Origin: Haliea salexigens DSM 19537
GTDB taxonomy: Bacteria > Pseudomonadota > Gammaproteobacteria > Pseudomonadales > Halieaceae
Length of the DNA: 64,000 nt
Assembly: GCF_000423125.1 (NCBI RefSeq)
Contig: NZ_AUHJ01000007.1
Location: forward strand, 124,001 to 188,000
Direction of reading: 5' to 3'
Below are positions 1 to 64,000 of the stretch, piece by piece (position 1 is the first letter of the stretch; each line of letters starts with the position of its first letter). The translations under genes and the position numbers were made by a program. The notes below the pieces were generated by a model that was not told the origin of the DNA, did no database searches, and saw nothing but the letters and a program-made list of their open reading frames with translations.

Positions 1-2119
<2,119 letters not shown>

Positions 2120-2166
2120 AGAGTCTCCGTGCGGCGCGAGGCTGGCGGCCTTTTTTGTTGTCGAGG

Positions 2167-2182
2167 CCCCACATCTTGGGGT
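2167..2182 (-). promoter_or_regulatory. Putative NrdR box, nrdA-proximal
   Basis: CCCCACATCTTGGGGT is a near-palindrome of the NrdR-box type, 48 bp upstream of the nrdA start. Its start lies exactly 31 bp from the start of the second box at 2198, the usual three-turn spacing of NrdR box pairs. The match to the consensus is only moderate; the spacing is the main support. Confidence 0.55.
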
Positions 2183-2197
2183 TTTCGAGGGGGTGAA

Positions 2198-2213
2198 GCA
2201 CAAGATAATGCGA
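2198..2213 (-). promoter_or_regulatory. Putative NrdR box, distal
   Basis: GCACAAGATAATGCGA agrees with about 11 of 16 positions of the NrdR consensus (ACACWATATATWGTGT). Paired with the box at 2167-2182. Confidence 0.6.
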
Positions 2214-2252
2214 CCAGAGGGGCATTGCAAGGCCGCAAGGCTGGGTTTATCT

Positions 2253-2261
2253 TGTGGATAA
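2253..2261 (-). promoter_or_regulatory. Perfect DnaA box upstream of nrdA
   Basis: TGTGGATAA is the complement of the consensus DnaA box TTATCCACA. DnaA boxes in nrdAB promoters are known from E. coli, where DnaA couples dNTP supply to initiation. It lies about 130 bp upstream of nrdA and near the two NrdR-like boxes. The rest of 2120-2409 shows no gene. Confidence 0.55.
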
Positions 2262-2409
2262 CGTGTGGGCGAAAGCGTAGGTCTGCGCCCACTTACCCCA
2301 CAGGCCGCTATGAGCTTGAAGTTGGCCCGACACGGTGGGCTGAGGCGCGAAATCTGGCTGCCAATGAATAATTTTTTATAAGAATCCGGGGGGTTAGGCG
2401 CCCCGGTTA

Positions 2410-3321
2410 TTAGCTTTCCTGCAGCAGAAATTCCAGCAGCGCTTTCTGGGCGTGTAGCCGGTTTTCAGCCTCGTCCCAGATCACCGTATCCGGCGCGTCC
2501 ATAAGGCCGGCACTGATCTCCTCGCCCCGGTGCGCGGGCAGGCAGTGCAGGTAAAGCGCATCGCTGGCTGCGTGTGCCATCAGCGCCTCGTTGACCTGGA
2601 AGGGTGCAAACTGGCGGGCACGGGTCTGCTGTTCCTTTTCCTGCCCCATGGAGGCCCAGACATCGGTGACCACCAGGTCCGCATCGCGCACGGCAGTCAC
2701 CGGGTCGTGGCTCAGTTCCACGCGGTCGCGATTGGTGTGCAGCAGGTCGGCGCGTGGCTCAAAGCCCGGCGGACAGGCGATGCGCAGCCTGAAGTCGAAC
2801 TGCCGTGCCGCGTTGATGTAGGACTGGCACATGTTGTTGCCATCGCCCACCCAGGCCGCCGTCTTGCCGGCCATGGGTCCGCGGTGTTCCTTCCAGGTTT
2901 GCATGTCTGCGAGCAGCTGGCAGGGATGGAAGTCATCCGTCAATGCGTTGATTACCGGCACCGAGGAGTAGGCGGCAAAGCGCTCTACAATATCGTGGCC
3001 GAAGGTGCGGATCATCACCACATCGACCATGGAGGAAATGACCCGTGCACTGTCCTCGACCGGCTCGCCGCGCCCCAATTGGGTGTCCTGCGGCGACAGG
3101 AACATGGCGTGACCACCGAGCTGTGTCATGCCGGCCTCAAAGGAGACGCGCGTGCGCGTGGAGGACTTGGCAAAAATCATCCCCAGCACCTTGCCCGGAA
3201 ACTGACGCTGATCTTCACCGGCGCGGTGCGCTTTTTTCATGGTGCTGGCGCGGTCTATCAGTGCCTGCAACTCGTCGGGGCTGAAGTCGAGCAGAGTGAG
3301 GAAGTGCCGGGGTGACGCCAT
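2410..3321 (-). CDS. argF: Ornithine carbamoyltransferase
   Basis: Makes citrulline from ornithine and carbamoyl phosphate in arginine synthesis; cytoplasmic. The 303-residue protein has the carbamoyl-phosphate loop SSTRTR, the ornithine loop around DVWASMGQE and the HCLPAHRG motif. The ATG at 3321 is chosen because AGGA lies about 8 nt upstream; a TTG five codons earlier contains this SD within its codons and is less likely. It follows argD by 30 nt, so argD-argF probably form one transcript. Confidence 0.96.
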
Positions 3322-3351
3322 GGGATTATCCTGCAAAAGCGGTGCCGGGCT

Positions 3352-4518
3352 TCACTCGAAGCCCCGGATCAGTTTGATGAGGCCTGTGGCCAGTTCGTCG
3401 AGGTGGTCGTCGCTACAGATGAGCGGGGGCAGCAGGCGGATGGTGTTGCCCGCGGTCACGTTGATCAGCAGCCCGGCGGCCAGCGCGCGGCCAACCAGCT
3501 CGCCGCAATCGCGGTTCAATTGCACGCCGATCATCAGGCCGCGCCCGCGCAGCTCGACCAGGCTTTCGCAGCCCTGCAGCCCGTCTGTCAGCTGCTGCCG
3601 CAGGCGCGCGCCGGCAGCGGTAGCGCGCTCGGCGAGCCCCTCGTTGACCACCGTGTTGACCACAGCCAGCCCGGCAGCGCAGGCCAGCGGGTTGCCGCCG
3701 TAGGTGGAGCCGTGGTGGCCGGCCTTGAATACCGTGGCCGCCGGCCCGTGCGCCAGACAGGCGCCGATCGGTACCCCGTTGCCCAGGCCTTTTGCAGTGG
3801 TGATCACATCCGGAACCACGCCCATGCCCTGGCAGGCAAAGTAGTGGCCGGCGCGGCCGTTCCCGCACTGCACTTCATCGAGCATCAGCAGCCAGCCGCG
3901 GTCGTCACACAGCGCCCGCAGGCCCTGCATGAAAGCGTCGTCGGCGACGCGAATGCCGCCCTCACCCTGAATGGGTTCCACCAGTACGGCCACCACATCC
4001 GGGTTGTTGGCGGCAATCTGCTGCACGGCGGCGAGGTTGTTGAGCGGCGCCCGGGTGAAACCTGAGACCAGGGGTTCAAAGCCGGCCTGGATTTTGCGGT
4101 TGCCGGTGGCGCTGAGGGTTGCCAGCGTGCGCCCGTGGAAGGCGTTTTCGAACACAATCACGGCAGGCTTGTCCACGCCGCGCTGGTGACCATACAGGCG
4201 GGCCAGCTTGATGGCAGCTTCGTTGGCCTCTGCGCCGGAGTTGCAGAAGAAGGCGGTTTCCATGCCGGATACCGCGGTCAAGGCATCCGCCAGCGCTTCC
4301 TGCCCGGCAATGTGGTACAGGTTCGAGGTGTGTAGCAGACGAGCGGCCTGTTGCTGAATAGCCTCGGTGACTGCTGGGTGGGCGTGGCCCAGGTTGGTGA
4401 CACTGATGCCCGACAGTGCATCCAGATAGCGTCGGCCGTCGGTGTCCACCAGATAGACACCTTCTCCGTGACTGAACGTCACGGGCAGCCTTGCATAGGT
4501 TTGCATCAACGCGGACAC
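3352..4518 (-). CDS. argD: Acetylornithine aminotransferase (class III PLP enzyme)
   Basis: Transaminates N-acetylglutamate semialdehyde with glutamate in arginine synthesis, and may also act in lysine synthesis. The PLP-fold signature is complete: FCNSGAEANEAAIK for phosphate binding, LDEVQCGNGR, and the Schiff-base lysine in TTAKGLGNG. A GTG start at 4518 is preferred, with GGGAG about 8 nt upstream; an ATG four codons later (4506) is possible. 388 residues. First gene of the argD-argF pair, preceded by a hairpin leader. Confidence 0.93.
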   Translation of the reverse strand: MSALMQTYARLPVTFSHGEGVYLVDTDGRRYLDALSGISVTNLGHAHPAVTEAIQQQAARLLHTSNLYHIAGQEALADALTAVSGMETAFFCNSGAEANEAAIKLARLYGHQRGVDKPAVIVFENAFHGRTLATLSATGNRKIQAGFEPLVSGFTRAPLNNLAAVQQIAANNPDVVAVLVEPIQGEGGIRVADDAFMQGLRALCDDRGWLLMLDEVQCGNGRAGHYFACQGMGVVPDVITTAKGLGNGVPIGACLAHGPAATVFKAGHHGSTYGGNPLACAAGLAVVNTVVNEGLAERATAAGARLRQQLTDGLQGCESLVELRGRGLMIGVQLNRDCGELVGRALAAGLLINVTAGNTIRLLPPLICSDDHLDELATGLIKLIRGFE

Positions 4519-4564
4519 CGGTTCTTCTCCCAATGGCAGGGCCCAGGCAGGGCCCCAGAAACGC

Positions 4565-4597
4565 AAAAAGGCAGCGCTAGCTGCCTGTCAGACAGGA
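4565..4597 (-). terminator. Attenuator-like hairpin pair in the argD leader
   Basis: On the minus strand CCTGTCTGACAGG (4584-4596) overlaps AGGCAGC-TAGC-GCTGCCT (4569-4586), which is followed by five T (4565-4569). The second stem plus T-run is a rho-independent terminator 46 nt upstream of argD. The first stem shares bases with it, so the two cannot form together. No minus-strand gene upstream needs a terminator, so attenuation of argDF is plausible. Confidence 0.55.
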
Positions 4598-4801
4598 GAT
4601 ATTAGCGGCATTTCGCGAGCTTGGCAATTTTCTTGCCGGGGCTTGCGCGCAGCTGCTGGCGCCCGCCCTGCAGCACAACCCGGTGGTTTAGCCGCAGGGG
4701 GTAACACGCCGCACGCTGCCTGCGTTTTTGTGCCAGATCGGGTAAACTTCCGCCTTCCGTTCCGGTCCAACGATCAACCTCAACAACAGGCTTCAAACAC
4801 C

Positions 4802-5131
4802 ATGGATATTCTCGACACTATCAAGGAACAGATTCAGAGCAACAGCATCCTGCTGTACATGAAAGGCTCCCCCAATCAGCCCCAATGCGGCTTTTCTGCG
4901 CAAACGGTGCAGGCCCTTATGGCCTGTGGTGAGCGTTTCGCCTATGTGGACGTGTTGTCCAACCCCGATGTGCGTGCCAACCTGCCCAAATACGCCAACT
5001 GGCCAACCTTCCCCCAGTTGTGGATCAGCGGTGAGCTGATTGGCGGTTGTGACATCGTGACCGAAATGCACGCCAGTGGTGAATTGCAGACGCTGGTCAA
5101 GGAAGCGGCGGCAGCCCAGAGCGCCAGCTGA
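4802..5131 (+). CDS. grxD: Monothiol glutaredoxin, Grx4/GrxD type
   Basis: Cytosolic Fe-S cluster carrier/transfer protein. The 109-residue product has the CGFS active site (QPQCGFSAQ), the glutathione-binding WPTFPQLW and the GGCDIV segment of the family. ATG at 4802 matches the usual N-terminus; the SD is weak. Divergent from argDF, sharing the 4519-4801 intergenic region. Confidence 0.96.
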   Translation: MDILDTIKEQIQSNSILLYMKGSPNQPQCGFSAQTVQALMACGERFAYVDVLSNPDVRANLPKYANWPTFPQLWISGELIGGCDIVTEMHASGELQTLVKEAAAAQSAS

Positions 5132-5241
5132 TTCTCTGGCCCGGGTGTTCCGGGTCCCAGCTCCTTTTCCCTTCGGCAGATTGGCGCACCCGCGGCGGGC
5201 TTCAGGTATAATCGGGCGCGATCGCGGGTACGGGAACAGGA

Positions 5242-6498
5242 ATGAGCATCGAGCACTACATGCAGGAATTGGGCGCGGCCGCACGGGCCGCGTCGCGGCA
5301 GTTGGCTGCATCAAGTACCGCACAGCGCAATGCGGCGCTGCTGGCAACCTGCGATGCGCTGGACGGCGCGCGTGCCTCGCTGGCGCAAGCCAATGCGGAG
5401 GACCTTGCCCGCGGTCGTGAACGCGGCCTTGCTGCGGCGCTTCTCGATCGGCTGGAACTCACGCCAGCGCGCATTGACGGCATGTTGCAGGGGTTGCGGC
5501 AGGTCGCGGCGCTCGCCGACCCGGTCGGCAGCATCAGTGACGTCAACCGGATGCCCAGCGGCATCCAGGTGGGCCACATGCGGGTACCGCTGGGCGTTAT
5601 CGGCATCATCTACGAGTCGCGCCCCAACGTCACTGTGGAGGCGGCCAGCCTGTGCCTCAAGTCCGGCAACGCGACCATTTTGCGCGGCGGCTCCGAGTCG
5701 CTGGCCTCCAACCGTGCCATTGCGGCCTGCATTGCCACGGGGCTTGAACAGGCAGGCCTGCCGGCCGCGGCGGTGCAGGTGGTGGACACCGCCGACCGCG
5801 CCGCGGTCGGTGCCCTGATCAGTATGCCCGAACACGTGGACGTGATTATTCCGCGTGGCGGTAAAAGCCTGATCGAGCGCATCAGCCGCGAGGCCCGTGT
5901 GCCCGTGATCAAGCATCTCGATGGTGTTTGCCACGTCTACGTTGATGCCGGTGCGGAGCATGCCATGGCGCTGGCGATCGCGGTGAACGCCAAGACTCAC
6001 CGCTACGGCACCTGCAATACCATGGAAACCCTGCTCGTCGACGCCAGTGAGGCGGCCGCCTTGCTGCCGCAACTGGCCGCGGCATTTGCGGCCAAAGGGG
6101 TGGAATTGCGTGGCTGTGAACGCAGCTGTGCGCTGTTGCCGGGCACGCGGGAGGCCACCGAACAGGACTGGTATGAAGAGTATCTGGCCCCCGTGCTCGC
6201 CCTGCGCATTGTCGAGGGCCTGGACGAGGCCATTGCACATATCAATCACTACGGTTCACAGCACACCGACAGCATTGTCACACGCGATCACGGTCGCGCC
6301 ATGCGGTTCCTGCGCGAGGTGGATTCCAGCTCGGTGATGATCAACGCCTCCACGCGTTTCGCGGACGGGTTTGAATACGGCCTGGGCGCGGAAATCGGCA
6401 TTTCCACTGATAAACTGCATGCTCGCGGGCCGGTGGGGCTGGAGGGGCTGACCTCACGCAAGTACGTGGTATTCGGTGAGGGGCAGGTTCGCAGTTGA
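5242..6498 (+). CDS. proA: Gamma-glutamyl phosphate reductase
   Basis: NADPH-dependent reduction of gamma-glutamyl phosphate to glutamate semialdehyde in proline synthesis. 418 residues, full length for ProA, with the aldehyde-dehydrogenase fold; the catalytic Cys sits in [11 protein letters not shown] and the C-terminus carries [11 protein letters not shown]. proB is not adjacent. Its TGA overlaps the TTG start of nadD, so proA-nadD are translationally coupled. Confidence 0.97.
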
Positions 6499-7172
6499 CG
6501 CCGTGCGAGGCCAGTGGTGCCCCGGTTGCCGTCCTCGGCGGAACCTTCAACCCCATTCACAACGGCCATCTGCGCTCCGCGCTGGAGCTGGTTGAGCACC
6601 TGGGGCTCGCCCACCTGCATCTTATGCCCTGCGCCACACCGCCGCACCGCGCAGCACCGCAGTGCCCGGCAGCCCAGCGTGCCGACATGGTGGAGCTGGC
6701 GATTGGCGGCGAGCCGCGGTTGCGTTGTGACCGTCGCGAGCTCCAGCGCAACGGTACGTCGTGGACCATCGACAGCCTGCAGGAACTGCGCGCGGAGTAC
6801 GGCCCGCAGCGCAGCCTGAGCCTGGTGATGGGGTGCGATGCGGTGCAGGGACTGGATCGCTGGCACCGTTGGCAGGCTCTGCTGGAGTTTGCGCATATCG
6901 TGGTGATCGCGCGCCCCGGTTGGCACTTGCCGGCGCAGGGGGAGGTGGCGAATTGGCTCGCCGCACACGGTGTTGCCGAGCCTTCAGCCCTGCAACAGCG
7001 GCCTGCAGGGGGTGTGCTGGTGCTGCAATTGCGGCCCCTGGCGATTTCCTCCACCGAGATTCGCGCCCTGTGTGCCAGCGGGCGCTCCCCCCGTTATCTG
7101 CTCCCCGAGCCGGTACTGGACTATATTGAAAGGCATCAGCTCTACGCTGCTGCCGCTGATATTCATTTTTGA
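6495..7172 (+). CDS. nadD: Nicotinate-nucleotide adenylyltransferase
   Basis: Adenylates nicotinate mononucleotide in NAD synthesis. The nucleotidyltransferase motif [12 protein letters not shown] (residues ~15-26) and the C-terminal ISSTEIR are present; 225 residues. No ATG or GTG lies in frame before the first motif, so translation must begin at TTG 6495, overlapping the proA stop as TTGA. Followed by rsfS and rlmH, the usual order. Confidence 0.95.
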
Positions 7173-7192
7173 ACTGGAGAGACAAACCCCGG

Positions 7193-7528
7193 ATGCAAGC
7201 CGAAAACCTGAAAGACCTCGTTACCAACGCCCTCGACGAGCTGAAAGGCGTCAATATCGCCACGCTTGACGTGCGCGAGCTGACCGACGTCATGGATTAC
7301 CTGGTCATTGCCAGTGGCACCTCCAATCGGCATGTCAAATCGCTCGCCGATAACGTCTGCATGGAGGCCAAGAAAGAGGGAGTCCGGCCGCTGGGGGTAG
7401 AGGGAGAAAACCCGGGAGAGTGGGTGCTCGTGGACTTCGGTGATGTGGTGGTGCACGTCATGTTGCCGGCAACACGCGACTTCTACGATCTCGAGCGACT
7501 CTGGGTGGATACCCGGCCGAGTAGCTGA
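7193..7528 (+). CDS. rsfS: Ribosomal silencing factor RsfS
   Basis: Binds uL14 of the large subunit and blocks subunit joining in starvation. 111 residues with the Iojap-domain core ([19 protein letters not shown] and [14 protein letters not shown]). ATG 7193 is chosen with GGAGAG about 10 nt upstream, over an in-frame TTG at 7169. Its stop overlaps the rlmH start by one base. Confidence 0.95.
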
Positions 7529-7998
7529 TGCGACTGACGGTCATTACCGTGGGTGGGAAGATGCCTGCCTGGGTCAATGAAGGTGTGGCGGAGTACGGCC
7601 GCCGGCTGCCGCGCGAGATTCGACTGGAGTGGTGCGAATTGCCCCTGGCCCGTCGCGGTCGCGACACCAGCCCCGAGCAGCTGCGCCAGCGCGAAGGTGA
7701 ACTGATTCTCAAGGCGCTGCCCGCGGGCGATACGGTCATCGCCCTCGATGTGCGCGGCACCGCCTGGAGCACCGAGCGTCTGGCGCGCGAGCTCACCGAC
7801 TGGCAGATGGACGGCACGAATGTCAGCCTGCTGATCGGCGGCCCGGACGGCCTCTCCGAAGACTGCCTGCAACGTGCCCGACAGCGCTGGTCGCTGAGCG
7901 CGCTCACCCTGCCGCATCCACTGGTGCGGGTGCTGCTCGCAGAACAAGTGTACCGGGCTTGGACAATCACTGCCGGCCACCCGTATCATCGCGCCTGA
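7528..7998 (+). CDS. rlmH: 23S rRNA pseudouridine-1915 N3-methyltransferase
   Basis: SPOUT-class methyltransferase acting on pseudouridine 1915 in helix 69 of the assembled 70S ribosome. 156 residues, full length; LLIGGPDGLS forms part of the SAM-binding knot and the C-terminus ends AWTITAGHPYHRA, typical of the family. Starts on the last base of the rsfS stop codon (TGATG). Confidence 0.96.
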   Translation: MRLTVITVGGKMPAWVNEGVAEYGRRLPREIRLEWCELPLARRGRDTSPEQLRQREGELILKALPAGDTVIALDVRGTAWSTERLARELTDWQMDGTNVSLLIGGPDGLSEDCLQRARQRWSLSALTLPHPLVRVLLAEQVYRAWTITAGHPYHRA

Positions 7999-8033
7999 CG
8001 CGTTAGCCAGCCACCTCGCGGGCCCTGCATTCC

Positions 8034-9914
8034 ATGCCACAACACATCCCACTTAAGGACCCCGGCGGCGAAGCCCGCATTTTCATCGCCCGCACGCTGT
8101 TTTCGGTGCTGCTGGTGCTGGCCCTGCTGGGTGTCATCCTGGCGCGCTACCACGACCTGCAAATCAACGACCACGAAATCTATCGCACCCAGTCCGACCG
8201 CAATCGTGTGCAGCTGCAACCGTTGCCACCCAAGCGCGGGCTGATTTACGACCGTAACGGCGTACTGCTGGCGGACAACCGGCCCAGCCACATCCTGTCT
8301 ATCGTTCGCGAGCGGGTGGAGGACATGGACGCCACGCTGGCGGACTTGCAGCAGCTGCTGCCCATATCGGAATCCGACCTGGAAAACTTCCGGCAGAAAT
8401 TGCAGCGTCGCCGTCCTTACGAGGCGGTACCCCTGCGTTTTCGCCTGACCGAGGAAGAGCGCGCGTTGCTGGCGGTGAACCGCCACCGCATGCCCGGCGT
8501 CACAGTGGATGCACAACTGGTGCGGCACTACCCCCATGGCGCGCTGTTTTCCCACGCGGTGGGCTATGTGGGCCGGATAAACGAGCGGGAGGCACAGAGC
8601 CTGGACGAGCGCGACTACCGCGGCACCTTCCATGTCGGCAAGGTGGGGGTGGAAAAATTCTACGAAGATCTGCTGCACGGGGAAGTGGGTTACCAGAACG
8701 TGGAGACCAACGCGCACGGGCGGGTACTGCGGGTGCTGGAGCGGTTTGACCCGGTGCCGGGCGCGGACATCACCCTGCATCTGGATTTTCAGCTGCAGCA
8801 GACTGCGCTGGCGGCGCTGGGCGAGCAGCGGGGCGCCGTAGTGGCCATTGATCCCCTGGATGGCGGCGTGCTGGCGCTGGTCTCCACCCCCGGTTTCGAC
8901 ACCAACCTGTTCGTCAATGGCATCAGCTCCGCGGACTACAAGGCGCTGCGTGACTCCCCCGATGTGCCGCTGTTCAACCGCGCCATACAGGGCCAGTATC
9001 CTCCGGGCTCCACCGTGAAGCCGATGATGGCCATGGCCGGACTGCAGGCCGGGCTGGTGACACCGGAGAGCACGGTTGCCGACCCGGGCTGGTACAGCCT
9101 GCCGGGCGACTCCCGCCGCTACCGGGACTGGATCCTGAAGATACGCGGTACCGGTCACGCGCCGCGGGTGGACATGCACATGGCGGTCGCGGAATCCTGC
9201 GACGTGTACTTCTACGACCTGGCCCGGCGCCTGACTATCGATCGCATGCACGACTACCTGTCCGGTTACGGGCTGGGCAAGCGCACCGGCGTGGATACCA
9301 CCAACGAGCGGCCCGGTGTGCTGCCGTCCACGCGCTGGAAGCGCGACACCATGAACCAGCCCTGGTACCCGGGGGAGACTCTCAGTGCGGGGATTGGCCA
9401 GGGCTATATGCTGGCGACGCCCATGCAGCTGGCGGCGGCGACCACCGTGCTCGCCACCCGGGGCCAAGCGCGCACCCCGCGGCTGCTGCGCAGCGTGGCG
9501 GGGCAGACGCAGCCCATCGACGCGCGTGAGACGATCACTGCGCCCCCGGATTATTGGGACGCGGTGCATGAGTCGATGCGTGCGGTCGTACACAGCGCCC
9601 GGGGCACGGCGCGCAAGATCGGCGAGGACATTCGCTACCAGATGGCGAGCAAAACCGGTACGTCCCAGGTGATCGGCATCGCGCAGAACGCCATTTATGT
9701 CGAGGCGGAGGTGGCGGAACGACACCGCAATCACGGGCTGTTCATTGCCTTCGCACCCTATGAGTCGCCCACCATTGCCGTTGCCGTGATCGTGGAAAAT
9801 GGGGGCGGGGCCTCGGCTGCATCACCCATCGCGCGGGCTGTGCTTGACGCCTGGCTGGTGGATGAGGCGGCGCTGGACAGTGAGGCAACTGCGGGAGCGC
9901 TCGCCGATGGGTGA
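8034..9914 (+). CDS. mrdA: Penicillin-binding protein 2, elongasome transpeptidase
   Basis: Cross-links peptidoglycan during cell elongation, in complex with RodA; inner-membrane anchored. 626 residues: one N-terminal TM segment (~20-40), the PBP dimerisation domain with PKRGLIYDRNG, and the transpeptidase domain with nucleophile S326 in GSTVK, the AESCD motif and ASKTGTSQ. Its end overlaps rodA by 8 nt. Confidence 0.97.
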   Translation: MPQHIPLKDPGGEARIFIARTLFSVLLVLALLGVILARYHDLQINDHEIYRTQSDRNRVQLQPLPPKRGLIYDRNGVLLADNRPSHILSIVRERVEDMDATLADLQQLLPISESDLENFRQKLQRRRPYEAVPLRFRLTEEERALLAVNRHRMPGVTVDAQLVRHYPHGALFSHAVGYVGRINEREAQSLDERDYRGTFHVGKVGVEKFYEDLLHGEVGYQNVETNAHGRVLRVLERFDPVPGADITLHLDFQLQQTALAALGEQRGAVVAIDPLDGGVLALVSTPGFDTNLFVNGISSADYKALRDSPDVPLFNRAIQGQYPPGSTVKPMMAMAGLQAGLVTPESTVADPGWYSLPGDSRRYRDWILKIRGTGHAPRVDMHMAVAESCDVYFYDLARRLTIDRMHDYLSGYGLGKRTGVDTTNERPGVLPSTRWKRDTMNQPWYPGETLSAGIGQGYMLATPMQLAAATTVLATRGQARTPRLLRSVAGQTQPIDARETITAPPDYWDAVHESMRAVVHSARGTARKIGEDIRYQMASKTGTSQVIGIAQNAIYVEAEVAERHRNHGLFIAFAPYESPTIAVAVIVENGGGASAASPIARAVLDAWLVDEAALDSEATAGALADG

Positions 9915-11052
9915 TTATGTTCGTCAGTTGCAATTTCCCGGCGACAGCTCGGACCTCTCGCGTCGCGCCCCCCTGGCGCTGCGCCTGCACCTCGATGTGC
10001 CGCTGTTGCTGCTGCTGGTAGTGTTGACGCTGTTTGGCCTGGTGGTGCTCTACAGCGCCTCGGGGCAGAAAATGGCGGCGGTAGTGCGCCAGGGGCAGTA
10101 CTTCCTGCTCGCCTACGGCGTCATGTTCCTGGCGGCACAGATCGACCTGAAGCGCTACCAGCGCTGGTCGCCGTGGTTCTACCTGCTCGGCGTGTTGCTG
10201 CTGGTGGGCGTGATTTTCTTCGGCGTTGGCGCCAAAGGGGCCCAGCGCTGGCTCTCGCTGGGCGGTTTCCGCTTTCAACCTTCGGAAATTCTCAAGCTGG
10301 TGATGCCACTGACCGTCGCCTGGTATCTGTCTTCACGCACAGTGCCGCCGCGCTTCAAGTACGTGCTGGCCTGTCTACTGCTGGTGGCCATCCCCTCTGT
10401 GCTGATCCTGCTGCAGCCCGACCTCGGTACCGCGCTGTTGATTGCTGCCAGCGGCCTGTTCGTGCTGTTCATGGCCGGCATTGGCTGGAGCTACATTGTG
10501 GGGGCTTTCCTGCTCGCCTGCGCTTCCGCGTGGCCAGTATGGATGTACGTGCTCAAGGATTACCAGAAACAGCGCATCCTCACGCTGCTCAACCCGGAGA
10601 GCGACAAACTGGGTGCCGGCTGGAATATCATCCAGTCGAAAACCGCGATCGGCTCCGGCGGCTGGGAGGGCAAGGGTTGGCTGAACGGCACCCAATCACA
10701 GCTCGATTTCCTGCCGGAAAGCCACACCGATTTCATTATTGCCGTGCTGGCGGAAGAGTTCGGTTTGCGCGGGGTACTGTTCCTCATGGCGCTTTACCTG
10801 CTCATTGTACTGCGTGGCTTCTGGATCGCGGTGTATGCCAACAGCAATTTCGGTCGCATGGTCGCAGGCAGCATCACACTGACGTTTTTCGTTTACATCT
10901 TTGTTAACATGGGCATGGTTGCGGGCCTCCTGCCGGTGGTGGGGGTGCCGCTACCGCTGGTCAGTGCAGGCGGGACTTCCGTAGTGACGCTGATGGCCGG
11001 CTTCGGCCTGTTGATGGCTATCGCCACAGGCGATTCAGGCCGCCCCCGTTAA
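9907..11052 (+). CDS. rodA: RodA SEDS-family peptidoglycan glycosyltransferase
   Basis: Polymerises lipid II during elongation, paired with PBP2. 381 residues with about ten hydrophobic segments. GAKGAQRWLSLG and the late FLPESHTDFI and GVPLPLVSAGGTS blocks are diagnostic of SEDS proteins. ATG 9907 lies inside the last codons of mrdA, consistent with translational coupling. Confidence 0.96.
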   Translation: MGDYVRQLQFPGDSSDLSRRAPLALRLHLDVPLLLLLVVLTLFGLVVLYSASGQKMAAVVRQGQYFLLAYGVMFLAAQIDLKRYQRWSPWFYLLGVLLLVGVIFFGVGAKGAQRWLSLGGFRFQPSEILKLVMPLTVAWYLSSRTVPPRFKYVLACLLLVAIPSVLILLQPDLGTALLIAASGLFVLFMAGIGWSYIVGAFLLACASAWPVWMYVLKDYQKQRILTLLNPESDKLGAGWNIIQSKTAIGSGGWEGKGWLNGTQSQLDFLPESHTDFIIAVLAEEFGLRGVLFLMALYLLIVLRGFWIAVYANSNFGRMVAGSITLTFFVYIFVNMGMVAGLLPVVGVPLPLVSAGGTSVVTLMAGFGLLMAIATGDSGRPR

Positions 11053-11078
11053 GGTAGTTGATTGGTGAGATTCTGCGC

Positions 11079-12071
11079 ATGACGAAGACGATGGCCTGCC
11101 GCCTGGTGGCTCTGTGGTGTTGTTGGCCGGTGTTATCGGTTGGCGCCAGTACAGATTATGGCGATCTCGCTGCGGCGCGGGCACTGGTCGACGAGCTGGC
11201 GGAGGAGCGCGGGTTCAGCCGCGAACAGCTGCTGCAGGTCGTGGCGAGCGCCGAGCGCCAGGAGCGTATTCTCGAGGTCATGGCCCGTCCCGCGGAACGG
11301 GTCAAGCCCTGGTATGAGTATCGGCAGATTTTCCTCACCGAACAGCGGGTTAGCGAGGGGCTGGCGTTTTACCGTGCGCACGAAGACACGTTCCGCCGCG
11401 TGCAGGCGGAACTCGGGGTGCCGCCGGAGATTGTGCTGGCCATTCTCGGCGTGGAGACCTCCTACGGGCGCATCACCGGAAGCTATCGCGTGCTGGACGC
11501 GCTGGCCACACTGGCCTTCGATTATCCGCGTCGGTCCGCCTATTTCAGTCGGGAATTGAAGAATTATCTGATCCTCACGCAAGAACAGCAGATGGACCCG
11601 CTCGCCCTTCAAGGTTCCTATGCCGGCGCCATGGGGTATGGCCAGTTCATGCCGAGTAGCTACCGCAGTTACGCCGTCGATTTCGATGCGGACGGTCACA
11701 TTGATATCTGGAACAATCCGGTGGATGGTATTGGCAGTGTGGCCAACTATCTGCGTCGCCATGGCTGGCGCAGTGGCGAAGGCGTGGTGGTGCCCGCGGC
11801 GGCGTCGGGCGAGGTGCCTGAGGCGTGGTTCGGCCTCGGCCTGGTACCCAAGCGCCGTGTGGATGAGCTGGATGCCGGGGGCCTGCACGCGCGGGCACCG
11901 CTGGACGCCGAAACACAGGTAACGCCTGTACGGCTGGAGTTGGAGGAAGGGTATGAATACTGGCTGGGCCTGCACAATTTTTACGTCATCACGCGCTACA
12001 ACCACAGCGCCCTGTACGCAATGAGCGTCTACCAGCTTAGCCAGCGTCTGGCCGCGGGGCTGGCATTGTGA
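11079..12071 (+). CDS. mltB: Membrane-bound lytic murein transglycosylase B family
   Basis: Cleaves glycan strands to 1,6-anhydro products in the periplasm. 330 residues. A signal peptide is visible (ALWCCWPVLSVGA, cleavage about residue 23); it lacks a lipobox, so it may be the soluble form. Catalytic Glu is in LGVETSYGR, with YAGAMGYGQFMPSSY and the DLDGDGH-like VDFDADGHID. ATG 11079 has GGTGAG upstream; a TTG at 11058 is less likely. Sits between rodA and rlpA. Confidence 0.95.
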   Translation: MTKTMACRLVALWCCWPVLSVGASTDYGDLAAARALVDELAEERGFSREQLLQVVASAERQERILEVMARPAERVKPWYEYRQIFLTEQRVSEGLAFYRAHEDTFRRVQAELGVPPEIVLAILGVETSYGRITGSYRVLDALATLAFDYPRRSAYFSRELKNYLILTQEQQMDPLALQGSYAGAMGYGQFMPSSYRSYAVDFDADGHIDIWNNPVDGIGSVANYLRRHGWRSGEGVVVPAAASGEVPEAWFGLGLVPKRRVDELDAGGLHARAPLDAETQVTPVRLELEEGYEYWLGLHNFYVITRYNHSALYAMSVYQLSQRLAAGLAL

Positions 12072-12892
12072 GCCGGTCGAACCTGCTGCTGGTCGGGCTG
12101 CTGGCGCTGATACTGGCCGGTTGTGCCTCGCGTGGGCCGGGTGTTGTGACGGTGCCCGGCGAGTCGCCTACTGCGCCGGGTGCCCAGATCAAGGACGGTG
12201 CGCCTCCGCGCACTATTCACCCCGACGATGTCCTGGACGCTGTGCCACGGCCAGACCCGATACTTATCGTCGGCAACTTCAGTCCGTATACCGTCAACGG
12301 CGAAACCTACGAAGTGCTCTCCAGCTTTACGAACTACAGCGAGCGTGGCATTGCATCCTGGTACGGCACCAAGTTCGATGGCCAGAAAACCTCAAACGGC
12401 GAGATTTTTGACCTGTATGCGGCGTCCGCTGCGCACAAGACCCTGCCGATACCCTGCTATGCCCGCGTCACCAACCTGGCCAACGGGCGCAGCATGATCG
12501 TGCGGGTGAATGATCGCGGCCCTTTCCACAGTGACAGGCTGATTGACCTTTCCTACGGCGCCGCGGTCAAACTCGGTTTTATGGAAGTGGGCACGGCGCC
12601 CGTTGAAGTGGAAGTGATCAATCTGGCCGGTATCGACGACCGTCGCAGCAACCCGGCAGGGCACTATCGGTTTGTGCAACTCGGTGCCTTTGGTTCCGAG
12701 TCTGCGGCGCAGCGGCTGCGTATCGAGTTGGCGGCATTGGTTACCTCGCCCATTGCGGTCAGCCCGGTGGAATCCGGCGCCGGTCGCCTGTACCGGGTGC
12801 GTATTGGCCCCGTTGCGGCAAACGAGGATATCCTGCAGCTGCAGCAACGTCTTGAAGCCAGTGGTTACAGTGGCACCCAGCTGCTGCCCTGA
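12068..12892 (+). CDS. rlpA: Septal-ring lipoprotein RlpA (lytic transglycosylase)
   Basis: Outer-membrane lipoprotein acting on denuded glycans at the septum. The lipobox LAGC lies at residues ~16-19. The double-psi barrel follows (GIASWYGTKFDGQKTSNGE, VRVNDRGPF), then a C-terminal SPOR domain from about residue 195 (GHYRFVQLGAF). 274 residues. The GTG start overlaps the mltB stop as GTGA. A short hairpin without a T-run (12897-12911) follows the stop codon. Confidence 0.95.
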   Translation: MSRSNLLLVGLLALILAGCASRGPGVVTVPGESPTAPGAQIKDGAPPRTIHPDDVLDAVPRPDPILIVGNFSPYTVNGETYEVLSSFTNYSERGIASWYGTKFDGQKTSNGEIFDLYAASAAHKTLPIPCYARVTNLANGRSMIVRVNDRGPFHSDRLIDLSYGAAVKLGFMEVGTAPVEVEVINLAGIDDRRSNPAGHYRFVQLGAFGSESAAQRLRIELAALVTSPIAVSPVESGAGRLYRVRIGPVAANEDILQLQQRLEASGYSGTQLLP

Positions 12893-12964
12893 CGCGGCGG
12901 GTTCGACCCGCTTCCCGGCGCTCGCTGCGCCATTCATGTCCCAACATTTCAGGCCCTGTTAGTT

Positions 12965-14128
12965 ATGAAGCGTTTTCTGTTTTCCCTGCTGGTCGTTCTT
13001 GTCACCGGTTCCGCCTCCGCAGCTATTGTGCCAGCGCCGCCGCAAGTGGCTGCCGAGGCGTATCTGCTGATCGACGCCGATACCGGCACCGTGCTGGCGG
13101 AGGGGAATGCCGATGACCCGCGCCCACCTGCCAGCCTGGTCAAGATGATGACCGCGTACGTGCTTGCCGGTGAAATCGAATCCGGTCGGGTGTCCGCAGA
13201 CGATATGGTGACGGTAAGCCGCAACGCCTGGTCGCAGAACCCGGTGTTCAACGGTTCCTCCCTGATGTGGATTGAACCCGGCAAGGACGTCTCAATCAGC
13301 GACCTCGAACACGGCATCATCATCTCCTCAGGCAACGACGCCACGGTCGCGGTGGCCGAGCACCTTGCCGGTAGCGAAGATGCCTTTGCCGATATGATGA
13401 ACAGTTACGCCAAGGCCCTGGGCATGACCAGTTCTCATTTTGCCAACTCCCACGGCCTGCCCGCCGACGGCCAGGTGGTGACTGCCCGCGACCTCGCCAA
13501 ACTGTCCGCGGCGATGATTAATGATTTCCCCGAGCACTACTCCCTCTACAAGAAGCGCGAGTTCACCTACAACAATATTCGCCAGTACAATCGCAATTCG
13601 CTACTGGGTGAGGATGCCTCCGTTGATGGTATAAAAACTGGTTATACCAAGGAGGCGGGGTACGGCCTGGTCGCCTCCGCTGAACGCGATGGTATGCGCC
13701 TGATTTCCGTTGTGCTGGGAACCCGTAGCCCCACAGCGCGCAAAAACGAAACGCGCGGACTCCTCAACTACGGCTTCAGGTTCTACGAGACGGTGGCGTT
13801 GTTCAGCGCTGAACAGGAACTGGAACAGCCGCGCGTCTGGAAAGGGCTGCAGGACAGCGTGGCCGTTGGTGTCATGGAAGAGGCGCTGGTAACGCTGCCG
13901 CGCGGCCAGCGTGAAGCGATGGAAACGCAGGTCGAACTCAACGCCACCCTCATGGCGCCCATTGCCCGCGGTGACCAGGTGGGCACGGTGCGCCTGACCC
14001 AGGCGGGTGAGACGGTGTTCGAGGCGCCGGTCGTCGCCCTGGCCTCCGTTGAGCAGGCCGGCTTCTTCGCCAGGATATGGGACAGCATCCGCCTCTGGTT
14101 CAGCCAGTTGTTCAGCGTGGAGGGGTAA
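12965..14128 (+). CDS. dacA: D-alanyl-D-alanine carboxypeptidase, PBP5/6 type
   Basis: Trims the terminal D-Ala of wall pentapeptides; anchored to the outer face of the inner membrane. 387 residues with a signal peptide ending near ASAA, nucleophile S57 in PASLVK, SGN at 122-124 and KTG at 224-226. A C-terminal amphipathic helix (FARIWDSIRLWFSQLF) supplies the membrane anchor. Only 8 nt separate it from ybeD. Confidence 0.96.
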   Translation: MKRFLFSLLVVLVTGSASAAIVPAPPQVAAEAYLLIDADTGTVLAEGNADDPRPPASLVKMMTAYVLAGEIESGRVSADDMVTVSRNAWSQNPVFNGSSLMWIEPGKDVSISDLEHGIIISSGNDATVAVAEHLAGSEDAFADMMNSYAKALGMTSSHFANSHGLPADGQVVTARDLAKLSAAMINDFPEHYSLYKKREFTYNNIRQYNRNSLLGEDASVDGIKTGYTKEAGYGLVASAERDGMRLISVVLGTRSPTARKNETRGLLNYGFRFYETVALFSAEQELEQPRVWKGLQDSVAVGVMEEALVTLPRGQREAMETQVELNATLMAPIARGDQVGTVRLTQAGETVFEAPVVALASVEQAGFFARIWDSIRLWFSQLFSVEG

Positions 14129-14136
14129 CAGCCGCC

Positions 14137-14406
14137 ATGACAGAGCAAGAACCGCCGCGTATCGAGTTTCCCTGCGAGTACCCGATCAAGGTACTGGGAC
14201 GCAGTTCCGACGGCTTTTTCAGCCTGATTGTGGAGGTGTTTGAGCGCCATGCTCCGGGTTTCGACCAGGAAACCATCACCGTAAAGGGCAGCGCCAAGGG
14301 AACCTTCACGTCGCTGACCATCACCATCACTGCCACCGGCCCGGATCAGCTGGAGGCACTGCACCAGGACCTGATGGCAACGGGCCAGGTGCAAATGGTG
14401 ATCTGA
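14137..14406 (+). CDS. ybeD: YbeD/DUF493 family protein
   Basis: 89 residues with the DUF493 hallmarks [11 protein letters not shown] and the small alpha-beta (ACT-like) pattern. Placed between dacA and lipB as in E. coli. Biochemical role not established; a regulatory role for lipoylation has been suggested by context only. Confidence 0.93.
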
Positions 14407-14408
14407 CC

Positions 14409-15059
14409 ATGGACGTTGTCTGTCGCCGGCTGCCGGGGCGCGCCGATTACCTCGCCACCCTGCAGGCGATGAAAACCTTCACGGACAATCGGGATGCGGA
14501 TACCCCCGACGAGCTGTGGTTGCTGCAACACCCTCGTGTGTTCACCCAGGGCCAGGCAGGCAAGGCTGAGCATGTGTTGGCCCCCGGCGACATACCGGTG
14601 ATTCAGGTGGATCGGGGTGGCCAGGTGACCTATCACGGCCCGGGTCAGTGGGTACTCTATCTGCTGGTGGATTTGCGGCGCCGCGGCCTGGGTGTGCGGC
14701 AACTGGTCACCCTGATTGAGAACAGCATCGTGCAGGTCCTCGCAGATTACGGCATTCACGCCGCCCCCCGCGCCGATGCACCTGGCGTTTACGTAGACGG
14801 TGACAAAATTGCTTCGCTGGGCTTGCGTGTGCGCCGGGGCTGCAGTTACCACGGCCTGGCACTCAACGTGGACCTCGACCTGGAACCGTTTTTGCGTATC
14901 AATCCCTGTGGTCATGAGGGGCTGCGGGTTACTTCCATGGCGCAGTGTTTGCCCGACCAGTCTGCGCTGGATATGGGTAAGGTGGGCGATGCTTTGTTCG
15001 CCGCGCTGCGCGGACAGCTTGCAGCCGCTACCACTGTTCCCCAAGCCCGCGGCACATAA
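14409..15059 (+). CDS. lipB: Octanoyl-[ACP]:protein N-octanoyltransferase
   Basis: Transfers octanoate from ACP to lipoyl domains. 216 residues with [12 protein letters not shown], the catalytic lysine in DKIASLGLR and the nucleophilic Cys in INPCGHEG. lipA, usually next, is absent here: an enoyl-CoA hydratase gene follows. Confidence 0.96.
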
Positions 15060-15120
15060 GCCCCATCGTACGCTTCCATCACGCGGTAGAATAACCGCAA
15101 GCATTCGAAGGAAGCCTGCC

Positions 15121-15921
15121 ATGAATACAGTCAATCCCCTGTTGATCGAGCGTCACGGCCCTGTTGAGTGGCTGACCCTGAACCGGCCTGAGCGCAGTAA
15201 TGCGCTCAACGCCGCACTGGTCGATGCGCTGCTGGATTATTTTACCCAACTGCGCGAGCGTGAAGAGGTTCGTGTGGTGGTACTGCGGGCCGCGGGGCGT
15301 AACTTTTGTGCCGGTCTTGACCTGACAGAGCCGGAGTTCAACCCGCAACCGCGTTCGCCGCAGGGTATCTGGAAGGTACAGCGCCGTATTGCAGCCATTT
15401 ATCAGGCGATGCGCGCCTGTCCGCAACCGATTGTGGCTCTGATACAGGGTGCCGCCTGTGGTGGTGGCTTCAGCCTTGCGCTCGCCTCTGACGTGCGCAT
15501 TGCCGCGGAATCGGCGCGCATGAATGCGGCCTACCTGTCCATTGGCCTGACGGGTTGCGATATGGGCAGCAGTTATTTTCTGCCGCGTCTGGTGGGTACT
15601 GCGTTGGCCTCAGAGCTGTTGCTGACAGCGCGCTTTATCCATGCACCGCGGGCACTGGCAACCGGCCTTGTATCGTCCGTGGTAGCCGCAGAGGAGCTGG
15701 CTGCGGAAGCCCAGGGCTTGGTCGACGACATGCTGGCGGCGACGCCGATGGGGCTGCGCCTGACCAAAGAGGCGTTGAACTATGCAATCGATGCCCCCAG
15801 CCTGCAGAGCGCCATGGCCATGGAGGATCGCCACCAGACCCTGCTCGGCCTGAGTGATGACGCGGCGGAGGCGGGGCTCGCCTTTGTCGAGAAGCGCCCC
15901 CCGGTGTTTCGCGACCGCTAG
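15121..15921 (+). CDS. Enoyl-CoA hydratase/isomerase family protein
   Basis: Crotonase fold, 266 residues. The oxyanion-hole segments are RNFCAGLDL (~60-68) and GAACGGGFSLALASD (~110-124). The hydratase glutamates usually seen after the second loop are not clear: MNAAYLSIGLTGCDMGSSYFLPRLVG has Asp/Gly instead, so isomerase or another crotonase reaction is possible. AAGGAAG lies upstream of the ATG. Convergent with the response regulator. Substrate unknown. Confidence 0.9.
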   Translation: MNTVNPLLIERHGPVEWLTLNRPERSNALNAALVDALLDYFTQLREREEVRVVVLRAAGRNFCAGLDLTEPEFNPQPRSPQGIWKVQRRIAAIYQAMRACPQPIVALIQGAACGGGFSLALASDVRIAAESARMNAAYLSIGLTGCDMGSSYFLPRLVGTALASELLLTARFIHAPRALATGLVSSVVAAEELAAEAQGLVDDMLAATPMGLRLTKEALNYAIDAPSLQSAMAMEDRHQTLLGLSDDAAEAGLAFVEKRPPVFRDR

Positions 15922-15928
15922 TTGCCCT

Positions 15929-16459
15929 TCAGCGCCGAACTGGGCGTTTCTGCAGTTTGCGCTGGAGTGTACGTCGGTGCATGCCCAGCGCGCGGGCGGT
16001 GGCGGAAATGTTGCCATCGTTGGCATTCAGTACGCGCTGCAGATGTTCCCATTCCAATCGGTCCAGGGAGGGAGGCTGTGCGGCGTGTTCCGGTGCAGGC
16101 TGTTCGCCACAAAAGGCCAGCAGGATCTCGTCCACGGTTGCCGGCTTGCATAGATACTGGGTTGCGCCCAGCTTGATGGCTTCGACGGCGGTGGCGATAC
16201 TGGAGTAGCCGGTGAGCACCACCAGGCTCGCAGTGGGCGCCTTGCTGAGCAGGTCCGGCAGCGCGGCGAGGCCTGAACGGCCGGGCATGTTGAGATCGAG
16301 CAATATATGGCTGGGGTCAAATTCCCGGCAGCAGCGCAGGGCCTCCTCGGCGCTGGCGCAGGCTCGGCAGCTAAACCCCCGGCGTTCCAGACCGCGTGCC
16401 AGCACGGCGCTGAAGGTGGGGTCGTCATCTACCAGCAACATCCGCGCAGGGCTATTCAT
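15929..16459 (-). CDS. Response regulator, RegA/PrrA/ActR/RoxR type
   Basis: Global redox regulator class. 176 residues: receiver domain with the acidic pocket DDD at 11-13 and phosphoacceptor D55 (HILLDLNMPG), a short linker, then a C-terminal Fis-type helix-turn-helix (ISATARALGMHRRTLQRKL). That pairing in about 180 residues is typical of the family. The ATG overlaps the kinase stop by 8 nt (ATGAATAG), so the kinase gene is co-translated first. Confidence 0.94.
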   Translation of the reverse strand: MNSPARMLLVDDDPTFSAVLARGLERRGFSCRACASAEEALRCCREFDPSHILLDLNMPGRSGLAALPDLLSKAPTASLVVLTGYSSIATAVEAIKLGATQYLCKPATVDEILLAFCGEQPAPEHAAQPPSLDRLEWEHLQRVLNANDGNISATARALGMHRRTLQRKLQKRPVRR

Positions 16460-17774
16460 CAGCGGCCTCCGCCGGAATGGTGAGCGTTGCCAGGCAGCCA
16501 CCGTCTGCGGGGTTTTCCAGCCGAATGTGCCCACCGTGGCGCTCCGCGGTGGCGCGCGCCAGAATCAGGCCAATGCCCAGGCCGCCGTGTGCTCTTGCGC
16601 CGGTGTCTTCCCGCGGCCCCATGGGCGATGCGGGTGTGGCTGTCGCATTCATGCGCGTCAGCACCTCCTCTGGTGCGCCCGGGCCATCGTCACGCACCGC
16701 GATACTCACGCTGTTGGTGTTCCACCTCACCGTTACCGCAACGTGCTCAGCGCCGGTATCGGCGGCATTGTTGAGCAGGTTCTCCAGTGCCTGTGGCAGT
16801 GTCTGGTCGTAGGAGACCTGCGCTGCGGGTGGTTCGCCCGATACGTGCAACTGACAGGATACGCGCGGGCGCCGGGCCGCCCAATGCTCCACGCAGCTTC
16901 GTACCAGCCGGTCGGCGGGGCGGCGCTGGCGGGTGCCGGCGGCAGAGAGTTCTGCCGTGTTGCTGAGCTCGGCAAGAATCTTGCGGCACTGCAGCAGCTG
17001 CTGCTGCAACAGCGCAACGTCGTCGCGTGCCTGATCGCCCAGGGACGTGTCCTGTTGCAGTTCTTCTGCGAGCAACGTCATGGTGCCAAGTGGTGTACCC
17101 AATTCGTGTGCGGTGCCGGCGGCGAGGCTGGCAACCGCCAGAATCTGGTCGTGACGCAGCCGGTCTTCGCGCCGTCGCATTTCCGTGGCTTCCTGTTCCC
17201 TGAGCACCGCCGCCATGCGCACCACAAAGTAGGTGATCAGGCCGGCGCTGAAAAGGAAGTTGAACCACATGCCCAGGCTGTGCACGCTGCCCTGCTGGTG
17301 GCCCATGGCGGCGTGGGGCGAAAACAGCGGGAACGACACCCGAAAGTACAGCAGCAGGCTGTAGGCGGCCACGGAAGCCGCAGCCACCAGCCAGGTATAG
17401 CGCCAGGGAAGTACCGCTGCAGCGACTACCAGCGGCACAATGTAGTAGGAGATGAACGGGTTGTCGGCACCGCCGCTGTAGTACATCAGCGCGCTCCAAC
17501 CCACGACATCCACCATCAACTGGGCAAAGAAGGTGCGGTTGCCGATGTCACTGGCCGTCGTGCTCCACCAGAGGCTGGCGATGGTAATGACCGCGAGTAG
17601 CACAAGGCTGGCGGTCATCCCCCACAGGCTTTGCGTGGTTCGACTCGCCAGCAACACGTAGGCCAGAACGCCCGCCTGGCCGAGCAGCGCAATGGCGCGG
17701 ATGGCGAGCAGGCTGCGCAGGTTGGCCAGCGAGGGGCTGTAGGCGGATTGGCGTGGATGACGGACTGTGCTCAC
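16452..17774 (-). CDS. Sensor histidine kinase, RegB/PrrB/RoxS type
   Basis: Inner-membrane redox sensor. 440 residues: about six TM segments (~20-190) with GGADNPF at 101-107, matching the quinone-sensing GGXXNPF motif of RegB. The H-box is GTAHELGTPLG with H223, then C263 in LQCRKIL, exactly 40 residues after the His as in RegB (H225/C265). N box ALENLLNNAAD and G boxes DDGPG and GGLGIGL complete the catalytic domain. SenC-like genes are not adjacent. Confidence 0.94.
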   Translation of the reverse strand: MSTVRHPRQSAYSPSLANLRSLLAIRAIALLGQAGVLAYVLLASRTTQSLWGMTASLVLLAVITIASLWWSTTASDIGNRTFFAQLMVDVVGWSALMYYSGGADNPFISYYIVPLVVAAAVLPWRYTWLVAAASVAAYSLLLYFRVSFPLFSPHAAMGHQQGSVHSLGMWFNFLFSAGLITYFVVRMAAVLREQEATEMRRREDRLRHDQILAVASLAAGTAHELGTPLGTMTLLAEELQQDTSLGDQARDDVALLQQQLLQCRKILAELSNTAELSAAGTRQRRPADRLVRSCVEHWAARRPRVSCQLHVSGEPPAAQVSYDQTLPQALENLLNNAADTGAEHVAVTVRWNTNSVSIAVRDDGPGAPEEVLTRMNATATPASPMGPREDTGARAHGGLGIGLILARATAERHGGHIRLENPADGGCLATLTIPAEAADE

Positions 17775-17866
17775 AGGTGGAGTATACCGCCGTCACCTGG
17801 CCACAGGGAGCGGCAAAGCGTCGCAGACCCGGAGCAGGCAGACGCGTTGACCGTCATGCAAGTGGC

Positions 17867-20800
17867 TCAGGCGGACGGCTTGTGTTCCTCCGGCGGCAAG
17901 CCCGTGCTCGCCACCGAGCGTGCCGCCAGCAAGCGGTACGCGGCAGGCACGACGTAGAGCGACAGCAGTGAGCCCAGCAGCATGCCACCGATAACCGCGA
18001 GGCCCAGGGGCACCCGGCTTTGCGAGCCCGCGCCGAGTGCCAGGGCAATGGGCAGGGTGCCGAGTACCGTGGACAGCGTGGTCATCAGAATGGGACGGAA
18101 GCGGGCCGCAGCTGCCTCTTCCACGGCATCGCTGATGCTCAACCCCGCCGCGCGCCGCTGGTTGGCGAACTCCACAATGAGAATACCGTTCTTGGTCACG
18201 AGGCCAATGAGCATGATCAGCCCGATTTCCGAAAAGATATTCAGCGTCTGGTTGAAGTACCACAACGTGATGAGGCCGCCGGTGATTGCCATGGGTACGG
18301 TGAGCATGATGGCGAGCGGATCGCGGAAGCTTTCGAACTGGGCCGCCAGTACCAGGTAGATCAGCAGCAGGGCGAGTACAAATACGAAAATCAGGCTGCT
18401 GCCGGTTTCGGCGAATTCACGCGACTGGCCGGCGAGTTCCGTGGTGTAGCTTTCGTCCAGCACTTCGCTGGCCATCTCTCGCATGGCTCGAATGCCGTCC
18501 TCCAGCGCAACGCCCTCGGCGAGGTTGGCGGAAAAGGTGGCGGCGGTGAAACGGTTGAACCGGTACAGCACCGGGGCGGAGCTCTGTTCGCGGACCGTCA
18601 CCAGGTTGGGCAAGGGTACCAGCGTGCCGTCGGCGGCGCGCACGGAAAGCCGGGACAGGTCCGCCGGCTCGTTGCGCCCCCCGCGCACCATCTGGCCGAT
18701 AATTTCATACTGTTCGCCGTCCTTGAGGAAATAGCCGAAGCGCTGGCCGCTGAACGAGGCCTGGACGATGTCGGCGATCTCCCGGGTATTGACGCCGATG
18801 GCTTCAGCCCGGTCGCGGTCGATTTCAAGCACCAGTTCCGGTTGGTTGAACTTGAGGTTAACGTCCACGTAGCTGAATGCGGGGTGCTGCTGGGCGCGCT
18901 CCAGGAAGCGCGGTATGACCTCGCGCACCTTCTCGATATCGGTGTTCTGTACCACGAACTGCACGGGTAGGCCGCGCCCGCCTACATTGATGGTGTCGAA
19001 CTGGCGTACGAATGCCTGCAGCTGGGGGAACTCTGCGAGTGCTGCCGTTAGGCTGGTCGCTACCTGCGCCTGGGTCTGCTCACGCTCTTCCGGGGCCTTT
19101 AGTACTACCCGGGAGAAGCCGGTGTTGACCGTAGTCGAGGAGCCAAAGCCAGGCGAGGTGACGGTCAGGCGTGCGCGCAGGGCATCGCCGCCGGCTTCGG
19201 CGATCAGTGCATCCAGCTCACGCATCGCATCCGACATGTAGTCAAAGCCCGCGCCTTCCGGGCCGCGGGCAGAGACGAAAAGCTGGCTTCTGTCTTCCAG
19301 TGGTGCCAGCTCCTGGGGCATGCTGCGAAACAGGATTACGATCAATGTCAGGCAGGTCAGCAGGATGAGTGCGGCCCAGCTGCGATGGCGCAGGAAGGCT
19401 CGCAGAGAAGCCCGGTAACCGTCGGCGAGGCGCTCGAAGAAGGGTTCCGTTGCGCGATACAGTGCCGGGTGCTGCGCCCGGTTCTTGAGAAAGCGCGCAC
19501 AGAGCATGGGGGCCAGTGTCAGGGCAACGAACGAGGAGATGATCACTGCGGCGGCGAGGGTGACGCCGAATTCACGAAACAGTACGCCGGTGAGGCCGCC
19601 GAGGAAGATCAACGGCGCGAACACGGCCACCAGCGCCAGCGTGGTGGCGATCACAGCGAAAAAGATTTCCTTGACGCCCTCTGCCCCCGCGATAGCTGGC
19701 TTCTGGCCCTGTTCGATGCGCTTGTAGATGTTCTCTACCACCACAATTGCATCGTCCACCACCAGGCCAATTGCCAGCACCATACCCAACAACGTCAGCA
19801 CGTTGATGGAAAAGCCTGCCAGATAGAGCACAAAGAAGGTGCCGATCAAGGCAATGGGAATGGTCAGCAGGGGGATGATGGTGGTGCGCCACTCCCGCAG
19901 GAAGGCGAAGATCGTGGCGCACACCAGCAACAATGCAATGCCCAGGGTCTGCATGACTTCGAGAATGCTGGCGCGAATGAACGTGGTGGTATCGAAGCCG
20001 ACAGCGACATCGACGTCGTCCGGCAAATCGCGTTCGATGATCGCCAGTCGCCGGTAGAACTCATCGGCAATCGCGATTTCGTTGGCGCCGCTTTGTGGAC
20101 GCAGCACCACCCCGACGTTGGTGATGCCATCGCGGCGCAGCACGGTGCGTTCATTCAAGGGACCGATTTCGGCTCGCCCGACGTCGCTCAATCGCACGAG
20201 GCGGTCGCCTTCCTTGCGAATAACCCGGTTGTTGAAATCTTCCGGGTCATCGCCGAGTCGACTGAGGGTACGAATGTTGATGTCTATCGTGTCCCCTTCG
20301 AGTGTGCCTGTCGGCAGCTCGACGTTCGCCGCCTGCAGCGCATTGCGCACGTCGATGGCGGTCAGCCCGTGGGCGACCAGGGCATCCGGGTCCAGCCACA
20401 GTCGCATGGCGTATTCCTTGTACCCCCAGATGTCCACCTGGCCCACGCCGGAGATGGTTTCGAAGCGGGACTTGAACAGGTTGTCCGCCAGTGCGCTGAG
20501 TTCCATCAGGTTGCGTTGCTGACTGCGTACACTGAGGAATATGATCGGGTCGCCGTCGGCATCGGCCTTGTAGATGGTGGGGGCCTCTGCCGCATTGGGC
20601 AGCCTGCGCATGGCGGAGCCAACCCGGTCGCGAATGTCATTGGCCGCTGTGTCCAGGTCGTCGCCCAGCGAGAATTCCGTGGTGACGGTGCTCAGGCCCT
20701 CACGGCTTATGGAGGTCATGGTGCGAATGCCGGCGACCGTGTTGAGCTCTTCTTCCAGCGCCTCGGTGATCTGGCTTTCCACCACGCTGGCGTTGGCGCC

Positions 20801-20956
20801 CGGGTAGGCGGTCTGCACAGAGATGATGGGCCGCTGGGCCATGGGGAATTCGCGCACGCCCAGTTCGCGCAGGCCAATCAGGCCGAAAACGATGATGACA
20901 ATGGACATCACCACCGCCAGGACCGGACGGCGGATGCTGACTTCGTGCAGCGCCAT
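17867..20956 (-). CDS. RND efflux pump permease, HAE-1 family
   Basis: Proton-driven tripartite exporter in the inner membrane. 1029 residues, full AcrB-type length with twelve TM segments. TM4 has the proton-relay acidic pair in GLVVDDAIVVVEN and TM10 the lysine in LVTKNGILIVEF. HEVSIRRPVLAVV is a typical N-terminus. The start overlaps the adaptor stop by one base, so the two form an operon. No TolC-like channel gene is nearby; substrate unknown. Confidence 0.95.
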   Translation of the reverse strand: MALHEVSIRRPVLAVVMSIVIIVFGLIGLRELGVREFPMAQRPIISVQTAYPGANASVVESQITEALEEELNTVAGIRTMTSISREGLSTVTTEFSLGDDLDTAANDIRDRVGSAMRRLPNAAEAPTIYKADADGDPIIFLSVRSQQRNLMELSALADNLFKSRFETISGVGQVDIWGYKEYAMRLWLDPDALVAHGLTAIDVRNALQAANVELPTGTLEGDTIDINIRTLSRLGDDPEDFNNRVIRKEGDRLVRLSDVGRAEIGPLNERTVLRRDGITNVGVVLRPQSGANEIAIADEFYRRLAIIERDLPDDVDVAVGFDTTTFIRASILEVMQTLGIALLLVCATIFAFLREWRTTIIPLLTIPIALIGTFFVLYLAGFSINVLTLLGMVLAIGLVVDDAIVVVENIYKRIEQGQKPAIAGAEGVKEIFFAVIATTLALVAVFAPLIFLGGLTGVLFREFGVTLAAAVIISSFVALTLAPMLCARFLKNRAQHPALYRATEPFFERLADGYRASLRAFLRHRSWAALILLTCLTLIVILFRSMPQELAPLEDRSQLFVSARGPEGAGFDYMSDAMRELDALIAEAGGDALRARLTVTSPGFGSSTTVNTGFSRVVLKAPEEREQTQAQVATSLTAALAEFPQLQAFVRQFDTINVGGRGLPVQFVVQNTDIEKVREVIPRFLERAQQHPAFSYVDVNLKFNQPELVLEIDRDRAEAIGVNTREIADIVQASFSGQRFGYFLKDGEQYEIIGQMVRGGRNEPADLSRLSVRAADGTLVPLPNLVTVREQSSAPVLYRFNRFTAATFSANLAEGVALEDGIRAMREMASEVLDESYTTELAGQSREFAETGSSLIFVFVLALLLIYLVLAAQFESFRDPLAIMLTVPMAITGGLITLWYFNQTLNIFSEIGLIMLIGLVTKNGILIVEFANQRRAAGLSISDAVEEAAAARFRPILMTTLSTVLGTLPIALALGAGSQSRVPLGLAVIGGMLLGSLLSLYVVPAAYRLLAARSVASTGLPPEEHKPSA

Positions 20957-22011
20957 CAGCTCAGGTCCAGCGCAGGCTGCACCGCCACCGGTTGCCCGTT
21001 GCGTATGGACTGGATGCCCGAGGTGATGATCTCCACGCCCGGCTCAAGGCCGCTCAGGATTTCAACGCGCCGTGCATCACGAAAACCGGTTTCCACTTCA
21101 TGGCTGACGGCAATACCGTCCTCCACGGTGAATACGGTGACTGCTTCGAGGTTTTGCAGCACCGCAACGCTGGGTACGACCAGCGCAGCTTCGTTGCGCG
21201 TGACCAGCTCTACCCGCGCGTAGTTACCGGGCAAGAGTACACTGTCAGGGTTTTCGACATCGGCGCGCACGGTGAGTGTGCGCGTCTCCGGATCCACGCG
21301 CGGGTCGATGGCGCGCACTACGGCGGGAAAGGTATCGGCATGCCCGCTGACGGTGAGCGACAGTGTCGTTCCGGGCACCACCTGCTGTCGGTAGCGTTCG
21401 GGCACGCTGAAGTCCACATGCAGGTCGGAAACGGTTTGCAGGGTGGTGATCAGGGTGTCCGCTTCAATCAGATCGCCGGTGCTCACGTGCCGCAGCCCCA
21501 GGGTGCCCGCGAAGGGGGCCTCAATGCGGCTTTTTGCCAGTCGGGCCCGGAGGCGAGAGACCTCGGCCCGCAGCACTTCGCGGCGGCTGATGGCGTCATC
21601 CCGGTCGCTGGCCGTTACTGCACCTGTACCAAACAGGTTTTGCAGGCGGTCCGCCTGGGTGCTGGCGAGGGTGAGCTGTTCCTCCAGCGAACGCAGTTCT
21701 GCACCCAGCTCGGCGGATTCGATCAGGATGATGGGGTCACCCGCCTGCACGTTCTGACCATCCCGGAACAGAATTTTCTCGACCTTGCCGCGCAGCTCGC
21801 TGCGAAGATTGATGGCCTGCTCCGCGGCCAGAGTGCCGTTGAAGAAAAGGCGGCTCTCAAACGCCTGGGGCTCCAGGCGTTGTGTGCGCACTGCGGTCGC
21901 GGCGCGGTTTGGCGGCGCGCTGGCCGCCGGGCCCGAGGCCGGCTGCAGACGGGGCCAGAGCACGGCGCCAACGGCCCCAAGCGCCAGCACGACGATGATA
22001 AAACGTTTCAT
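20956..22011 (-). CDS. RND periplasmic adaptor (membrane fusion protein)
   Basis: Bridges the permease to an outer-membrane channel. 351 residues with an N-terminal membrane anchor (IIVVLALGAVGAVLW), a barrel-sandwich half (GKVEKILFRDGQNVQAGDPI), an alpha-helical hairpin (~100-155) and the second half IEAPFAGTLGLR. No lipobox. First gene of the pump operon. Confidence 0.94.
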   Translation of the reverse strand: MKRFIIVVLALGAVGAVLWPRLQPASGPAASAPPNRAATAVRTQRLEPQAFESRLFFNGTLAAEQAINLRSELRGKVEKILFRDGQNVQAGDPIILIESAELGAELRSLEEQLTLASTQADRLQNLFGTGAVTASDRDDAISRREVLRAEVSRLRARLAKSRIEAPFAGTLGLRHVSTGDLIEADTLITTLQTVSDLHVDFSVPERYRQQVVPGTTLSLTVSGHADTFPAVVRAIDPRVDPETRTLTVRADVENPDSVLLPGNYARVELVTRNEAALVVPSVAVLQNLEAVTVFTVEDGIAVSHEVETGFRDARRVEILSGLEPGVEIITSGIQSIRNGQPVAVQPALDLS

Positions 22012-22058
22012 GAGAATTCCTGTCTGCCGGGCGCAAAAACCGCTGCATAAGCGGCGCC

Positions 22059-22064
22059 ATTATA
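22059..22064 (-). promoter_or_regulatory. -10 element (TATAAT) for the RND pump operon
   Basis: A perfect TATAAT on the minus strand lies 48 nt upstream of the adaptor ATG. No good -35 is visible at 16-18 bp, which could mean activator dependence. Confidence 0.35.
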
Positions 22065-22142
22065 GCGTAAAAGTGACGCGGCTATTGACTCCATGCGCAG
22101 CGCAAGGTTCCCGCAGGCACTGCCTGTTGCCATCAAAGCGCG

Positions 22143-22148
22143 TATAAT
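22143..22148 (+). promoter_or_regulatory. -10 element (TATAAT) for prfC
   Basis: Perfect TATAAT, 27 nt upstream of the prfC start, preceded by GCG. The -35 region at 16-18 bp is weak. Confidence 0.4.
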
Positions 22149-22174
22149 CCGCGCTTTTTCCAGCAGGTTCCAGC

Positions 22175-23752
22175 ATGGCAGATTTGACAAAGGCAATTGC
22201 CAACCGACGCACTTTCGCCATCATCTCCCACCCGGATGCGGGCAAGACCACGATTACGGAGAAGCTGTTGCTGTTGGGCAACGCCATTCAGGTCGCCGGG
22301 AGCGTGAAAGGCAAGCGTGGCCCGCACGCCACCTCGGACTGGATGACACTGGAGCAGGAGCGCGGTATTTCCGTGACCTCGTCGGTGATGCAGTTCCCCT
22401 ATCACGGGCGCACCGTGAATCTGCTGGATACGCCGGGCCACGAGGACTTCTCTGAGGATACCTACCGTACCCTCACCGCCGTGGATTCGGCGTTGATGGT
22501 GATCGATGGCGCGAAAGGTGTGGAGGACCGCACCATCAAGTTGATGAGTGTTTGCCGCCTGCGCGACACGCCAATCTTCAGCTTCGTGAACAAGATGGAC
22601 CGCGATATCCGCGACCCGATCGAGTTGCTGGACGAGATCGAATCGGTGCTCGGTATTGCGGGAGCGCCGATCAACTGGCCGCTGGGTATGGGACGTGAAT
22701 TCAAAGGGGTGTACAACCTCTACACGGATGTCATTCATGTGTTCACGCCGGGCCAGGGAAGCGTGCTGCCGGATGATCAGCGCATCGAGGGGCTGGACAG
22801 TGCGGAAGGGCGGGCGCTGCTGGGAGATGAGTGGGAGCAGGTCGTCGAGGAAATCGAGCTGGTGCGCGGTGCCAGCCATCCGTTCGAGCGGGAGGCCTTC
22901 CTTGCGGGCAAGTTGAGCCCGGTGTTCTTCGGCACGGCGCTGGGCAATTTTGGCGTGCGCGAAATGCTCGACGATTTTGTCGAGTGGGCGCCGGCGCCTC
23001 TGGGGCGCGAGGCTGCGCAGCGTGCGGTGAGCGCCGCGGAGCCGACCTTCTCCGGCTTCGTGTTCAAGATCCAGGCGAATATGGACCCCCGTCATCGCGA
23101 CCGGATCGCTTTTTTGCGGGTCTGCTCGGGGCGCTATGAAAAAGGCATGAAGATGCGTCATTCCCGCATTGGCAAGGACGTGCGCGTGGTGGATGCGGTG
23201 ACGTTCAAGGCCGGCGAGCGCGTGTTGGTGGAAGAGGCCTTCGCCGGTGACATTATCGGCCTGCACAACCACGGCACGATCCAGATCGGGGATACCTTTA
23301 CCGAGGGTGAAGAGCTGCAGTTTTCCGGCATTCCGCACTTTGCGCCCGAATTGTTCCGCCGTATCCGCCTGCGTGACCCGATGAAGTCCAAACAGCTGCA
23401 GAAGGGTTTGCAGCAGCTCTCCGAAGAGGGGTCGACACAGGTGTTCGCGCCGTTGAATTCATCGGACCTGATAGTGGGGGCGGTTGGTCAACTGCAGTTT
23501 GATGTGGTGGTGTATCGTCTCGCCGATGAATACAAGGTAGAGGCGGGCTATGAGCCGGTCAATGTCTACACTGCGCGCTGGGTGCACAGCGATGACCCGC
23601 GCAAGCTGGAGGAATTCCGCAAGAAGGCCGCGGATCAGTTGTCCATCGATGGCGGCGGACACCTCACCTACCTGGCGCCGACGCGGGTCAACCTGTCGCT
23701 GATGGAAGAGCGTTGGCCGGATATCGAGTTCCTGGCAACGCGAGAGCACTGA
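22175..23752 (+). CDS. prfC: Peptide chain release factor 3
   Basis: GTPase that removes RF1/RF2 from the ribosome after termination. 525 residues, full length. G1 [10 protein letters not shown]2/switch [11 protein letters not shown]3 DTPGHEDF and G4 NKMDRD are all present, followed by the RF3-specific domains II and III. Convergent with the peroxidase gene, 3 nt apart, with no terminator visible between them. Confidence 0.97.
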
Positions 23753-23755
23753 CCC

Positions 23756-24241
23756 TCAGGGCAGCAGGGTTTCGATGTCGCGGGCGATGTCCTCCGGGCG
23801 GGTGGTGGGTGCATAGCGCTTGACCACCTTGCCCTCGGTGTCGATGAGGAATTTGGTGAAGTTCCACTTGATGCCCTGGGAGCCGAGTGCGCCGGGTGCC
23901 TGTTTTTTCAGGTGCTGGAACAGCGGGTCGGCTGTGGCGCCATTGACATCGACCTTGGCGAACATGGGGAAGCTGACACCATAGTTGACCTGGCAGAATT
24001 CCATGATTTCGTCGTTGCTGCCCGGGTCCTGTTTGCCGAACTGGTTACAGGGAAAGCCGAGAACGGTGAAGCCGCGTTCGCGATAGGTTTCAAAAAGCTT
24101 CTCCAGCCCCGCGAACTGAGGCGTGAAACCGCACTTGGACGCGGTGTTGACCACCAGCACTACCTTGCCGCGGTAGTCTTCCAGGGTGGCAGCCTTGCCA
24201 CTGGGCATTGCGCAGGTGAAGTCATAAAGTGATTCGGTCAT
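23756..24241 (-). CDS. Glutathione peroxidase family protein (BtuE-like)
   Basis: Thiol peroxidase reducing hydroperoxides, probably thioredoxin-linked like BtuE. 161 residues with the peroxidatic Cys in NTASKCGFT, the second family motif LGFPCNQFG and WNFTKFL carrying the catalytic Trp/Asn. The residue is Cys, not selenocysteine. ATG 24241 has AAGGAGA 8 nt upstream. Confidence 0.94.
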
Positions 24242-24327
24242 CGGGCGTCTCCTTGTCAGGGCGGGATGCAGCAGTGTAGCGCAGTCCCGCCGGTAGGGGC
24301 TTGTTACGCACCGCAGGGCGAGGGAGA

Positions 24328-25509
24328 TCAGACGCCCGCTGGAGAAGGCATCTGCAACTGCTGCAACAGCATGCCCAGCCGCTTGCGCTGGTTCTTCAGG
24401 GCATACTCCAGCTCTCGCAGCCGGGAGCGCAGCGTGGCGTGTTCCCACTTGTCCAGCATCTGCAGGCGGCGCGCCTCCAGTGCGTCGCCGATGCCGGCGA
24501 CCTTGCGCTCATAGCGCTCGGATTGCAGCGCCCGCCATTGGTTCACCGATTCGGTAAACAGCTGATATTCGCGCTCCAGCAGTTCGCGCAGTGTTTCGTC
24601 GCCCGCTTTTGCTTCCAGTTCCCGGCGCGCACGAGCAAACTGGGTGTCAAGCAGGGCGCGCTGGATGCGGAAGTCCGGTACCTTCACCAGGTTGTTGGCC
24701 AGGCCGAGGGTGGCACATAGCCGAATCATCCATTTGGTCGGATCCCACTGCCACCAGCGAATGCCGTTGCGGTAGTCGTTCTGAAAAATATGGTGGTAGT
24801 TGTGGTAGCCCTCACCGTAGGTGAGGAAAGCGAGGAAGCCGTTGTCCCGTGCACTGTTGGACTCGGTGTAAGGGCGGCTGCCCCAGAAATGCGCCAGCGA
24901 GTTAATGAAGAATGTGACATGGTGGTTGACTACCAGGCGCAACAGCCCGACCAGCAGGAGCGTGCCGATAACATCGCCCAGCGCCAGCCCGAGCAGCAGG
25001 GGCAGGCCCAGGTTCATGAAGGTGGTCACGGCCACATAGTGGCGGTGCTGCCACATGACGATGGGGTCACGCTCGAGGTCCCGAGCGTTGCTGAAGTCGT
25101 TCTCGCCGCTGGGGTAGTTGCGCAGCATCCAGCCCATATGGCTGAACCACAGGCCACGTCCCGCGGAGTAGGGGTCCTGCTCGTTGTCATCCACATGCCG
25201 GTGGTGCCGACGGTGGTCGGACGCCCAGATCAGGATGCTGTTCTGCAGCGCGCCCGCACCCCACAGGGCAAAAAACCAGCGCAGCGCAGGATGGGCTTCA
25301 TACGCTTTGTGCGCCCACAGGCGGTGGTAACCACCGGTGATTGACAGGCCGTTCAGGTACAGGAATACCAGCGCCCAGACCCACTGGGCTGCGGAAAACC
25401 CCTGGTAAAAGCCCCACAGGGGAACCAGGATCAAGGCCAGTAGCGGGAAGCCAACGAAGATCACCGTGTTGACGGGAATCAAGGCGGGTTTAACAGCTTT
25501 CTCGGGCAT
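24328..25509 (-). CDS. Acyl-CoA/acyl-lipid desaturase (membrane fatty-acid desaturase)
   Basis: Introduces a double bond in fatty acyl chains at the inner membrane, probably delta-9. 393 residues with four TM segments and three His boxes of the di-iron site: [16 protein letters not shown] and [11 protein letters not shown]. The C-terminal ~100 residues are charged and helical, as in Pseudomonas DesB-like proteins. 86 nt upstream of the peroxidase, same strand. Confidence 0.92.
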
Positions 25510-25578
25510 GGAGTGCAGTGCTCAGGCAGATGAAAACAGGGAAAGGCATACTAGCTTGTCACGGTGAAAAAGTCTTGC

Positions 25579-26406
25579 TCATGGAAGCCGCAGTCTTACC
25601 AATAGCGGGTTGTGGTCTGAGCTGTCCACCGGTATCGCCACGGCGGATGCGGTTTGCAGGCCACGGACCAGAATATGATCCAGCACGTTGCCGAACACGG
25701 TGGTGCGCAGGTCCGGCATGAACGTGACCGGGCTCAGGTCGTGCTCCGCCATGAAGTCATCGAGCGCCGCGAGTCGGTTGCTGTTCCAGGTGTTGAGATC
25801 GCCCGCGATCAGCACGGGGCCCTTATGTCGGTTGATCAGTATGGATAGCGCGTGTAGCTGTTCTCGGTAGCGCTGCAGGCCAAAGCTGAAATTCACCGAG
25901 TGAATATTAATGGCCAGCAGCCGCTCATCCCGGCCCACCAGCGGATACTCTGTTACCGAAGTTGCCTTCGGTGTTTGCAACAGGGGCTCCACTGAGGAAA
26001 AGTCGCATTCAAGGCTCGGCGGGTAGCGGCTCAGCGTGAGTACGCCGGTCACATCGCTGGCGTTGCGGTAGCCGGGCGCGAAAGCCAGGAACTTGGCTTC
26101 GGGCACTCTGCCTGGGATAGCCGCTGATACCGACGCCTCCTGCAGAAAGGCGAGTTCTGCACCGGTGGCAAACAGCTGCAAATCTTCCGCCCAGCCGGGG
26201 TTGCCGGCTTTCTGTATGTTCCAGCTCACGATTTGTATGTCCGGGCCAAGCGGTACAGCCGCCTGCCGCTGCTGCGCACCCATCCCGGCCAGACAATCCG
26301 CCATGCCAACGGGTTCCGCAACGACAAGGCCGGCGTGACACAGCAGCCCGGCGGCCAGCAAGCGGGTTGCGGCACGACACAGTTGGCGGGCAAAAACGGT
26401 AATCAT
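25579..26406 (-). CDS. Secreted endonuclease/exonuclease/phosphatase family protein
   Basis: 275 residues with a signal peptide (AGLLCHAGLVVA). The EEP fold shows VSWNIQKAGN, FLQEAS (catalytic Glu), GDLNTW (Asp/Asn), LDHIL and a terminal SDHNPLL. It could be a periplasmic phosphodiesterase, phosphatase or nuclease; the substrate cannot be told from sequence. ATG 26406 is chosen because the signal peptide starts there; upstream in-frame residues look non-coding. Confidence 0.85.
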   Translation of the reverse strand: MITVFARQLCRAATRLLAAGLLCHAGLVVAEPVGMADCLAGMGAQQRQAAVPLGPDIQIVSWNIQKAGNPGWAEDLQLFATGAELAFLQEASVSAAIPGRVPEAKFLAFAPGYRNASDVTGVLTLSRYPPSLECDFSSVEPLLQTPKATSVTEYPLVGRDERLLAINIHSVNFSFGLQRYREQLHALSILINRHKGPVLIAGDLNTWNSNRLAALDDFMAEHDLSPVTFMPDLRTTVFGNVLDHILVRGLQTASAVAIPVDSSDHNPLLVRLRLP

Positions 26407-26505
26407 GGCATCAGTATACTGCGTTGCGGGAGGTAACGACTGGCAGGTGACGTCAGTAGGCGTCATAACGCTTTGGACCGCGGGCACCAGTGGAGGTTCC
26501 CCGGC

Positions 26506-27849
26506 TCAGGTGCGCTCTAGATAGGACTGGTATTCCAGCAGCGAAACACGGCGGCGGAATTCGGCTACTTCCTGTTCCTTGGTGAGGGTGAAAATGCGTT
26601 GCATTTCGCCACCGAGCGACGAGCGGATGAAGTCGGAGTTGCGGAACTGGTCCAGTGCCTCGTGCATATAACCCGGCAGCGAGCCATTCTTCTGTGCGTA
26701 GCCATCACCGCGGGTGGGGCTGCCCGGCGAGGCCTGCGTTTCGATGCCCTCCAGCATGGAAGCCAGAATGACAGCGAGCAGCAGGTAAGGGTTGGCGTCG
26801 GCGCCCGGCACCCGGTGTTCAAGGCGTCTTGCCGCGTGGGAGCCCGCGGGTACCCGCACGGCAACCGTGCGATTCTCATAACCCCAGCTGGGGTAGGTGG
26901 GTGCGTGGGTGCCCGGCTGGAAGCGACGGTAGCCGTTGTAGCCGGGTGAGAAAATGATCATCGAGTCACTCATGTGCTGCAGGCAGCCGGCAATCGCCTG
27001 GTGCAGCAGCGTCGAGCCCCTTTCCGTGCCGTCGTCAAAGACGTTTCTGCCCTGCGCGTCGAGCATGCTCACGTGGACGTGCATGCCGTTGCCCGCTTCG
27101 TCCTCGAAGGGCTTGGGCATGAAGCTGGCGACCAGTCCATGCTGGTGCGCAACACCCTTGATCAGGCGCTTCATCATCAGGATCTGTTTGGCGGCGAGTA
27201 CCGGGCTGGGCACATGTTGCATATTGATTTCATACTGGGATGGCGCGGACTCCTTGACCACGCCGTCAAAGGGCAGGTCCTGCAGTTCGCAGGCGACGCG
27301 CAGGTCTTCCATCATCTGCTGGTGCTGATTCAGTACATCCAGCCCGTACATGTTGCCACCGACGGGCGAGCCACCGGCGGGTGACGGGCAAGTGTGCAGA
27401 GGTACCACGTTGTCCCAGCGCACCAGGCTGAATTCCAGTTCGGCGGCCACTACGGGCGTCCAGCCGGCTTCCTGGAAGCGCGATACCACCTGTTTGAGCA
27501 CATGGCGCGGGTCGCCGAGGTAGGGCATGCCGTCGGCATCGAACATGGACAGCATGATTTGCCCGTGCTGTCCGCCGGGTGACCAGGGTGTCGGCAGCAG
27601 CGACCCCTCAACGGGGCGGCAGATGCCGTCGGCATCGCCGGAGGCAAACACCAGTTCCTCGACATCACGGCCCCAGATGTCGAGGCTCAGCGCGGTTTTG
27701 GGGAGTTTGAGCTCGCCGTCGAAGATTTTGCCGAGTTTATGCCTTGGTAGCCACTTGCCGCGCATGATGCCGTTACAGTCGGGCAACAGCGCTTCGACGG
27801 TGGTAATCTCCGGGTGGGCCCGCAGGAACCAGTCGGCTTCAAGGGACAT
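26506..27849 (-). CDS. Glutamine synthetase-like enzyme (gamma-glutamylpolyamine synthetase type)
   Basis: Type I GS fold, 447 residues, shorter at the N-terminus than GlnA and ending QSYLERT. GNGMHVHVSM is the metal/ATP site and the ARRLEHRVPGADANPYL block is typical of PuuA/PauA/SpuI proteins that glutamylate putrescine or other amines. The adenylylation Tyr of GlnA is not recognisable. Divergence between the LuxR and AraC regulators upstream suggests local control of amine catabolism. ATG 27849 has no strong SD. Confidence 0.88.
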   Translation of the reverse strand: MSLEADWFLRAHPEITTVEALLPDCNGIMRGKWLPRHKLGKIFDGELKLPKTALSLDIWGRDVEELVFASGDADGICRPVEGSLLPTPWSPGGQHGQIMLSMFDADGMPYLGDPRHVLKQVVSRFQEAGWTPVVAAELEFSLVRWDNVVPLHTCPSPAGGSPVGGNMYGLDVLNQHQQMMEDLRVACELQDLPFDGVVKESAPSQYEINMQHVPSPVLAAKQILMMKRLIKGVAHQHGLVASFMPKPFEDEAGNGMHVHVSMLDAQGRNVFDDGTERGSTLLHQAIAGCLQHMSDSMIIFSPGYNGYRRFQPGTHAPTYPSWGYENRTVAVRVPAGSHAARRLEHRVPGADANPYLLLAVILASMLEGIETQASPGSPTRGDGYAQKNGSLPGYMHEALDQFRNSDFIRSSLGGEMQRIFTLTKEQEVAEFRRRVSLLEYQSYLERT

Positions 27850-27950
27850 TCGGACACCGCGACTCAATCGTGTAAAGCGGCACTATCGGCAAAGTCGCTC
27901 CGGGCTTCAATGCCCCACCCGGGGCAGGTCACGTACTTGCGTCCGCCCAA

Positions 27951-28799
27951 TCATTGCGAGGGCGCCATGTAGATGCGCAAGGGATCGTCACCCGCGGCCT
28001 GGCCGAGGCAAGTGAGTGAATTGATAAACAGCGAAAACAGGTCGGTTTGCGAACTGACATCCAGCTTGCGGTAGATGCTTTTGCGGTGCCGGCGCACCGT
28101 CTCCAGCGCAATGCCCAGGCGGTCTGCGGAGGTATCCGTGCCGTAGCCGCGCAGCATCAGTTCGAGTACATCCTTTTCCCGCGGTGACAGCAGTGAGGCG
28201 CCGAAGGTGCGGAAGGCGAGGTCCACCTGGTGGTCGATGCCTGGCTGGATAAGGTGGGTGACCGCGAAATCGTCGTGTTCACTGTGGGACTTGATCAGCT
28301 CCGAAATCGGCTCTGCCAGCAGGTAGAGGGTTTCGTAGTCCTGTTCAGTGAATGCGCCGTGACGCGGCAGGCGCATCATGCACACGTTGATCACGTTGCT
28401 GCCGCGCAGACGCGAGAGGTAAATAGCCTCGTCCACGGTGCCCGTGTCGGCGTAGTAGTCGCGATAATACTGTGTTTCCCGCAATTTGCCCGCCGTGATG
28501 CGCGACAAGCGGTAGAACTTTGAGCGCGGCTGATTCATGGAGGTCTGGTAGAAGGGGTCCTCCCGGTAGGGCCCGTCGAGATACGTGTCTACCTGCGAGG
28601 CCAGTGCGTTGTCGGGTATCTCGTGGTAGAGCACCTGCGGCGGCAGGTCCTTGTGATAGAGCCAGACTTGCGGGTAGTCGAAGCTAACCTGACCCTGGAT
28701 GGCGGCGATGAGTGCGGGGAAAAATGCATCGGTACCGAGTGCGGAAATCGCCTGCGAAAGATCGCGGTTCCACTTGCTCAATTGTGCTATGTCGGTCAT
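27951..28799 (-). CDS. LuxR-family transcriptional regulator
   Basis: 282 residues. The C-terminal HTH is clear: LLSPREKDVLELMLRGYGTDTSADRLGI continues into ETVRRHRKSIYRKLDV. The N-terminal ~200 residues look like a ligand-sensing PAS/GAF-type domain, not an acyl-homoserine-lactone domain, and there is no receiver Asp pocket. Located 101 nt upstream of the GS-like gene on the same strand. It may control that gene. Confidence 0.88.
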   Translation of the reverse strand: MTDIAQLSKWNRDLSQAISALGTDAFFPALIAAIQGQVSFDYPQVWLYHKDLPPQVLYHEIPDNALASQVDTYLDGPYREDPFYQTSMNQPRSKFYRLSRITAGKLRETQYYRDYYADTGTVDEAIYLSRLRGSNVINVCMMRLPRHGAFTEQDYETLYLLAEPISELIKSHSEHDDFAVTHLIQPGIDHQVDLAFRTFGASLLSPREKDVLELMLRGYGTDTSADRLGIALETVRRHRKSIYRKLDVSSQTDLFSLFINSLTCLGQAAGDDPLRIYMAPSQ

Positions 28800-28881
28800 C
28801 GCAGTGGGTTTGCCTGAGGCTGCGTATAGGAGCGCATAGTGGGCAGGCACGCGAAGCTTGTCAAATACCGCGGCGGCGCGC

Positions 28882-28911
28882 TTGGGTTTCACGGCGACCG
28901 CACCCTATACT
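28882..28911 (+). promoter_or_regulatory. Possible promoter of the AraC-family gene
   Basis: TTGGGT (28882-28887), 18-bp spacer, TATACT (28906-28911), 29 nt before the GTG start. It lies in the 141-bp divergent region between the LuxR and AraC genes. Confidence 0.35.
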
Positions 28912-28940
28912 TCGGGTTCCAGAATTGTGCGGAGTGTCGT

Positions 28941-29996
28941 GTGAGCAATCGCCCTGCGTCGGTCACGCCGAAGTTCCCGTCCGAAGTGGTACCCGCCCCA
29001 ATGGTCATGAGCCTGTTCAGGACCATGCAACAGGCGGGCGTAGCGCAGGGGCGCCTGCTCATTGAAGCCGGGGTTCCCGTGGACCCGCTGAGGGCCGCGT
29101 CTCCGGCCGGCTGTATGACACCGCGGCAGTACAGCAGGCTGTGCACGGTGGTTTCGCGACAACTGGCGGACGAAACCTTCGGCGCCATGCCGGACGCCGT
29201 GACGCCGCCCGGTACGCTGCGCATGCTGGCCCTGGGCATGCTTGGCGGTGGTGCGCTGGGCACGGCCATGCAACGGGCCATTGAATTCAATGCCAGCTGT
29301 CGTGCGCGGGGCCGGCTGCCGCAGGAGAACCGCCTGTGGGTGCAGGACAGCGGCCGCCATGCCACGCTAGCGTATCTGGGCACGGGTGTACCGGCGCGCC
29401 ATCAGCACCGTGTGTTGGCGGGGCTGGCCATCTGGCTGCGATTCTGTGGCTGGATGATCGGGCAGGAGATTGATGTCGTCAGCGCCAGTTGTGCCGGTCC
29501 GGCGCCGGCGCGTGACGACGCGCTGCGTCATTTCTTTCCCGGTCCGGTGCGGTTCGATGCCTCGTCCAATACTGTGACATTCAGCGTCAGGCACCTGGAG
29601 GCTCCGATCGTTCGTGACGAGTGTCAGCTCGCAGAATTCATGGCGCTGGCACCCTACCTGCTGTTGTACGCGCCCGAGGCCTGCCACGACAGCGTAGCCC
29701 GCCGTATCCGGGTGCTCATAGACAACGCCCCGGACGCCGCGCTGCCCAGCTTCACGGCGTTGACAGTGCACCTGAACATGTCGGCCCGTACCTTGCGCCG
29801 GCGCCTGGAGAGCGAGGGCACCTCGTACCAGAGAATAAAAGATACAGCCCGGCGTGACCGCGCCATCCGCCTGTTGCGCCAGTCGCATCTTTCCATATTT
29901 GACGTGGCCGAAGCGCTGGGATTCAGCGACCCCAGCGCATTTCACCGCTCATTCAAGAAGTGGACCGGACGACCACCGGGTGAGTTTCGCTGTTAG
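28941..29996 (+). CDS. AraC-family transcriptional regulator with OruR/ArgR-like N-domain
   Basis: 351 residues from GTG 28941, which has GGAG 6 nt upstream; ATG 29001 is an alternative. The N-terminal ~220 residues match the arabinose-binding-domain type found in Pseudomonas OruR-like regulators. The C-terminal double HTH is complete: SARTLRRRLESEGTSYQ and the second helix pair in ISIFDVAEALGFSDPSAFHR-like sequence, ending KKWTGRPPGEFR. Ends 4 nt from the convergent lytic transglycosylase gene. Ligand unknown. Confidence 0.9.
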   Translation: MSNRPASVTPKFPSEVVPAPMVMSLFRTMQQAGVAQGRLLIEAGVPVDPLRAASPAGCMTPRQYSRLCTVVSRQLADETFGAMPDAVTPPGTLRMLALGMLGGGALGTAMQRAIEFNASCRARGRLPQENRLWVQDSGRHATLAYLGTGVPARHQHRVLAGLAIWLRFCGWMIGQEIDVVSASCAGPAPARDDALRHFFPGPVRFDASSNTVTFSVRHLEAPIVRDECQLAEFMALAPYLLLYAPEACHDSVARRIRVLIDNAPDAALPSFTALTVHLNMSARTLRRRLESEGTSYQRIKDTARRDRAIRLLRQSHLSIFDVAEALGFSDPSAFHRSFKKWTGRPPGEFRC

Positions 29997-30000
29997 CGGC

Positions 30001-30618
30001 TTACCAGGGCAGAGGGGCTGTGCGCCAGCGCCGGGACCAGGCTTCGTACACTTTGTTGCTGTAGCGACGGCTGCCCAGGCTGCCGTTGTAGGCCGCCAGT
30101 GCGCGGTGCAGGTCACCCTTTTCCCGTTTCAGATAAAATTGCAGGATACGGCTACCGTACTCGAAGTTGGTGCGGTTCAGGGTGAGGTTGTCCTCCGCGC
30201 GGCCGATCTCGTTTTTCCAGAACGGCATCACCTGCATCATCCCCTGGGCACCTACCCGCGAAATGGCGAAGCGATCGAAGTGGCTTTCCACTTCGATAAC
30301 CGCAAGCACCAGTTCGGGGGGCAGTGAGGCCCGCGTTGCCGCCGAGTGCACTTGGCGCAGAATAAGAAGGCGCTCTTCGGGGTCATTGATAAAGCGGGCC
30401 AGCCGCGCCGACATGTCGACCAGCCAGACCTCGGCATCGTAACGATCCTGAAAGCTGTGGGTACTGTTGATGGTCTCGTTGAGGAAGATGCGCAGGGCCT
30501 CGCGCTCTGCCGGGTCTTCCGGTTGCCCCTGGGCGTTGTGGCCAAGGGCGAGCGCAAGGATGAGGGCGAAAACCGCCGTCGCCAGCCCGCGAGCCCCGCC
30601 GGCGCACCGGCTCCGCAT
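30001..30618 (-). CDS. SLT-type lytic transglycosylase
   Basis: 205 residues with a signal peptide (FALILALALGHNAQG). The SLT domain has catalytic Glu in LAVIEVESHFD, then GAQGMMQVMP and a late LAAYNGSLGS. Small family-1 form. The ATG overlaps the proS stop by one base (TGATG), so it is read from the proS transcript. Confidence 0.92.
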   Translation of the reverse strand: MRSRCAGGARGLATAVFALILALALGHNAQGQPEDPAEREALRIFLNETINSTHSFQDRYDAEVWLVDMSARLARFINDPEERLLILRQVHSAATRASLPPELVLAVIEVESHFDRFAISRVGAQGMMQVMPFWKNEIGRAEDNLTLNRTNFEYGSRILQFYLKREKGDLHRALAAYNGSLGSRRYSNKVYEAWSRRWRTAPLPW

Positions 30619-32330
30619 CAGCTGCGCAGGCGCTCGAGCACGCGCGGCAGCGCGTCGGCCAGCGGCAGCAGGGTGGCTTCCTCGTCGCGGCGACCCTTGT
30701 ACTCCAGCTGCCCCTCGGCGAGGGTCCGGTCACCGATGACCAGGCGATGGGGGATACCGATCAGTTCCATGTCGGCGAACTTGACCCCCGGCCGTTCGTT
30801 GCGATCATCGAGCAGGACATCGACGCCCGCTGCGCGAAACTGCGTGTAGAGCGCTTCTGCGCATTCGGCCACCGCGGCGGACTTTTGCATGTTGAGGGGC
30901 ACCAGAACCAGCTGGAAAGGGGCCATGGCGGCGGGCCAGATGATGCCGCGTTCGTCGTGGTTCTGTTCGATGGCCGCGGCGACTATGCGGCTCACGCCAA
31001 TGCCGTAGCAGCCCATGCTCATGGTGGCGCTCTTGCCCTGCTCGTCCAGCACGGTAGCGTGCATGGCTTCGCTGTATTTGCGCCCCAGCTGAAAGATGTG
31101 ACCGACTTCAATGCCGCGACGTATCAGCAAATGGCCCTTGCCGTCGGGGCTGGGGTCGCCCTCCACCACTTCGCGCAAGTCCTCAACCCGGCCCAGCGGG
31201 CAGTCCCGTTCCCAGTTCACGCCAGTCAGGTGCACGTCGTCGCGATTTGCGCCACAGCTGAAATCAGCGAGCTGCGCAGCGCTTTGGTCAACGATGGTCG
31301 GCAGTGACAGGCCAACCGGGCCGAGGGAGCCGAAGCCGGCGCCACAGGCAGCGCGCACCGCCTCCTCACTTGCCAGGGTTAGCGGGTTGCCCACGTCTGC
31401 GAGTTTTTCCGCCTTCACGCTGTTCAATGTGTGGTCGCCGCGCAGCACCAGGGCGACCAGCGAGCCGGGCTCGGTGCCCTGCACCACGAGTGTCTTGACG
31501 GTCGCCGTCGCCGGCACCCCAAGCAGGGCAGTGAGGTCTTCAATACTGCGCACGCCGGGTGTGGGGACCTCGCTCAGGGTGGCGCCGGGCGGATTCCGTT
31601 CACCACTGGGTGGCAGCGCTGTGGCCATCTCGATATTCGCCGCGTAGTCACTGCCATCACTGAAAGCGATGGCATCTTCGCCGGCGTTGGCCAGCACATG
31701 AAACTCGTGGGAGCCGCTGCCGCCAATGCTGCCGTTGTCGGCAATTACCGGCCGGAACTCAAGCCCCAGGCGGCTGAAGATGTTGCTGTAGGCCTGGTAC
31801 ATGGTCTGGTAGGTGGTTTCCAGCGAGGCCTGGTCGATGTGGAACGAATAGGCGTCCTTCATCAGGAATTCGCGCCCGCGCATGATGCCAAACCGCGGGC
31901 GGATCTCATCGCGCACCTTGGTCTGAATCTGGTACAGGTTCAGTGGCAGCTGTTTATAGCTTTTGACTTCGTTGCGGATCAGGTCCGTGATCACTTCTTC
32001 ATGCGTTGGCCCGAGGCAGAAGTCGCGCTGGTGGCGGTCCTGTATACGCAACAGCTCCGGCCCGTACTGCTCCCAGCGGCCGGACTCCTGCCACAGCTCT
32101 GCTGGCTGCACCACCGGCATGCTCACCTCCAGCGCTCCGCTGGCATCCATTTCCTCGCGTACCACCTGCTCTACCTTGCGCAATACGCGCAGTCCCAGCG
32201 GTAGCCAGGTGTACAGCCCGGCAGCGAGTTTCCGTACGAGGCCCGCGCGCAGCATCAACTGGTGGCTGATGACCTCCGCATCGGCGGGCGTCTCTTTCTG
32301 GGTGCTGATCAGGTATTGGCTGGTGCGCAT
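30618..32330 (-). CDS. proS: Prolyl-tRNA synthetase (bacterial type, with editing domain)
   Basis: Charges tRNA-Pro. 570 residues: class II motif 2 in the [11 protein letters not shown] and [16 protein letters not shown] region, the INS editing domain at about 220-400 (with [10 protein letters not shown] and DEVGNPL-like text), motif 3 GCYGIGVSR, and the C-terminal anticodon domain. The length is typical. Followed by the overlapping transglycosylase gene. Confidence 0.96.
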
Positions 32331-32509
32331 GCAAGGGTTCCAGGGCAGGGTTTACGAGCGGCTCAGTTTACGTCTGAAGGGCGCTGCGGTACAGCGCTCC
32401 CGGGGAGGTGCTTGCCGCGTCCGGGCGCCACTTTGCGCCCCCGGTGCGCCAAAACGGAGCAAAACGCAGTTAAAACAGCGTTTTTTTCGCTCTCGTGTCG
32501 CGAAAACCC

Positions 32510-32537
32510 TTGTATTGCAGCGTTTCATGGTTAATAT
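32510..32537 (+). promoter_or_regulatory. Putative sigma-70 promoter for the HU-like gene
   Basis: TTGTAT (32510-32515), 16-bp spacer, TAATAT (32532-32537). It would give a leader of about 95 nt before the ATG at 32639. The 32331-32638 intergenic stretch shows no gene otherwise. Confidence 0.4.
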
Positions 32538-32638
32538 CTTGCAGTAAGCCTGTTGGCAGCGGTGTTGTCGCGCGAGTGGCAGCAGTCAGTGTGGCTTGTA
32601 CGCGGGTCCCTACTTAACAAAACGAAGGTTTAAAGACT

Positions 32639-33073
32639 ATGGCGACGAAAAAAGCAGCAGCGAAAAAAGCACCTGCCAAGAAAGCGGCGGCCAAGAAAGT
32701 AGCCAGCAAGGCGGCACCGGCGAAGAAAGCCGCTGCACCTGCGAAGAAGGCTGCACCGCTGATCAAGGAAAAACTCACCAAAACCCAGATTGTGGCCTCC
32801 ATCGCTGAGAGCACCACCCTGAGCAAGAAACAGGTGGGCGACGTGCTGGGCGAGCTGGAATCACTGATGGAGCGTAGCCTCAAGAAGCGCGCGGTAGGTG
32901 AATTCACCCTGCCGGGCCTGATGAAAATCACCACCGTGAAGAAGCCCGCCAGAAAGGCGCGCAAAGGCATCAACCCCTTCACGGGCGAGGAAACCACCTT
33001 CGCAGCCAAGCCGGCCAGCGTTGCGGTTAAAGTGCGCCCCCTGAAGAAAATGAAGGACTTCGCTGACAGCTGA
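32639..33073 (+). CDS. HU-like DNA-binding protein with Lys/Ala-rich histone-H1-like tail
   Basis: 144 residues. The first ~42 are AAKKA/PAKK repeats, like eukaryotic H1 tails and AlgP. From about residue 45 an HU/IHF fold follows: KLTKTQIVASIAEST, a helical dimer part, then KGINPFTGEE, the arm motif equivalent to GRNPQTG of HU, and a C-terminal KMKDF. Probably a nucleoid protein. The tail sits at the N-terminus, unlike AlgP. Other annotations might be HU/IHF-like. Confidence 0.85.
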   Translation: MATKKAAAKKAPAKKAAAKKVASKAAPAKKAAAPAKKAAPLIKEKLTKTQIVASIAESTTLSKKQVGDVLGELESLMERSLKKRAVGEFTLPGLMKITTVKKPARKARKGINPFTGEETTFAAKPASVAVKVRPLKKMKDFADS

Positions 33074-33087
33074 GTACGGCCTGACTG

Positions 33088-33150
33088 CCCCGCCCCTGCA
33101 CCGGGGGCGGGTCTCCGCTACTTCCGCCTCTGCACGCTCCGGTGCAGGGG
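33088..33150 (+). repeat. Two mutually exclusive GC-rich hairpins after the HU-like gene
   Basis: CCCCTGCACCGG at 33093-33104 is repeated inverted at 33139-33150 (12 of 12), 34 nt apart. The first copy also lies in a local stem around 33088-33111 (CCCGCCCC/GGGGGCGGG). T-runs are weak (CTCGTTTCCC then CCTTGTTTT). It may act as a terminator or RNA switch between the HU-like and FmdB genes. Confidence 0.5.
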
Positions 33151-33265
33151 CTCGTTTCCCTCCTTGTTTTACTCCGGCTTTTGCGGTATTGGCCTGCGCC
33201 CTGCCTTGGGGTAAAATCCGCGCCTCCATTTTTTGCGCCCTCTTTCCTACTGGTGAGTACACAAA

Positions 33266-33568
33266 ATGCCAATATATGAGTACCAGTGTCAGGCCTGCGG
33301 CCATCTGCACGAGGCCCTGCGAAAAATCAGTGATGCGCCGCTGGTGGATTGCCCCGCCTGTGGCAAGGCGGAACTGCGTAAAAAAGTCTCTGCAGCCGGA
33401 TTCCGCCTGAAAGGCGGCGGTTGGTATGAAACTGACTTCAAGACCGGCGGCAAGAAGAATCTGGTTGCCGGCGGCGACGACAAGAGCTCGGCGCCTGCCT
33501 CAACTGCCGCATCAGCGGACAGCGGCAGTGCCAGCGCGAAGGCCAGCGAGGCCAAGCCGGCCAGTTAG
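33266..33568 (+). CDS. FmdB-family zinc-ribbon protein
   Basis: 100 residues: MPIYEYQCQACGHLHE with two CxxC pairs (CQAC and CPAC), the FmdB/CxxC_CxxC_SSSS type, followed by a Ser/Ala-rich tail. Gammaproteobacteria often carry it just upstream of aspS, as here. Function unknown; zinc binding is inferred. Confidence 0.93.
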   Translation: MPIYEYQCQACGHLHEALRKISDAPLVDCPACGKAELRKKVSAAGFRLKGGGWYETDFKTGGKKNLVAGGDDKSSAPASTAASADSGSASAKASEAKPAS

Positions 33569-33613
33569 CTTCTCGGCCCCCGGGCCTCATTTGACACACA
33601 CGGAAACGGAATT

Positions 33614-35392
33614 ATGCGCAGTCACTATTGCGGCGCCCTGGGCACGGCCGACATTGATCAAACAGTTACGCTCTGCGGTTGGGTGGACAGGCGCCGCGAC
33701 CACGGTGGCGTGATTTTTCTCGATATGCGCGATCGCGGCGGTATTGTGCAGGTGGTGTTCGACCCCGACACCGAAGAGCATTTTCGTGCGGCAGACCGTG
33801 TGCGCAGCGAGTATGTACTCTGCGTGAAAGGGCGCGTGCGTGCCCGGGCCGAGGCCACCGTGAACCCGGCTATGGCTACGGGTGCGATTGAGGTGTTGGG
33901 CAAGGAGCTGGAAATCCTCAACGCCGCAGCCACGCCACCATTCCAGCTGGATGAGCACACCCAGGTGGGAGAGGACGTTCGCCTGCAGTATCGCTATATG
34001 GACCTGCGTCGGCCCGAAATGCAGAACCGCCTGATCCTGCGCGCCAAAATTACCACGGCGGTGCGCAACTTTCTGGACGGCGAAGGCTTTCTGGACATTG
34101 AAACCCCGATCCTTACGCGCGCAACGCCGGAGGGTGCCCGCGACTACCTGGTTCCCAGCCGCACGCACCCCGGCCAGTTCTTTGCGCTGCCGCAGTCACC
34201 GCAGCTGTTCAAGCAATTGCTGATGGTCTCGGGATTTGATCGCTACTATCAGGTGGCCAAGTGTTTCCGCGACGAAGACCTGCGCGCCGACCGCCAGCCG
34301 GAATTTACCCAGATCGACATCGAAACTTCGTTCATGGACGAGGACGGTATCATGGCGATCACCGAGCGCATGGTGCGGCAGTTGTTTACATCGGTGCTGG
34401 CAGTAGATCTGGGGGAATTTCCGCGCATGTCCTGGGCCGAGGCGATGGAGCGTTTCGGTTCCGACAAGCCGGACCTGCGTATCGACCTGGAACTGGTGAG
34501 CATTGATGACCTCATGCAACAGGTCGATTTCAAGGTGTTCCGTGGCCCCGCCGATGACCCGGCGGGGCGCGTCGCCGCGCTGCGGGTGCCGGGTGGTGCG
34601 AGTATCAGTCGTAAAGAGATCGACGACTACACGCGTTTCGTGGGCATTTACGGTGCGCGCGGTCTCGCCTGGATCAAGGTCAACGACCTCGCCGCCGGTG
34701 TGGAAGGTTTGCAGTCGCCGATCCTGAAGTTCATGCCAGAGGCGGTGGTGGCAGAGCTCATGCAGCGCCTGCAGGCGGAAAATGGCGACATCATCTTCTT
34801 TGGCGCCGACAAGGCCTCGGTGGTGAATGAGTCCATCGGTGCCCTGCGCCTGAAAGTGGCTCAGGATCAGGGCCTGGTGAGCGAAGGCTGGGCGCCACTC
34901 TGGGTGGTCGATTTCCCCATGTTCGAAGAGAATGGTGCCGGCGCGCTCACGCCGCTGCATCACCCGTTCACCGCGCCCTCCTGTTCGCCGGAAGCACTGG
35001 CGGCCGACCCGGCAGCAGCGCTTTCCCGCGCCTATGACATGGTGCTCAACGGCACCGAGCTTGGCGGTGGCAGTGTGCGTATTCACCAACGCGACATGCA
35101 GCAGGCCGTGTTCCGCATTCTCGGTATCAGTGACGAGGAAGCGGAAGAGAAGTTCGGCTTCCTGTTGCAGGCGCTGCAATACGGCGCCCCTCCGCATGGC
35201 GGGTTGGCGTTCGGCCTCGACCGGCTGGTTATGTTGATGACCGGCGCGCAGTCCATTCGCGATGTCATTGCGTTCCCGAAAACCCAGACCGCGCACTGCG
35301 CACTCACAGATGCCCCCGGCGATGTCAACGAGGCGCAACTGAAAGAGCTCAATATCCGCCTGCGGCAGGCGCGCGTGGCGGGCACTGACTGA
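33614..35392 (+). CDS. aspS: Aspartyl-tRNA synthetase, non-discriminating type
   Basis: 592 residues, bacterial AspRS with anticodon-binding OB domain, GAD insertion and class II motifs ([29 protein letters not shown]). H30 in [10 protein letters not shown] stands where E. coli AspRS has Leu. His at this position is the mark of Pseudomonas-type enzymes that also charge tRNA-Asn, which implies an Asp-tRNA(Asn) amidotransferase elsewhere. Start ATG 33614. Confidence 0.97.
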
Positions 35393-35436
35393 GTGCCGGG
35401 GCACCTTGTGCGCTGGTTGGAACCGGGTTCATAATA

Positions 35437-35452
35437 CTGTAAATTTATACAG
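35437..35452 (+). promoter_or_regulatory. LexA (SOS) box upstream of ruvC
   Basis: CTGTAAATTTATACAG matches CTG-N10-CAG and 14 of 16 positions of the E. coli LexA consensus. It overlaps the -10 (TAAATT, 35440-35445) of a possible promoter with TTGGAA at 35417-35422, spacing 17. It is 34 bp upstream of ruvC. Confidence 0.85.
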
Positions 35453-35485
35453 ACTCTGGTTTCAACGCAGCGCTCGGAGCACACT

Positions 35486-36004
35486 ATGGCGGTCATCCTC
35501 GGGATTGACCCCGGGTCCCGCAAGACGGGCTTTGGTATCATCAATCACGTTTCCGGGCGCAGTGAATACATCACCAGCGGCGTGATTCGCCTGCCGGCGG
35601 GTGAGCTGGCCGAGCGCCTGCGCATTATCTACCACAGTGTTACTGAGCTGGTGCAGCTGCACTGTCCTGCACAGCTCGCCATCGAGCAGGTGTTCATGGC
35701 CAAAAGCGCCGGCTCGGCGCTGAAGCTCGGGCAGGCGCGCGGCGCGGCGATTGTCGCCTGTGTTGCCCATGATCTCGCGGTCGCCGAGTACTCAGCGCGA
35801 CAGATCAAGCAGGCGGTGGTGGGCACCGGCGCGGCCGATAAAGCCCAGGTGCAGCACATGGTGAAAGTCTTGTTGAAGCTTCCCGCCAACCCCCAGGAAG
35901 ATGCCGCCGATGCCCTGGCGGCCGCTCTGTGTCACGCGCACAGTCAACAAAGTATGATACACATTGCCGGCGCCACCGCGGTGCGCCGGCGCCGCATGCG
36001 CTAG
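35486..36004 (+). CDS. ruvC: Crossover junction endodeoxyribonuclease RuvC
   Basis: Holliday-junction resolvase. 172 residues with the catalytic acidic residues in LGIDPGSR (D7), IEQVF (E) and the late [13 protein letters not shown] pair. First gene behind the LexA box; 15 nt to ruvA. Confidence 0.97.
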
Positions 36005-36019
36005 GAGGCAACCGCAGGA

Positions 36020-36634
36020 ATGATTGGCAGGATTCGTGGCACTCTGGTCTACAAGCAGCCCCCGGACATTCTGGTGGACGTAGGTGGTGTCGGCTACGAC
36101 ATCCAGGTGCCGATGAGCACCCTGTTCCAGTTACCCGAGGTCGGCGCTGACGTGACCCTGCTGACACATTTTGTGGTGCGGGAAGACGCACAGCTTCTGT
36201 ATGGTTTTATCGATGAGCGCGACCGCGCGCTGTTCCGGCAACTGGTCAAAGTGAGCGGCGTCGGTCCCAAGCTGGCACTGACGATTCTCTCCGGTATGGA
36301 TGCGGTCGCCTTTGCCCGCTGCGTCGAGCGCGATGATCTGTCGGCGCTGGTCGCGCTGCCCGGTGTAGGCAAGAAAACCGCCGAACGCCTGCTGGTTGAA
36401 ATGCGCGACAAGCTCAAGCCCTGGCTGGGCCAATGGGCGGGAGCGGATGCCGGGCAGCCCGCGGCCGCCTGGTCGCCTGCCAGCAGCCGCGTGGCAGATG
36501 CCGAGGGCGCCTTGATTGCGCTTGGCTACAAGCCAGCTGAGGCCGCGCGCATGGTCGCCGCGGTGGATGACGACGAGGCGGCAGACAGTGAGGTGCTTAT
36601 CCGTCGCGCCCTGAAAGCCGTGGTGCAGCGCTGA
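36020..36634 (+). CDS. ruvA: Holliday junction DNA helicase subunit RuvA
   Basis: Tetrameric junction-binding protein loading RuvB. 204 residues: N-terminal OB fold ([13 protein letters not shown]), tandem HhH motifs ([13 protein letters not shown] and [15 protein letters not shown]) and domain III that contacts RuvB. Its stop overlaps the ruvB start by one base. Confidence 0.97.
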
Positions 36635-37692
36635 TGATCGAGACCGACCGTTTGCTGGCTCCGCAGGTGACAGGGGACCGTGAGGAAGCTCTGGACCGCG
36701 CCATCCGCCCGAAAACGCTGGCGGAGTACGTTGGTCAGCCCGCCGTGCGCGACCAGATGGCTATTTTTCTGCAGGCGGCGCGCGGGCGCGGCGAGCCGCT
36801 GGATCACACACTGGTCTTCGGCCCGCCCGGGCTGGGTAAAACCACGTTGGCCAGTATCATCGCCAATGAAATGGGTGTGTCACTGAAGACGACCTCGGGG
36901 CCGGTGCTGGAAAAGGCAGGGGACATCGCGGCGTTGATGACCAACCTGGAGCCGGGCGATGTCTTGTTCATCGACGAGATTCACCGGCTCAGCCCCGTGG
37001 TCGAGGAAATCCTCTACCCCGCGATGGAGGACTACCAGCTCGACATCATGATCGGGGAGGGCCCCGCGGCGCGTTCCATCAAGCTCGACCTGCCGCCGTT
37101 CACGCTGGTGGGTGCCACCACGCGGGCGGGGTTGTTGACCTCACCCCTGCGGGATCGTTTCGGCATTGTGCAGCGCCTGGAGTTCTATCAGGTCGAGGAC
37201 CTCGCACAGATTGTGGCGCGGTCTGCGGCCATCCTGGGTATCGGCATGGACAGTCACGGTGCGCTGGAGATTGCGCGCCGGGCGCGGGGTACGCCACGTA
37301 TAGCCAACCGGCTGTTGCGCCGGGTGCGCGACTACGCCGAAGTGAAGGCCGACGGCCACATCACCGCCGAGGTGGCGGATCACGCCCTGGACATGTTGAG
37401 CGTCGATCACCGCGGTTTCGATCACCAGGATCGCCGCCTGTTGCTGGCCATGATTGAGAAATTCGACGGTGGTCCGGTGGGGGTCGACAGCCTGGCAGCC
37501 GCCATTTCCGAGGAGCGGGGCACCATCGAGGATGTACTTGAGCCCTACCTGATCCAGCAGGGCTACATGGTGCGCACGCCGCGTGGGCGCATGGTCACGC
37601 GCAGTGCCTACCTGCACTTTGGCCTGCCGGCCGCCAGCCACCCGGATTCGGCACAATTACCATTGGCGCCCGAACAGGACAACAGCGCGTGA
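36634..37692 (+). CDS. ruvB: Holliday junction branch-migration ATPase RuvB
   Basis: Hexameric AAA+ motor. 352 residues; Walker [10 protein letters not shown], Walker B LFIDEIHR, sensor 1 GATTRAG, arginine finger region SPLRDRFGI, and C-terminal winged helix with [10 protein letters not shown]. Overlaps ruvA by one base and ybgC by four. Confidence 0.98.
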
Positions 37693-38102
37693 GCACAGCG
37701 GAATTTTCGATTAAGCTGCGCGTCTACATAGAAGACACCGACGCCGGTGGCATTGTCTACTATGTCAATTACCTGAAATTCATGGAGCGCGCCCGGACAG
37801 AGTTCATGCGCAGTCTCGGCTTTGGCAAGGATTACATTTTCAATCACGACCTGATGTTCGTGGTGCACGAGGTGAGCGTTCGCTACCACCGGCCGGCACG
37901 CCTGGACGATGAACTGCAGGTCAAGGTGCAGCTGCAGGCGGTGCGTGGCGCCACCATGATCCTGCAGCAGGATGTGTGTCGCGACGGTGAACTGCTGGCG
38001 TCCGCCGGAGTCACGCTTGCCTGTGTCGGCCGCAGTTCACTGCAGCCGCAGCGTTTGCCACGCACCATGCTGGATACCCTGCGCCAGGCGCAGGTTCACT
38101 GA
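37689..38102 (+). CDS. ybgC: YbgC acyl-CoA thioesterase
   Basis: Hot-dog thioesterase of the Tol-Pal operon. 137 residues with the active-site Asp in [17 protein letters not shown] 37689 overlaps the ruvB stop (GTGA). It links the ruv genes to the tol genes. Confidence 0.95.
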
Positions 38103-38117
38103 GGGGGAGCCCGACAC

Positions 38118-38828
38118 TTGGAAGCGCAATTAAGTATTGTCCACCTGATTATGGAAGCCGGTGTCACCGTGAAACTGGTGATGCTGACGCTCCTGCTGGC
38201 GTCCATGGCCTCCTGGTACATGATCGTTCAGCGCTTTATCTATTTCCGCAATAGCCGCGAGGACATGTACGACTTCGAAGAGCGCTTCTGGTCGGGCATA
38301 GATCTCTCCCAGCTTTACCGGGAAGGCAACGAGCGCGCCGACAGCGGCACGCTCATTGTCGGCATGGAGAGCATCTTCCGCGCCGGGTTCAAGGAGTTCT
38401 CACGGCTGGCCAAGCAGTCCGAAATGGACTCAGAGGCGGTTATCGAGGGCTCCCGCCGCGCCATGCGCGTAGCCATGCTGCGTGAGGAAGAGCGGTTGGA
38501 GAAACACCTGTCGTTCCTGGCTTCCGTGGGCTCCACCAGTCCTTACATCGGTCTGTTCGGCACGGTGTGGGGGATCATGAATTCATTCCGCGGCCTGGCC
38601 AACGCCACCCAGGCAACCCTGGCCACGGTTGCCCCCGGGATCTCGGAGGCACTGATCGCAACGGCCATGGGTTTGTTTGCCGCCATCCCCGCCGTGCTGG
38701 CGTATAACCGGTTTTCCAACCGCATGGACAATTTCCTGAATCGCTACGACACGTTTGTGGATGAGTTTTCCAGCATCCTCTACCGGCAGGCCTATGCGCT
38801 GCGCTCGCGCGACCGGAAAGCCGGATAA
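38118..38828 (+). CDS. tolQ: Tol-Pal system subunit TolQ
   Basis: ExbB-like inner-membrane motor subunit. 236 residues, three TM segments (~15-35, ~130-155, ~170-195), with the family signature SPYIGLFGTVWGIM. TTG start at 38118 has AGGGGGAG about 10 nt upstream; no ATG lies in frame before the first TM. Confidence 0.95.
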   Translation: MEAQLSIVHLIMEAGVTVKLVMLTLLLASMASWYMIVQRFIYFRNSREDMYDFEERFWSGIDLSQLYREGNERADSGTLIVGMESIFRAGFKEFSRLAKQSEMDSEAVIEGSRRAMRVAMLREEERLEKHLSFLASVGSTSPYIGLFGTVWGIMNSFRGLANATQATLATVAPGISEALIATAMGLFAAIPAVLAYNRFSNRMDNFLNRYDTFVDEFSSILYRQAYALRSRDRKAG

Positions 38829-38836
38829 CCGCCGCC

Positions 38837-39259
38837 GTGTCCAGATCGCGCGACAAGCACCGTGCCATGGCCGACATCAATGTCGTGCCCTATATCGACG
38901 TCATGCTGGTGTTGCTCATCATATTCATGGTCACGGCGCCCATGCTGATGCAGGGGGTTCAGGTCGACTTGCCCACTGCCGACGCCGACCCGGTGGAAAA
39001 CCAGGATAGTGAGCCGTTGATCATCTCGGTCGATAGTACAGGGCAGTTGTTCCTGAACCTGGGTGAGGAAGAAAGCCAGGCGCTATCGCTGGCCACGATT
39101 ACCCTGCGGGTGGGTGCGGTCATGCGCCGCAGCCCGGAGAAACCGGTGCTGGTATGGGGGGATCGCGCTGTGCCCTACGGTGAGGTGGTGACTCTGATGG
39201 CGGCCCTGCAGGAAGCCGGTGCACCCAGCGTTGGACTGGTGACAGAGCCACCGCAGTGA
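38837..39259 (+). CDS. tolR: Tol-Pal system subunit TolR
   Basis: ExbD-like subunit. 140 residues, one TM with the proton-relay Asp in [16 protein letters not shown], then a periplasmic domain. GTG start at 38837; the TGA overlaps the GTG of tolA. Confidence 0.95.
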
Positions 39260-40053
39260 ACTCGTTGTACGCCAAGCCGGCCACGCCGCGCATCATCCTG
39301 CGCCCTGCGTTGGCTACCCTGGCGTTACACGCGCTGGTCATCTTTCTGTTGGCGGCAAACTGGACCTTCTCCGACGAGCGCCTGGTCAAGCCCAAGCCGG
39401 CACCGAAAGTCATTAACGCCACGCTGGTAACGCTCGCCGAGGCGCAGCCGAAGCCCGCGCCGAAACCGGAACCCAAGCCCGTCGCCAAGCCGCCGCCGAA
39501 GCCGGAACCCAAGCCAGAACCCAAGCCGGTGGTAAAGCCCAAGCCAAAACCCGAACCGAAGCCCGCCCCCAAGCCGGCGCCGAAGCCGGAACCAAAGCCC
39601 ACGCCGAAGCCGGCAGAGAAACCCAAGCCCAAGCCAGAACCCAAGCCCGAACCCAAGGGGCCCACGGCGCAGGAGCTGGCCGAACAGGCGCGGCAGGAAG
39701 CGGCCCAACGTGAGGCGGCGGCCCAGGCGGCGCGCGCAGCGGCGGCTGCGGCGGAACTGGCAGCGAGTTATGCCTCGCTGATTCGCCAGACCGTCGAGCA
39801 GCGCTGGAGCCGCCCGCCTACTGCGCGCAACGGTATGGAGGTTTTGTTGTCCATACAGTTGATACCCACGGGCGAAGTGGTCAGTGTGAGTGTGTTGCGC
39901 AGCAGTGGTGACACCGCCTTTGATCGCTCGGCGATTGCCGCGGTCGAGCGTGCCGGCAATTTTCCGGAGCTGAAGAACCTGCCACCCCGGGAATTTGAAC
40001 AGAACTTCAGGCGCTTTCGCCTGCTTTTCCGACCAGAGGATCTACGTTACTGA
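39256..40053 (+). CDS. tolA: Tol-Pal system energy transducer TolA with TonB-like Lys-Pro domain II
   Basis: Spans the periplasm between TolQR and TolB/Pal. 265 residues: TM at ~20-40, then a long PKP/EPKP repeat (~47-137), a short Ala/Glu helix (~140-175), and a C-terminal TonB/TolA fold ([26 protein letters not shown]). Most TolA proteins have a long helical domain II; here a rigid Pro-Lys rod like that of TonB fills much of the span. The GTG start overlaps the tolR stop. Confidence 0.93.
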
Positions 40054-41354
40054 TGAAACACCTGACAGCAGTGCTGGTAGCGACCGTGGTCGCGCTGGCA
40101 ACCATAAGCGCCCGGGCTGAATTGGTCATCGAGATCACCCAGGGCATGGACAACCCCACTGCGATCGCCGTGGTGCCCTTTGCCTGGCAGGGCGGCGGAT
40201 CCGCCCCCGAGGATGTGGCGCAGGTGATCGACAACGACCTGGCGCGCAGTGGTCAGTTCGACCCGGTCGGGCGCGGCGACATGCTGGCGCGTCCCTCAAC
40301 ACAGCAGGAAGTGTTCTACCGCGACTGGCGGGCGATCAACACCGAATATGTCCTCATCGGCCGAGCCTCGGTGACCGGCCAGGTGCAGATGCGTATCGAG
40401 TACGAGCTCTTCGATGTCAATCGCCAGGCCCGGGTGCTTAGTGGCTATGAGGAGGGGCATGTCAATGAAGCGCGCATGCTGGCTCACCGCGTTGCCGATG
40501 AAGTCTATGAAACGCTCACCGGTATTCCCGGCGCCTTTGCCACGCGGTTGTTGTATGTGTCCGTCACCCGCAATCCCGGTGGCAAGGACTTCTACCGCCT
40601 GACCCTGTCCGATTCCGACGGCGCGCGCCCCATCGTGTTGCTGGAGTCGCGCGAGCCGATCATGGCGCCGTCCTGGTCACCGGACGGCAAACACATCGCT
40701 TACGTATCGTTCGAGACCAGCCGCCCTGCTATTTATCGTCAGGAGCTGGCCAGCGGTGCGCGGGTGCAGCTCACCAACTTCCGTGGCCTGAACGGCGCAC
40801 CGGCCTGGTCGCCGGACGGTAATTCCATGGCCATGGTGCTGTCGAAAGACGGTAACCCGGATATCTACCTGATGGATTTGCGCACCCGCGAACTCACGCA
40901 GTTGACCCGGCACTACGCCATCGACACCGAGCCCACCTGGATGCCGGATGGCCGCTCCATCCTGTTTACCTCGGACCGCGGTGGACGCCCGCAGATCTAC
41001 CGCTACGACCTGCGCACCGGGGCGACGGAACGCCTGACCTATGAAGGCAGCTACAATGCCCGGGCGCGCGTGGCCCAGGACGGGCGCAACCTGGTTATGG
41101 TGCATCAGGCGGGGGGGCAGTTTCATATCGCCCTCCAGGACCTCGTCACCAACCGCCTGCAGATCCTTACCAGCACTGATCTGGATGAAAGTCCCAGTAT
41201 CGCGCCCAATGGCTCTATGGTATTGTATGGCACCAAGTCCGGGGATCGTGGCATTCTGGCTGCAGTATCCGTGGACGGAGGCGTGAAATTCCGTTTACCG
41301 GCGCGCGAAGGCGATGTCCGTGAACCGGCATGGTCACCATATATGAGCCGCTAA
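40053..41354 (+). CDS. tolB: Tol-Pal system beta-propeller protein TolB
   Basis: Periplasmic partner of Pal and TolA. 433 residues; signal peptide ending SARA, N-terminal domain ([16 protein letters not shown]), then six WD40-like blades marked by repeated SPDGK/ SPDGN/ APNGS turns. Overlaps the tolA stop by one base. Confidence 0.96.
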
Positions 41355-41404
41355 CGCGGCTTTAGTAGCCAATGTCATTCATCTATTCGAAGGAAAGCAA
41401 AGCA

Positions 41405-41929
41405 ATGAAACAACTGACTGTTGCCGGTAAGGTGCTGACCCTGCTCTTCGCGGCAGTGTTTCTGGTCGCCTGTTCTAGCAAGGACACCAAGGACGATTCC
41501 GCTGCGGCCGATGCCGCTGCTGCAGAGGCTGCGGCACGTTCCGCGGCCGAGCGCGCAGCGCTGGAAGACGCGGCGATGGCCGAGCAGCGCCTGCAGGACG
41601 CCGTGACCGCAGTAGGGAATGTGTTCTATTTCGATTACGACAGCTCCACCCTGAAGCCCCAGGCGCAGGCAGCGCTTGACGCGCACATCGAGCTGCTGCG
41701 CACCAACGACCGCAGTGTGCGCCTGGAAGGGCACACCGACGAGCGCGGTACCCGCGAGTACAACATGGCTCTGGGTGAGCGTCGTGCCAACACGGTGCGC
41801 GACTACATGGTCGTCAACGGCATCGCCAGCTTCCGTATCGAAACGGTCAGCTACGGCGAAGAACAGCCCATCGCTTACGGTTCCGGCGAGGCCAACTGGT
41901 CCCAGAACCGTCGCGTTGAGCTGAAGTAA
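41405..41929 (+). CDS. pal: Peptidoglycan-associated lipoprotein Pal
   Basis: Outer-membrane lipoprotein binding peptidoglycan through its OmpA-like domain. 174 residues; lipobox LVAC (Cys ~23), an Ala-rich linker, then VYFDYDSSTLKPQ-type OmpA start and HTDERGTREYN. ATG 41405 has GAAGGAAAG upstream; an in-frame start at 41372 is not needed. Confidence 0.96.
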   Translation: MKQLTVAGKVLTLLFAAVFLVACSSKDTKDDSAAADAAAAEAAARSAAERAALEDAAMAEQRLQDAVTAVGNVFYFDYDSSTLKPQAQAALDAHIELLRTNDRSVRLEGHTDERGTREYNMALGERRANTVRDYMVVNGIASFRIETVSYGEEQPIAYGSGEANWSQNRRVELK

Positions 41930-41943
41930 GGCGCGGGTAGCGC

Positions 41944-42900
41944 ATGCGGTTGTTCGGCAAAGCGTTCACTCGAACGCTACTGGCAAACGGGCTGGCCCTT
42001 GTGGTCGGCCCGTTCTGCGTTCTGGCACAAGCCCAGGACTACATAGACGTGGAAGCGGAGCGCGCCGCGGCCGAGGGTCGTGCGGCAAGTTCCGCGCCTG
42101 CGTCCCGTTCGGCGGGGCAGGGTGCCCAGCCGGCACAAGCCTATCCGGTTACCAGCTATGGCATCGGCACGGCGACCAGCCCGGAACAGACCGCGTCCAC
42201 AATGGCTCCGGCCGCGCCGGCGCCTGTTGCCGCTGCTGGCGGCAATGCCGGGCAGTTAATGCTGCAGGTACAGCAGTTGCAGCAGGAGGTCATGCGCCTC
42301 AACGGGGTTGTCGAAGAGCAGGCTCACGAACTGCGCACTCTAAAGAGCCAGAGCCTGGAACGCTATCTCGATATTGACCGTCGTCTTAGCCTGTTGGCCG
42401 GTGGTTCGGTCGATGGTGCAGAACTGCCAACAGCCGGCCCCGCTGCGGTGGATTCGGCTGCGGCACCAGCCTCTCGTCCCGAGGCCGCTGGCGCTGCTGG
42501 CACAACGGAGCAGCCCGGCGAGGCGGCGGCCTACCAGGCGGCCTATGCGCTGGTGCGCGGGCAGAAGTTTGATGAGGCCGTCAGTGCCTTCCAGCAGTTC
42601 CTGCGCGATTACCCCGCAGGCCGCTTCACCCCCAATGCACACTACTGGCTGGGTGAGCTGTACCTGGTTACGACCCCACCCGATGTAGAGTCCGCGCGGC
42701 AGTCCTTTATGTTGCTGCTTGATTTGTATCCTGCCGACTCCAAGGTTCCCGATGCCCTGTTCAAGCTGGGCAAGATCCACTTCACCAAGGGGAATCGGGA
42801 TCGCGCCCGCGAGTTTTTTGATCGCGTCATCAATGAGTATGGTGCCTCCAATAGTGCGGCGGTGAAACTTGCCCAGGACTTCATCAACGAGAACTACTGA
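41944..42900 (+). CDS. cpoB: Cell division coordinator CpoB (YbgF)
   Basis: Periplasmic protein coupling Tol-Pal to PBP1B. 318 residues: signal peptide ending AQAQ, Ala/Pro-rich low-complexity part, a coiled coil (~105-145, LMLQVQQLQQEVMRLNG), a second linker, and three C-terminal TPRs (AYQAAYALVRGQKFDEAVSA onward). Last of the tol-pal genes. Confidence 0.95.
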   Translation: MRLFGKAFTRTLLANGLALVVGPFCVLAQAQDYIDVEAERAAAEGRAASSAPASRSAGQGAQPAQAYPVTSYGIGTATSPEQTASTMAPAAPAPVAAAGGNAGQLMLQVQQLQQEVMRLNGVVEEQAHELRTLKSQSLERYLDIDRRLSLLAGGSVDGAELPTAGPAAVDSAAAPASRPEAAGAAGTTEQPGEAAAYQAAYALVRGQKFDEAVSAFQQFLRDYPAGRFTPNAHYWLGELYLVTTPPDVESARQSFMLLLDLYPADSKVPDALFKLGKIHFTKGNRDRAREFFDRVINEYGASNSAAVKLAQDFINENY

Positions 42901-42913
42901 CCCCGGTCAGCCC

Positions 42914-43609
42914 ATGACAAGTACCTTATCGACCAGCGCCGGCTTGGCTCCTGATGCCGCCGGCGATCCCACGCTGCGGATCACCGAGATCTTCTACTCA
43001 CTACAGGGCGAAGCGCGTACCGTGGGCCTGCCTACCGTGTTCGTGCGGCTCACCGGGTGCCCGCTGCGTTGCGTTTACTGCGATACCGCCTATGCCTTCA
43101 ATGGCGGCGAGCTGCGCGCGCTGTCCGGGGTGTTGGCCGAAGTGGCTGCATACAGGCCGCGTTATGTGACGGTGACCGGTGGCGAACCCCTGGCCCAGAA
43201 AAACTGTCTGCCGCTGCTGTCCGCGCTGTGCGATGTCGGTTACGAGGTTTCGCTGGAGACTTCCGGCGCGTTGCCGGTGGGTGAGGTTGATCCCCGCGTG
43301 GTGAAAGTGCTCGACCTGAAAACACCCGCCTCCCAAGAGGCCCATCGCAATGACTACAGCAACGTCCAGCAACTCACACCTCACGATCAGGTGAAGTTCG
43401 TGATTTGCGACCGCGCGGACTACGAGTGGGCGCGCTTCAAGCTGGATGAGTACAACCTGGCGCAGCGCGTGTCGGACGTGCTGTTTTCCCCCAGTCATGG
43501 CCAACTGCACGGGCGCGAGCTTGCGGCATGGATTCTCGCCGATAACCTGCCCGTGCGCCTGCAGCTGCAGCTGCACAAACTGTTGTGGAACGATGAGCCC
43601 GGTCACTGA
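42914..43609 (+). CDS. queE: 7-carboxy-7-deazaguanine synthase
   Basis: Radical-SAM enzyme of queuosine synthesis. 231 residues; Cys motif in [14 protein letters not shown], upstream [18 protein letters not shown] and the glycine-rich VTGGEPLAQ. Start ATG 42914. Overlaps queC by 17 nt. Confidence 0.96.
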
Positions 43610-44294
43610 GCGCCCGGGCACGGGGCAGCGAGCGGTCATCCTGGTCTCCGGCGGCCTGGATTCCACGACAGTGCTCGCCATGGCGTTGCGGCAGGGCTAT
43701 AAATGCTACACGTTGAGTTTTGACTACGGGCAGCGCCATCGCGCCGAATTGGTCGCAGCGCAGCGTGTGTCATCGGCGCACCCCGATGTGCAGCACAAGG
43801 TGGTCACCCTCAACCTCGATAGTATTGGCGGTTCTGCGCTGACCGATCCGGACATCGCCGTGCCCGAGGAGGCGACAACAGGAATACCGGTGACCTATGT
43901 GCCGGCACGTAACACCGTGTTCCTGTCCATTGCGCTGGGCTGGGCCGAGGTGCTGGATGCCCAGGCTATTTTCATTGGTGTGAACGCCGTGGATTACTCC
44001 GGCTACCCCGACTGCCGCCCGGCCTACATTACCGCCTTTGAGGAAATGGCCAATCTCGCCACCCGTGCCGGCGTGGAAGGGCGGCGACTTGCCCTGCACA
44101 CGCCGTTGATGCATCTGTCCAAGGCCGAAATCATTGCTGCAGGTATCGGCCTGGGCGTCGATTACGCGCTCACCGTCTCCTGCTATCAGGCGACCGACGA
44201 AGGCCTGGCCTGCGGCCGCTGCGATGCCTGCCGGCTGCGGCGCGACGGTTTCCTGCAGGCTGGCGTTGCCGACCCGACGCGTTACCGGCCATAG
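43593..44294 (+). CDS. queC: 7-cyano-7-deazaguanine synthase
   Basis: ATP-dependent conversion of CDG to preQ0. 233 residues; PP-loop [24 protein letters not shown], and the zinc cysteines [10 protein letters not shown]. Start ATG 43593 inside the end of queE. Last host protein gene before tRNA-Lys and the prophage. Confidence 0.96.
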
Positions 44295-44327
44295 CGGGAT
44301 TATTGCGGGCGTTAGCGTAAAAAGCAC

Positions 44328-44358
44328 TTGAGTTTTGTTGTCAAATCCGTACTATACG
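44328..44358 (+). promoter_or_regulatory. Possible tRNA-Lys promoter
   Basis: TTGAGT (44328-44333), 19-bp spacer, TATACG (44353-44358), then a GC-rich discriminator just before the tRNA. The spacing is long, so this is tentative. Confidence 0.3.
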
Positions 44359-44369
44359 CACCTCCCTCG

Positions 44370-44445
44370 GGGCCGTTAGCTCAGTTGGTAGAGCAGTTGG
44401 CTTTTAACCAATTGGTCGCTGGTTCGAATCCAGCACGGCCCACCA
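44370..44445 (+). tRNA. tRNA-Lys (UUU), prophage attachment site
   Basis: 76 nt with an encoded CCA. Acceptor GGGCCGT (44370-44376) pairs with ACGGCCC (44435-44441). The anticodon loop is CTTTTAA, giving UUU, and the T-loop is GGTTCGAATCC. The phage integrase gene lies 92 nt downstream, so the tRNA 3' half is the probable attB/attL core; the phage restores the intact tRNA. Confidence 0.97.
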
Positions 44446-44478
44446 TTTACGCGGCTTTCGGGGCATTGCCCCGGTGCC

Positions 44479-44507
44479 ACTGTCCCATACACCGCAACTG
44501 TCCCATA
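44479..44507 (+). repeat. Direct repeat in attL, possible integrase arm sites
   Basis: ACTGTCCCATA occurs at 44479-44489 and 44497-44507, 18 bp apart, between the tRNA and the integrase stop codon. Short direct repeats here are typical of integrase arm-binding sites. Just before them is a GGGGC-ATT-GCCCC hairpin (44460-44472). Confidence 0.5.
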
Positions 44508-44536
44508 GAATTGCACGGTAAAATTTGTGACGGCGG

Positions 44537-45556
44537 TCAAATCTCCACCACATCCGCTTTTCTCCGATACGTTTTCTGGGTCATTGATGCAGTGGTGTGA
44601 CGCAGCAGTGCCTGGGCCTGATCCAAAGTCAGATCAGATGCCCGCTTTGCCCGCAGATCGTGCAGGGTAAACCGTTCATTACCCGCATCGGCCCAGCGCC
44701 GCATGTACCGCTGCCAGATGGAATCAAAGCCAGATGCCGAGCCATCCGCTCGGATGTAGGGTTGCCCATCTCTAGTATGGAACAGGTGCAATGCGCTGAC
44801 CCTCTCCCGGTGCTTCAGGATGCTGTCCACAATCACTCGCAGTTCATCGGTCCAGCCGACCACAAAGCTGTCACCGTCGCGCTTGACGTTGTGGAACAAT
44901 ATCCCTCGGTCCGTCAGATCCGACCGCTTCAGGTTCAGCAGTTCTGCCTTACGCCGCCCGGTCCATACCGCCAGCGACACGAACAACTGCCACTTGGCCG
45001 GGAGTGTGGCGGCGAACCCCACCAGTTCGTCATCCGACACATACCGCTTCCTGGCCTTCAGGCTGTACTTGACCACCTTCTTCCCCGCCATCGGGTGATC
45101 GCCCCTGGCACCCCATTCAATCGCTTTGGTGAACAGGTGGCTCAGCACCTCAAGATCAAGGTTCGCTTTCTTGTGCGACTCATCCTTACCCATGCGATCC
45201 CGGTACTGGTAGATGTGCTGCGGCTTGATTGCGTCCACCGGGTTGTCTGCGAATACCCTGCGAATGCGCTTCAAACTGTACTGGTTTGACTTCTGTGTGG
45301 CCGGGGCCTTCAGGGGCATGACCTCGATGGCGTATCGGTCGCACAGTTGAGCCATTGTGTGAACGGACCCCAGAAACTCCTGGCGCATGGCATAGACGCG
45401 GTGGGCTTCGTGCAGCGTAGCACCCAGCCTAAATTCTGTTCTACCGTCCCAGCGGTGTTCTTCGCCCTTGGGGACGCGATAGTGGTACGCACCATGCTTG
45501 TGCCGCCAGTTCTTTGGCAGGCCGCTATTGACCTTGGTGCGCTTCCTGGGCGTCAT
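44537..45556 (-). CDS. int: Phage tyrosine-recombinase integrase
   Basis: Integrates and excises the prophage at tRNA-Lys. 339 residues: N-terminal SAM-like core-binding domain (~70-170) and catalytic domain with Arg in WTGRRKAELLNL, HDLR (HxxR), the second His in LLRHTTAS and nucleophile Tyr in QKTYRR. Overlaps the DUF4224 gene by 4 nt (ATGA) and is last of the leftward operon. Confidence 0.96.
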   Translation of the reverse strand: MTPRKRTKVNSGLPKNWRHKHGAYHYRVPKGEEHRWDGRTEFRLGATLHEAHRVYAMRQEFLGSVHTMAQLCDRYAIEVMPLKAPATQKSNQYSLKRIRRVFADNPVDAIKPQHIYQYRDRMGKDESHKKANLDLEVLSHLFTKAIEWGARGDHPMAGKKVVKYSLKARKRYVSDDELVGFAATLPAKWQLFVSLAVWTGRRKAELLNLKRSDLTDRGILFHNVKRDGDSFVVGWTDELRVIVDSILKHRERVSALHLFHTRDGQPYIRADGSASGFDSIWQRYMRRWADAGNERFTLHDLRAKRASDLTLDQAQALLRHTTASMTQKTYRRKADVVEI

Positions 45557-45738
45557 GCGAAATTGAGCCTCACGGATTGGCGAGACCGGTCACTGTGCCC
45601 AATGTCGGCCCTCAAGACAACTGGCCTGCCGTCTACCCACTTGTAGGGTATTCCGGCGCGGTCCAGCACCTTGCGCTGCGCCGATGGCTTTACACGCCTG
45701 GTGTACTCGGACAGCTCTTTTTCTGATAGCCAATTCAC
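45553..45738 (-). CDS. DUF4224 protein, putative excisionase-like
   Basis: 61 residues; WLSEKELSEYTRR and GIPYKWVDGRPVV are typical of DUF4224 proteins found next to phage integrases. Likely a small winged-helix directionality factor, by position. Overlaps both neighbours by 4 nt. Confidence 0.8.
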   Translation of the reverse strand: MNWLSEKELSEYTRRVKPSAQRKVLDRAGIPYKWVDGRPVVLRADIGHSDRSRQSVRLNFA

Positions 45739-46385
45739 CCTTCCTGCCCCTCACTCATTGCCGCAGCAGCCCGGACGCGCATTCTTTCTATGTGCATCAT
45801 CCAGTCGTCCCCGTATCTCTTGACTGCCCAAAGAACCCGCTCATATGGCTCGTCCATCTCTCTCGCAAGACGCGCCACGCATACCTTTCTGCTGGCGCCG
45901 ACTCTGGCGAACACAGTCCGGCGCTGGTTGTGATATTGCTCTTTCAGCTTTATCCACTTGCAGTTCCCTGGTTCGTAGTTGCCGTTTACGTCAATCCTTT
46001 CAAGGGAGAACCCTTTTGGCATCTTCCCCATATCTTCAAGGAAGTTTTCAAAAACGCTCCACCGCTCGCAAACATGTATCCCTCTGCCGCCATAGTTTTT
46101 ATAGTCGGGCCGGTTTGGATTACCGCATCTTGACCGCATATTGTTCCAGCAAGCGTATGTGCGGGTGCGGTTCATGCCGTGTTTAATTGGCTTCTCCCTG
46201 CGGACTTCTGCATTAAGGCAGCCGCAGCTTTTCGAGTGCTCCGTCACAATGTCCGACTGAGTGATAACTTTTTTAGTCCCGCAATCGCAAAGGCACAGCC
46301 ACGCCGACCGACCTTTTATGCTTGGCGCTCTTTCGATAACCAACAGCCTGTTGTGCCGCTCTCCGGCTAGGTTACGTTTTGGCAT
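45735..46385 (-). CDS. Phage zinc-finger/HNH-like endonuclease-family protein
   Basis: 216 residues. A zinc-binding cluster (CLCDCG, SCGCL) is followed by the recurrent phage motif RCGNPNRPDYKNYGGRGI, then ERIDVNGNYEPGNCKW, a pattern seen in phage HNH/AP2-type orphan nucleases. Catalytic activity not shown. ATG 46385 is chosen with GGGAG 6 nt upstream; ATG 46391 is too close to that SD. Confidence 0.65.
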   Translation of the reverse strand: MPKRNLAGERHNRLLVIERAPSIKGRSAWLCLCDCGTKKVITQSDIVTEHSKSCGCLNAEVRREKPIKHGMNRTRTYACWNNMRSRCGNPNRPDYKNYGGRGIHVCERWSVFENFLEDMGKMPKGFSLERIDVNGNYEPGNCKWIKLKEQYHNQRRTVFARVGASRKVCVARLAREMDEPYERVLWAVKRYGDDWMMHIERMRVRAAAAMSEGQEG

Positions 46386-46707
46386 TGTCATCTCCCATCG
46401 CTGCTGCCGCTCTTGTGATTACCCTGCGCGTGGCTGCGTGTTTGTCGGTGCCGAAGGTCTCTGTTGCCCGCAAAAGGTCTGAATACGCGCCTCGCGTCCA
46501 GCAGCTTGCTTCTATAGATTCGTTGAGATATTCAACATCAATCTCACAATCCACCATCAACCTGAAGGCGTCGGCGTCTGATTCGAGGGGGTTCCAGCAA
46601 AAGTCGGGCTTGTTCGGGTACTCCATGCACTGGTAGTCCTCGCGCCACTCCAGAACATACCCACCAGCCCTTGCCGCAGCCTCCAGTAGCTCCCTGTCGC
46701 CTATCAT
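46372..46707 (-). CDS. Phage hypothetical protein
   Basis: 111 residues, acidic, one Trp-rich N-terminal part and a C-terminus ATRRVITRAAAAMG like other prophage accessory proteins. Overlaps upstream gene by 4 nt and downstream by 14. No function assigned. Confidence 0.7.
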   Translation of the reverse strand: MIGDRELLEAAARAGGYVLEWREDYQCMEYPNKPDFCWNPLESDADAFRLMVDCEIDVEYLNESIEASCWTRGAYSDLLRATETFGTDKHAATRRVITRAAAAMGDDNAKT

Positions 46708-47132
46708 TGTTGGTCCTCGGCGTCGCCCATATTCCGTGACAGGTCCTCCGGGTGAACCCCAAACAGTTGGGCCATAGGTTTCAGTAACGCGGTCCTCAGC
46801 TCGTGAATCTCGCCCTCGAGGTGGGCAATCCTGGCATCCTTCTCGCTCAATCCATCGTCAAACATTGCTCTGGCTGCGCAGTATGAATCATCGTCCACAT
46901 AATCCAGACTGCCGTAACCGGATAGGCTGTACCCGATAAGCTGGGCGAGCTGCTGCCGGTCGTCTTTCGTGAAGTCCATCACGGCAAGTTGGTTAAGCCC
47001 CATCCCTCGTTCCGTCGCCCAATCCAGTAGGTGACTCACGATCGCGTTTTGCCTGAACCTCACAACTCCGCTGGCTGTGGTCACTATCGGCTGTATCGGG
47101 TTTTTTATCACTCCCCTGTCCTGCTCAATCAC
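46704..47132 (-). CDS. Phage hypothetical protein (FRQNAIVxxLLD family)
   Basis: 142 residues from GTG 47132 with GGAGG 7 nt upstream. VRFRQNAIVSHLLDW and LAQLIGYSLSGYGSL recur in prophage proteins of unknown role; a coiled coil lies near the C-terminus. GTGA overlap with the gene upstream. Confidence 0.75.
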   Translation of the reverse strand: MIEQDRGVIKNPIQPIVTTASGVVRFRQNAIVSHLLDWATERGMGLNQLAVMDFTKDDRQQLAQLIGYSLSGYGSLDYVDDDSYCAARAMFDDGLSEKDARIAHLEGEIHELRTALLKPMAQLFGVHPEDLSRNMGDAEDQQ

Positions 47133-47395
47133 TGTTTCGCCTCCCAATCATGCGTATCAATAAACTCACCGCAGAGGTGATCCCTCGGTGTCAGGATGTG
47201 GCCTGCACGATCCGGCAAGCTGCAACCCTCCATACCCAGCATCGCTATCCTATCGCCACCAGACACCGGCGCCGACCTGGTGCACTCACCCACAACCGAG
47301 TTGTGGAACCGCCACCAGTCACACCCGGCACAGCAGGGGCCGTGCTTGCGGTAGAACTGGTCTACGAGCCTCCGCCTGTCCTGCTCTCTGCTCAT
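47129..47395 (-). CDS. Cys-rich phage hypothetical protein
   Basis: 88 residues with a CCAGC-W2 cluster and further Cys residues (GECTRS, EGCSL, HLCGEF), suggesting metal binding. Preceded by a 9-codon frame whose stop overlaps its start. Function unknown. Confidence 0.7.
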   Translation of the reverse strand: MSREQDRRRLVDQFYRKHGPCCAGCDWWRFHNSVVGECTRSAPVSGGDRIAMLGMEGCSLPDRAGHILTPRDHLCGEFIDTHDWEAKQ

Positions 47396-47417
47396 GGCTC
47401 CACTACCTCCCTGTCGG

Positions 47418-47588
47418 TCATGGGGCGTCCTCTAGGTGCTTTTCCACGATGGCGTCCAGCTCGGTGGCTTTTGCGATACACGCTGCCGCAATATCTCCAA
47501 CCAGCCGGCGGTCAAAAGACATGCCGCGCAGGTAGTTGGCTGCGCCTTCGATCGCGAGCAGAAGCTCTTCTTTAATTTCGTCATCCAT
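47418..47588 (-). CDS. Small phage protein, 56 aa
   Basis: ATG 47588 overlaps the stop of the upstream gene (TGATG). Acidic and helical: MDDEIKEELLLAIEGAANYL, then SFDRRLVGDIAAACIAKAT. Not recognised. Translational coupling and codon use support it as real. Confidence 0.7.
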   Translation of the reverse strand: MDDEIKEELLLAIEGAANYLRGMSFDRRLVGDIAAACIAKATELDAIVEKHLEDAP

Positions 47589-48082
47589 CACTTATCCCCC
47601 TGTGCCTTATCCTGACTCATGCGAAGCCGAATAAACTGGATTAGAAGGCGGTATTCCTCTCCAATCTGGCCGTCCCCGTGGCTCCCTTCTACCGCAGTCG
47701 CGAACTGGTCAAGAGAGCCTTCGAAGCACCCGCGCGACACCTGTATGCCACCCTCTTTTGATCGCATTGCGGTGAGAGTGCCGTTTTCGCTTCCCACCTT
47801 GCTGATCCACACTAAGTCTGCATCGCCGGAGACCCGCGCATTGCCGTAGACCCGCGCATTGCCGTAGACCCGCGCATCGCCGGAGACCCACGCATTGCCG
47901 TAGACCACCGCATCGCCGGAGACCCACGCATCGCCCTCGTGACTCAGGTTACTTTCTTTCTCAATCCAGCCGCCAAGTTCGCCTTCACTGACACTGCCAA
48001 AGCTAACCAGTGCGCGGATTTGAAAGAGTTTTGTGCCGAAGCGAATCTTTATGTTCGTTGTTAGCTCGTACTTCTGGCTCAT
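47588..48082 (-). CDS. Phage protein with hexapeptide-type repeats
   Basis: 164 residues from ATG 48082 with AAGGAGG upstream. Residues ~50-100 are six near-identical hexad units (AWVSGD/ARVYGN), a left-handed beta-helix pattern. The flanks hold SEGELGGWIEKESNLS, common in prophage hexapeptide proteins. Role unknown; possibly a structural or binding module. Confidence 0.8.
   Translation of the reverse strand: MSQKYELTTNIKIRFGTKLFQIRALVSFGSVSEGELGGWIEKESNLSHEGDAWVSGDAVVYGNAWVSGDARVYGNARVYGNARVSGDADLVWISKVGSENGTLTAMRSKEGGIQVSRGCFEGSLDQFATAVEGSHGDGQIGEEYRLLIQFIRLRMSQDKAQGDK
47820..47927. repeat. Six 18-bp tandem repeats (coding)
   Basis: Unit GCATTGCCGTAGACCCGC with few changes. Encodes the hexad repeats of the beta-helix protein on the minus strand. 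Copy number could vary by slippage. Confidence 0.9.
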
Positions 48083-48507
48083 GTTTTTCCTCCTTTCTGG
48101 TTTTGTGTTGCGGCCTGTAGGGCGGCGCGTATACCGTGCCCGCTTCCGCTGTGAATAAACTCCCCGCTTGGCTGCGACTGGACTGTCACCCAATACGGTT
48201 TTTCTTCAAGCCAATCCAACCGCCCCGCATCAGCCTCCGCAGCGGCGAGGCTGTCGCGTAGCTCATCCCGCTGCGCCTTGATGCACTCTGGTCGGTTGCA
48301 GTGGTAACTGCACGTGTGGATGTCACCAGATGACGGCATCCGGCAGGCGCCTGCTGGATTTGAAGAGTGTGGATCATTACGCTCACAGTAGTCCAAGCAG
48401 GAGCACTGCTTGCCAAGCTTTCTGCGCGTCACATGATCGCAATTTCCGCCGCCCACGGCGCTGTGGGGCCTGTCCCTGTCGTAAAACCCACACTCGCACT
48501 TAATCAC
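48079..48507 (-). CDS. Cys/His-rich phage hypothetical protein
   Basis: 142 residues from GTG 48507 (GTGA overlap with the DUF551 gene). N-terminal half has many Cys/His (KCECGFYDR, CSCLDYCERND, CSYHCNRPEC), suggesting zinc sites; C-terminus has a helical segment. Function unknown. Confidence 0.75.
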   Translation of the reverse strand: MIKCECGFYDRDRPHSAVGGGNCDHVTRRKLGKQCSCLDYCERNDPHSSNPAGACRMPSSGDIHTCSYHCNRPECIKAQRDELRDSLAAAEADAGRLDWLEEKPYWVTVQSQPSGEFIHSGSGHGIRAALQAATQNQKGGKT

Positions 48508-48929
48508 TCACCACCTCCCTGCGGGGCTGCTGGCAGGGGCATCCAGTGGGTGTATGGGGCCTCAGCAGACGGGCCGGTTACCGAGAAGTCTTCGCCGCCA
48601 ATACTGTAGCCACCAACGGCCATAAAGTGCTGATAGTTGTTCTCGTGGTTAGACCAACCACCTTCCTCAATGAAATCAAAGTCAATCCCGCCGTCTTCTC
48701 CGGGGATGAATACCATCACTAGTTCATCGTCTATTGGCAGTCTCTCGGTGACAGGTATCCACCCCTCCGGCACTGCTGGCCGTGACTCCGCAGCGGCGAG
48801 CTTGGCTTCGAGTGTGGCAATGTATCCTTCCGCGATATGCCACGGGGTCCAGTAGCCATCTTCCATTTGCACACATACGAAGTCCTTTGGGCCGCTCCAC
48901 TCCAAGCCGTATCGAGCAAGGTCACTCAT
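48504..48929 (-). CDS. DUF551-domain phage protein
   Basis: 141 residues; GWIPVTERLPIDDELVMV and the closing THWMPLP are the DUF551 signature. ATG 48929 has AGGAGA 9 nt upstream. Common in lambdoid left arms; function unknown. Confidence 0.88.
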   Translation of the reverse strand: MSDLARYGLEWSGPKDFVCVQMEDGYWTPWHIAEGYIATLEAKLAAAESRPAVPEGWIPVTERLPIDDELVMVFIPGEDGGIDFDFIEEGGWSNHENNYQHFMAVGGYSIGGEDFSVTGPSAEAPYTHWMPLPAAPQGGGE

Positions 48930-49464
48930 GGTGGCTGTCTCCTGTGGCTGCGAGCATGGCATCACGGCACGCGTTCCATCCTCCCGCGTAAAACTCCCAG
49001 TCGCGGCCTTTCTTTTCGTCTCTTTCTAGCGCCACCGGAATGGCTGCGCTGGGCGGGTGGCGGTAGAGGGGCTCTACAGTATCGAAGTCATCGGCAAGCG
49101 ACTGCGCGCCTGCCTTTGTCATATCAATGTCGGACACAACACCTCCGTGCACTACAGCCCACGCCACGGGCTCCGCGCTCCCCACCTCGGCGGCTGCTTC
49201 AAGCTTGTCTATCCTGTCCAGTAAGGCGAGGACTGCGACTGGGTTGGCGGCGGCTATGTAGGCTGCGTCAGAGTGCCGATCAATCCCGTGCGTGTCGTAA
49301 CTAGGTCCCCATTGCTTGCGATTGTTCTGGTTTGGCGTCTGTACCACTCTCCGTCCAGAGTCCGTGTATATGGCGTAAGCGGGCAGGTCTGACGCCACTT
49401 TCCATTCCCCTGGTGTTGCCTCCAGTGCAAGCTCCCGCAACTTCTCGCGCTTTTCTTTATTCAC
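48922..49464 (-). CDS. Ead/Ea22-like phage protein
   Basis: 180 residues. KREKLRELALEATPGEW and AAYIAAANPVAVLALLDRI match the Ea22-like family of lambdoid left arms. GTG 49464 overlaps the stop of a 21-codon membrane peptide (GTGA). Function unknown. Confidence 0.85.
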   Translation of the reverse strand: MNKEKREKLRELALEATPGEWKVASDLPAYAIYTDSGRRVVQTPNQNNRKQWGPSYDTHGIDRHSDAAYIAAANPVAVLALLDRIDKLEAAAEVGSAEPVAWAVVHGGVVSDIDMTKAGAQSLADDFDTVEPLYRHPPSAAIPVALERDEKKGRDWEFYAGGWNACRDAMLAATGDSHHE

Positions 49465-49526
49465 GACTCCATCCCCCACGCCATCACCACTATCACCGCC
49501 AGGGCGGCCAATGTTTGCCAGTCCAT
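49461..49526 (-). CDS. 21-aa membrane micro-protein
   Basis: ATG 49526 has AGGAG 7 nt upstream; a single TM helix (QTLAALAVIVVMAWG). Stop overlaps the Ea22-like start as GTGA. The SD sits right after the terminator that follows ssb. Confidence 0.6.
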   Translation of the reverse strand: MDWQTLAALAVIVVMAWGMES

Positions 49527-49537
49527 ACCCATCTCCT

Positions 49538-49570
49538 AAAAAGCCCCGCCGCCGGTTAGAGCAGGCGGGG
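49538..49570 (-). terminator. Rho-independent terminator after ssb
   Basis: On the minus strand CCCCGCC (49564-49570) pairs with GGCGGGG (49544-49550), followed by a T-run (49538-49542). It splits the leftward operon: genes to its left need read-through or antitermination. Confidence 0.8.
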
Positions 49571-49579
49571 AGTCTCCTG

Positions 49580-49975
49580 CTAGAACGGAATATTTTCGTC
49601 ATCAAACTGCTCTGGCATAGGCTGTGTGCGTGGCTGTGCTGCCTGCCGTGCCTGCTGTTTGGGCTCGCTGCTTGATAGCAATGTCAGGTCGTTCACGCGC
49701 ATCTTCAGCGTCTTTTGCGTGGAGCCATCCTGCCCGCGCCACTCATCCAGTTTGATTTCGCCAGACAAGCCGACCTGCGTTCCTTTGGTCAGATACTGGC
49801 AAAGGTTCTCGCTGGCTCGCTTCCCAAACAGGGCGCAACTCAACCAGGTTGTCACCTTCTTATCGCCATATCCGGAGTCAAACGCGGCGGTAAACTGCAT
49901 TACCGCATCACCGCTGGGCATGTACTTGAGTTCTGCGTCTTTCCCAAGCCTGGCTATCGTGTTGAATACGTTCAT
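49580..49975 (-). CDS. ssb: Phage single-stranded DNA-binding protein
   Basis: 131 residues. OB fold (ARLGKDAELKYMP, TWLSCALFGKRAS) and the acidic C-terminal tip DDENIPF that docks partner proteins. Last gene before the terminator; overlaps the recombination gene by 4 nt. Confidence 0.95.
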   Translation of the reverse strand: MNVFNTIARLGKDAELKYMPSGDAVMQFTAAFDSGYGDKKVTTWLSCALFGKRASENLCQYLTKGTQVGLSGEIKLDEWRGQDGSTQKTLKMRVNDLTLLSSSEPKQQARQAAQPRTQPMPEQFDDENIPF

Positions 49976-51600
49976 GCTGCTCTCTCCGAAAAGTCCATTT
50001 GCTTCAGCCAGTCGATTACGTTTGCTTCGCTGGCCTGGTAGTGGTCACACAGGGTTTTCAGTATTTCCTTGTCGGTTGGTCGATATGTCTTACTCCCCGC
50101 CGGCTTGGCGGGTGCAACCTCAACAGTCTTTGTGGCCTGCGGCTTCTCGGGCTCAGGGGCTGGCTTTGCCGCATCGAGCTCGGCCCGATCTATTGCCGCC
50201 TGATCCTCTTCAATCTCCCGCTGGCGCTGGGCTTCTACCCTGGCGGCTTCAGCTTCGGCTTTGGCCTTTTCCTCCGCGCGGATCTTCTCGCGCTCGGCCT
50301 CAAGCCTGGCTTCCTCTCGCTCTTTGTGCTCGCGTATGCGGTCCTTGATAACCAGCTTCAGGTGCTCATTGTCGGACAGGGCAAGCTGCTGGGCATCGGC
50401 AAACAGCGACTCATAGCCTTTGGCGTCGGTTCTCAGGGTTTCCACGTTCAACCTGATCTTATCGGCAATGGCGTTGGACTCGATCTTGGCGCGGGCCAGC
50501 TCGGTATCGACGGCATCATTCAGGCTGGTAATGGTTCGCTTGCCCTTCATGGCCCCGGCAAAGTCGGCTGCGATACTCGGGAGCTGGATCTTGCCCAGCG
50601 AGGCATTGACGGACGCGATATGATCCTGAAGTGCGGCCTTGCCCTTCGCCAGAATCTCATTGCGCCGGTTTTCCTTCTCTGCCTTCAGCAGCTTCTGCGC
50701 CATCAGCCTGTTGTCGCGGGCCATCGCGTGAAGCATGTCTTTGGTGCGCTTGAAGGCGTCCACGGCAGATACCATTGACAGCACGGTAGCCTCTGCGCCA
50801 TCCAGTGCAGATTCCGCTTTCTCCAGCGTCTTGATCTGTGAATCGAGGTCGGCAAAGTCCTGATCCGTTTGCGGGGAGGTGATAAGCCGGTTGTCTATGA
50901 AGTCCCGCAGCGCCGCCTCAAATACCTTGAGGTTGTCCACAATCTCCAGGCTGCCGGATACCTGGGCGGATACTGATGGCAGCTGAGTTACAGCCTCGCC
51001 AACAGGCGCGGCGGTCTGCTCAACGTGCTCATAGTTGGCAAGGTCTTTGTCGAATTGCTTCCAACCTGCCATCAAAGCGGCGGTATCGTCTTTGTTTGGC
51101 GTAACCCAGCAGCACACCGTATTATCCTCTGTTCCATCCGTGACCATGTATAGGCACTTCTCGGCACCGCTGACGGCGAGCTGGTGGACAACCTGCCAGT
51201 AATCATCCTTGGGTGTGAGGCCATCGCGCACAGTGTTGGCCTTGGCCTCATTCCACTGCTTGCACTCCCAAATCACATCTTCCAGCATCGTGACGCCATC
51301 GAAGCTCGCAAGCAGGTAGCCGTCCTCATTGGTGGCGGTCGCCGGGTACAGCTCCTGGCCTATGACTTCCTCGGCAATTGGGCGGGCCAGTGCCTCGACT
51401 TCGTGACCCCGTGCAAATAGGACGTTCTCTGTCCACTCGCTGAATTCCTTTTCGCTGCCGGTGGCCTTCATGCGCAGCAGCTCATTGCGGGAAACCTTTT
51501 TGCTGGCGCCCATCATGGCGGGAGCCTCACTGGCGGTGTGGTATTGCGCGCGGGCCGCTTTCCACTCGTCGCTGCCCTGGACTGCATCAATGATGTTCAT
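49972..51600 (-). CDS. YqaJ-type phage exonuclease with long coiled-coil C-terminus
   Basis: 542 residues. The N-terminal ~200 match YqaJ/lambda-exo nucleases: SDEWKAARAQYHTAS, GHEVEALARP, and catalytic FDGVTM/WECKQW. From ~210 to 470 extended helices and a highly charged coiled coil (REHKEREEARLEAEREK) follow, then an Ala/Pro linker and a small C-terminal helical part (DYHQASEANVIDWL-like). The usual exonuclease is about half as long. Works with the annealing protein upstream and SSB. Confidence 0.85.
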   Translation of the reverse strand: MNIIDAVQGSDEWKAARAQYHTASEAPAMMGASKKVSRNELLRMKATGSEKEFSEWTENVLFARGHEVEALARPIAEEVIGQELYPATATNEDGYLLASFDGVTMLEDVIWECKQWNEAKANTVRDGLTPKDDYWQVVHQLAVSGAEKCLYMVTDGTEDNTVCCWVTPNKDDTAALMAGWKQFDKDLANYEHVEQTAAPVGEAVTQLPSVSAQVSGSLEIVDNLKVFEAALRDFIDNRLITSPQTDQDFADLDSQIKTLEKAESALDGAEATVLSMVSAVDAFKRTKDMLHAMARDNRLMAQKLLKAEKENRRNEILAKGKAALQDHIASVNASLGKIQLPSIAADFAGAMKGKRTITSLNDAVDTELARAKIESNAIADKIRLNVETLRTDAKGYESLFADAQQLALSDNEHLKLVIKDRIREHKEREEARLEAEREKIRAEEKAKAEAEAARVEAQRQREIEEDQAAIDRAELDAAKPAPEPEKPQATKTVEVAPAKPAGSKTYRPTDKEILKTLCDHYQASEANVIDWLKQMDFSERAA

Positions 51601-52409
51601 ACAATTTCTCCCTCTTTCGCCGCACAGTTGCGGATAGTGTTTTTCTGCTGGTCGCTCAGTGGTGCTTTGGACTGAATCATGGCTATGATCTGGTCCGGGG
51701 TTTTCTTCTTGTCGTCAATCGCCTTCTTCCATGCCGGAAGGTTCTTGGCAAACTGGTCGTCAGGGTAGGGAGCAGGCGGCTGCCTGCCGTTGGTGGGCTG
51801 CTCTACCGGGTCCAGGTACTCAGGCGGCAGATCCTCAATGTCCTGCGTGAAGCAATCGCTTGCTGCGGTGGCGGTCAATACCGCATCAACCAGGGCGCGC
51901 TTCTTGGCCATCTTGAGGATCGTGTTGGCAAGGTCTGATGGCTCGGTCCTGATCTGCTGCTTCTTGAAGTTCGGCTTACCCTGATAGCCGCGCGTCCACT
52001 TCTCGCGCTTGCGGTCTGACGGGGCTTCGTCAAATTCCTCTTTGCAGATAGCGTTGCGCCATTTGTACTTTTCCTCGCTGCTGGAACACTCGCCAATCCC
52101 GGCCCCAACAAAATGACCAGAGGGAGATACCAGCCGCACCTTTACCTGATAGCGGATCTGGTCGTCGTCGCTCAGGTCGGTAATGTCAGGGTCTGCCGAC
52201 AGTCGAAAAGCAGACATGATTTTTTCAGCTCCAGGCTTGTAAAGGCTCGGCTCCTTGCAGCCCGGAATGACCCCGTAGTGAACATTCTTCTGCATTATGT
52301 GGTCCAGCACATCCTTGATCACCCCAACCTGCTGGCGCAACTCTGCCGACCGCATGGGGGCCAGGCTACGGTTGTCTGCCGGGTGTTGCACGACTACGTT
52401 ATTCATCAC
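51597..52409 (-). CDS. Putative phage single-strand annealing recombinase
   Basis: 270 residues. LYKPGAEKIMSAF, GIGECSSSEEKYKWR and ILKMAKKRALVDAVLTATAASD recur in phage annealing/recombination proteins (Rad52/Erf-like), and its position next to a YqaJ nuclease and SSB supports this. The fold is inferred; no structure-level check was possible. ATGA overlap at both ends. Confidence 0.7.
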   Translation of the reverse strand: MMNNVVVQHPADNRSLAPMRSAELRQQVGVIKDVLDHIMQKNVHYGVIPGCKEPSLYKPGAEKIMSAFRLSADPDITDLSDDDQIRYQVKVRLVSPSGHFVGAGIGECSSSEEKYKWRNAICKEEFDEAPSDRKREKWTRGYQGKPNFKKQQIRTEPSDLANTILKMAKKRALVDAVLTATAASDCFTQDIEDLPPEYLDPVEQPTNGRQPPAPYPDDQFAKNLPAWKKAIDDKKKTPDQIIAMIQSKAPLSDQQKNTIRNCAAKEGEIV

Positions 52410-52693
52410 CCAGCCCTCCGGTTAGCGGTCACAATGTCGCCTGAAACCAGTTCATCACGGAACGCCTGCATTTCTTTTTGCAGGTCGTACCCGCCCCCGC
52501 CGAAGTGCCCCAATTCCATGTACATTGCGTTCTCTGCAGCCAGCACATCACTGGGCGCGAACTGGCTTATAGTGCGCCCATCAAGTGTCGCGTTTTTCAG
52601 GCCGTCTATGCGCCCGCACCCGTCTCCGCAGTCGCTGAAACTAATATGCTTCAACGGCACCTCAAGCGTTACAGTTACAAATTTCTCTCTCAT
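52406..52693 (-). CDS. Phage hypothetical protein
   Basis: 95 residues; MELGHFGGGGYDLQKEM motif. N-terminal Asp/Cys segment DCGDGCGRIDG. Unknown function. 4-nt overlaps with both neighbours. Confidence 0.7.
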   Translation of the reverse strand: MREKFVTVTLEVPLKHISFSDCGDGCGRIDGLKNATLDGRTISQFAPSDVLAAENAMYMELGHFGGGGYDLQKEMQAFRDELVSGDIVTANRRAG

Positions 52694-52926
52694 GCGTATG
52701 CCCTCAGTTCTGGCCCAGGATCTGCAGCCTGGAATGATTCATCTTCAAGTTTTTCGTCAACGGCCTCGTAGAGCTCGGCCTTGCGCGTTTCGCTGATACC
52801 CTGCATCAGATTGCTCTTCACAGGAGAGGCAGATTCGATGACATAATCTGTGTCGCCAAAGTCGCCCTCTGTAGGCGCAAGCAGGCACTCAACCTCGCAC
52901 CACGCCATAACCGTCACTTTCTTCAC
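52690..52926 (-). CDS. Phage hypothetical protein
   Basis: 78 residues from GTG 52926 with GGAGG 6 nt upstream. Acidic, no recognised domain. GTGA overlap with the membrane micro-protein upstream. Confidence 0.65.
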   Translation of the reverse strand: MKKVTVMAWCEVECLLAPTEGDFGDTDYVIESASPVKSNLMQGISETRKAELYEAVDEKLEDESFQAADPGPELRAYA

Positions 52927-53069
52927 AGCGCACCTCCAAGCCAGAAGTAGACGCTGATACCACCCCAAGCAAAGCTGACTACAGCAACAGGAAAGACCTT
53001 CCAGAAGGCCTCCATGGGCTTGGGGTATGCCATTCGTCGGTCAGGGAACATATATTTCACGTCATTCAC
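52923..53069 (-). CDS. 48-aa phage membrane protein
   Basis: GTG 53069 overlaps the stop of the gene upstream (GTGA), and its own stop overlaps the next start (GTGA). Contains one TM helix (VFPVAVVSFAWGGISVYFWL) after a charged N-terminus. Internal ATG at 53033 could also start it. Unknown function. Confidence 0.65.
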   Translation of the reverse strand: MNDVKYMFPDRRMAYPKPMEAFWKVFPVAVVSFAWGGISVYFWLGGAL

Positions 53070-53302
53070 GCCGCTACCTCCTGCACCGGCTGGAGCGCAA
53101 AAACGCGCACACCAAGTGCCTCAAAGTAGTATTCAGTGTTCTTGTCGCTGTACGGCGCTGTGTTGTGCTGCGGGAAAGCTGCCATAAAGCCAACCAGGCT
53201 CATTTGCACAAGCCACTGGTCGTCATGGCCGCGCATGACACTGATAACGCCGTCCGGGATTTCCATATCACCCAGCGCGCCGATCACCTGATAAATGTTC
53301 AT
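53066..53302 (-). CDS. Phage hypothetical protein
   Basis: 78 residues; MNIYQVIGALGDMEIP start. ATG 53302 overlaps the stop of the 26-aa peptide (ATGA). Mixed alpha/beta, no recognised domain. Confidence 0.65.
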   Translation of the reverse strand: MNIYQVIGALGDMEIPDGVISVMRGHDDQWLVQMSLVGFMAAFPQHNTAPYSDKNTEYYFEALGVRVFALQPVQEVAA

Positions 53303-53379
53303 ACCAAAAGCCCCGCGATAGTGATGACCAGTGCCAGCCCGAAGGCCACGCCAATCAGAATGTTTGCTATTGAGATCAT
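53299..53379 (-). CDS. 26-aa membrane micro-protein, first gene of PL operon
   Basis: ATG 53379 has GGGAG 6 nt upstream. Almost entirely hydrophobic (IGVAFGLALVITIAGLLV). First frame after PL, 39 nt from the -10. In lambda the N gene holds this place; this is not N-like. Confidence 0.6.
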   Translation of the reverse strand: MISIANILIGVAFGLALVITIAGLLV

Positions 53380-53417
53380 TTCGTTCTCCCGGCCCGGTTG
53401 TTGTCGGGCATGTAAGT

Positions 53418-53446
53418 ACTATAACCAAAGTTATTATAATATGCAA
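53418..53446 (-). promoter_or_regulatory. Leftward early promoter PL
   Basis: Minus strand TTGCAT (53441-53446), 17-bp spacer, TATAGT (53418-53423). Two operators (53421-53434 and 53446-53459) cover the -10/spacer and the -35. Confidence 0.75.
53421..53434. promoter_or_regulatory. Repressor operator OL1
   Basis: ATAACCAAAGTTAT: perfect ATAAC/GTTAT inverted repeat with 4-bp spacer. Overlaps the PL -10. Confidence 0.85.
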
Positions 53447-53459
53447 TAACCCGAGTTAT
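53446..53459. promoter_or_regulatory. Repressor operator OL2
   Basis: ATAACCCGAGTTAT: perfect ATAAC/GTTAT arms. Starts 25 bp from OL1 and touches the PL -35. Confidence 0.85.
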
Positions 53460-53487
53460 ATTTATTTTGGGAGAAAATTGGGGGCAC

Positions 53488-53511
53488 AAAAAAGCCCGCA
53501 CTTGGCGGGCT
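53488..53511 (-). terminator. Terminator of the cI transcript
   Basis: Minus strand AGCCCGC-CAAGT-GCGGGCT followed by TTTTTT. It ends the cI/zinc-ribbon transcript before PL and insulates PL from it. Confidence 0.85.
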
Positions 53512-53529
53512 CTGGATTACTGTTTGGCG

Positions 53530-53838
53530 CTATCTGAGTCGCTTGCCGTTGTTGATCCGCTTATCAATCGCTGAGTTTTGCGACCCGTTGCTCGCCGCCA
53601 CAATGACCCAGACCACAACCCATAGGCCGAGGGTGATGATCGTGAGGAAAAGGTGAAGCAGGTGGCTGGTTTTCTTCTTCCTGCTGAGCATCACAGCAAC
53701 CTCCTGATCGGAGTAGGGGATGATGTCGCCGCGCTGGGCAACTGATGCGCCGGTTGCTATTGGGGAGCCACAGCCAGGGCAGGCTGGTGCGTTGCTGGAT
53801 ACTTCTTTACCGCAGTCTGGACACGCGATAAGCGCCAT
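53530..53838 (-). CDS. Zinc-ribbon membrane protein co-transcribed with cI
   Basis: 102 residues. An N-terminal double CxxC zinc ribbon (ACPDCGKE, PACPGCGSP), a linker, then a TM segment (LFLTIITLGLWVVVWVIVAA) and a basic tail. ATG 53838 has AGGGGGA upstream. It lies between cI and the terminator, so it should be made in the lysogen. Position suggests superinfection exclusion or another host-altering role; the function is not known. Confidence 0.8.
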   Translation of the reverse strand: MALIACPDCGKEVSSNAPACPGCGSPIATGASVAQRGDIIPYSDQEVAVMLSRKKKTSHLLHLFLTIITLGLWVVVWVIVAASNGSQNSAIDKRINNGKRLR

Positions 53839-53846
53839 AAATCCCC

Positions 53847-54512
53847 CTACAAGCCGCCCCATGAGGCGTCTATTACTCTGCCTATAATTTCAAATTCATC
53901 CCTGATTACAGGGAATGCACTTCTGTCAGGATTCAGCGGCACAAGCACCGGCCTGCCTTCTTCAGACAGCAGCCTCTTGAACGTCACATGCCCATTACCA
54001 CTGTGTTTGGCGACAACATAGTCACCTGATTGCGCTGGCTTTTCAGGGTCAACATATATGACCATTCCAGCCGGGAAGCTATGCCCATTCACCCCATCGG
54101 GTAGCGTCATAGAAGGCCCGTCAACACGCAATGCAAAGGTGTGCTTAGAGTGCGGCACAGTCGTCGGGACTACACTTTCCGCATAACCGGGATCATATAG
54201 GTCTATGGCTTCAGACCACTGACCGGCCTGCACATAACTAATCAACGGAATCCATCCCTTTATATTTGTTTTGCGAATGTTAGTCACATTCGTGCCGCTT
54301 TTGTCAAACACGGCTTGCGGTGGGTTTCTTCCATCCTGCAGGTACTCGGGCGTGCACTGAAGCGCATCGGCCATCTCCAAGAGCTTCTTGGTCTTAGCCC
54401 CATTTAGGTATTTGGCGATCATTGGCTGCGACACACCCATGAGCTCGGCCAGTTCCCCTTGGCTCATCCCAAGCTCGTCCATGCGTTTTCTGATTCTGTC
54501 TTTCATTTCCAT
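53847..54512 (-). CDS. cI: Phage CI-type repressor with LexA-like self-cleavage domain
   Basis: Maintains lysogeny. 221 residues: HTH at ~5-60 (MSQGELAELMGVSQPMIAKYL) and an S24 domain with cleavage site A96-G97 (VQAGQW), nucleophile S134 (GPSM) and K169 (VAKHSG). It should be cut when RecA filaments form, giving SOS induction. The first ATG (54512) coincides with the predicted PRM start site, implying a leaderless mRNA; ATG 54506 is an alternative. Confidence 0.93.
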   Translation of the reverse strand: MEMKDRIRKRMDELGMSQGELAELMGVSQPMIAKYLNGAKTKKLLEMADALQCTPEYLQDGRNPPQAVFDKSGTNVTNIRKTNIKGWIPLISYVQAGQWSEAIDLYDPGYAESVVPTTVPHSKHTFALRVDGPSMTLPDGVNGHSFPAGMVIYVDPEKPAQSGDYVVAKHSGNGHVTFKRLLSEEGRPVLVPLNPDRSAFPVIRDEFEIIGRVIDASWGGL

Positions 54513-54526
54513 ATAACCATTGTTAT
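54513..54526. promoter_or_regulatory. Repressor operator next to cI
   Basis: ATAACCATTGTTAT, perfect arms. It covers the PRM -10 and abuts the cI ATG, the place of an autoregulatory OR3-like site. Confidence 0.85.
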
Positions 54527-54547
54527 GCAGCGCGGGTTATGTGCCAA
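54519..54547 (-). promoter_or_regulatory. PRM promoter for cI
   Basis: Minus strand TTGGCA (54542-54547), 17-bp spacer, AACAAT (54519-54524). Position +1 would fall at about 54512, the A of the cI ATG. Confidence 0.6.
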
Positions 54548-54561
54548 TTAACCAAAGTTAT
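54548..54561. promoter_or_regulatory. Repressor operator, middle OR site
   Basis: TTAACCAAAGTTAT, one change from the ATAAC-N4-GTTAT consensus; directly upstream of the PR -35. Confidence 0.8.
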
Positions 54562-54589
54562 AGACAAACGATAACCGAAGTTATAATAT
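54561..54589 (+). promoter_or_regulatory. Rightward early promoter PR
   Basis: TAGACA (54561-54566), 17-bp spacer, TAATAT (54584-54589); a perfect TATAAT at 54582-54587 at 15 bp is the alternative -10. OR1 covers the spacer. Confidence 0.75.
54571..54584. promoter_or_regulatory. Repressor operator OR1
   Basis: ATAACCGAAGTTAT, perfect arms, lying between the PR -35 and -10. Confidence 0.85.
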
Positions 54590-54622
54590 GGGCGTGAAGC
54601 TATCCACAGGAACCTTACGGCA

Positions 54623-54829
54623 ATGAAAAAAGCAGACGTACTCAAGCACTTCACCACGCAGGTTGCCGTGCGCGATGCGCTACTCGCACAAGGGTACCAG
54701 GTGTCACAGCCAGCCATTTCAAAGTGGGGCGAGAACATCCCCGAAGTGGCTGCGCGGTTGCTTGAAAAAGCAACTCGGGGCGCGCTGAAGTTTGATGAAT
54801 CCATGTACCGCTCCAAATCTGCCGCATAA
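54623..54829 (+). CDS. cro: Cro-type regulator
   Basis: 68 residues, divergent from cI. The HTH is VRDALLAQGYQVSQPAISKWG, as in YdaS/Cro proteins, with basic residues flanking. First gene under PR. Expected to bind the same ATAAC operators in the lytic choice. Confidence 0.9.
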   Translation: MKKADVLKHFTTQVAVRDALLAQGYQVSQPAISKWGENIPEVAARLLEKATRGALKFDESMYRSKSAA

Positions 54830-54833
54830 CTAG

Positions 54834-54855
54834 CCGCTCCCTGTGAGCGGTTTTT
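54834..54855 (+). terminator. Terminator just after cro (tR1-like)
   Basis: CCGCTC-CCTGT-GAGCGG followed by TTTTTATTT. It sits 5 nt after the cro stop, in the place of lambda tR1, and would limit delayed-early expression. Confidence 0.85.
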
Positions 54856-54905
54856 ATTTGGCTGGATTTTCTACAGGAAAGACAAGGAAAGCGGGGGAAA
54901 CAGAA

Positions 54906-55241
54906 ATGCAGCAAATCACTCTCAACTACGATGCTGGGCTTGTCGATAGCTACCAAAGCTGCCGCGAGTTCGTTGCGTATCGTGCCCACCACCAGCAGAC
55001 GTCACAGAAGGCCCTGGCTGCTGATATGGACTACTCCCCGTCAGACCTGACGCGGAAGCTGGCGCAAAGCCCTAACGACTCCAGACGCTTCACGCTGGAC
55101 GATCTGGAAAAGTTCATCGAAGTCACTGGCGACACAAGCCCGGTGATGTATCTGGTTGAAAAGTACCTCACTGAATCAAACCGCATTGCTGAGCTTGAGG
55201 CTGAACTTAATCGCCTGAAGCGCATGAAGGGGGTCGCATGA
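54906..55241 (+). CDS. CII-like phage regulatory protein
   Basis: 111 residues from ATG 54906. A central HTH-like part (SQKALAADMDYSPSDLTRKL), FTLDDLEKFIEVTGDTSPV typical of phage CII/CP76-type regulators, and a C-terminal coiled coil. Position after cro and the terminator fits CII. Its stop overlaps the next start by 4 nt. Confidence 0.75.
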   Translation: MQQITLNYDAGLVDSYQSCREFVAYRAHHQQTSQKALAADMDYSPSDLTRKLAQSPNDSRRFTLDDLEKFIEVTGDTSPVMYLVEKYLTESNRIAELEAELNRLKRMKGVA

Positions 55242-55621
55242 GCGCTCACGATATTGTCTCTCGCCTGGATCACTGCCGACAGGTTAGTGATGGCAAGTGG
55301 ATGGCTCGCTGCCCAGCGCACGACGACAAGGGGCCTTCACTTTCAATCCGAGACGTTGGCGACGGCAGGACACTGGTGAACTGTTTTGCTGGATGCGGGG
55401 CAAATGATGTTCTGGCGTCAATTGGTTTCGAACTTTCCGACCTGTACCCGCCAACAGACCGCAACTATCCAGCAGAGCGCAAGCGCCGCACTGAGACTGA
55501 AGACGAGCTTGTGGTTGAAATCGGCAGGCAGGCTATGAGCAAAGGCCAAAGGCTTGAAGGTAAAGACCTTGAGCGTTTCCGTCAGGCTCTCATTAACACA
55601 AAGAAAAGGAGCGCCGCATAG
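55238..55621 (+). CDS. Stand-alone primase-type zinc-finger protein
   Basis: 127 residues. The N-terminal half is the CHC2-type finger (MARCPAHDDKGPSLSI, VNCFAGCGANDVL) of bacterial and phage primases. No TOPRIM or RNA-polymerase domain follows; the C-terminus is helical and basic. It may bind DNA or guide the helicase. The catalytic domain may be the host's. Confidence 0.82.
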   Translation: MSAHDIVSRLDHCRQVSDGKWMARCPAHDDKGPSLSIRDVGDGRTLVNCFAGCGANDVLASIGFELSDLYPPTDRNYPAERKRRTETEDELVVEIGRQAMSKGQRLEGKDLERFRQALINTKKRSAA

Positions 55622-56280
55622 TGCAGTGGTTTAAGCATGATAGCAATGCCAGTGCAGACGCGAAACTCAAACGTGTACGCATGAAATATGGGCTTCAGGG
55701 ATATGGTTTGTACTGGTACTGCCTTGAACTGATAGCTCAGTCGGTAGAGGCCCATAACCTAACTTTTGAACTTGAGCATGACGCGGAGGTGATTGCGTAT
55801 GACGTTGGTTTGAGTCGGGAGATCGTGCAAGAAATGATGATTTACATGGTAAATCTAGGACTTTTCAGCGCAGATAGCCAAGGGAGGATTTTCTGCGTGA
55901 AGATGTTGAAGCGCATGGATTCGTCCATGACAAGCAACGCAAAGATGCGCGAGATGCTCACAAAGGCAAAGCAAAATCATGATGGGGTCATGATAGGTCA
56001 TGATGAAGGCATGACGAGTCATGATTCTGTCATGCAAGAAAGAAAGAAAGAAGAGAAAGAAAGAAAGAGTGGTCGGTTTACACCTCCCTCGGTTGATGAG
56101 GTTTCAGAATACTGTTCCTCTCGCGGTAACTCTGTTGACGCACAAGCCTTCGTTGACCATTACGAGTCAAACGGCTGGATGCGTGGCAAGACGAAAATCA
56201 AATGCTGGAAGGCTTGCGTCAGAACTTGGGAATCTAAGCGCGAAGCCCCTAAATCGGGTTCGGGGATGGTTGAGATATGA
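55621..56280 (+). CDS. Phage replication initiator (O-like) containing origin iterons
   Basis: 219 residues from GTG 55621, on the last base of the previous stop. The N-terminus MQWFKHDSNASADAKLKRV to ~100 is a winged-helix of the kind found in phage replication proteins. The middle (~115-150) is low complexity and encodes the iterons and A-rich tract; a C-terminal domain (VSEYCSSRG to the end) probably meets the helicase. The layout matches lambda O, whose gene holds ori. Confidence 0.82.
   Translation: MQWFKHDSNASADAKLKRVRMKYGLQGYGLYWYCLELIAQSVEAHNLTFELEHDAEVIAYDVGLSREIVQEMMIYMVNLGLFSADSQGRIFCVKMLKRMDSSMTSNAKMREMLTKAKQNHDGVMIGHDEGMTSHDSVMQERKKEEKERKSGRFTPPSVDEVSEYCSSRGNSVDAQAFVDHYESNGWMRGKTKIKCWKACVRTWESKREAPKSGSGMVEI
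55977..56069. other. Candidate phage replication origin: six iterons plus A-rich tract
   Basis: TCATGAT copies start at 55977, 55988, 55998, 56009 (GCATGAC), 56019 and 56030 (TCATGC): spacing 11, 10, 11, 10, 11 bp, one helical turn each. The full copies extend to the palindrome ATCATGAT where flanks allow. An uninterrupted purine tract (AAGAAAG repeats, 56036-56069) follows, like the AT-rich unwinding part of lambda ori. Confidence 0.7.
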
Positions 56281-57233
56281 GAACTATTCCGAGCCAACAC
56301 GATTTCACCGACCAGGACTTGCAAGCCATTTACGCCGAGACTGAGTTCAACTCTCTCCGCAGGCCGGTTGAGTTCAGGGATCAGGTTCTGCACCGGCTAC
56401 AGCACCCCAATGAAATATCAGGCTTGAAGCTGCCTTGGTCGCGCACTCACACCCGCGTCAGGCTCCGCAGTGGAGAAATCAGTATATGGGCCGGTATCAA
56501 CGGTCACCGGAAATCAACACTACTGAATCAGGTCGCATTGTGGGCAAGCCGTGATGTGACGGTTGGCATTGCGTCTTTTGAGATGCCGGTTGAGGGATTG
56601 GTTCACCTGATGTGTCAGCAGGGTAGCGGCTCACCCAGCCCCAACCCGCAATGGGCTGGCAGCATGATCGACTGGCTCAACACTCGCATGTGGTTTTATG
56701 ACCGCCTTGGCTCAGTTCCACCACTTGAGGTGCTTGGGGCCATACACGCAATGGCGAATGAAGGCTGCAAGTTTGTCATTGTCGATTCGCTGTCTATGTG
56801 CCGCGTGTCGGATGACATGGAGCGCGAGCGGCTGTTCATGAGTGAGCTGGTGTCGCTTGCAAAGGCGCTCGATATTCACGTTGCCCTTGTCCACCACGTT
56901 CGTAAGCCTGGGTCTGGCGGTGACGAATACATACCCTCGCGTTTCGACGTCAAGGGAAACGGAGCGATCGTAGATTTAGCGCAAAACCTTTTCATTGTGT
57001 GGGCTGACAAGAAACGCGCCAACCTACTCAGGATGCAGGAAATGGGCGTCTCCCTTGACGCCAAGAGCCTTGAGTACCTGAAGGATTCCAGCGACCAGAA
57101 ACTGATCGTGGCAAAGCAGCGTCATGGGGAGTTTGAGGGGGCAATACGCCTGTATCACCACCCATCACGACAGTTCACTGAGAACGAGCGCAGGGCCGAG
57201 TTCTTAACCGAAATTCAAGGGAGTGCAGCATGA
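56277..57233 (+). CDS. Phage replicative helicase (DnaB/gp4/Twinkle-like RecA fold)
   Basis: 318 residues. WAGINGHRKSTLLNQ is the Walker A, with Arg in place of the Gly before Lys; CKFVIVDSLSMC is Walker B, VALVHHVRKPG motif 3 and KGNGAIVDLAQNLFIVW the later motif. No N-terminal primase domain; the zinc-finger gene two frames upstream may supply part of it. ATGA overlap with the initiator gene. Confidence 0.85.
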   Translation: MRTIPSQHDFTDQDLQAIYAETEFNSLRRPVEFRDQVLHRLQHPNEISGLKLPWSRTHTRVRLRSGEISIWAGINGHRKSTLLNQVALWASRDVTVGIASFEMPVEGLVHLMCQQGSGSPSPNPQWAGSMIDWLNTRMWFYDRLGSVPPLEVLGAIHAMANEGCKFVIVDSLSMCRVSDDMERERLFMSELVSLAKALDIHVALVHHVRKPGSGGDEYIPSRFDVKGNGAIVDLAQNLFIVWADKKRANLLRMQEMGVSLDAKSLEYLKDSSDQKLIVAKQRHGEFEGAIRLYHHPSRQFTENERRAEFLTEIQGSAA

Positions 57234-57517
57234 GCGCAGCGCGTGAAAGGCACATGGAGACACTACGCAATTCGATTTTATTCCAGAAACGCCAGCCGTT
57301 CACTATCGCGCAGGCGAGTGGGGCCATCAAGTCATCGTGCAGCACGGCGATGAATGCGCTTCAGGAGCTGGTGCGTGAGGGTGAGGTTGTGGTTGTGCCG
57401 AAGGAGAAGATCACCGCAAAGCAGACCTATCTTGCACGGCCAACAACCGTATCGCCGTTGCGTGATCCTTGGCGCAAGAACTGGGACATACCCGATTGCA
57501 GCCCGAGGTACTACTGA
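57230..57517 (+). CDS. Phage hypothetical protein, possible winged helix
   Basis: 95 residues: HMETLRNSILF, then IAQASGAIKSSCSTAMNALQ, a winged-helix-like pattern, and a Pro/Trp-rich tail. Overlaps both neighbours. Function unknown. Confidence 0.7.
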   Translation: MSAARERHMETLRNSILFQKRQPFTIAQASGAIKSSCSTAMNALQELVREGEVVVVPKEKITAKQTYLARPTTVSPLRDPWRKNWDIPDCSPRYY

Positions 57518-57855
57518 TGAACACCAACCCACTGACGGTACAGCGCCGCACGTTCATTCGCCCTATGCGCTGGGCAACCCTTGAGCAACTTGAGTACATG
57601 CTTGCAGAGCTTGCCGAGGAGCTTGAGCAGGTACACGAATCGGTTATTGGGGCAGCAGCGAGGCGCAACGGTTATGTCGAAGTCCAGCGGGAAATCAACT
57701 GGCGACTCCGCACAGGTCTGGCCCCGGCACCTCGCGGCAGAAATCGCCGCAATCGAGTTGCTGCAAGGGCGCAGGGACGCGCTCCAGAGGGTTCCGAGTC
57801 ACTTGCGTTCATTGGTAGAGGCTCACTTAAAAGTCGCTTGGGAGCGCAGGCGTGA
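57517..57855 (+). CDS. Phage hypothetical protein, 112 aa
   Basis: ATG 57517 overlaps the previous stop (TGATG) and its stop overlaps the NinB start (GTGA), supporting translation. N-terminal ~70 residues are helical (LEQLEYMLAELAEELEQVHE). The Arg-rich rest overlaps another frame from 57674. Unknown function. Confidence 0.6.
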   Translation: MNTNPLTVQRRTFIRPMRWATLEQLEYMLAELAEELEQVHESVIGAAARRNGYVEVQREINWRLRTGLAPAPRGRNRRNRVAARAQGRAPEGSESLAFIGRGSLKSRLGAQA

Positions 57856-57877
57856 GTCGCTGGGACTTGAGCAATGA
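57674..57877 (+). CDS. Overlapping phage protein, 67 aa
   Basis: In the +1 frame of the preceding gene for 182 nt. WPRHLAAEIAAIELLQGRRD and VPSHLRSLVEAHLKVAWERR read as a real helical protein. GAGG lies about 10 nt upstream of the ATG. Either a true out-of-frame overlap or the tail of a frameshifted product. Confidence 0.6.
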   Translation: MSKSSGKSTGDSAQVWPRHLAAEIAAIELLQGRRDALQRVPSHLRSLVEAHLKVAWERRRESLGLEQ

Positions 57878-58289
57878 GACCGTGATGCAGCGGTTCATGG
57901 CGCACGTTGGGACTCTGAGGCTTTCGGGCAAGCGGCCTGTGGTTGAGTTCGTGCCAGAGTCCCGGAGCCTTGACCAGAATTCGCTTATCTATGCCCTGTA
58001 CCAGCAGATTGCCTCACAGCTACCAGGCAGCGCCATTGTGGACATACGGCGGGAATGCAAGTTGAGATATGGCGTGCCGATTCTCCGCGCTCACAGTGAG
58101 GAGTTTTGCTACGTCTACGACAAGGCGATCAAGCCGCTTGATTACGAGTTCAAGCTGCGTGCAATGGACTGGCTTCCAGTCACTTCAAAAATGGCGAAAG
58201 CCCAAGCAACCGAATTTATTGAAACCGTGGTGAGGGAGTACAGCCAGCAGGGGCTGTGCCTTCTCCACCCAAGCGAGGTAGCGGCATGA
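57852..58289 (+). CDS. ninB: NinB recombination protein
   Basis: 145 residues; SRSLDQNSLIYALYQQIA and the terminal TEFIETVVREYSQQG are NinB hallmarks. It binds ssDNA and substitutes for RecFOR-type functions (lambda Orf). GTG 57852 overlaps the frame upstream (GTGA). Confidence 0.92.
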   Translation: MSRWDLSNETVMQRFMAHVGTLRLSGKRPVVEFVPESRSLDQNSLIYALYQQIASQLPGSAIVDIRRECKLRYGVPILRAHSEEFCYVYDKAIKPLDYEFKLRAMDWLPVTSKMAKAQATEFIETVVREYSQQGLCLLHPSEVAA

Positions 58290-58720
58290 ACGAAAAAGCA
58301 GAATTGATACTAACTGAAATGCTCCAGAGAGTTCTTGATGGAGTGGATACAGCCACAGACTTTGCGCAGCGCGAAGTGCCCGATGTTGTGCAGCAGTTGC
58401 TGGTCTGGCACATGCTGGAGGCTATTGTGTGGGCGGTCATTTTCGCCGCCATAACTGCTTTTATCTGGGTCATAGTTCCACGGCATTGCAGAAAGGTCAA
58501 GCTGGACCCCAGCAAGGACCGTTGGCGCGAAAACACGAAGTTAAATCTTGTATACGACGAAAACGGATATGCCCATCCGGGCGTTGTGGTCGTGGGCACC
58601 GTTTTCGGTGCTTCAGCAGTAACATTTTTTGCATCCATCTCGAACGCAATGGCGGCTTTAAAAATAATCTTGGCACCGAAGTTTTACCTTCTGGAATACG
58701 GCGCAAGCCTGGTTAAGTGA
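58286..58720 (+). CDS. Phage membrane protein, two TM segments
   Basis: 144 residues from ATG 58286. TM helices at ~45-65 (AIVWAVIFAAITAFIWVIV) and ~100-125 (VVVVGTVFGASAVTFF). No recognised domain. Between ninB and ninG, in the place of lambda nin genes; nothing holin-like is obvious and its job is unknown. Confidence 0.7.
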   Translation: MNEKAELILTEMLQRVLDGVDTATDFAQREVPDVVQQLLVWHMLEAIVWAVIFAAITAFIWVIVPRHCRKVKLDPSKDRWRENTKLNLVYDENGYAHPGVVVVGTVFGASAVTFFASISNAMAALKIILAPKFYLLEYGASLVK

Positions 58721-58729
58721 GGATTCGAA

Positions 58730-58948
58730 ATGAGATCAGAAAAGCTAAGACACTTCCCCAGCAGCGACCCCGTGGCCCGCAACTACAGCGAGACAAAGCA
58801 GCGGGAGAGGGCAGAGATTGAGGCAGACGTTGAGCGGTTCCTTGCCCAGGGCGGGGAGATTCAAGAGTGCGGCAGTGAGGCCAACCGCAACCCACAGTTC
58901 AGGCCGGGGGCGATGGTGTCACGGCATGGCGGGCTGGTGACGCTGTAA
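58730..58948 (+). CDS. Phage hypothetical protein, 72 aa
   Basis: Charged, helical: RERAEIEADVERFLAQGG. Its stop overlaps the ninG start by one base (TAATG). Function unknown. Confidence 0.7.
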   Translation: MRSEKLRHFPSSDPVARNYSETKQRERAEIEADVERFLAQGGEIQECGSEANRNPQFRPGAMVSRHGGLVTL

Positions 58949-59508
58949 TGGCGAGAACCAAGGTCTGCAAAGTCTGCAAGCGTGACTTCAACCCAATGAG
59001 GTCAATGCAGGCCGTGTGCGGGCCACGGTGCGCCATTCAGCACAACGCCAAGGCGCGGGAGAAATCCGCGAGAAAGGCTCTCAGGAAGCGCAAGGAGGCG
59101 CTGAAAACCAAAGCCGATTGGATGAAGGAAGCGCAGGCCGCTTTCAACGCTTACATACGGGCAAGGGACTACGGTAAGCCGTGCATATCGTGCGGGTGCT
59201 ACGAGCAAGATAGGTTTACGGGCGGGCACTTTGACTGCGGGCATTACCGGTCAAGGGGTGCAGCAGCGCACCTACGTTTCAACGTGTTCAACGCTCACGG
59301 ACAATGCAAGCGGTGCAATCGTGAGTTATCGGGAAACGTGGTGGAGTACAGATTGCGACTCACCGAAAGGTATGGCCCCGAACTGGTGCAGCGTATTGAG
59401 CACGACAACGGCGCGCGCACCTTTGACGCTCAATACGCAAAAAGGGTGAAGGCTGTTTTTTCAAGAAAAGCCAGAATTTACAAGAAAATATTCAGGAGTT
59501 CTTTATGA
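58948..59508 (+). CDS. ninG: NinG/Rap recombination endonuclease with replaced C-terminus
   Basis: 186 residues. Zinc motif CKVCKRDFNP..CGPRC, then the nuclease core CISCGC, FDCGHYRSRGAA and QCKRCNREL of NinG. Expected to cut Holliday junctions. The last ~20 codons (KRVKAVFSRKARIYKK) are AT-rich, unlike the rest, and a second version of this tail lies at 60021-60089. Overlaps the homing endonuclease gene by 4 nt. Confidence 0.92.
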   Translation: MARTKVCKVCKRDFNPMRSMQAVCGPRCAIQHNAKAREKSARKALRKRKEALKTKADWMKEAQAAFNAYIRARDYGKPCISCGCYEQDRFTGGHFDCGHYRSRGAAAHLRFNVFNAHGQCKRCNRELSGNVVEYRLRLTERYGPELVQRIEHDNGARTFDAQYAKRVKAVFSRKARIYKKIFRSSL

Positions 59509-60017
59509 ACAATCTAGTTGAAATATTAAAAAGTAGGCTGGACTACAACAGTCAGACCGGAAATTTGACCTGGAAAAAAACATGCTCCCCACAAAACAAG
59601 TTTAAAGGCATGGCTGCCGGGGGTATAGGTGTAAACGGGTACATATACATCGGAATTTCTGTAAATGGGGTTCCGGTGACGCTATCTGCGCACCGGGTGG
59701 TGTATATGATTTCGGAGGGGGTTGAGCCACAAGGTGAAATCGATCACATCAACGGAGATAGGGCGGATAACAGATGGGCGAACCTTCGCGTTGTTGACAG
59801 ACTGGAGAACAACAAAAATATGGCGAAATACAAAAACAACTCCAGCGGCGTTATGGGTGTTTATAGGAATAAAAATAATGGGCGATGGTATGCGGCCATA
59901 AGTGACACTGGTAAAAGAATATCTCTTGGTGGATATGGTGATTGGATGGACGCGGTTTGCGCAAGAAAGTCCGCAGAGAACAAGTTTGGTTATCACCAAA
60001 ACCACGGGCGCAGTTAA
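59505..60017 (+). CDS. HNH homing endonuclease with AP2 DNA-binding domain
   Basis: 170 residues: NUMOD/HNH core (LSAHRVVYMISEG, EIDHINGDRADNRWANLR) and a C-terminal AP2 domain (SGVMGVYRNKNNGRWYAAI). Markedly AT-rich with rare codons beside GC-rich neighbours: a recent mobile insertion. It starts within the ninG stop (ATGA) and is followed by a ninG 3' remnant. Confidence 0.9.
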   Translation: MNNLVEILKSRLDYNSQTGNLTWKKTCSPQNKFKGMAAGGIGVNGYIYIGISVNGVPVTLSAHRVVYMISEGVEPQGEIDHINGDRADNRWANLRVVDRLENNKNMAKYKNNSSGVMGVYRNKNNGRWYAAISDTGKRISLGGYGDWMDAVCARKSAENKFGYHQNHGRS

Positions 60018-60020
60018 ACG

Positions 60021-60089
60021 ATGAAGCGAGTTAAGCGCATATTCAGCCGCAGGGCGCGGCACTACAAGAAATTGCGTGGTATCTCATGA
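60021..60089 (+). pseudogene. Orphan 3' end of ninG left by the homing endonuclease insertion
   Basis: 22 codons reading MKRVKRIFSRRARHYKKL, then RGIS. It matches the intact ninG tail KRVKAVFSRKARIYKKI at 12 of 16 residues but uses GC-rich codons. Its TGA overlaps the next ATG (ATGA), as the original ninG stop would have. It may be translated after the endonuclease stop, or be dead. Confidence 0.75.
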
Positions 60090-60199
60090 CGTGCTGGTGG
60101 CTCCTGGCAATCCTCACCTTCGGCCCCCTGCTCTGGTACGGGGTGAGGGTGGGGATACTGCTGCTGGCGATGTGGATGGACAAGAGGGATAGGCGATGA
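60086..60199 (+). CDS. 37-aa phage membrane protein
   Basis: ATG 60086 overlaps the ninG remnant stop. Two short hydrophobic runs (WWLLAILTFGPLLWYG and VGILLLAMW) then DKRDRR. Stop overlaps the next ATG by 4 nt. Unknown function. Confidence 0.65.
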   Translation: MTCWWLLAILTFGPLLWYGVRVGILLLAMWMDKRDRR

Positions 60200-60345
60200 A
60201 TTGCCCTCACTGCGGTAAGCAGGTGACTCCGTGCATCAACGCATCCGAGGGTATGAAGGTAAGGGCTTGGTGGTGTCAGTCGTGCGGCTGGACTGATAGG
60301 GCTATTGGGCGGGAAAGGCTGATGGGGGTTGATGATGGGAAGTGA
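60196..60345 (+). CDS. 49-aa zinc-ribbon phage protein
   Basis: CPHC near the start and CQSC 25 residues later form one zinc ribbon, with WWCQSCGWTDRAIG. ATGA overlap at the 5' end. Probably DNA/RNA binding; like small nin-region proteins. Confidence 0.7.
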   Translation: MNCPHCGKQVTPCINASEGMKVRAWWCQSCGWTDRAIGRERLMGVDDGK

Positions 60346-60700
60346 CGTGCAGCAGTACCTTATTCGCTGGGGCAAGAGTCGCGCTATCAATGATCCATAT
60401 CATCTTGACTATCCTCATGAAACTCCATTTTCCCGACTGAGCAAAAGCGGAGGATGGGCGGTAAAGCTTTCTGCGCTTGATGATGAGACTCACGGCCATG
60501 TTGATAGAGTGGTATCACAGCTCGCCAGTGTTGATGAGTACCGCCACGCTGTTATCGTTATGTCATACGTCCACTGCTGCAGCGATGCCGTGATCGCCAG
60601 AGCGCTGAGCAAGGAGACACAAACGCGCCATACTCGGCACCACGTCAGGGATATGCGTCACCGCGCTGAGGGTTGGATAGAATCACGATTGGGGGGTTGA
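60332..60700 (+). CDS. Q-like late antiterminator
   Basis: 122 residues (ATG 60332; 60335 also possible). The C-terminal half has a sigma-factor-like HTH (SDAVIARALSKETQTRH, then HVRDMRHRAEGWIESRL), and WGKSRAINDPY opens the protein. Its stop codon lies inside the -35 of a strong promoter followed by terminators, exactly where Q acts. Not close to lambda Q by eye, so the family is uncertain. Confidence 0.75.
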   Translation: MMGSDVQQYLIRWGKSRAINDPYHLDYPHETPFSRLSKSGGWAVKLSALDDETHGHVDRVVSQLASVDEYRHAVIVMSYVHCCSDAVIARALSKETQTRHTRHHVRDMRHRAEGWIESRLGG

Positions 60701-60724
60701 CTGTCGCAGCAGATTGGGCATAAT
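60697..60724 (+). promoter_or_regulatory. Late promoter PR'
   Basis: TTGACT (60697-60702), 16-bp spacer, CATAAT (60719-60724), start about 60731. It overlaps the end of the Q-like gene, and the first terminator lies about 25 nt downstream. Confidence 0.75.
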
Positions 60725-60754
60725 CAGGCAGTATAGACTTTTTGTCACACCGAG

Positions 60755-60777
60755 AACCCGCCAAGTGCGGGTTTTTT
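60755..60777 (+). terminator. Late leader terminator 1 (tR'-like)
   Basis: AACCCGC-CAAGT-GCGGGTT followed by TTTTTT. Confidence 0.9.
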
Positions 60778-60922
60778 GTGCCTGCTTAATCCTGAGCACA
60801 GGAAGGCGAACCCGGCGGGCAGGCGCAAGTATATAGTCCGGGATAGTTTGCGGTTGGCGCCCGCTTAACGAATCAGCAGCCAACATTGCACAGGAACACC
60901 CCACCAGCCACCGCTGGTCCTT

Positions 60923-60946
60923 GCCCGCCGCGTGCGGGCTTTTTTA
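60923..60946 (+). terminator. Late leader terminator 2
   Basis: GCCCGC-CGCGT-GCGGGC followed by TTTTTTATTT. A smaller CCAGC-CACC-GCTGG hairpin (60904-60917) precedes it. Confidence 0.88.
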
Positions 60947-60984
60947 TTTCGACTTGATGGAGCCGGATTCGCAAACCGGCCCTT

Positions 60985-61007
60985 GCCCGCTACTCGTGGG
61001 CTTTTTT
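60985..61007 (+). terminator. Late leader terminator 3
   Basis: GCCCGC-TACTC-GTGGGC followed by TTTTTTATT. With the others it makes three terminators in 255 bp upstream of the lysis genes. The rest of 60778-61118 shows no gene. Confidence 0.82.
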
Positions 61008-61118
61008 ATTCCTATTCGGCGTCAGTTGGACAACTTCCGCCGGATCACCCACCGCCGTCAGCTCACCAGGCTATCCACTGGGGCGTGCGCGTGGGTGCTT
61101 TAACCCCAAGGAAGTTGA

Positions 61119-61424
61119 ATGTCTAGCCCAACTCAGCACGCGGTAGAGCAAGCCGCGATCAACATATCGGGAAAGGTTGGTGGTGCAGGTACAGCCGCTG
61201 CCGTGGGTTCTGGTGTTGCTGGGCAGGTTGTGGATAGGGCGTCTCAAGATCCAGCCTTCGTGCAGAGCGCATTAACGATAGCGGAGCTTGGCGTGATTGT
61301 TGGTATCTGCCTGGGGATTGTCGGCTACCTGACACAGGTGGTTTTCCAGCTTCGGCGCGACAGACGCGAGAGTGTGATTTTCAAGCGCAAGATGGAGCGT
61401 TTGGGCGATGATTCTACGCCGTAG
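61119..61424 (+). CDS. Putative holin (class II)
   Basis: 101 residues, first gene of the late region and overlapping the lysozyme. One or two TM segments (~20-40 Gly/Ala-rich; 53-75 IAELGVIVGICLGIVGYLT) and a basic C-terminus (RRDRRESVIFKRK). Resembles HP1-family holins. Expected to depolarise the membrane and release the SAR lysozyme. Confidence 0.8.
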   Translation: MSSPTQHAVEQAAINISGKVGGAGTAAAVGSGVAGQVVDRASQDPAFVQSALTIAELGVIVGICLGIVGYLTQVVFQLRRDRRESVIFKRKMERLGDDSTP

Positions 61425-61878
61425 CGCGTTGGCGCTTGCGACCACAGCGAGCCTTGTTGCCGGTTTTGAGGGCTTCAAAACTGCCGCATACCTTGACCCT
61501 GTAGGCATCCCGACCGCGTGTTTTGGTATGACCAAGGGCGTTGAGATTGGGCAAGAGTACTCAGAGGCTGAGTGCGAAGAATACCTTTTCGAGCAAATCA
61601 TAGGTTATCAGCGAGCAGTCAGGGCGCGTGTTGACGTGGATCTGACGCAAGACCAGTTGGCCGCATTCACCAGTTTTACCTACAACGTGGGCGTTCGGGC
61701 GTTTGAGTCCAGCACCCTACGCAAGAAGTTGAACGCAGGCGACACAGAAGGCGCTTGCAATGAGCTGTTGCGCTGGCGTTACGCAACCTTAGCGGGCGTG
61801 AAGGTTGAGCTTCCTGGATTGGTTAAACGGCGTGAGGTTGAGCGCGATCTTTGCCTAAATGGAGTCAGCAGTGACTGA
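61408..61878 (+). CDS. Phage endolysin, GH24 lysozyme with SAR domain
   Basis: 156 residues. A weakly hydrophobic N-terminal helix (LALATTASLVAG) acts as signal-anchor-release; catalytic E21, D30 and T36 have the canonical E-8-D-5-T spacing. TYNVGVRAFESSTL and the C-terminal VERDLCLNG complete the fold. No Rz/Rz1 follows it in this window. Confidence 0.93.
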   Translation: MILRRSALALATTASLVAGFEGFKTAAYLDPVGIPTACFGMTKGVEIGQEYSEAECEEYLFEQIIGYQRAVRARVDVDLTQDQLAAFTSFTYNVGVRAFESSTLRKKLNAGDTEGACNELLRWRYATLAGVKVELPGLVKRREVERDLCLNGVSSD

Positions 61879-64000
61879 GTATACCGATACCAAGCCAGAC
61901 ATGAGCCTGATTCGTGATGGCGTTGTGGTCAGTCGTCACAGCGAACGCAGAAAGGCGGTGCAGTCGGCAATCAAGAAAGGGCCGGGTGTTTACACCATTC
62001 ACCAGCCCGACAGTACGCTGGTTATCCCGGACTGGATGACCGCTGACAAGCCGGTGGAGCCTGATCCAGACCCTGAGCCGGAGCCCGAGCCCGAGCCTGA
62101 GCCTGAGCCTGAACCAGAACCCGAACCGCAGCCAGACCCCGGCACCAAGCCCGCAGCCATTCACAAGCGCGTGAACGAGGCGGCGCTGCTGAACTTTGAA
62201 GAGTGGAACGGGAGCAGCCGGTATACGCGAGCCTCAAAGCTGACGATCTGGCGCGATGATCTTGTTTCGGTGGCTTTCGACTGCCAAAACATGACCACAT
62301 CGGGTGGTGGCGGTAGGCGGGTGTTGCAGGGCGCAGAGTACACGCTGTTCATTGACGGTAAGCCACACGCGACCACGCTGCTTGCGCCTGACTCCAAGGT
62401 TGGTGCGTTCTCGGTCGATACCACGGGGCTTGCACCTGGTTGGCACGTTCTCGACCTGTCTGAGTTTGGCGACGAAACCAGTGTGCCGTATCCAGTGTTT
62501 GTGCTGCGTGGCGAGCTGCCTGTGCAGGAGCGGATTCCGGTGTTCACTGGGAGCCATGAGATTGACGGCTGGTTCAATCTTGATTGGGTGCCCGCTGTAC
62601 ACGACCCGAAGCCGTGGCCATGCCCGCGCCGGGAGTTTCCGCACTTCAGCACAGTGCCGGGTGACAACTCCGTGTTTCTGGAGATGCTCACGGGCGGCGT
62701 TACAGGCCACGCCCGCAGGCTGAACCGGAACAAGGACGGCATTCTCAGCACAGCGACGAAGCAGGATTATTTCTGGTCTGACTTCATCGACAAGCTGCCG
62801 GTGGTGGAGCTGCTGGACGGCCCCAGGGGCGCAAATGTCCTGACCATGGCCAGTCATATCAGCATCGGCACGGGCCAGCAGGACGATGAGCCGGGTTCGC
62901 CGCTAATGGATAACCTGTATGTGACTGACCCATGGCGTTTTGTCCGTGTCAGCCCCAACGGCACCTTCACCACGCTGGTGGGATACCGCCACAAGTCACC
63001 ACCGAGCTATTGGGAAGATGAACCCGAGCTGGAGCTGGTGGGTGATTGGTCTGCCGTTCCTGTAGAGCGGCGGGGTTTCCATGAGCTTTGGGGCATGTGC
63101 TGGTACCCCGAAAGCCTGAAGGTCGATAACACTGCCGACCGGATACCGGAAGAGGGCAACCGCAGGCCGCACATCACGGCCCCTGTGGCGTTCCTGGCTG
63201 ACTCGCAGAACAACCGGGTTTGCCGGGTGGAATTCAACGCCACGGCCCACGGTGTGCCGCCGAAGGTGTCCGAGTTCATCCTTGCCCCTGACTGCTGGGA
63301 CTGCGTGAGCTGGGGCAATTCTCTGATCGTTTCAGAGCGCGGTGCCCACCGCATTGCGCAGTACAGCATGGAAACAGGCGAGCTGGAGCGCGTCATTGTT
63401 GAAGGCGCTGCACTGGCTACCGTTGACCGTAACCGCCAGGTGCAGACTACCGGCACACTGGAAGATCGCCGCGCCGAAGACGTTGTGGCCCCTGAAGGGT
63501 TGTATGTGCTGGGTGATTGGCTCTACTTCGGGTCAGCAGCACAGGAGCAGGTGCGCCGGGTTCACCTGGTGGATGGTCAAATCGAGGTGGTCATCCCGCA
63601 TGTTTCTGGTCGTGGCACGTTCCTGAAGATCGCTGTGAGTGACGGCACAACAGGCCCCGAGGGCACCGTGTTTGTCTCGCAGTGGGATGTGGGCGCACCG
63701 GACGTGTACACGCCTGACGGTTCCAAGTGGTCGCTGACACCTTACGACAAGCGCGGCCTTGCCCGTGGCCGTGGCGGGAAATCTGCCAAGTACGGATACA
63801 GCAACACCAGCTACAGCAGCGCCGTGGCGTGTGGCAATGGCCGCGTTGTTTTCGGTTCTGCAATGGAAGGCCTTCGCCAGATCAGTATGGCGCTGCCCAC
63901 CGACCCGGACATTGACCGCCCCCGCTACAGGGCTGGCCGAGACAAGTGGCGCGATCAGGGCTACTACCTGACGCACGGCGATCACGGCGAATCATTCTTC
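61871..64000 (+). CDS. Large phage protein with Glu-Pro linker (open at window end)
   Basis: 710 codons, still open at 64000. GTG 61871 overlaps the lysozyme stop by 8 nt with GGAGT 6 nt upstream. Residues ~1-60 form a small domain (GVYTIHQPDSTLVIPDW), ~64-92 a PEPEPE linker, then a beta-rich ectodomain; later parts read like propeller blades (PVAFLADSQNNRVCRVEF, GNSLIVSERGAHRIAQYS, GLYVLGDWLYFGSAA). Could be a tail-spike/receptor-binding or decoration protein; the position next to the lysis genes is odd. Not recognised further. Confidence 0.8.
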   Translation, partial: MTEYTDTKPDMSLIRDGVVVSRHSERRKAVQSAIKKGPGVYTIHQPDSTLVIPDWMTADKPVEPDPDPEPEPEPEPEPEPEPEPEPQPDPGTKPAAIHKRVNEAALLNFEEWNGSSRYTRASKLTIWRDDLVSVAFDCQNMTTSGGGGRRVLQGAEYTLFIDGKPHATTLLAPDSKVGAFSVDTTGLAPGWHVLDLSEFGDETSVPYPVFVLRGELPVQERIPVFTGSHEIDGWFNLDWVPAVHDPKPWPCPRREFPHFSTVPGDNSVFLEMLTGGVTGHARRLNRNKDGILSTATKQDYFWSDFIDKLPVVELLDGPRGANVLTMASHISIGTGQQDDEPGSPLMDNLYVTDPWRFVRVSPNGTFTTLVGYRHKSPPSYWEDEPELELVGDWSAVPVERRGFHELWGMCWYPESLKVDNTADRIPEEGNRRPHITAPVAFLADSQNNRVCRVEFNATAHGVPPKVSEFILAPDCWDCVSWGNSLIVSERGAHRIAQYSMETGELERVIVEGAALATVDRNRQVQTTGTLEDRRAEDVVAPEGLYVLGDWLYFGSAAQEQVRRVHLVDGQIEVVIPHVSGRGTFLKIAVSDGTTGPEGTVFVSQWDVGAPDVYTPDGSKWSLTPYDKRGLARGRGGKSAKYGYSNTSYSSAVACGNGRVVFGSAMEGLRQISMALPTDPDIDRPRYRAGRDKWRDQGYYLTHGDHGESFF
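62055..62140 (+). repeat. GAGCCY hexamer repeat encoding a Glu-Pro linker
   Basis: About twelve GAG/GAA-CCN units in tandem inside the large ORF, giving a stiff negatively charged spacer. Prone to slippage. Confidence 0.9.

Follow-up and report, generated by a model that had tools for sequence, protein, structure and literature searches.

The 64,000-nucleotide stretch of Haliea salexigens DSM 19537 analysed here (the window) contains a prophage ninG gene that is followed by a gene for a free-standing, homing-endonuclease-like protein and then by a second, short ninG-like tail (Table 1). The coordinates given in the original prediction for ninG, the endonuclease gene and the orphan frame hold. 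The tails themselves are longer than it stated, since neither ends at YKK: the in-frame tail continues with IFRSSL and a stop codon, the orphan with LRGIS and a stop codon. The orphan ORF (MKRVKRIFSRRARHYKKLRGIS, then stop) comprises 22 codons at 60021-60089 and starts three bases past the stop of the endonuclease gene, and its TGA overlaps the ATG of the next gene (60086). With stop/start overlaps at ninG/endonuclease and at orphan/next gene, and only three bases between endonuclease and orphan, translation should be able to pass from each frame to the next. The small prophage gene directly before ninG (58730-58948) carries a SutA RNA-polymerase-binding domain (PF20661, E=3.3e-12). The IMG/VR record UViG 2523533559 has the same sequence as the window prophage; the two being identical, the ninG element is known from one genome.

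Table 1. Features of the ninG region, in window coordinates. L119-L121 are endonuclease-free IMG/VR contigs described in the text.
Feature	Position	Strand	Remarks
ninG, full ORF	58948-59508	+	186 aa; PF05766 E=4.9e-47
Body of ninG, probably native	58948..59436	+	163 codons, GC3 70.6%; nearest relative L119-L121, 56% amino acid identity
Replacement tail of ninG, putatively foreign, AKRVKAVFSRKARIYKKIFRSSL and stop	59437..59508	+	GC3 33.3%; in frame with the body
AGGAG, Shine-Dalgarno-like, for the endonuclease gene	59494..59498	+	within the replacement tail, 6 nt 5' of the ATG; read from the sequence
HNH_3 + AP2 free-standing homing-endonuclease-like gene	59505..60017	+	ATGA overlap with the ninG stop; phrog_99 E=3.5e-57
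Right junction, ACGA	60018..60021	+	orphan ATG straddles the junction; BLAST piece starts at 60022
Stranded native ninG 3' end, ...KRVKRIFSRRARHYKKLRGIS and stop	60022..60089	+	79% identity over 68 nt to the intact L121 ninG end
Small membrane-protein-like gene, 37 aa	60086..60199	+	similar small gene overlaps the intact ninG stop likewise in L119-L121

The endonuclease gene is a stand-alone ORF with a full match to HNH_3 (PF13392; E=1e-13, 51.1 bits against a cut-off of 24.8). Its match to AP2 (PF00847; E=3.1e-5) reaches 24.6 bits and lies below the Pfam cut-off of 33.3. No intron family was found in 58700-60800 up to E=1, the only matches being two unrelated ones below threshold; this agrees with the earlier reading of the element as free of an intron, and a group I or group II intron-borne endonuclease was rejected on the same ground. 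An integrase element with a gene-restoring attP was rejected as well: the one gene scanned within the 584-bp insertion, HNH/AP2, matches nuclease families, and an integrase-type identity block at both ends is ruled out by tails that agree at 25 of 48 nt.

The two tails were predicted to share 12 of 16 residues and to differ at most synonymous sites. Both points are borne out, eight of the 12 shared residues being encoded by different codons. Over the 16-residue core, the 25 identical nucleotides include 4 of the 16 third positions. GC3 drops from 70.6% in the ninG body to 33.3% in the in-frame tail and is 49.7% in the HNH gene and 63.6% in the orphan; the lowest value for any 24 codons of the body is 54%. 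The neighbouring gene 58286-58720 has one 24-codon stretch at a GC3 of 29%, so GC alone proves nothing for a foreign tail. Copies of a gene's own tail were sought downstream of 153 ninG loci, up to 2.5 kb past ninG, or to the contig end where that came sooner. The window locus, in six copies, scores 63 and the other 147 loci at most 38, a level also reached by shuffled tails (highest shown 39). When the set was collapsed to 179 distinct NinG ends (the window's included) and 1.5 kb was scanned, the next best score was 36; five minus-strand ninG loci, absent from both first scans, score at most 27. No downstream orphan tail besides that of the window occurs among the 179 distinct NinG ends and the five minus-strand loci. 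The second ninG tail downstream of the endonuclease is more than chance.

The closest NinG bodies (56% identity) belong to the three IMG/VR contigs L119-L121, which are without the endonuclease; they are identical over 600 nt around the site and count as one sequence. Their ninG is uninterrupted, ends in ...KRIKRIFTRRAKHYKKLRGIA / ...ELKRIKRIFTRRAKHYKKLRGIA followed by a stop, and overlaps the next gene by ATGA as the orphan does. The window and L121 align on both sides of the site, through the ninB region, ninG, the small membrane gene and the antiterminator Q region. The offsets to L121 of the BLAST pieces 59242-59349 and 60022-60089 differ by 584 nt, the size of the insertion, so that the endonuclease gene is present in one and absent from the other of two alignable relatives at a precise site. 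The right piece (68 nt, 79%) starts at the second base of the orphan ATG, the TG of which pairs with the TG of a Leu codon in L121; on the left, the insertion starts near 59437, at a point that is not fixable to a single base. Elsewhere the neighbourhoods differ, the window having about 0.47 kb more than L121 ahead of ninG (gene 58286-58720) and L121 about 0.24 kb more than the window behind the membrane gene, as measured by the same BLAST pieces.

Compared with the L121 tail, the orphan agrees at 40 of 48 nt, including 12 of 16 third positions; the in-frame tail agrees at 26 of 48 nt, including 5 of 16 third positions, which is about as low as its agreement with the orphan. The orphan is therefore the native tail, and the in-frame tail arrived with the endonuclease. 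When the orphan was scored against 113 other distinct NinG ends, L121 came first (90, next 76), and body and orphan have the same nearest relative, L119-L121. As had been foreseen, the tail of the endonuclease-free relative matches the downstream orphan and joins the body at K-R-[VI]-K, and the entry of the endonuclease gene into ninG near its 3' end is seen against the uninterrupted gene. Comparison with this one relative sequence, only about 56% identical in NinG, shows an insertion into ninG, with the orphan as the native tail and an in-frame tail that differs from it by divergence and has more in common with another NinG type.

That other type is represented by L079 and L132. Over 19 residues the in-frame tail has BLOSUM scores of 74 and 69 with their NinGs; with the orphan and with L121 the scores are 58 and 51. 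The NinG of L079 ends in RLYKKRFR, that of L132 in RLYKRLFR. NinGs ending in FR include AT-rich ones (L126, 33% GC; L141, 34% GC); L079 and L132 themselves, at 45% and 47% GC, are not strongly AT-rich. NinG bodies that naturally carry an AT-rich tail of this kind had been regarded as contrary to the original prediction. NinGs with similar tails do exist (L079, L132, L126, L141); they belong to other lineages and are not the nearest relatives of the window's NinG body, and so they look like the donor type and not like a refutation. For a tail of 19-23 residues the likeness is suggestive of an imported end akin to that of the L079-type (FR-ending) NinG.

The tail and endonuclease were also expected to recur together in other phages, and in this respect the search was negative: no donor phage was found among NinG loci or in genomes of the order and class. 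None of 80 further NinG loci, collected with an alignment of the FR-ending type as query, has an FR-ending ninG followed by an endonuclease of the window type, and a class-wide genome search with this alignment matched 2 of 369 genomes, one of them the window's own, and yielded no donor. With the endonuclease protein as query, matches occur in 5 of 390 genomes at the level of the order and in 6 of 369 at that of the class, counts that each include its own genome, and the best identity is 45%. Nine new endonuclease loci resulted, and the eight with enough flank contain no tail copy (best score 28) and no NinG. Within the genus, ninG is present in one of eight genomes, the window's own, and the NinG family is matched in 9 of 393 relatives, again with its own included. 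A search of phage DNA with 58600-60400 returned 10 records, all of them matches of about 90 nt to the AP2 part.

Very probably, an HNH-AP2 gene together with the last 20 or so codons of another phage's ninG was inserted, as a segment of 584 bp, into this ninG at the codon immediately preceding K-R-V-K, some 22 codons short of the stop. The enzyme would nick or cut uninterrupted ninG alleles near K-R-V-K, and repair from the carrier would copy tail and endonuclease into the uninterrupted allele, the ninG body providing the left homology arm, and the stranded tail with the genes after it the right one. The NinG frame would be closed by the imported tail, a repair that is cheap when 22 codons are displaced, and the ribosome-binding site of the endonuclease (AGGAG) would come with it. 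Because the tail is spelled differently, it should escape the carrier's own enzyme and should not recombine the element out with the stranded tail. The overlap of the orphan stop with the start of the next gene may preserve translational coupling. We infer cutting, homing and function of the hybrid NinG from the sequence.

Two NinG tails could also result if the insertion had duplicated the ninG tail as its target, the upstream copy then having drifted or been selected to escape cutting; both tails are NinG tails, and divergence near a cut site could be selected. This is improbable, as over the same 19 residues the in-frame tail scores 74 with another NinG type and 58 with the orphan, the C-termini differ (IFR.. 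against LRG..) and GC3 is 33% in one and 64% in the other. A native tail would likewise remain downstream if a foreign ninG with its endonuclease had replaced the native gene save its last 22 codons. The body, however, agrees with the native tail in GC3 (70.6%) and in nearest relative (L119-L121), the break in composition falls at the tail and not at the start of ninG, and both the ninB region upstream and the genes downstream can be aligned with that relative; replacement of the whole gene is accordingly given very little weight. The orphan has an ATG and a stop/start overlap of its own and might be taken for an independent small gene whose likeness to a ninG tail is incidental or functional (for example as a basic peptide), an explanation to which we assign practically no probability. 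Base for base, it corresponds to the intact L121 ninG end (68 nt, 79%), and the other NinG ends scanned have no such downstream tail copy. Nor was a counterpart of the 60021-60089 frame seen among them as an independent gene beside a full-length ninG, an arrangement that would have spoken against the original prediction. Origin of the orphan as an independent gene is refuted; it may have taken on a later role as a coupling cistron.

A second, independent and better-documented case is Vibrio phage PS25B.1 (L176, MW824406.1; locus 1890-2560), where a related HNH-AP2 gene, unannotated in the record, lies in the 3' end of the terminase gene. The terminase ends in ...NPLSSLDNDDYT and a stop, followed by the HNH-AP2 gene and by a stranded ...MDSDEYL and stop. 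Vibrio phages 1.021.A and 1.185.O (MG592403.1, MG592551.1), with terminases 89% and 88% identical, have empty sites with no gene there, and their terminases end in ...NPLDNMDSDEYL. The DNA past the PS25B.1 endonuclease agrees with the empty site of 1.021.A at 81 of 86 nt and with that of 1.185.O at 83 of 86 nt (5 and 3 differences, derived from scores), against 13 of 30 for the last 30 nt of the in-frame terminase. The insertion measures 592 bp, close to the 584 bp in ninG. Phage MZH0603 (terminase 82%) is also without the endonuclease and ends in MDSDDYL, its DNA there aligning poorly. It is the PS25B.1 comparison, with relatives at 88-89%, that bears the general claim of apparent recurrence made below.

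The flanks of HNH genes were scanned in 102 non-redundant loci and then in 184 (14 places with short flanks and 84 redundant ones were dropped); seven of the 184 are self-overlap artefacts, leaving 177, the window among them. The sample is biased to relatives of the window's enzyme, and the eight host-genome loci added last show no tail copy. Flank similarity reaches at least 45 in six of the 177 loci (window included). The same level is reached by none of 333 shifted controls from the same loci and by 10 of 2500 mismatched pairs, the ten likely reflecting common ancestry of the loci. Three of the six high scorers are tail copies, namely the window, L015 and L350. In L015 (IMGVR_UViG_3300037189_023242, about 2850-3500) the HNH gene lies between diverged hydrophobic tails, LAALIIVAILEALIGLK and VAALLIVVILETLIGIK, each with a stop, which agree at 34 of 51 nt. 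In L350 (IMGVR_UViG_3300028007_000060, about 2440-3045) the upstream tail AIGRRLYGRRK is paired with AIGKRLYGRRR (20 of 33 nt), and the downstream copy is the in-frame C-terminus of the endonuclease itself. These two metagenomic contigs resemble the window in plan and are candidates by their tail signature. L312 and L273 were rejected as tail copies, since the repeated part there seems to be the tail of an HNH gene that comes before. The high score of L397 comes from a copy of the start of the next gene. This locus (about 2380-2990) is a possible mirror case, with a stub MSKIIIGIE and stop before the HNH gene and a next gene, which we take to be RuvC-like, that starts MSKIILGVD. L397, L223, L205 and L184 stand outside the tail-copy count.

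When the scan was anchored at stop codons, 17 of the 184 loci scored at least 22 against 1.1 expected, a list that includes four artefacts and tandem HNH genes. PS25B.1 scored just 23 there and was not among the best in the unanchored scan, so its case rests on the empty sites instead. Short repeats were not counted and may be chance or shared ribosome-binding sites (L229/L354 AAER[VT]I, L222 NPAA and L132 IKE[NG]D[IV], each before a stop, and L054 GGAGGCAGC[GA]TGA). Thirteen HNH relatives (L009-L021) inspected by eye include none in ninG; L015, one of them, is the tail copy described above.

In L054, L077 and L135 an HNH gene overlaps ninG or comes directly after it, and in L064 one lies about 70 nt on; HNH-AP2 genes occur within 60 nt upstream of ninG in L061, L072, L129 and L191-L195. 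Both borders of ninG seem to attract HNH-AP2 genes. An HNH gene accompanies 28 of 165 ninG loci, a count that gives no frequency, since six of the 28 are copies of the window locus and several of the loci entered the set through the HNH search. No long orphan tail follows the HNH gene in L054 or L077.

That HNH genes simply abut ninG ends in L054, L077 and L135 would also suit a single event, in which a plain downstream insertion in the donor was followed by an illegitimate join in this phage, with no homing unit involved. The element is the single example in ninG, and its right junction is without long homology. Against this stand the same plan with empty sites in PS25B.1 terL and the look-alikes L015 and L350; a one-off origin is unlikely, though it retains appreciable weight. 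We put forward tentatively, as a serious possibility, that phage HNH-AP2 genes have repeatedly spread as self-rescuing units. Their targets would lie in conserved genes (ninG, terL and others), within the last few to about 22 codons; a tail of foreign origin and different spelling would repair the gene and hide it from the enzyme, and the native tail would serve as right homology arm and coupling link.

Free-standing endonucleases of phages are usually pictured between genes or as splitting genes. The arrangement proposed here would be a third way to live with a host gene, by cutting near its end and supplying a replacement. It would account for the stray gene-tail ORFs that are annotated downstream of HNH genes in phages, and it would mean that endonucleases can graft gene ends between distant phages. 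PS25B.1 and phages 1.021.A and 1.185.O offer known empty sites for the idea of self-protection. The self-rescuing unit, if true, would be a natural phage counterpart of engineered "recoded rescue" homing drives.

Among known systems, the free-standing HNH and GIY-YIG enzymes of T4-like phages (mobE, segF) are similar in being stand-alone genes located by their target, with no intron and with co-conversion of flanks; they sit between genes or split a gene, and no replacement tail is described in the available part of that account (PMC2988022). The split nrdA of Aeh1 works in two parts, and the split gene 60 of T4 is given there as not studied in detail (PMC2988022). The ShiLan insertion in actinophage methylases is also an HNH element in a phage gene, and its insert begins with 11 residues similar to the 11 past the insertion site; unlike in the window, the insert is read through in frame, HNH lies in another frame and the host gene is not ended early, according to the portion of the report available (PMC11855218). 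The ShiLan insert is perhaps related to the tail arrangement of the window. Integrative elements in icd and tRNA genes likewise keep the target gene working by a carried replacement part, but the excerpt concerned describes an integrase and an att identity block, whereas the window insert codes only for an HNH endonuclease and its tails agree at 25 of 48 nt (PMC10111431). A survey of phage homing endonuclease genes describes HNH-AP2 enzymes and, in the part available, no replacement tails (PMC10448857). No report of replacement tails for phage free-standing endonucleases was found in the open-licence literature.

The closest match in plan is the C-terminus-replacing ORF of fungal mitochondria. 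In the accessible text of the source, endonuclease ORFs replace the C-terminus of Allomyces atp6 and of Glomus atp6, atp9, cox2 and nad3, the imported C-terminus having 64-81% DNA identity to the uninterrupted relative and the stranded native one 91-98% (PMC3630166). As in the window, the endonuclease lies near the 3' end of the host gene, with an imported C-terminus on the body and the native one stranded; the fungal enzymes are mitochondrial and of the LAGLIDADG or GIY-YIG families, whereas that of the window is a phage HNH-AP2 protein, and hybrid transcripts are documented for the fungal ORFs, whereas the window element is known from sequence alone (same source, PMC3630166). The window likewise has a putatively imported tail upstream in frame and a stranded native tail orthologous to the empty site. 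The element appears to follow the same working plan as the fungal ORFs with a different enzyme family: the plan is known, and the setting and enzyme class are new as far as literature searches show.
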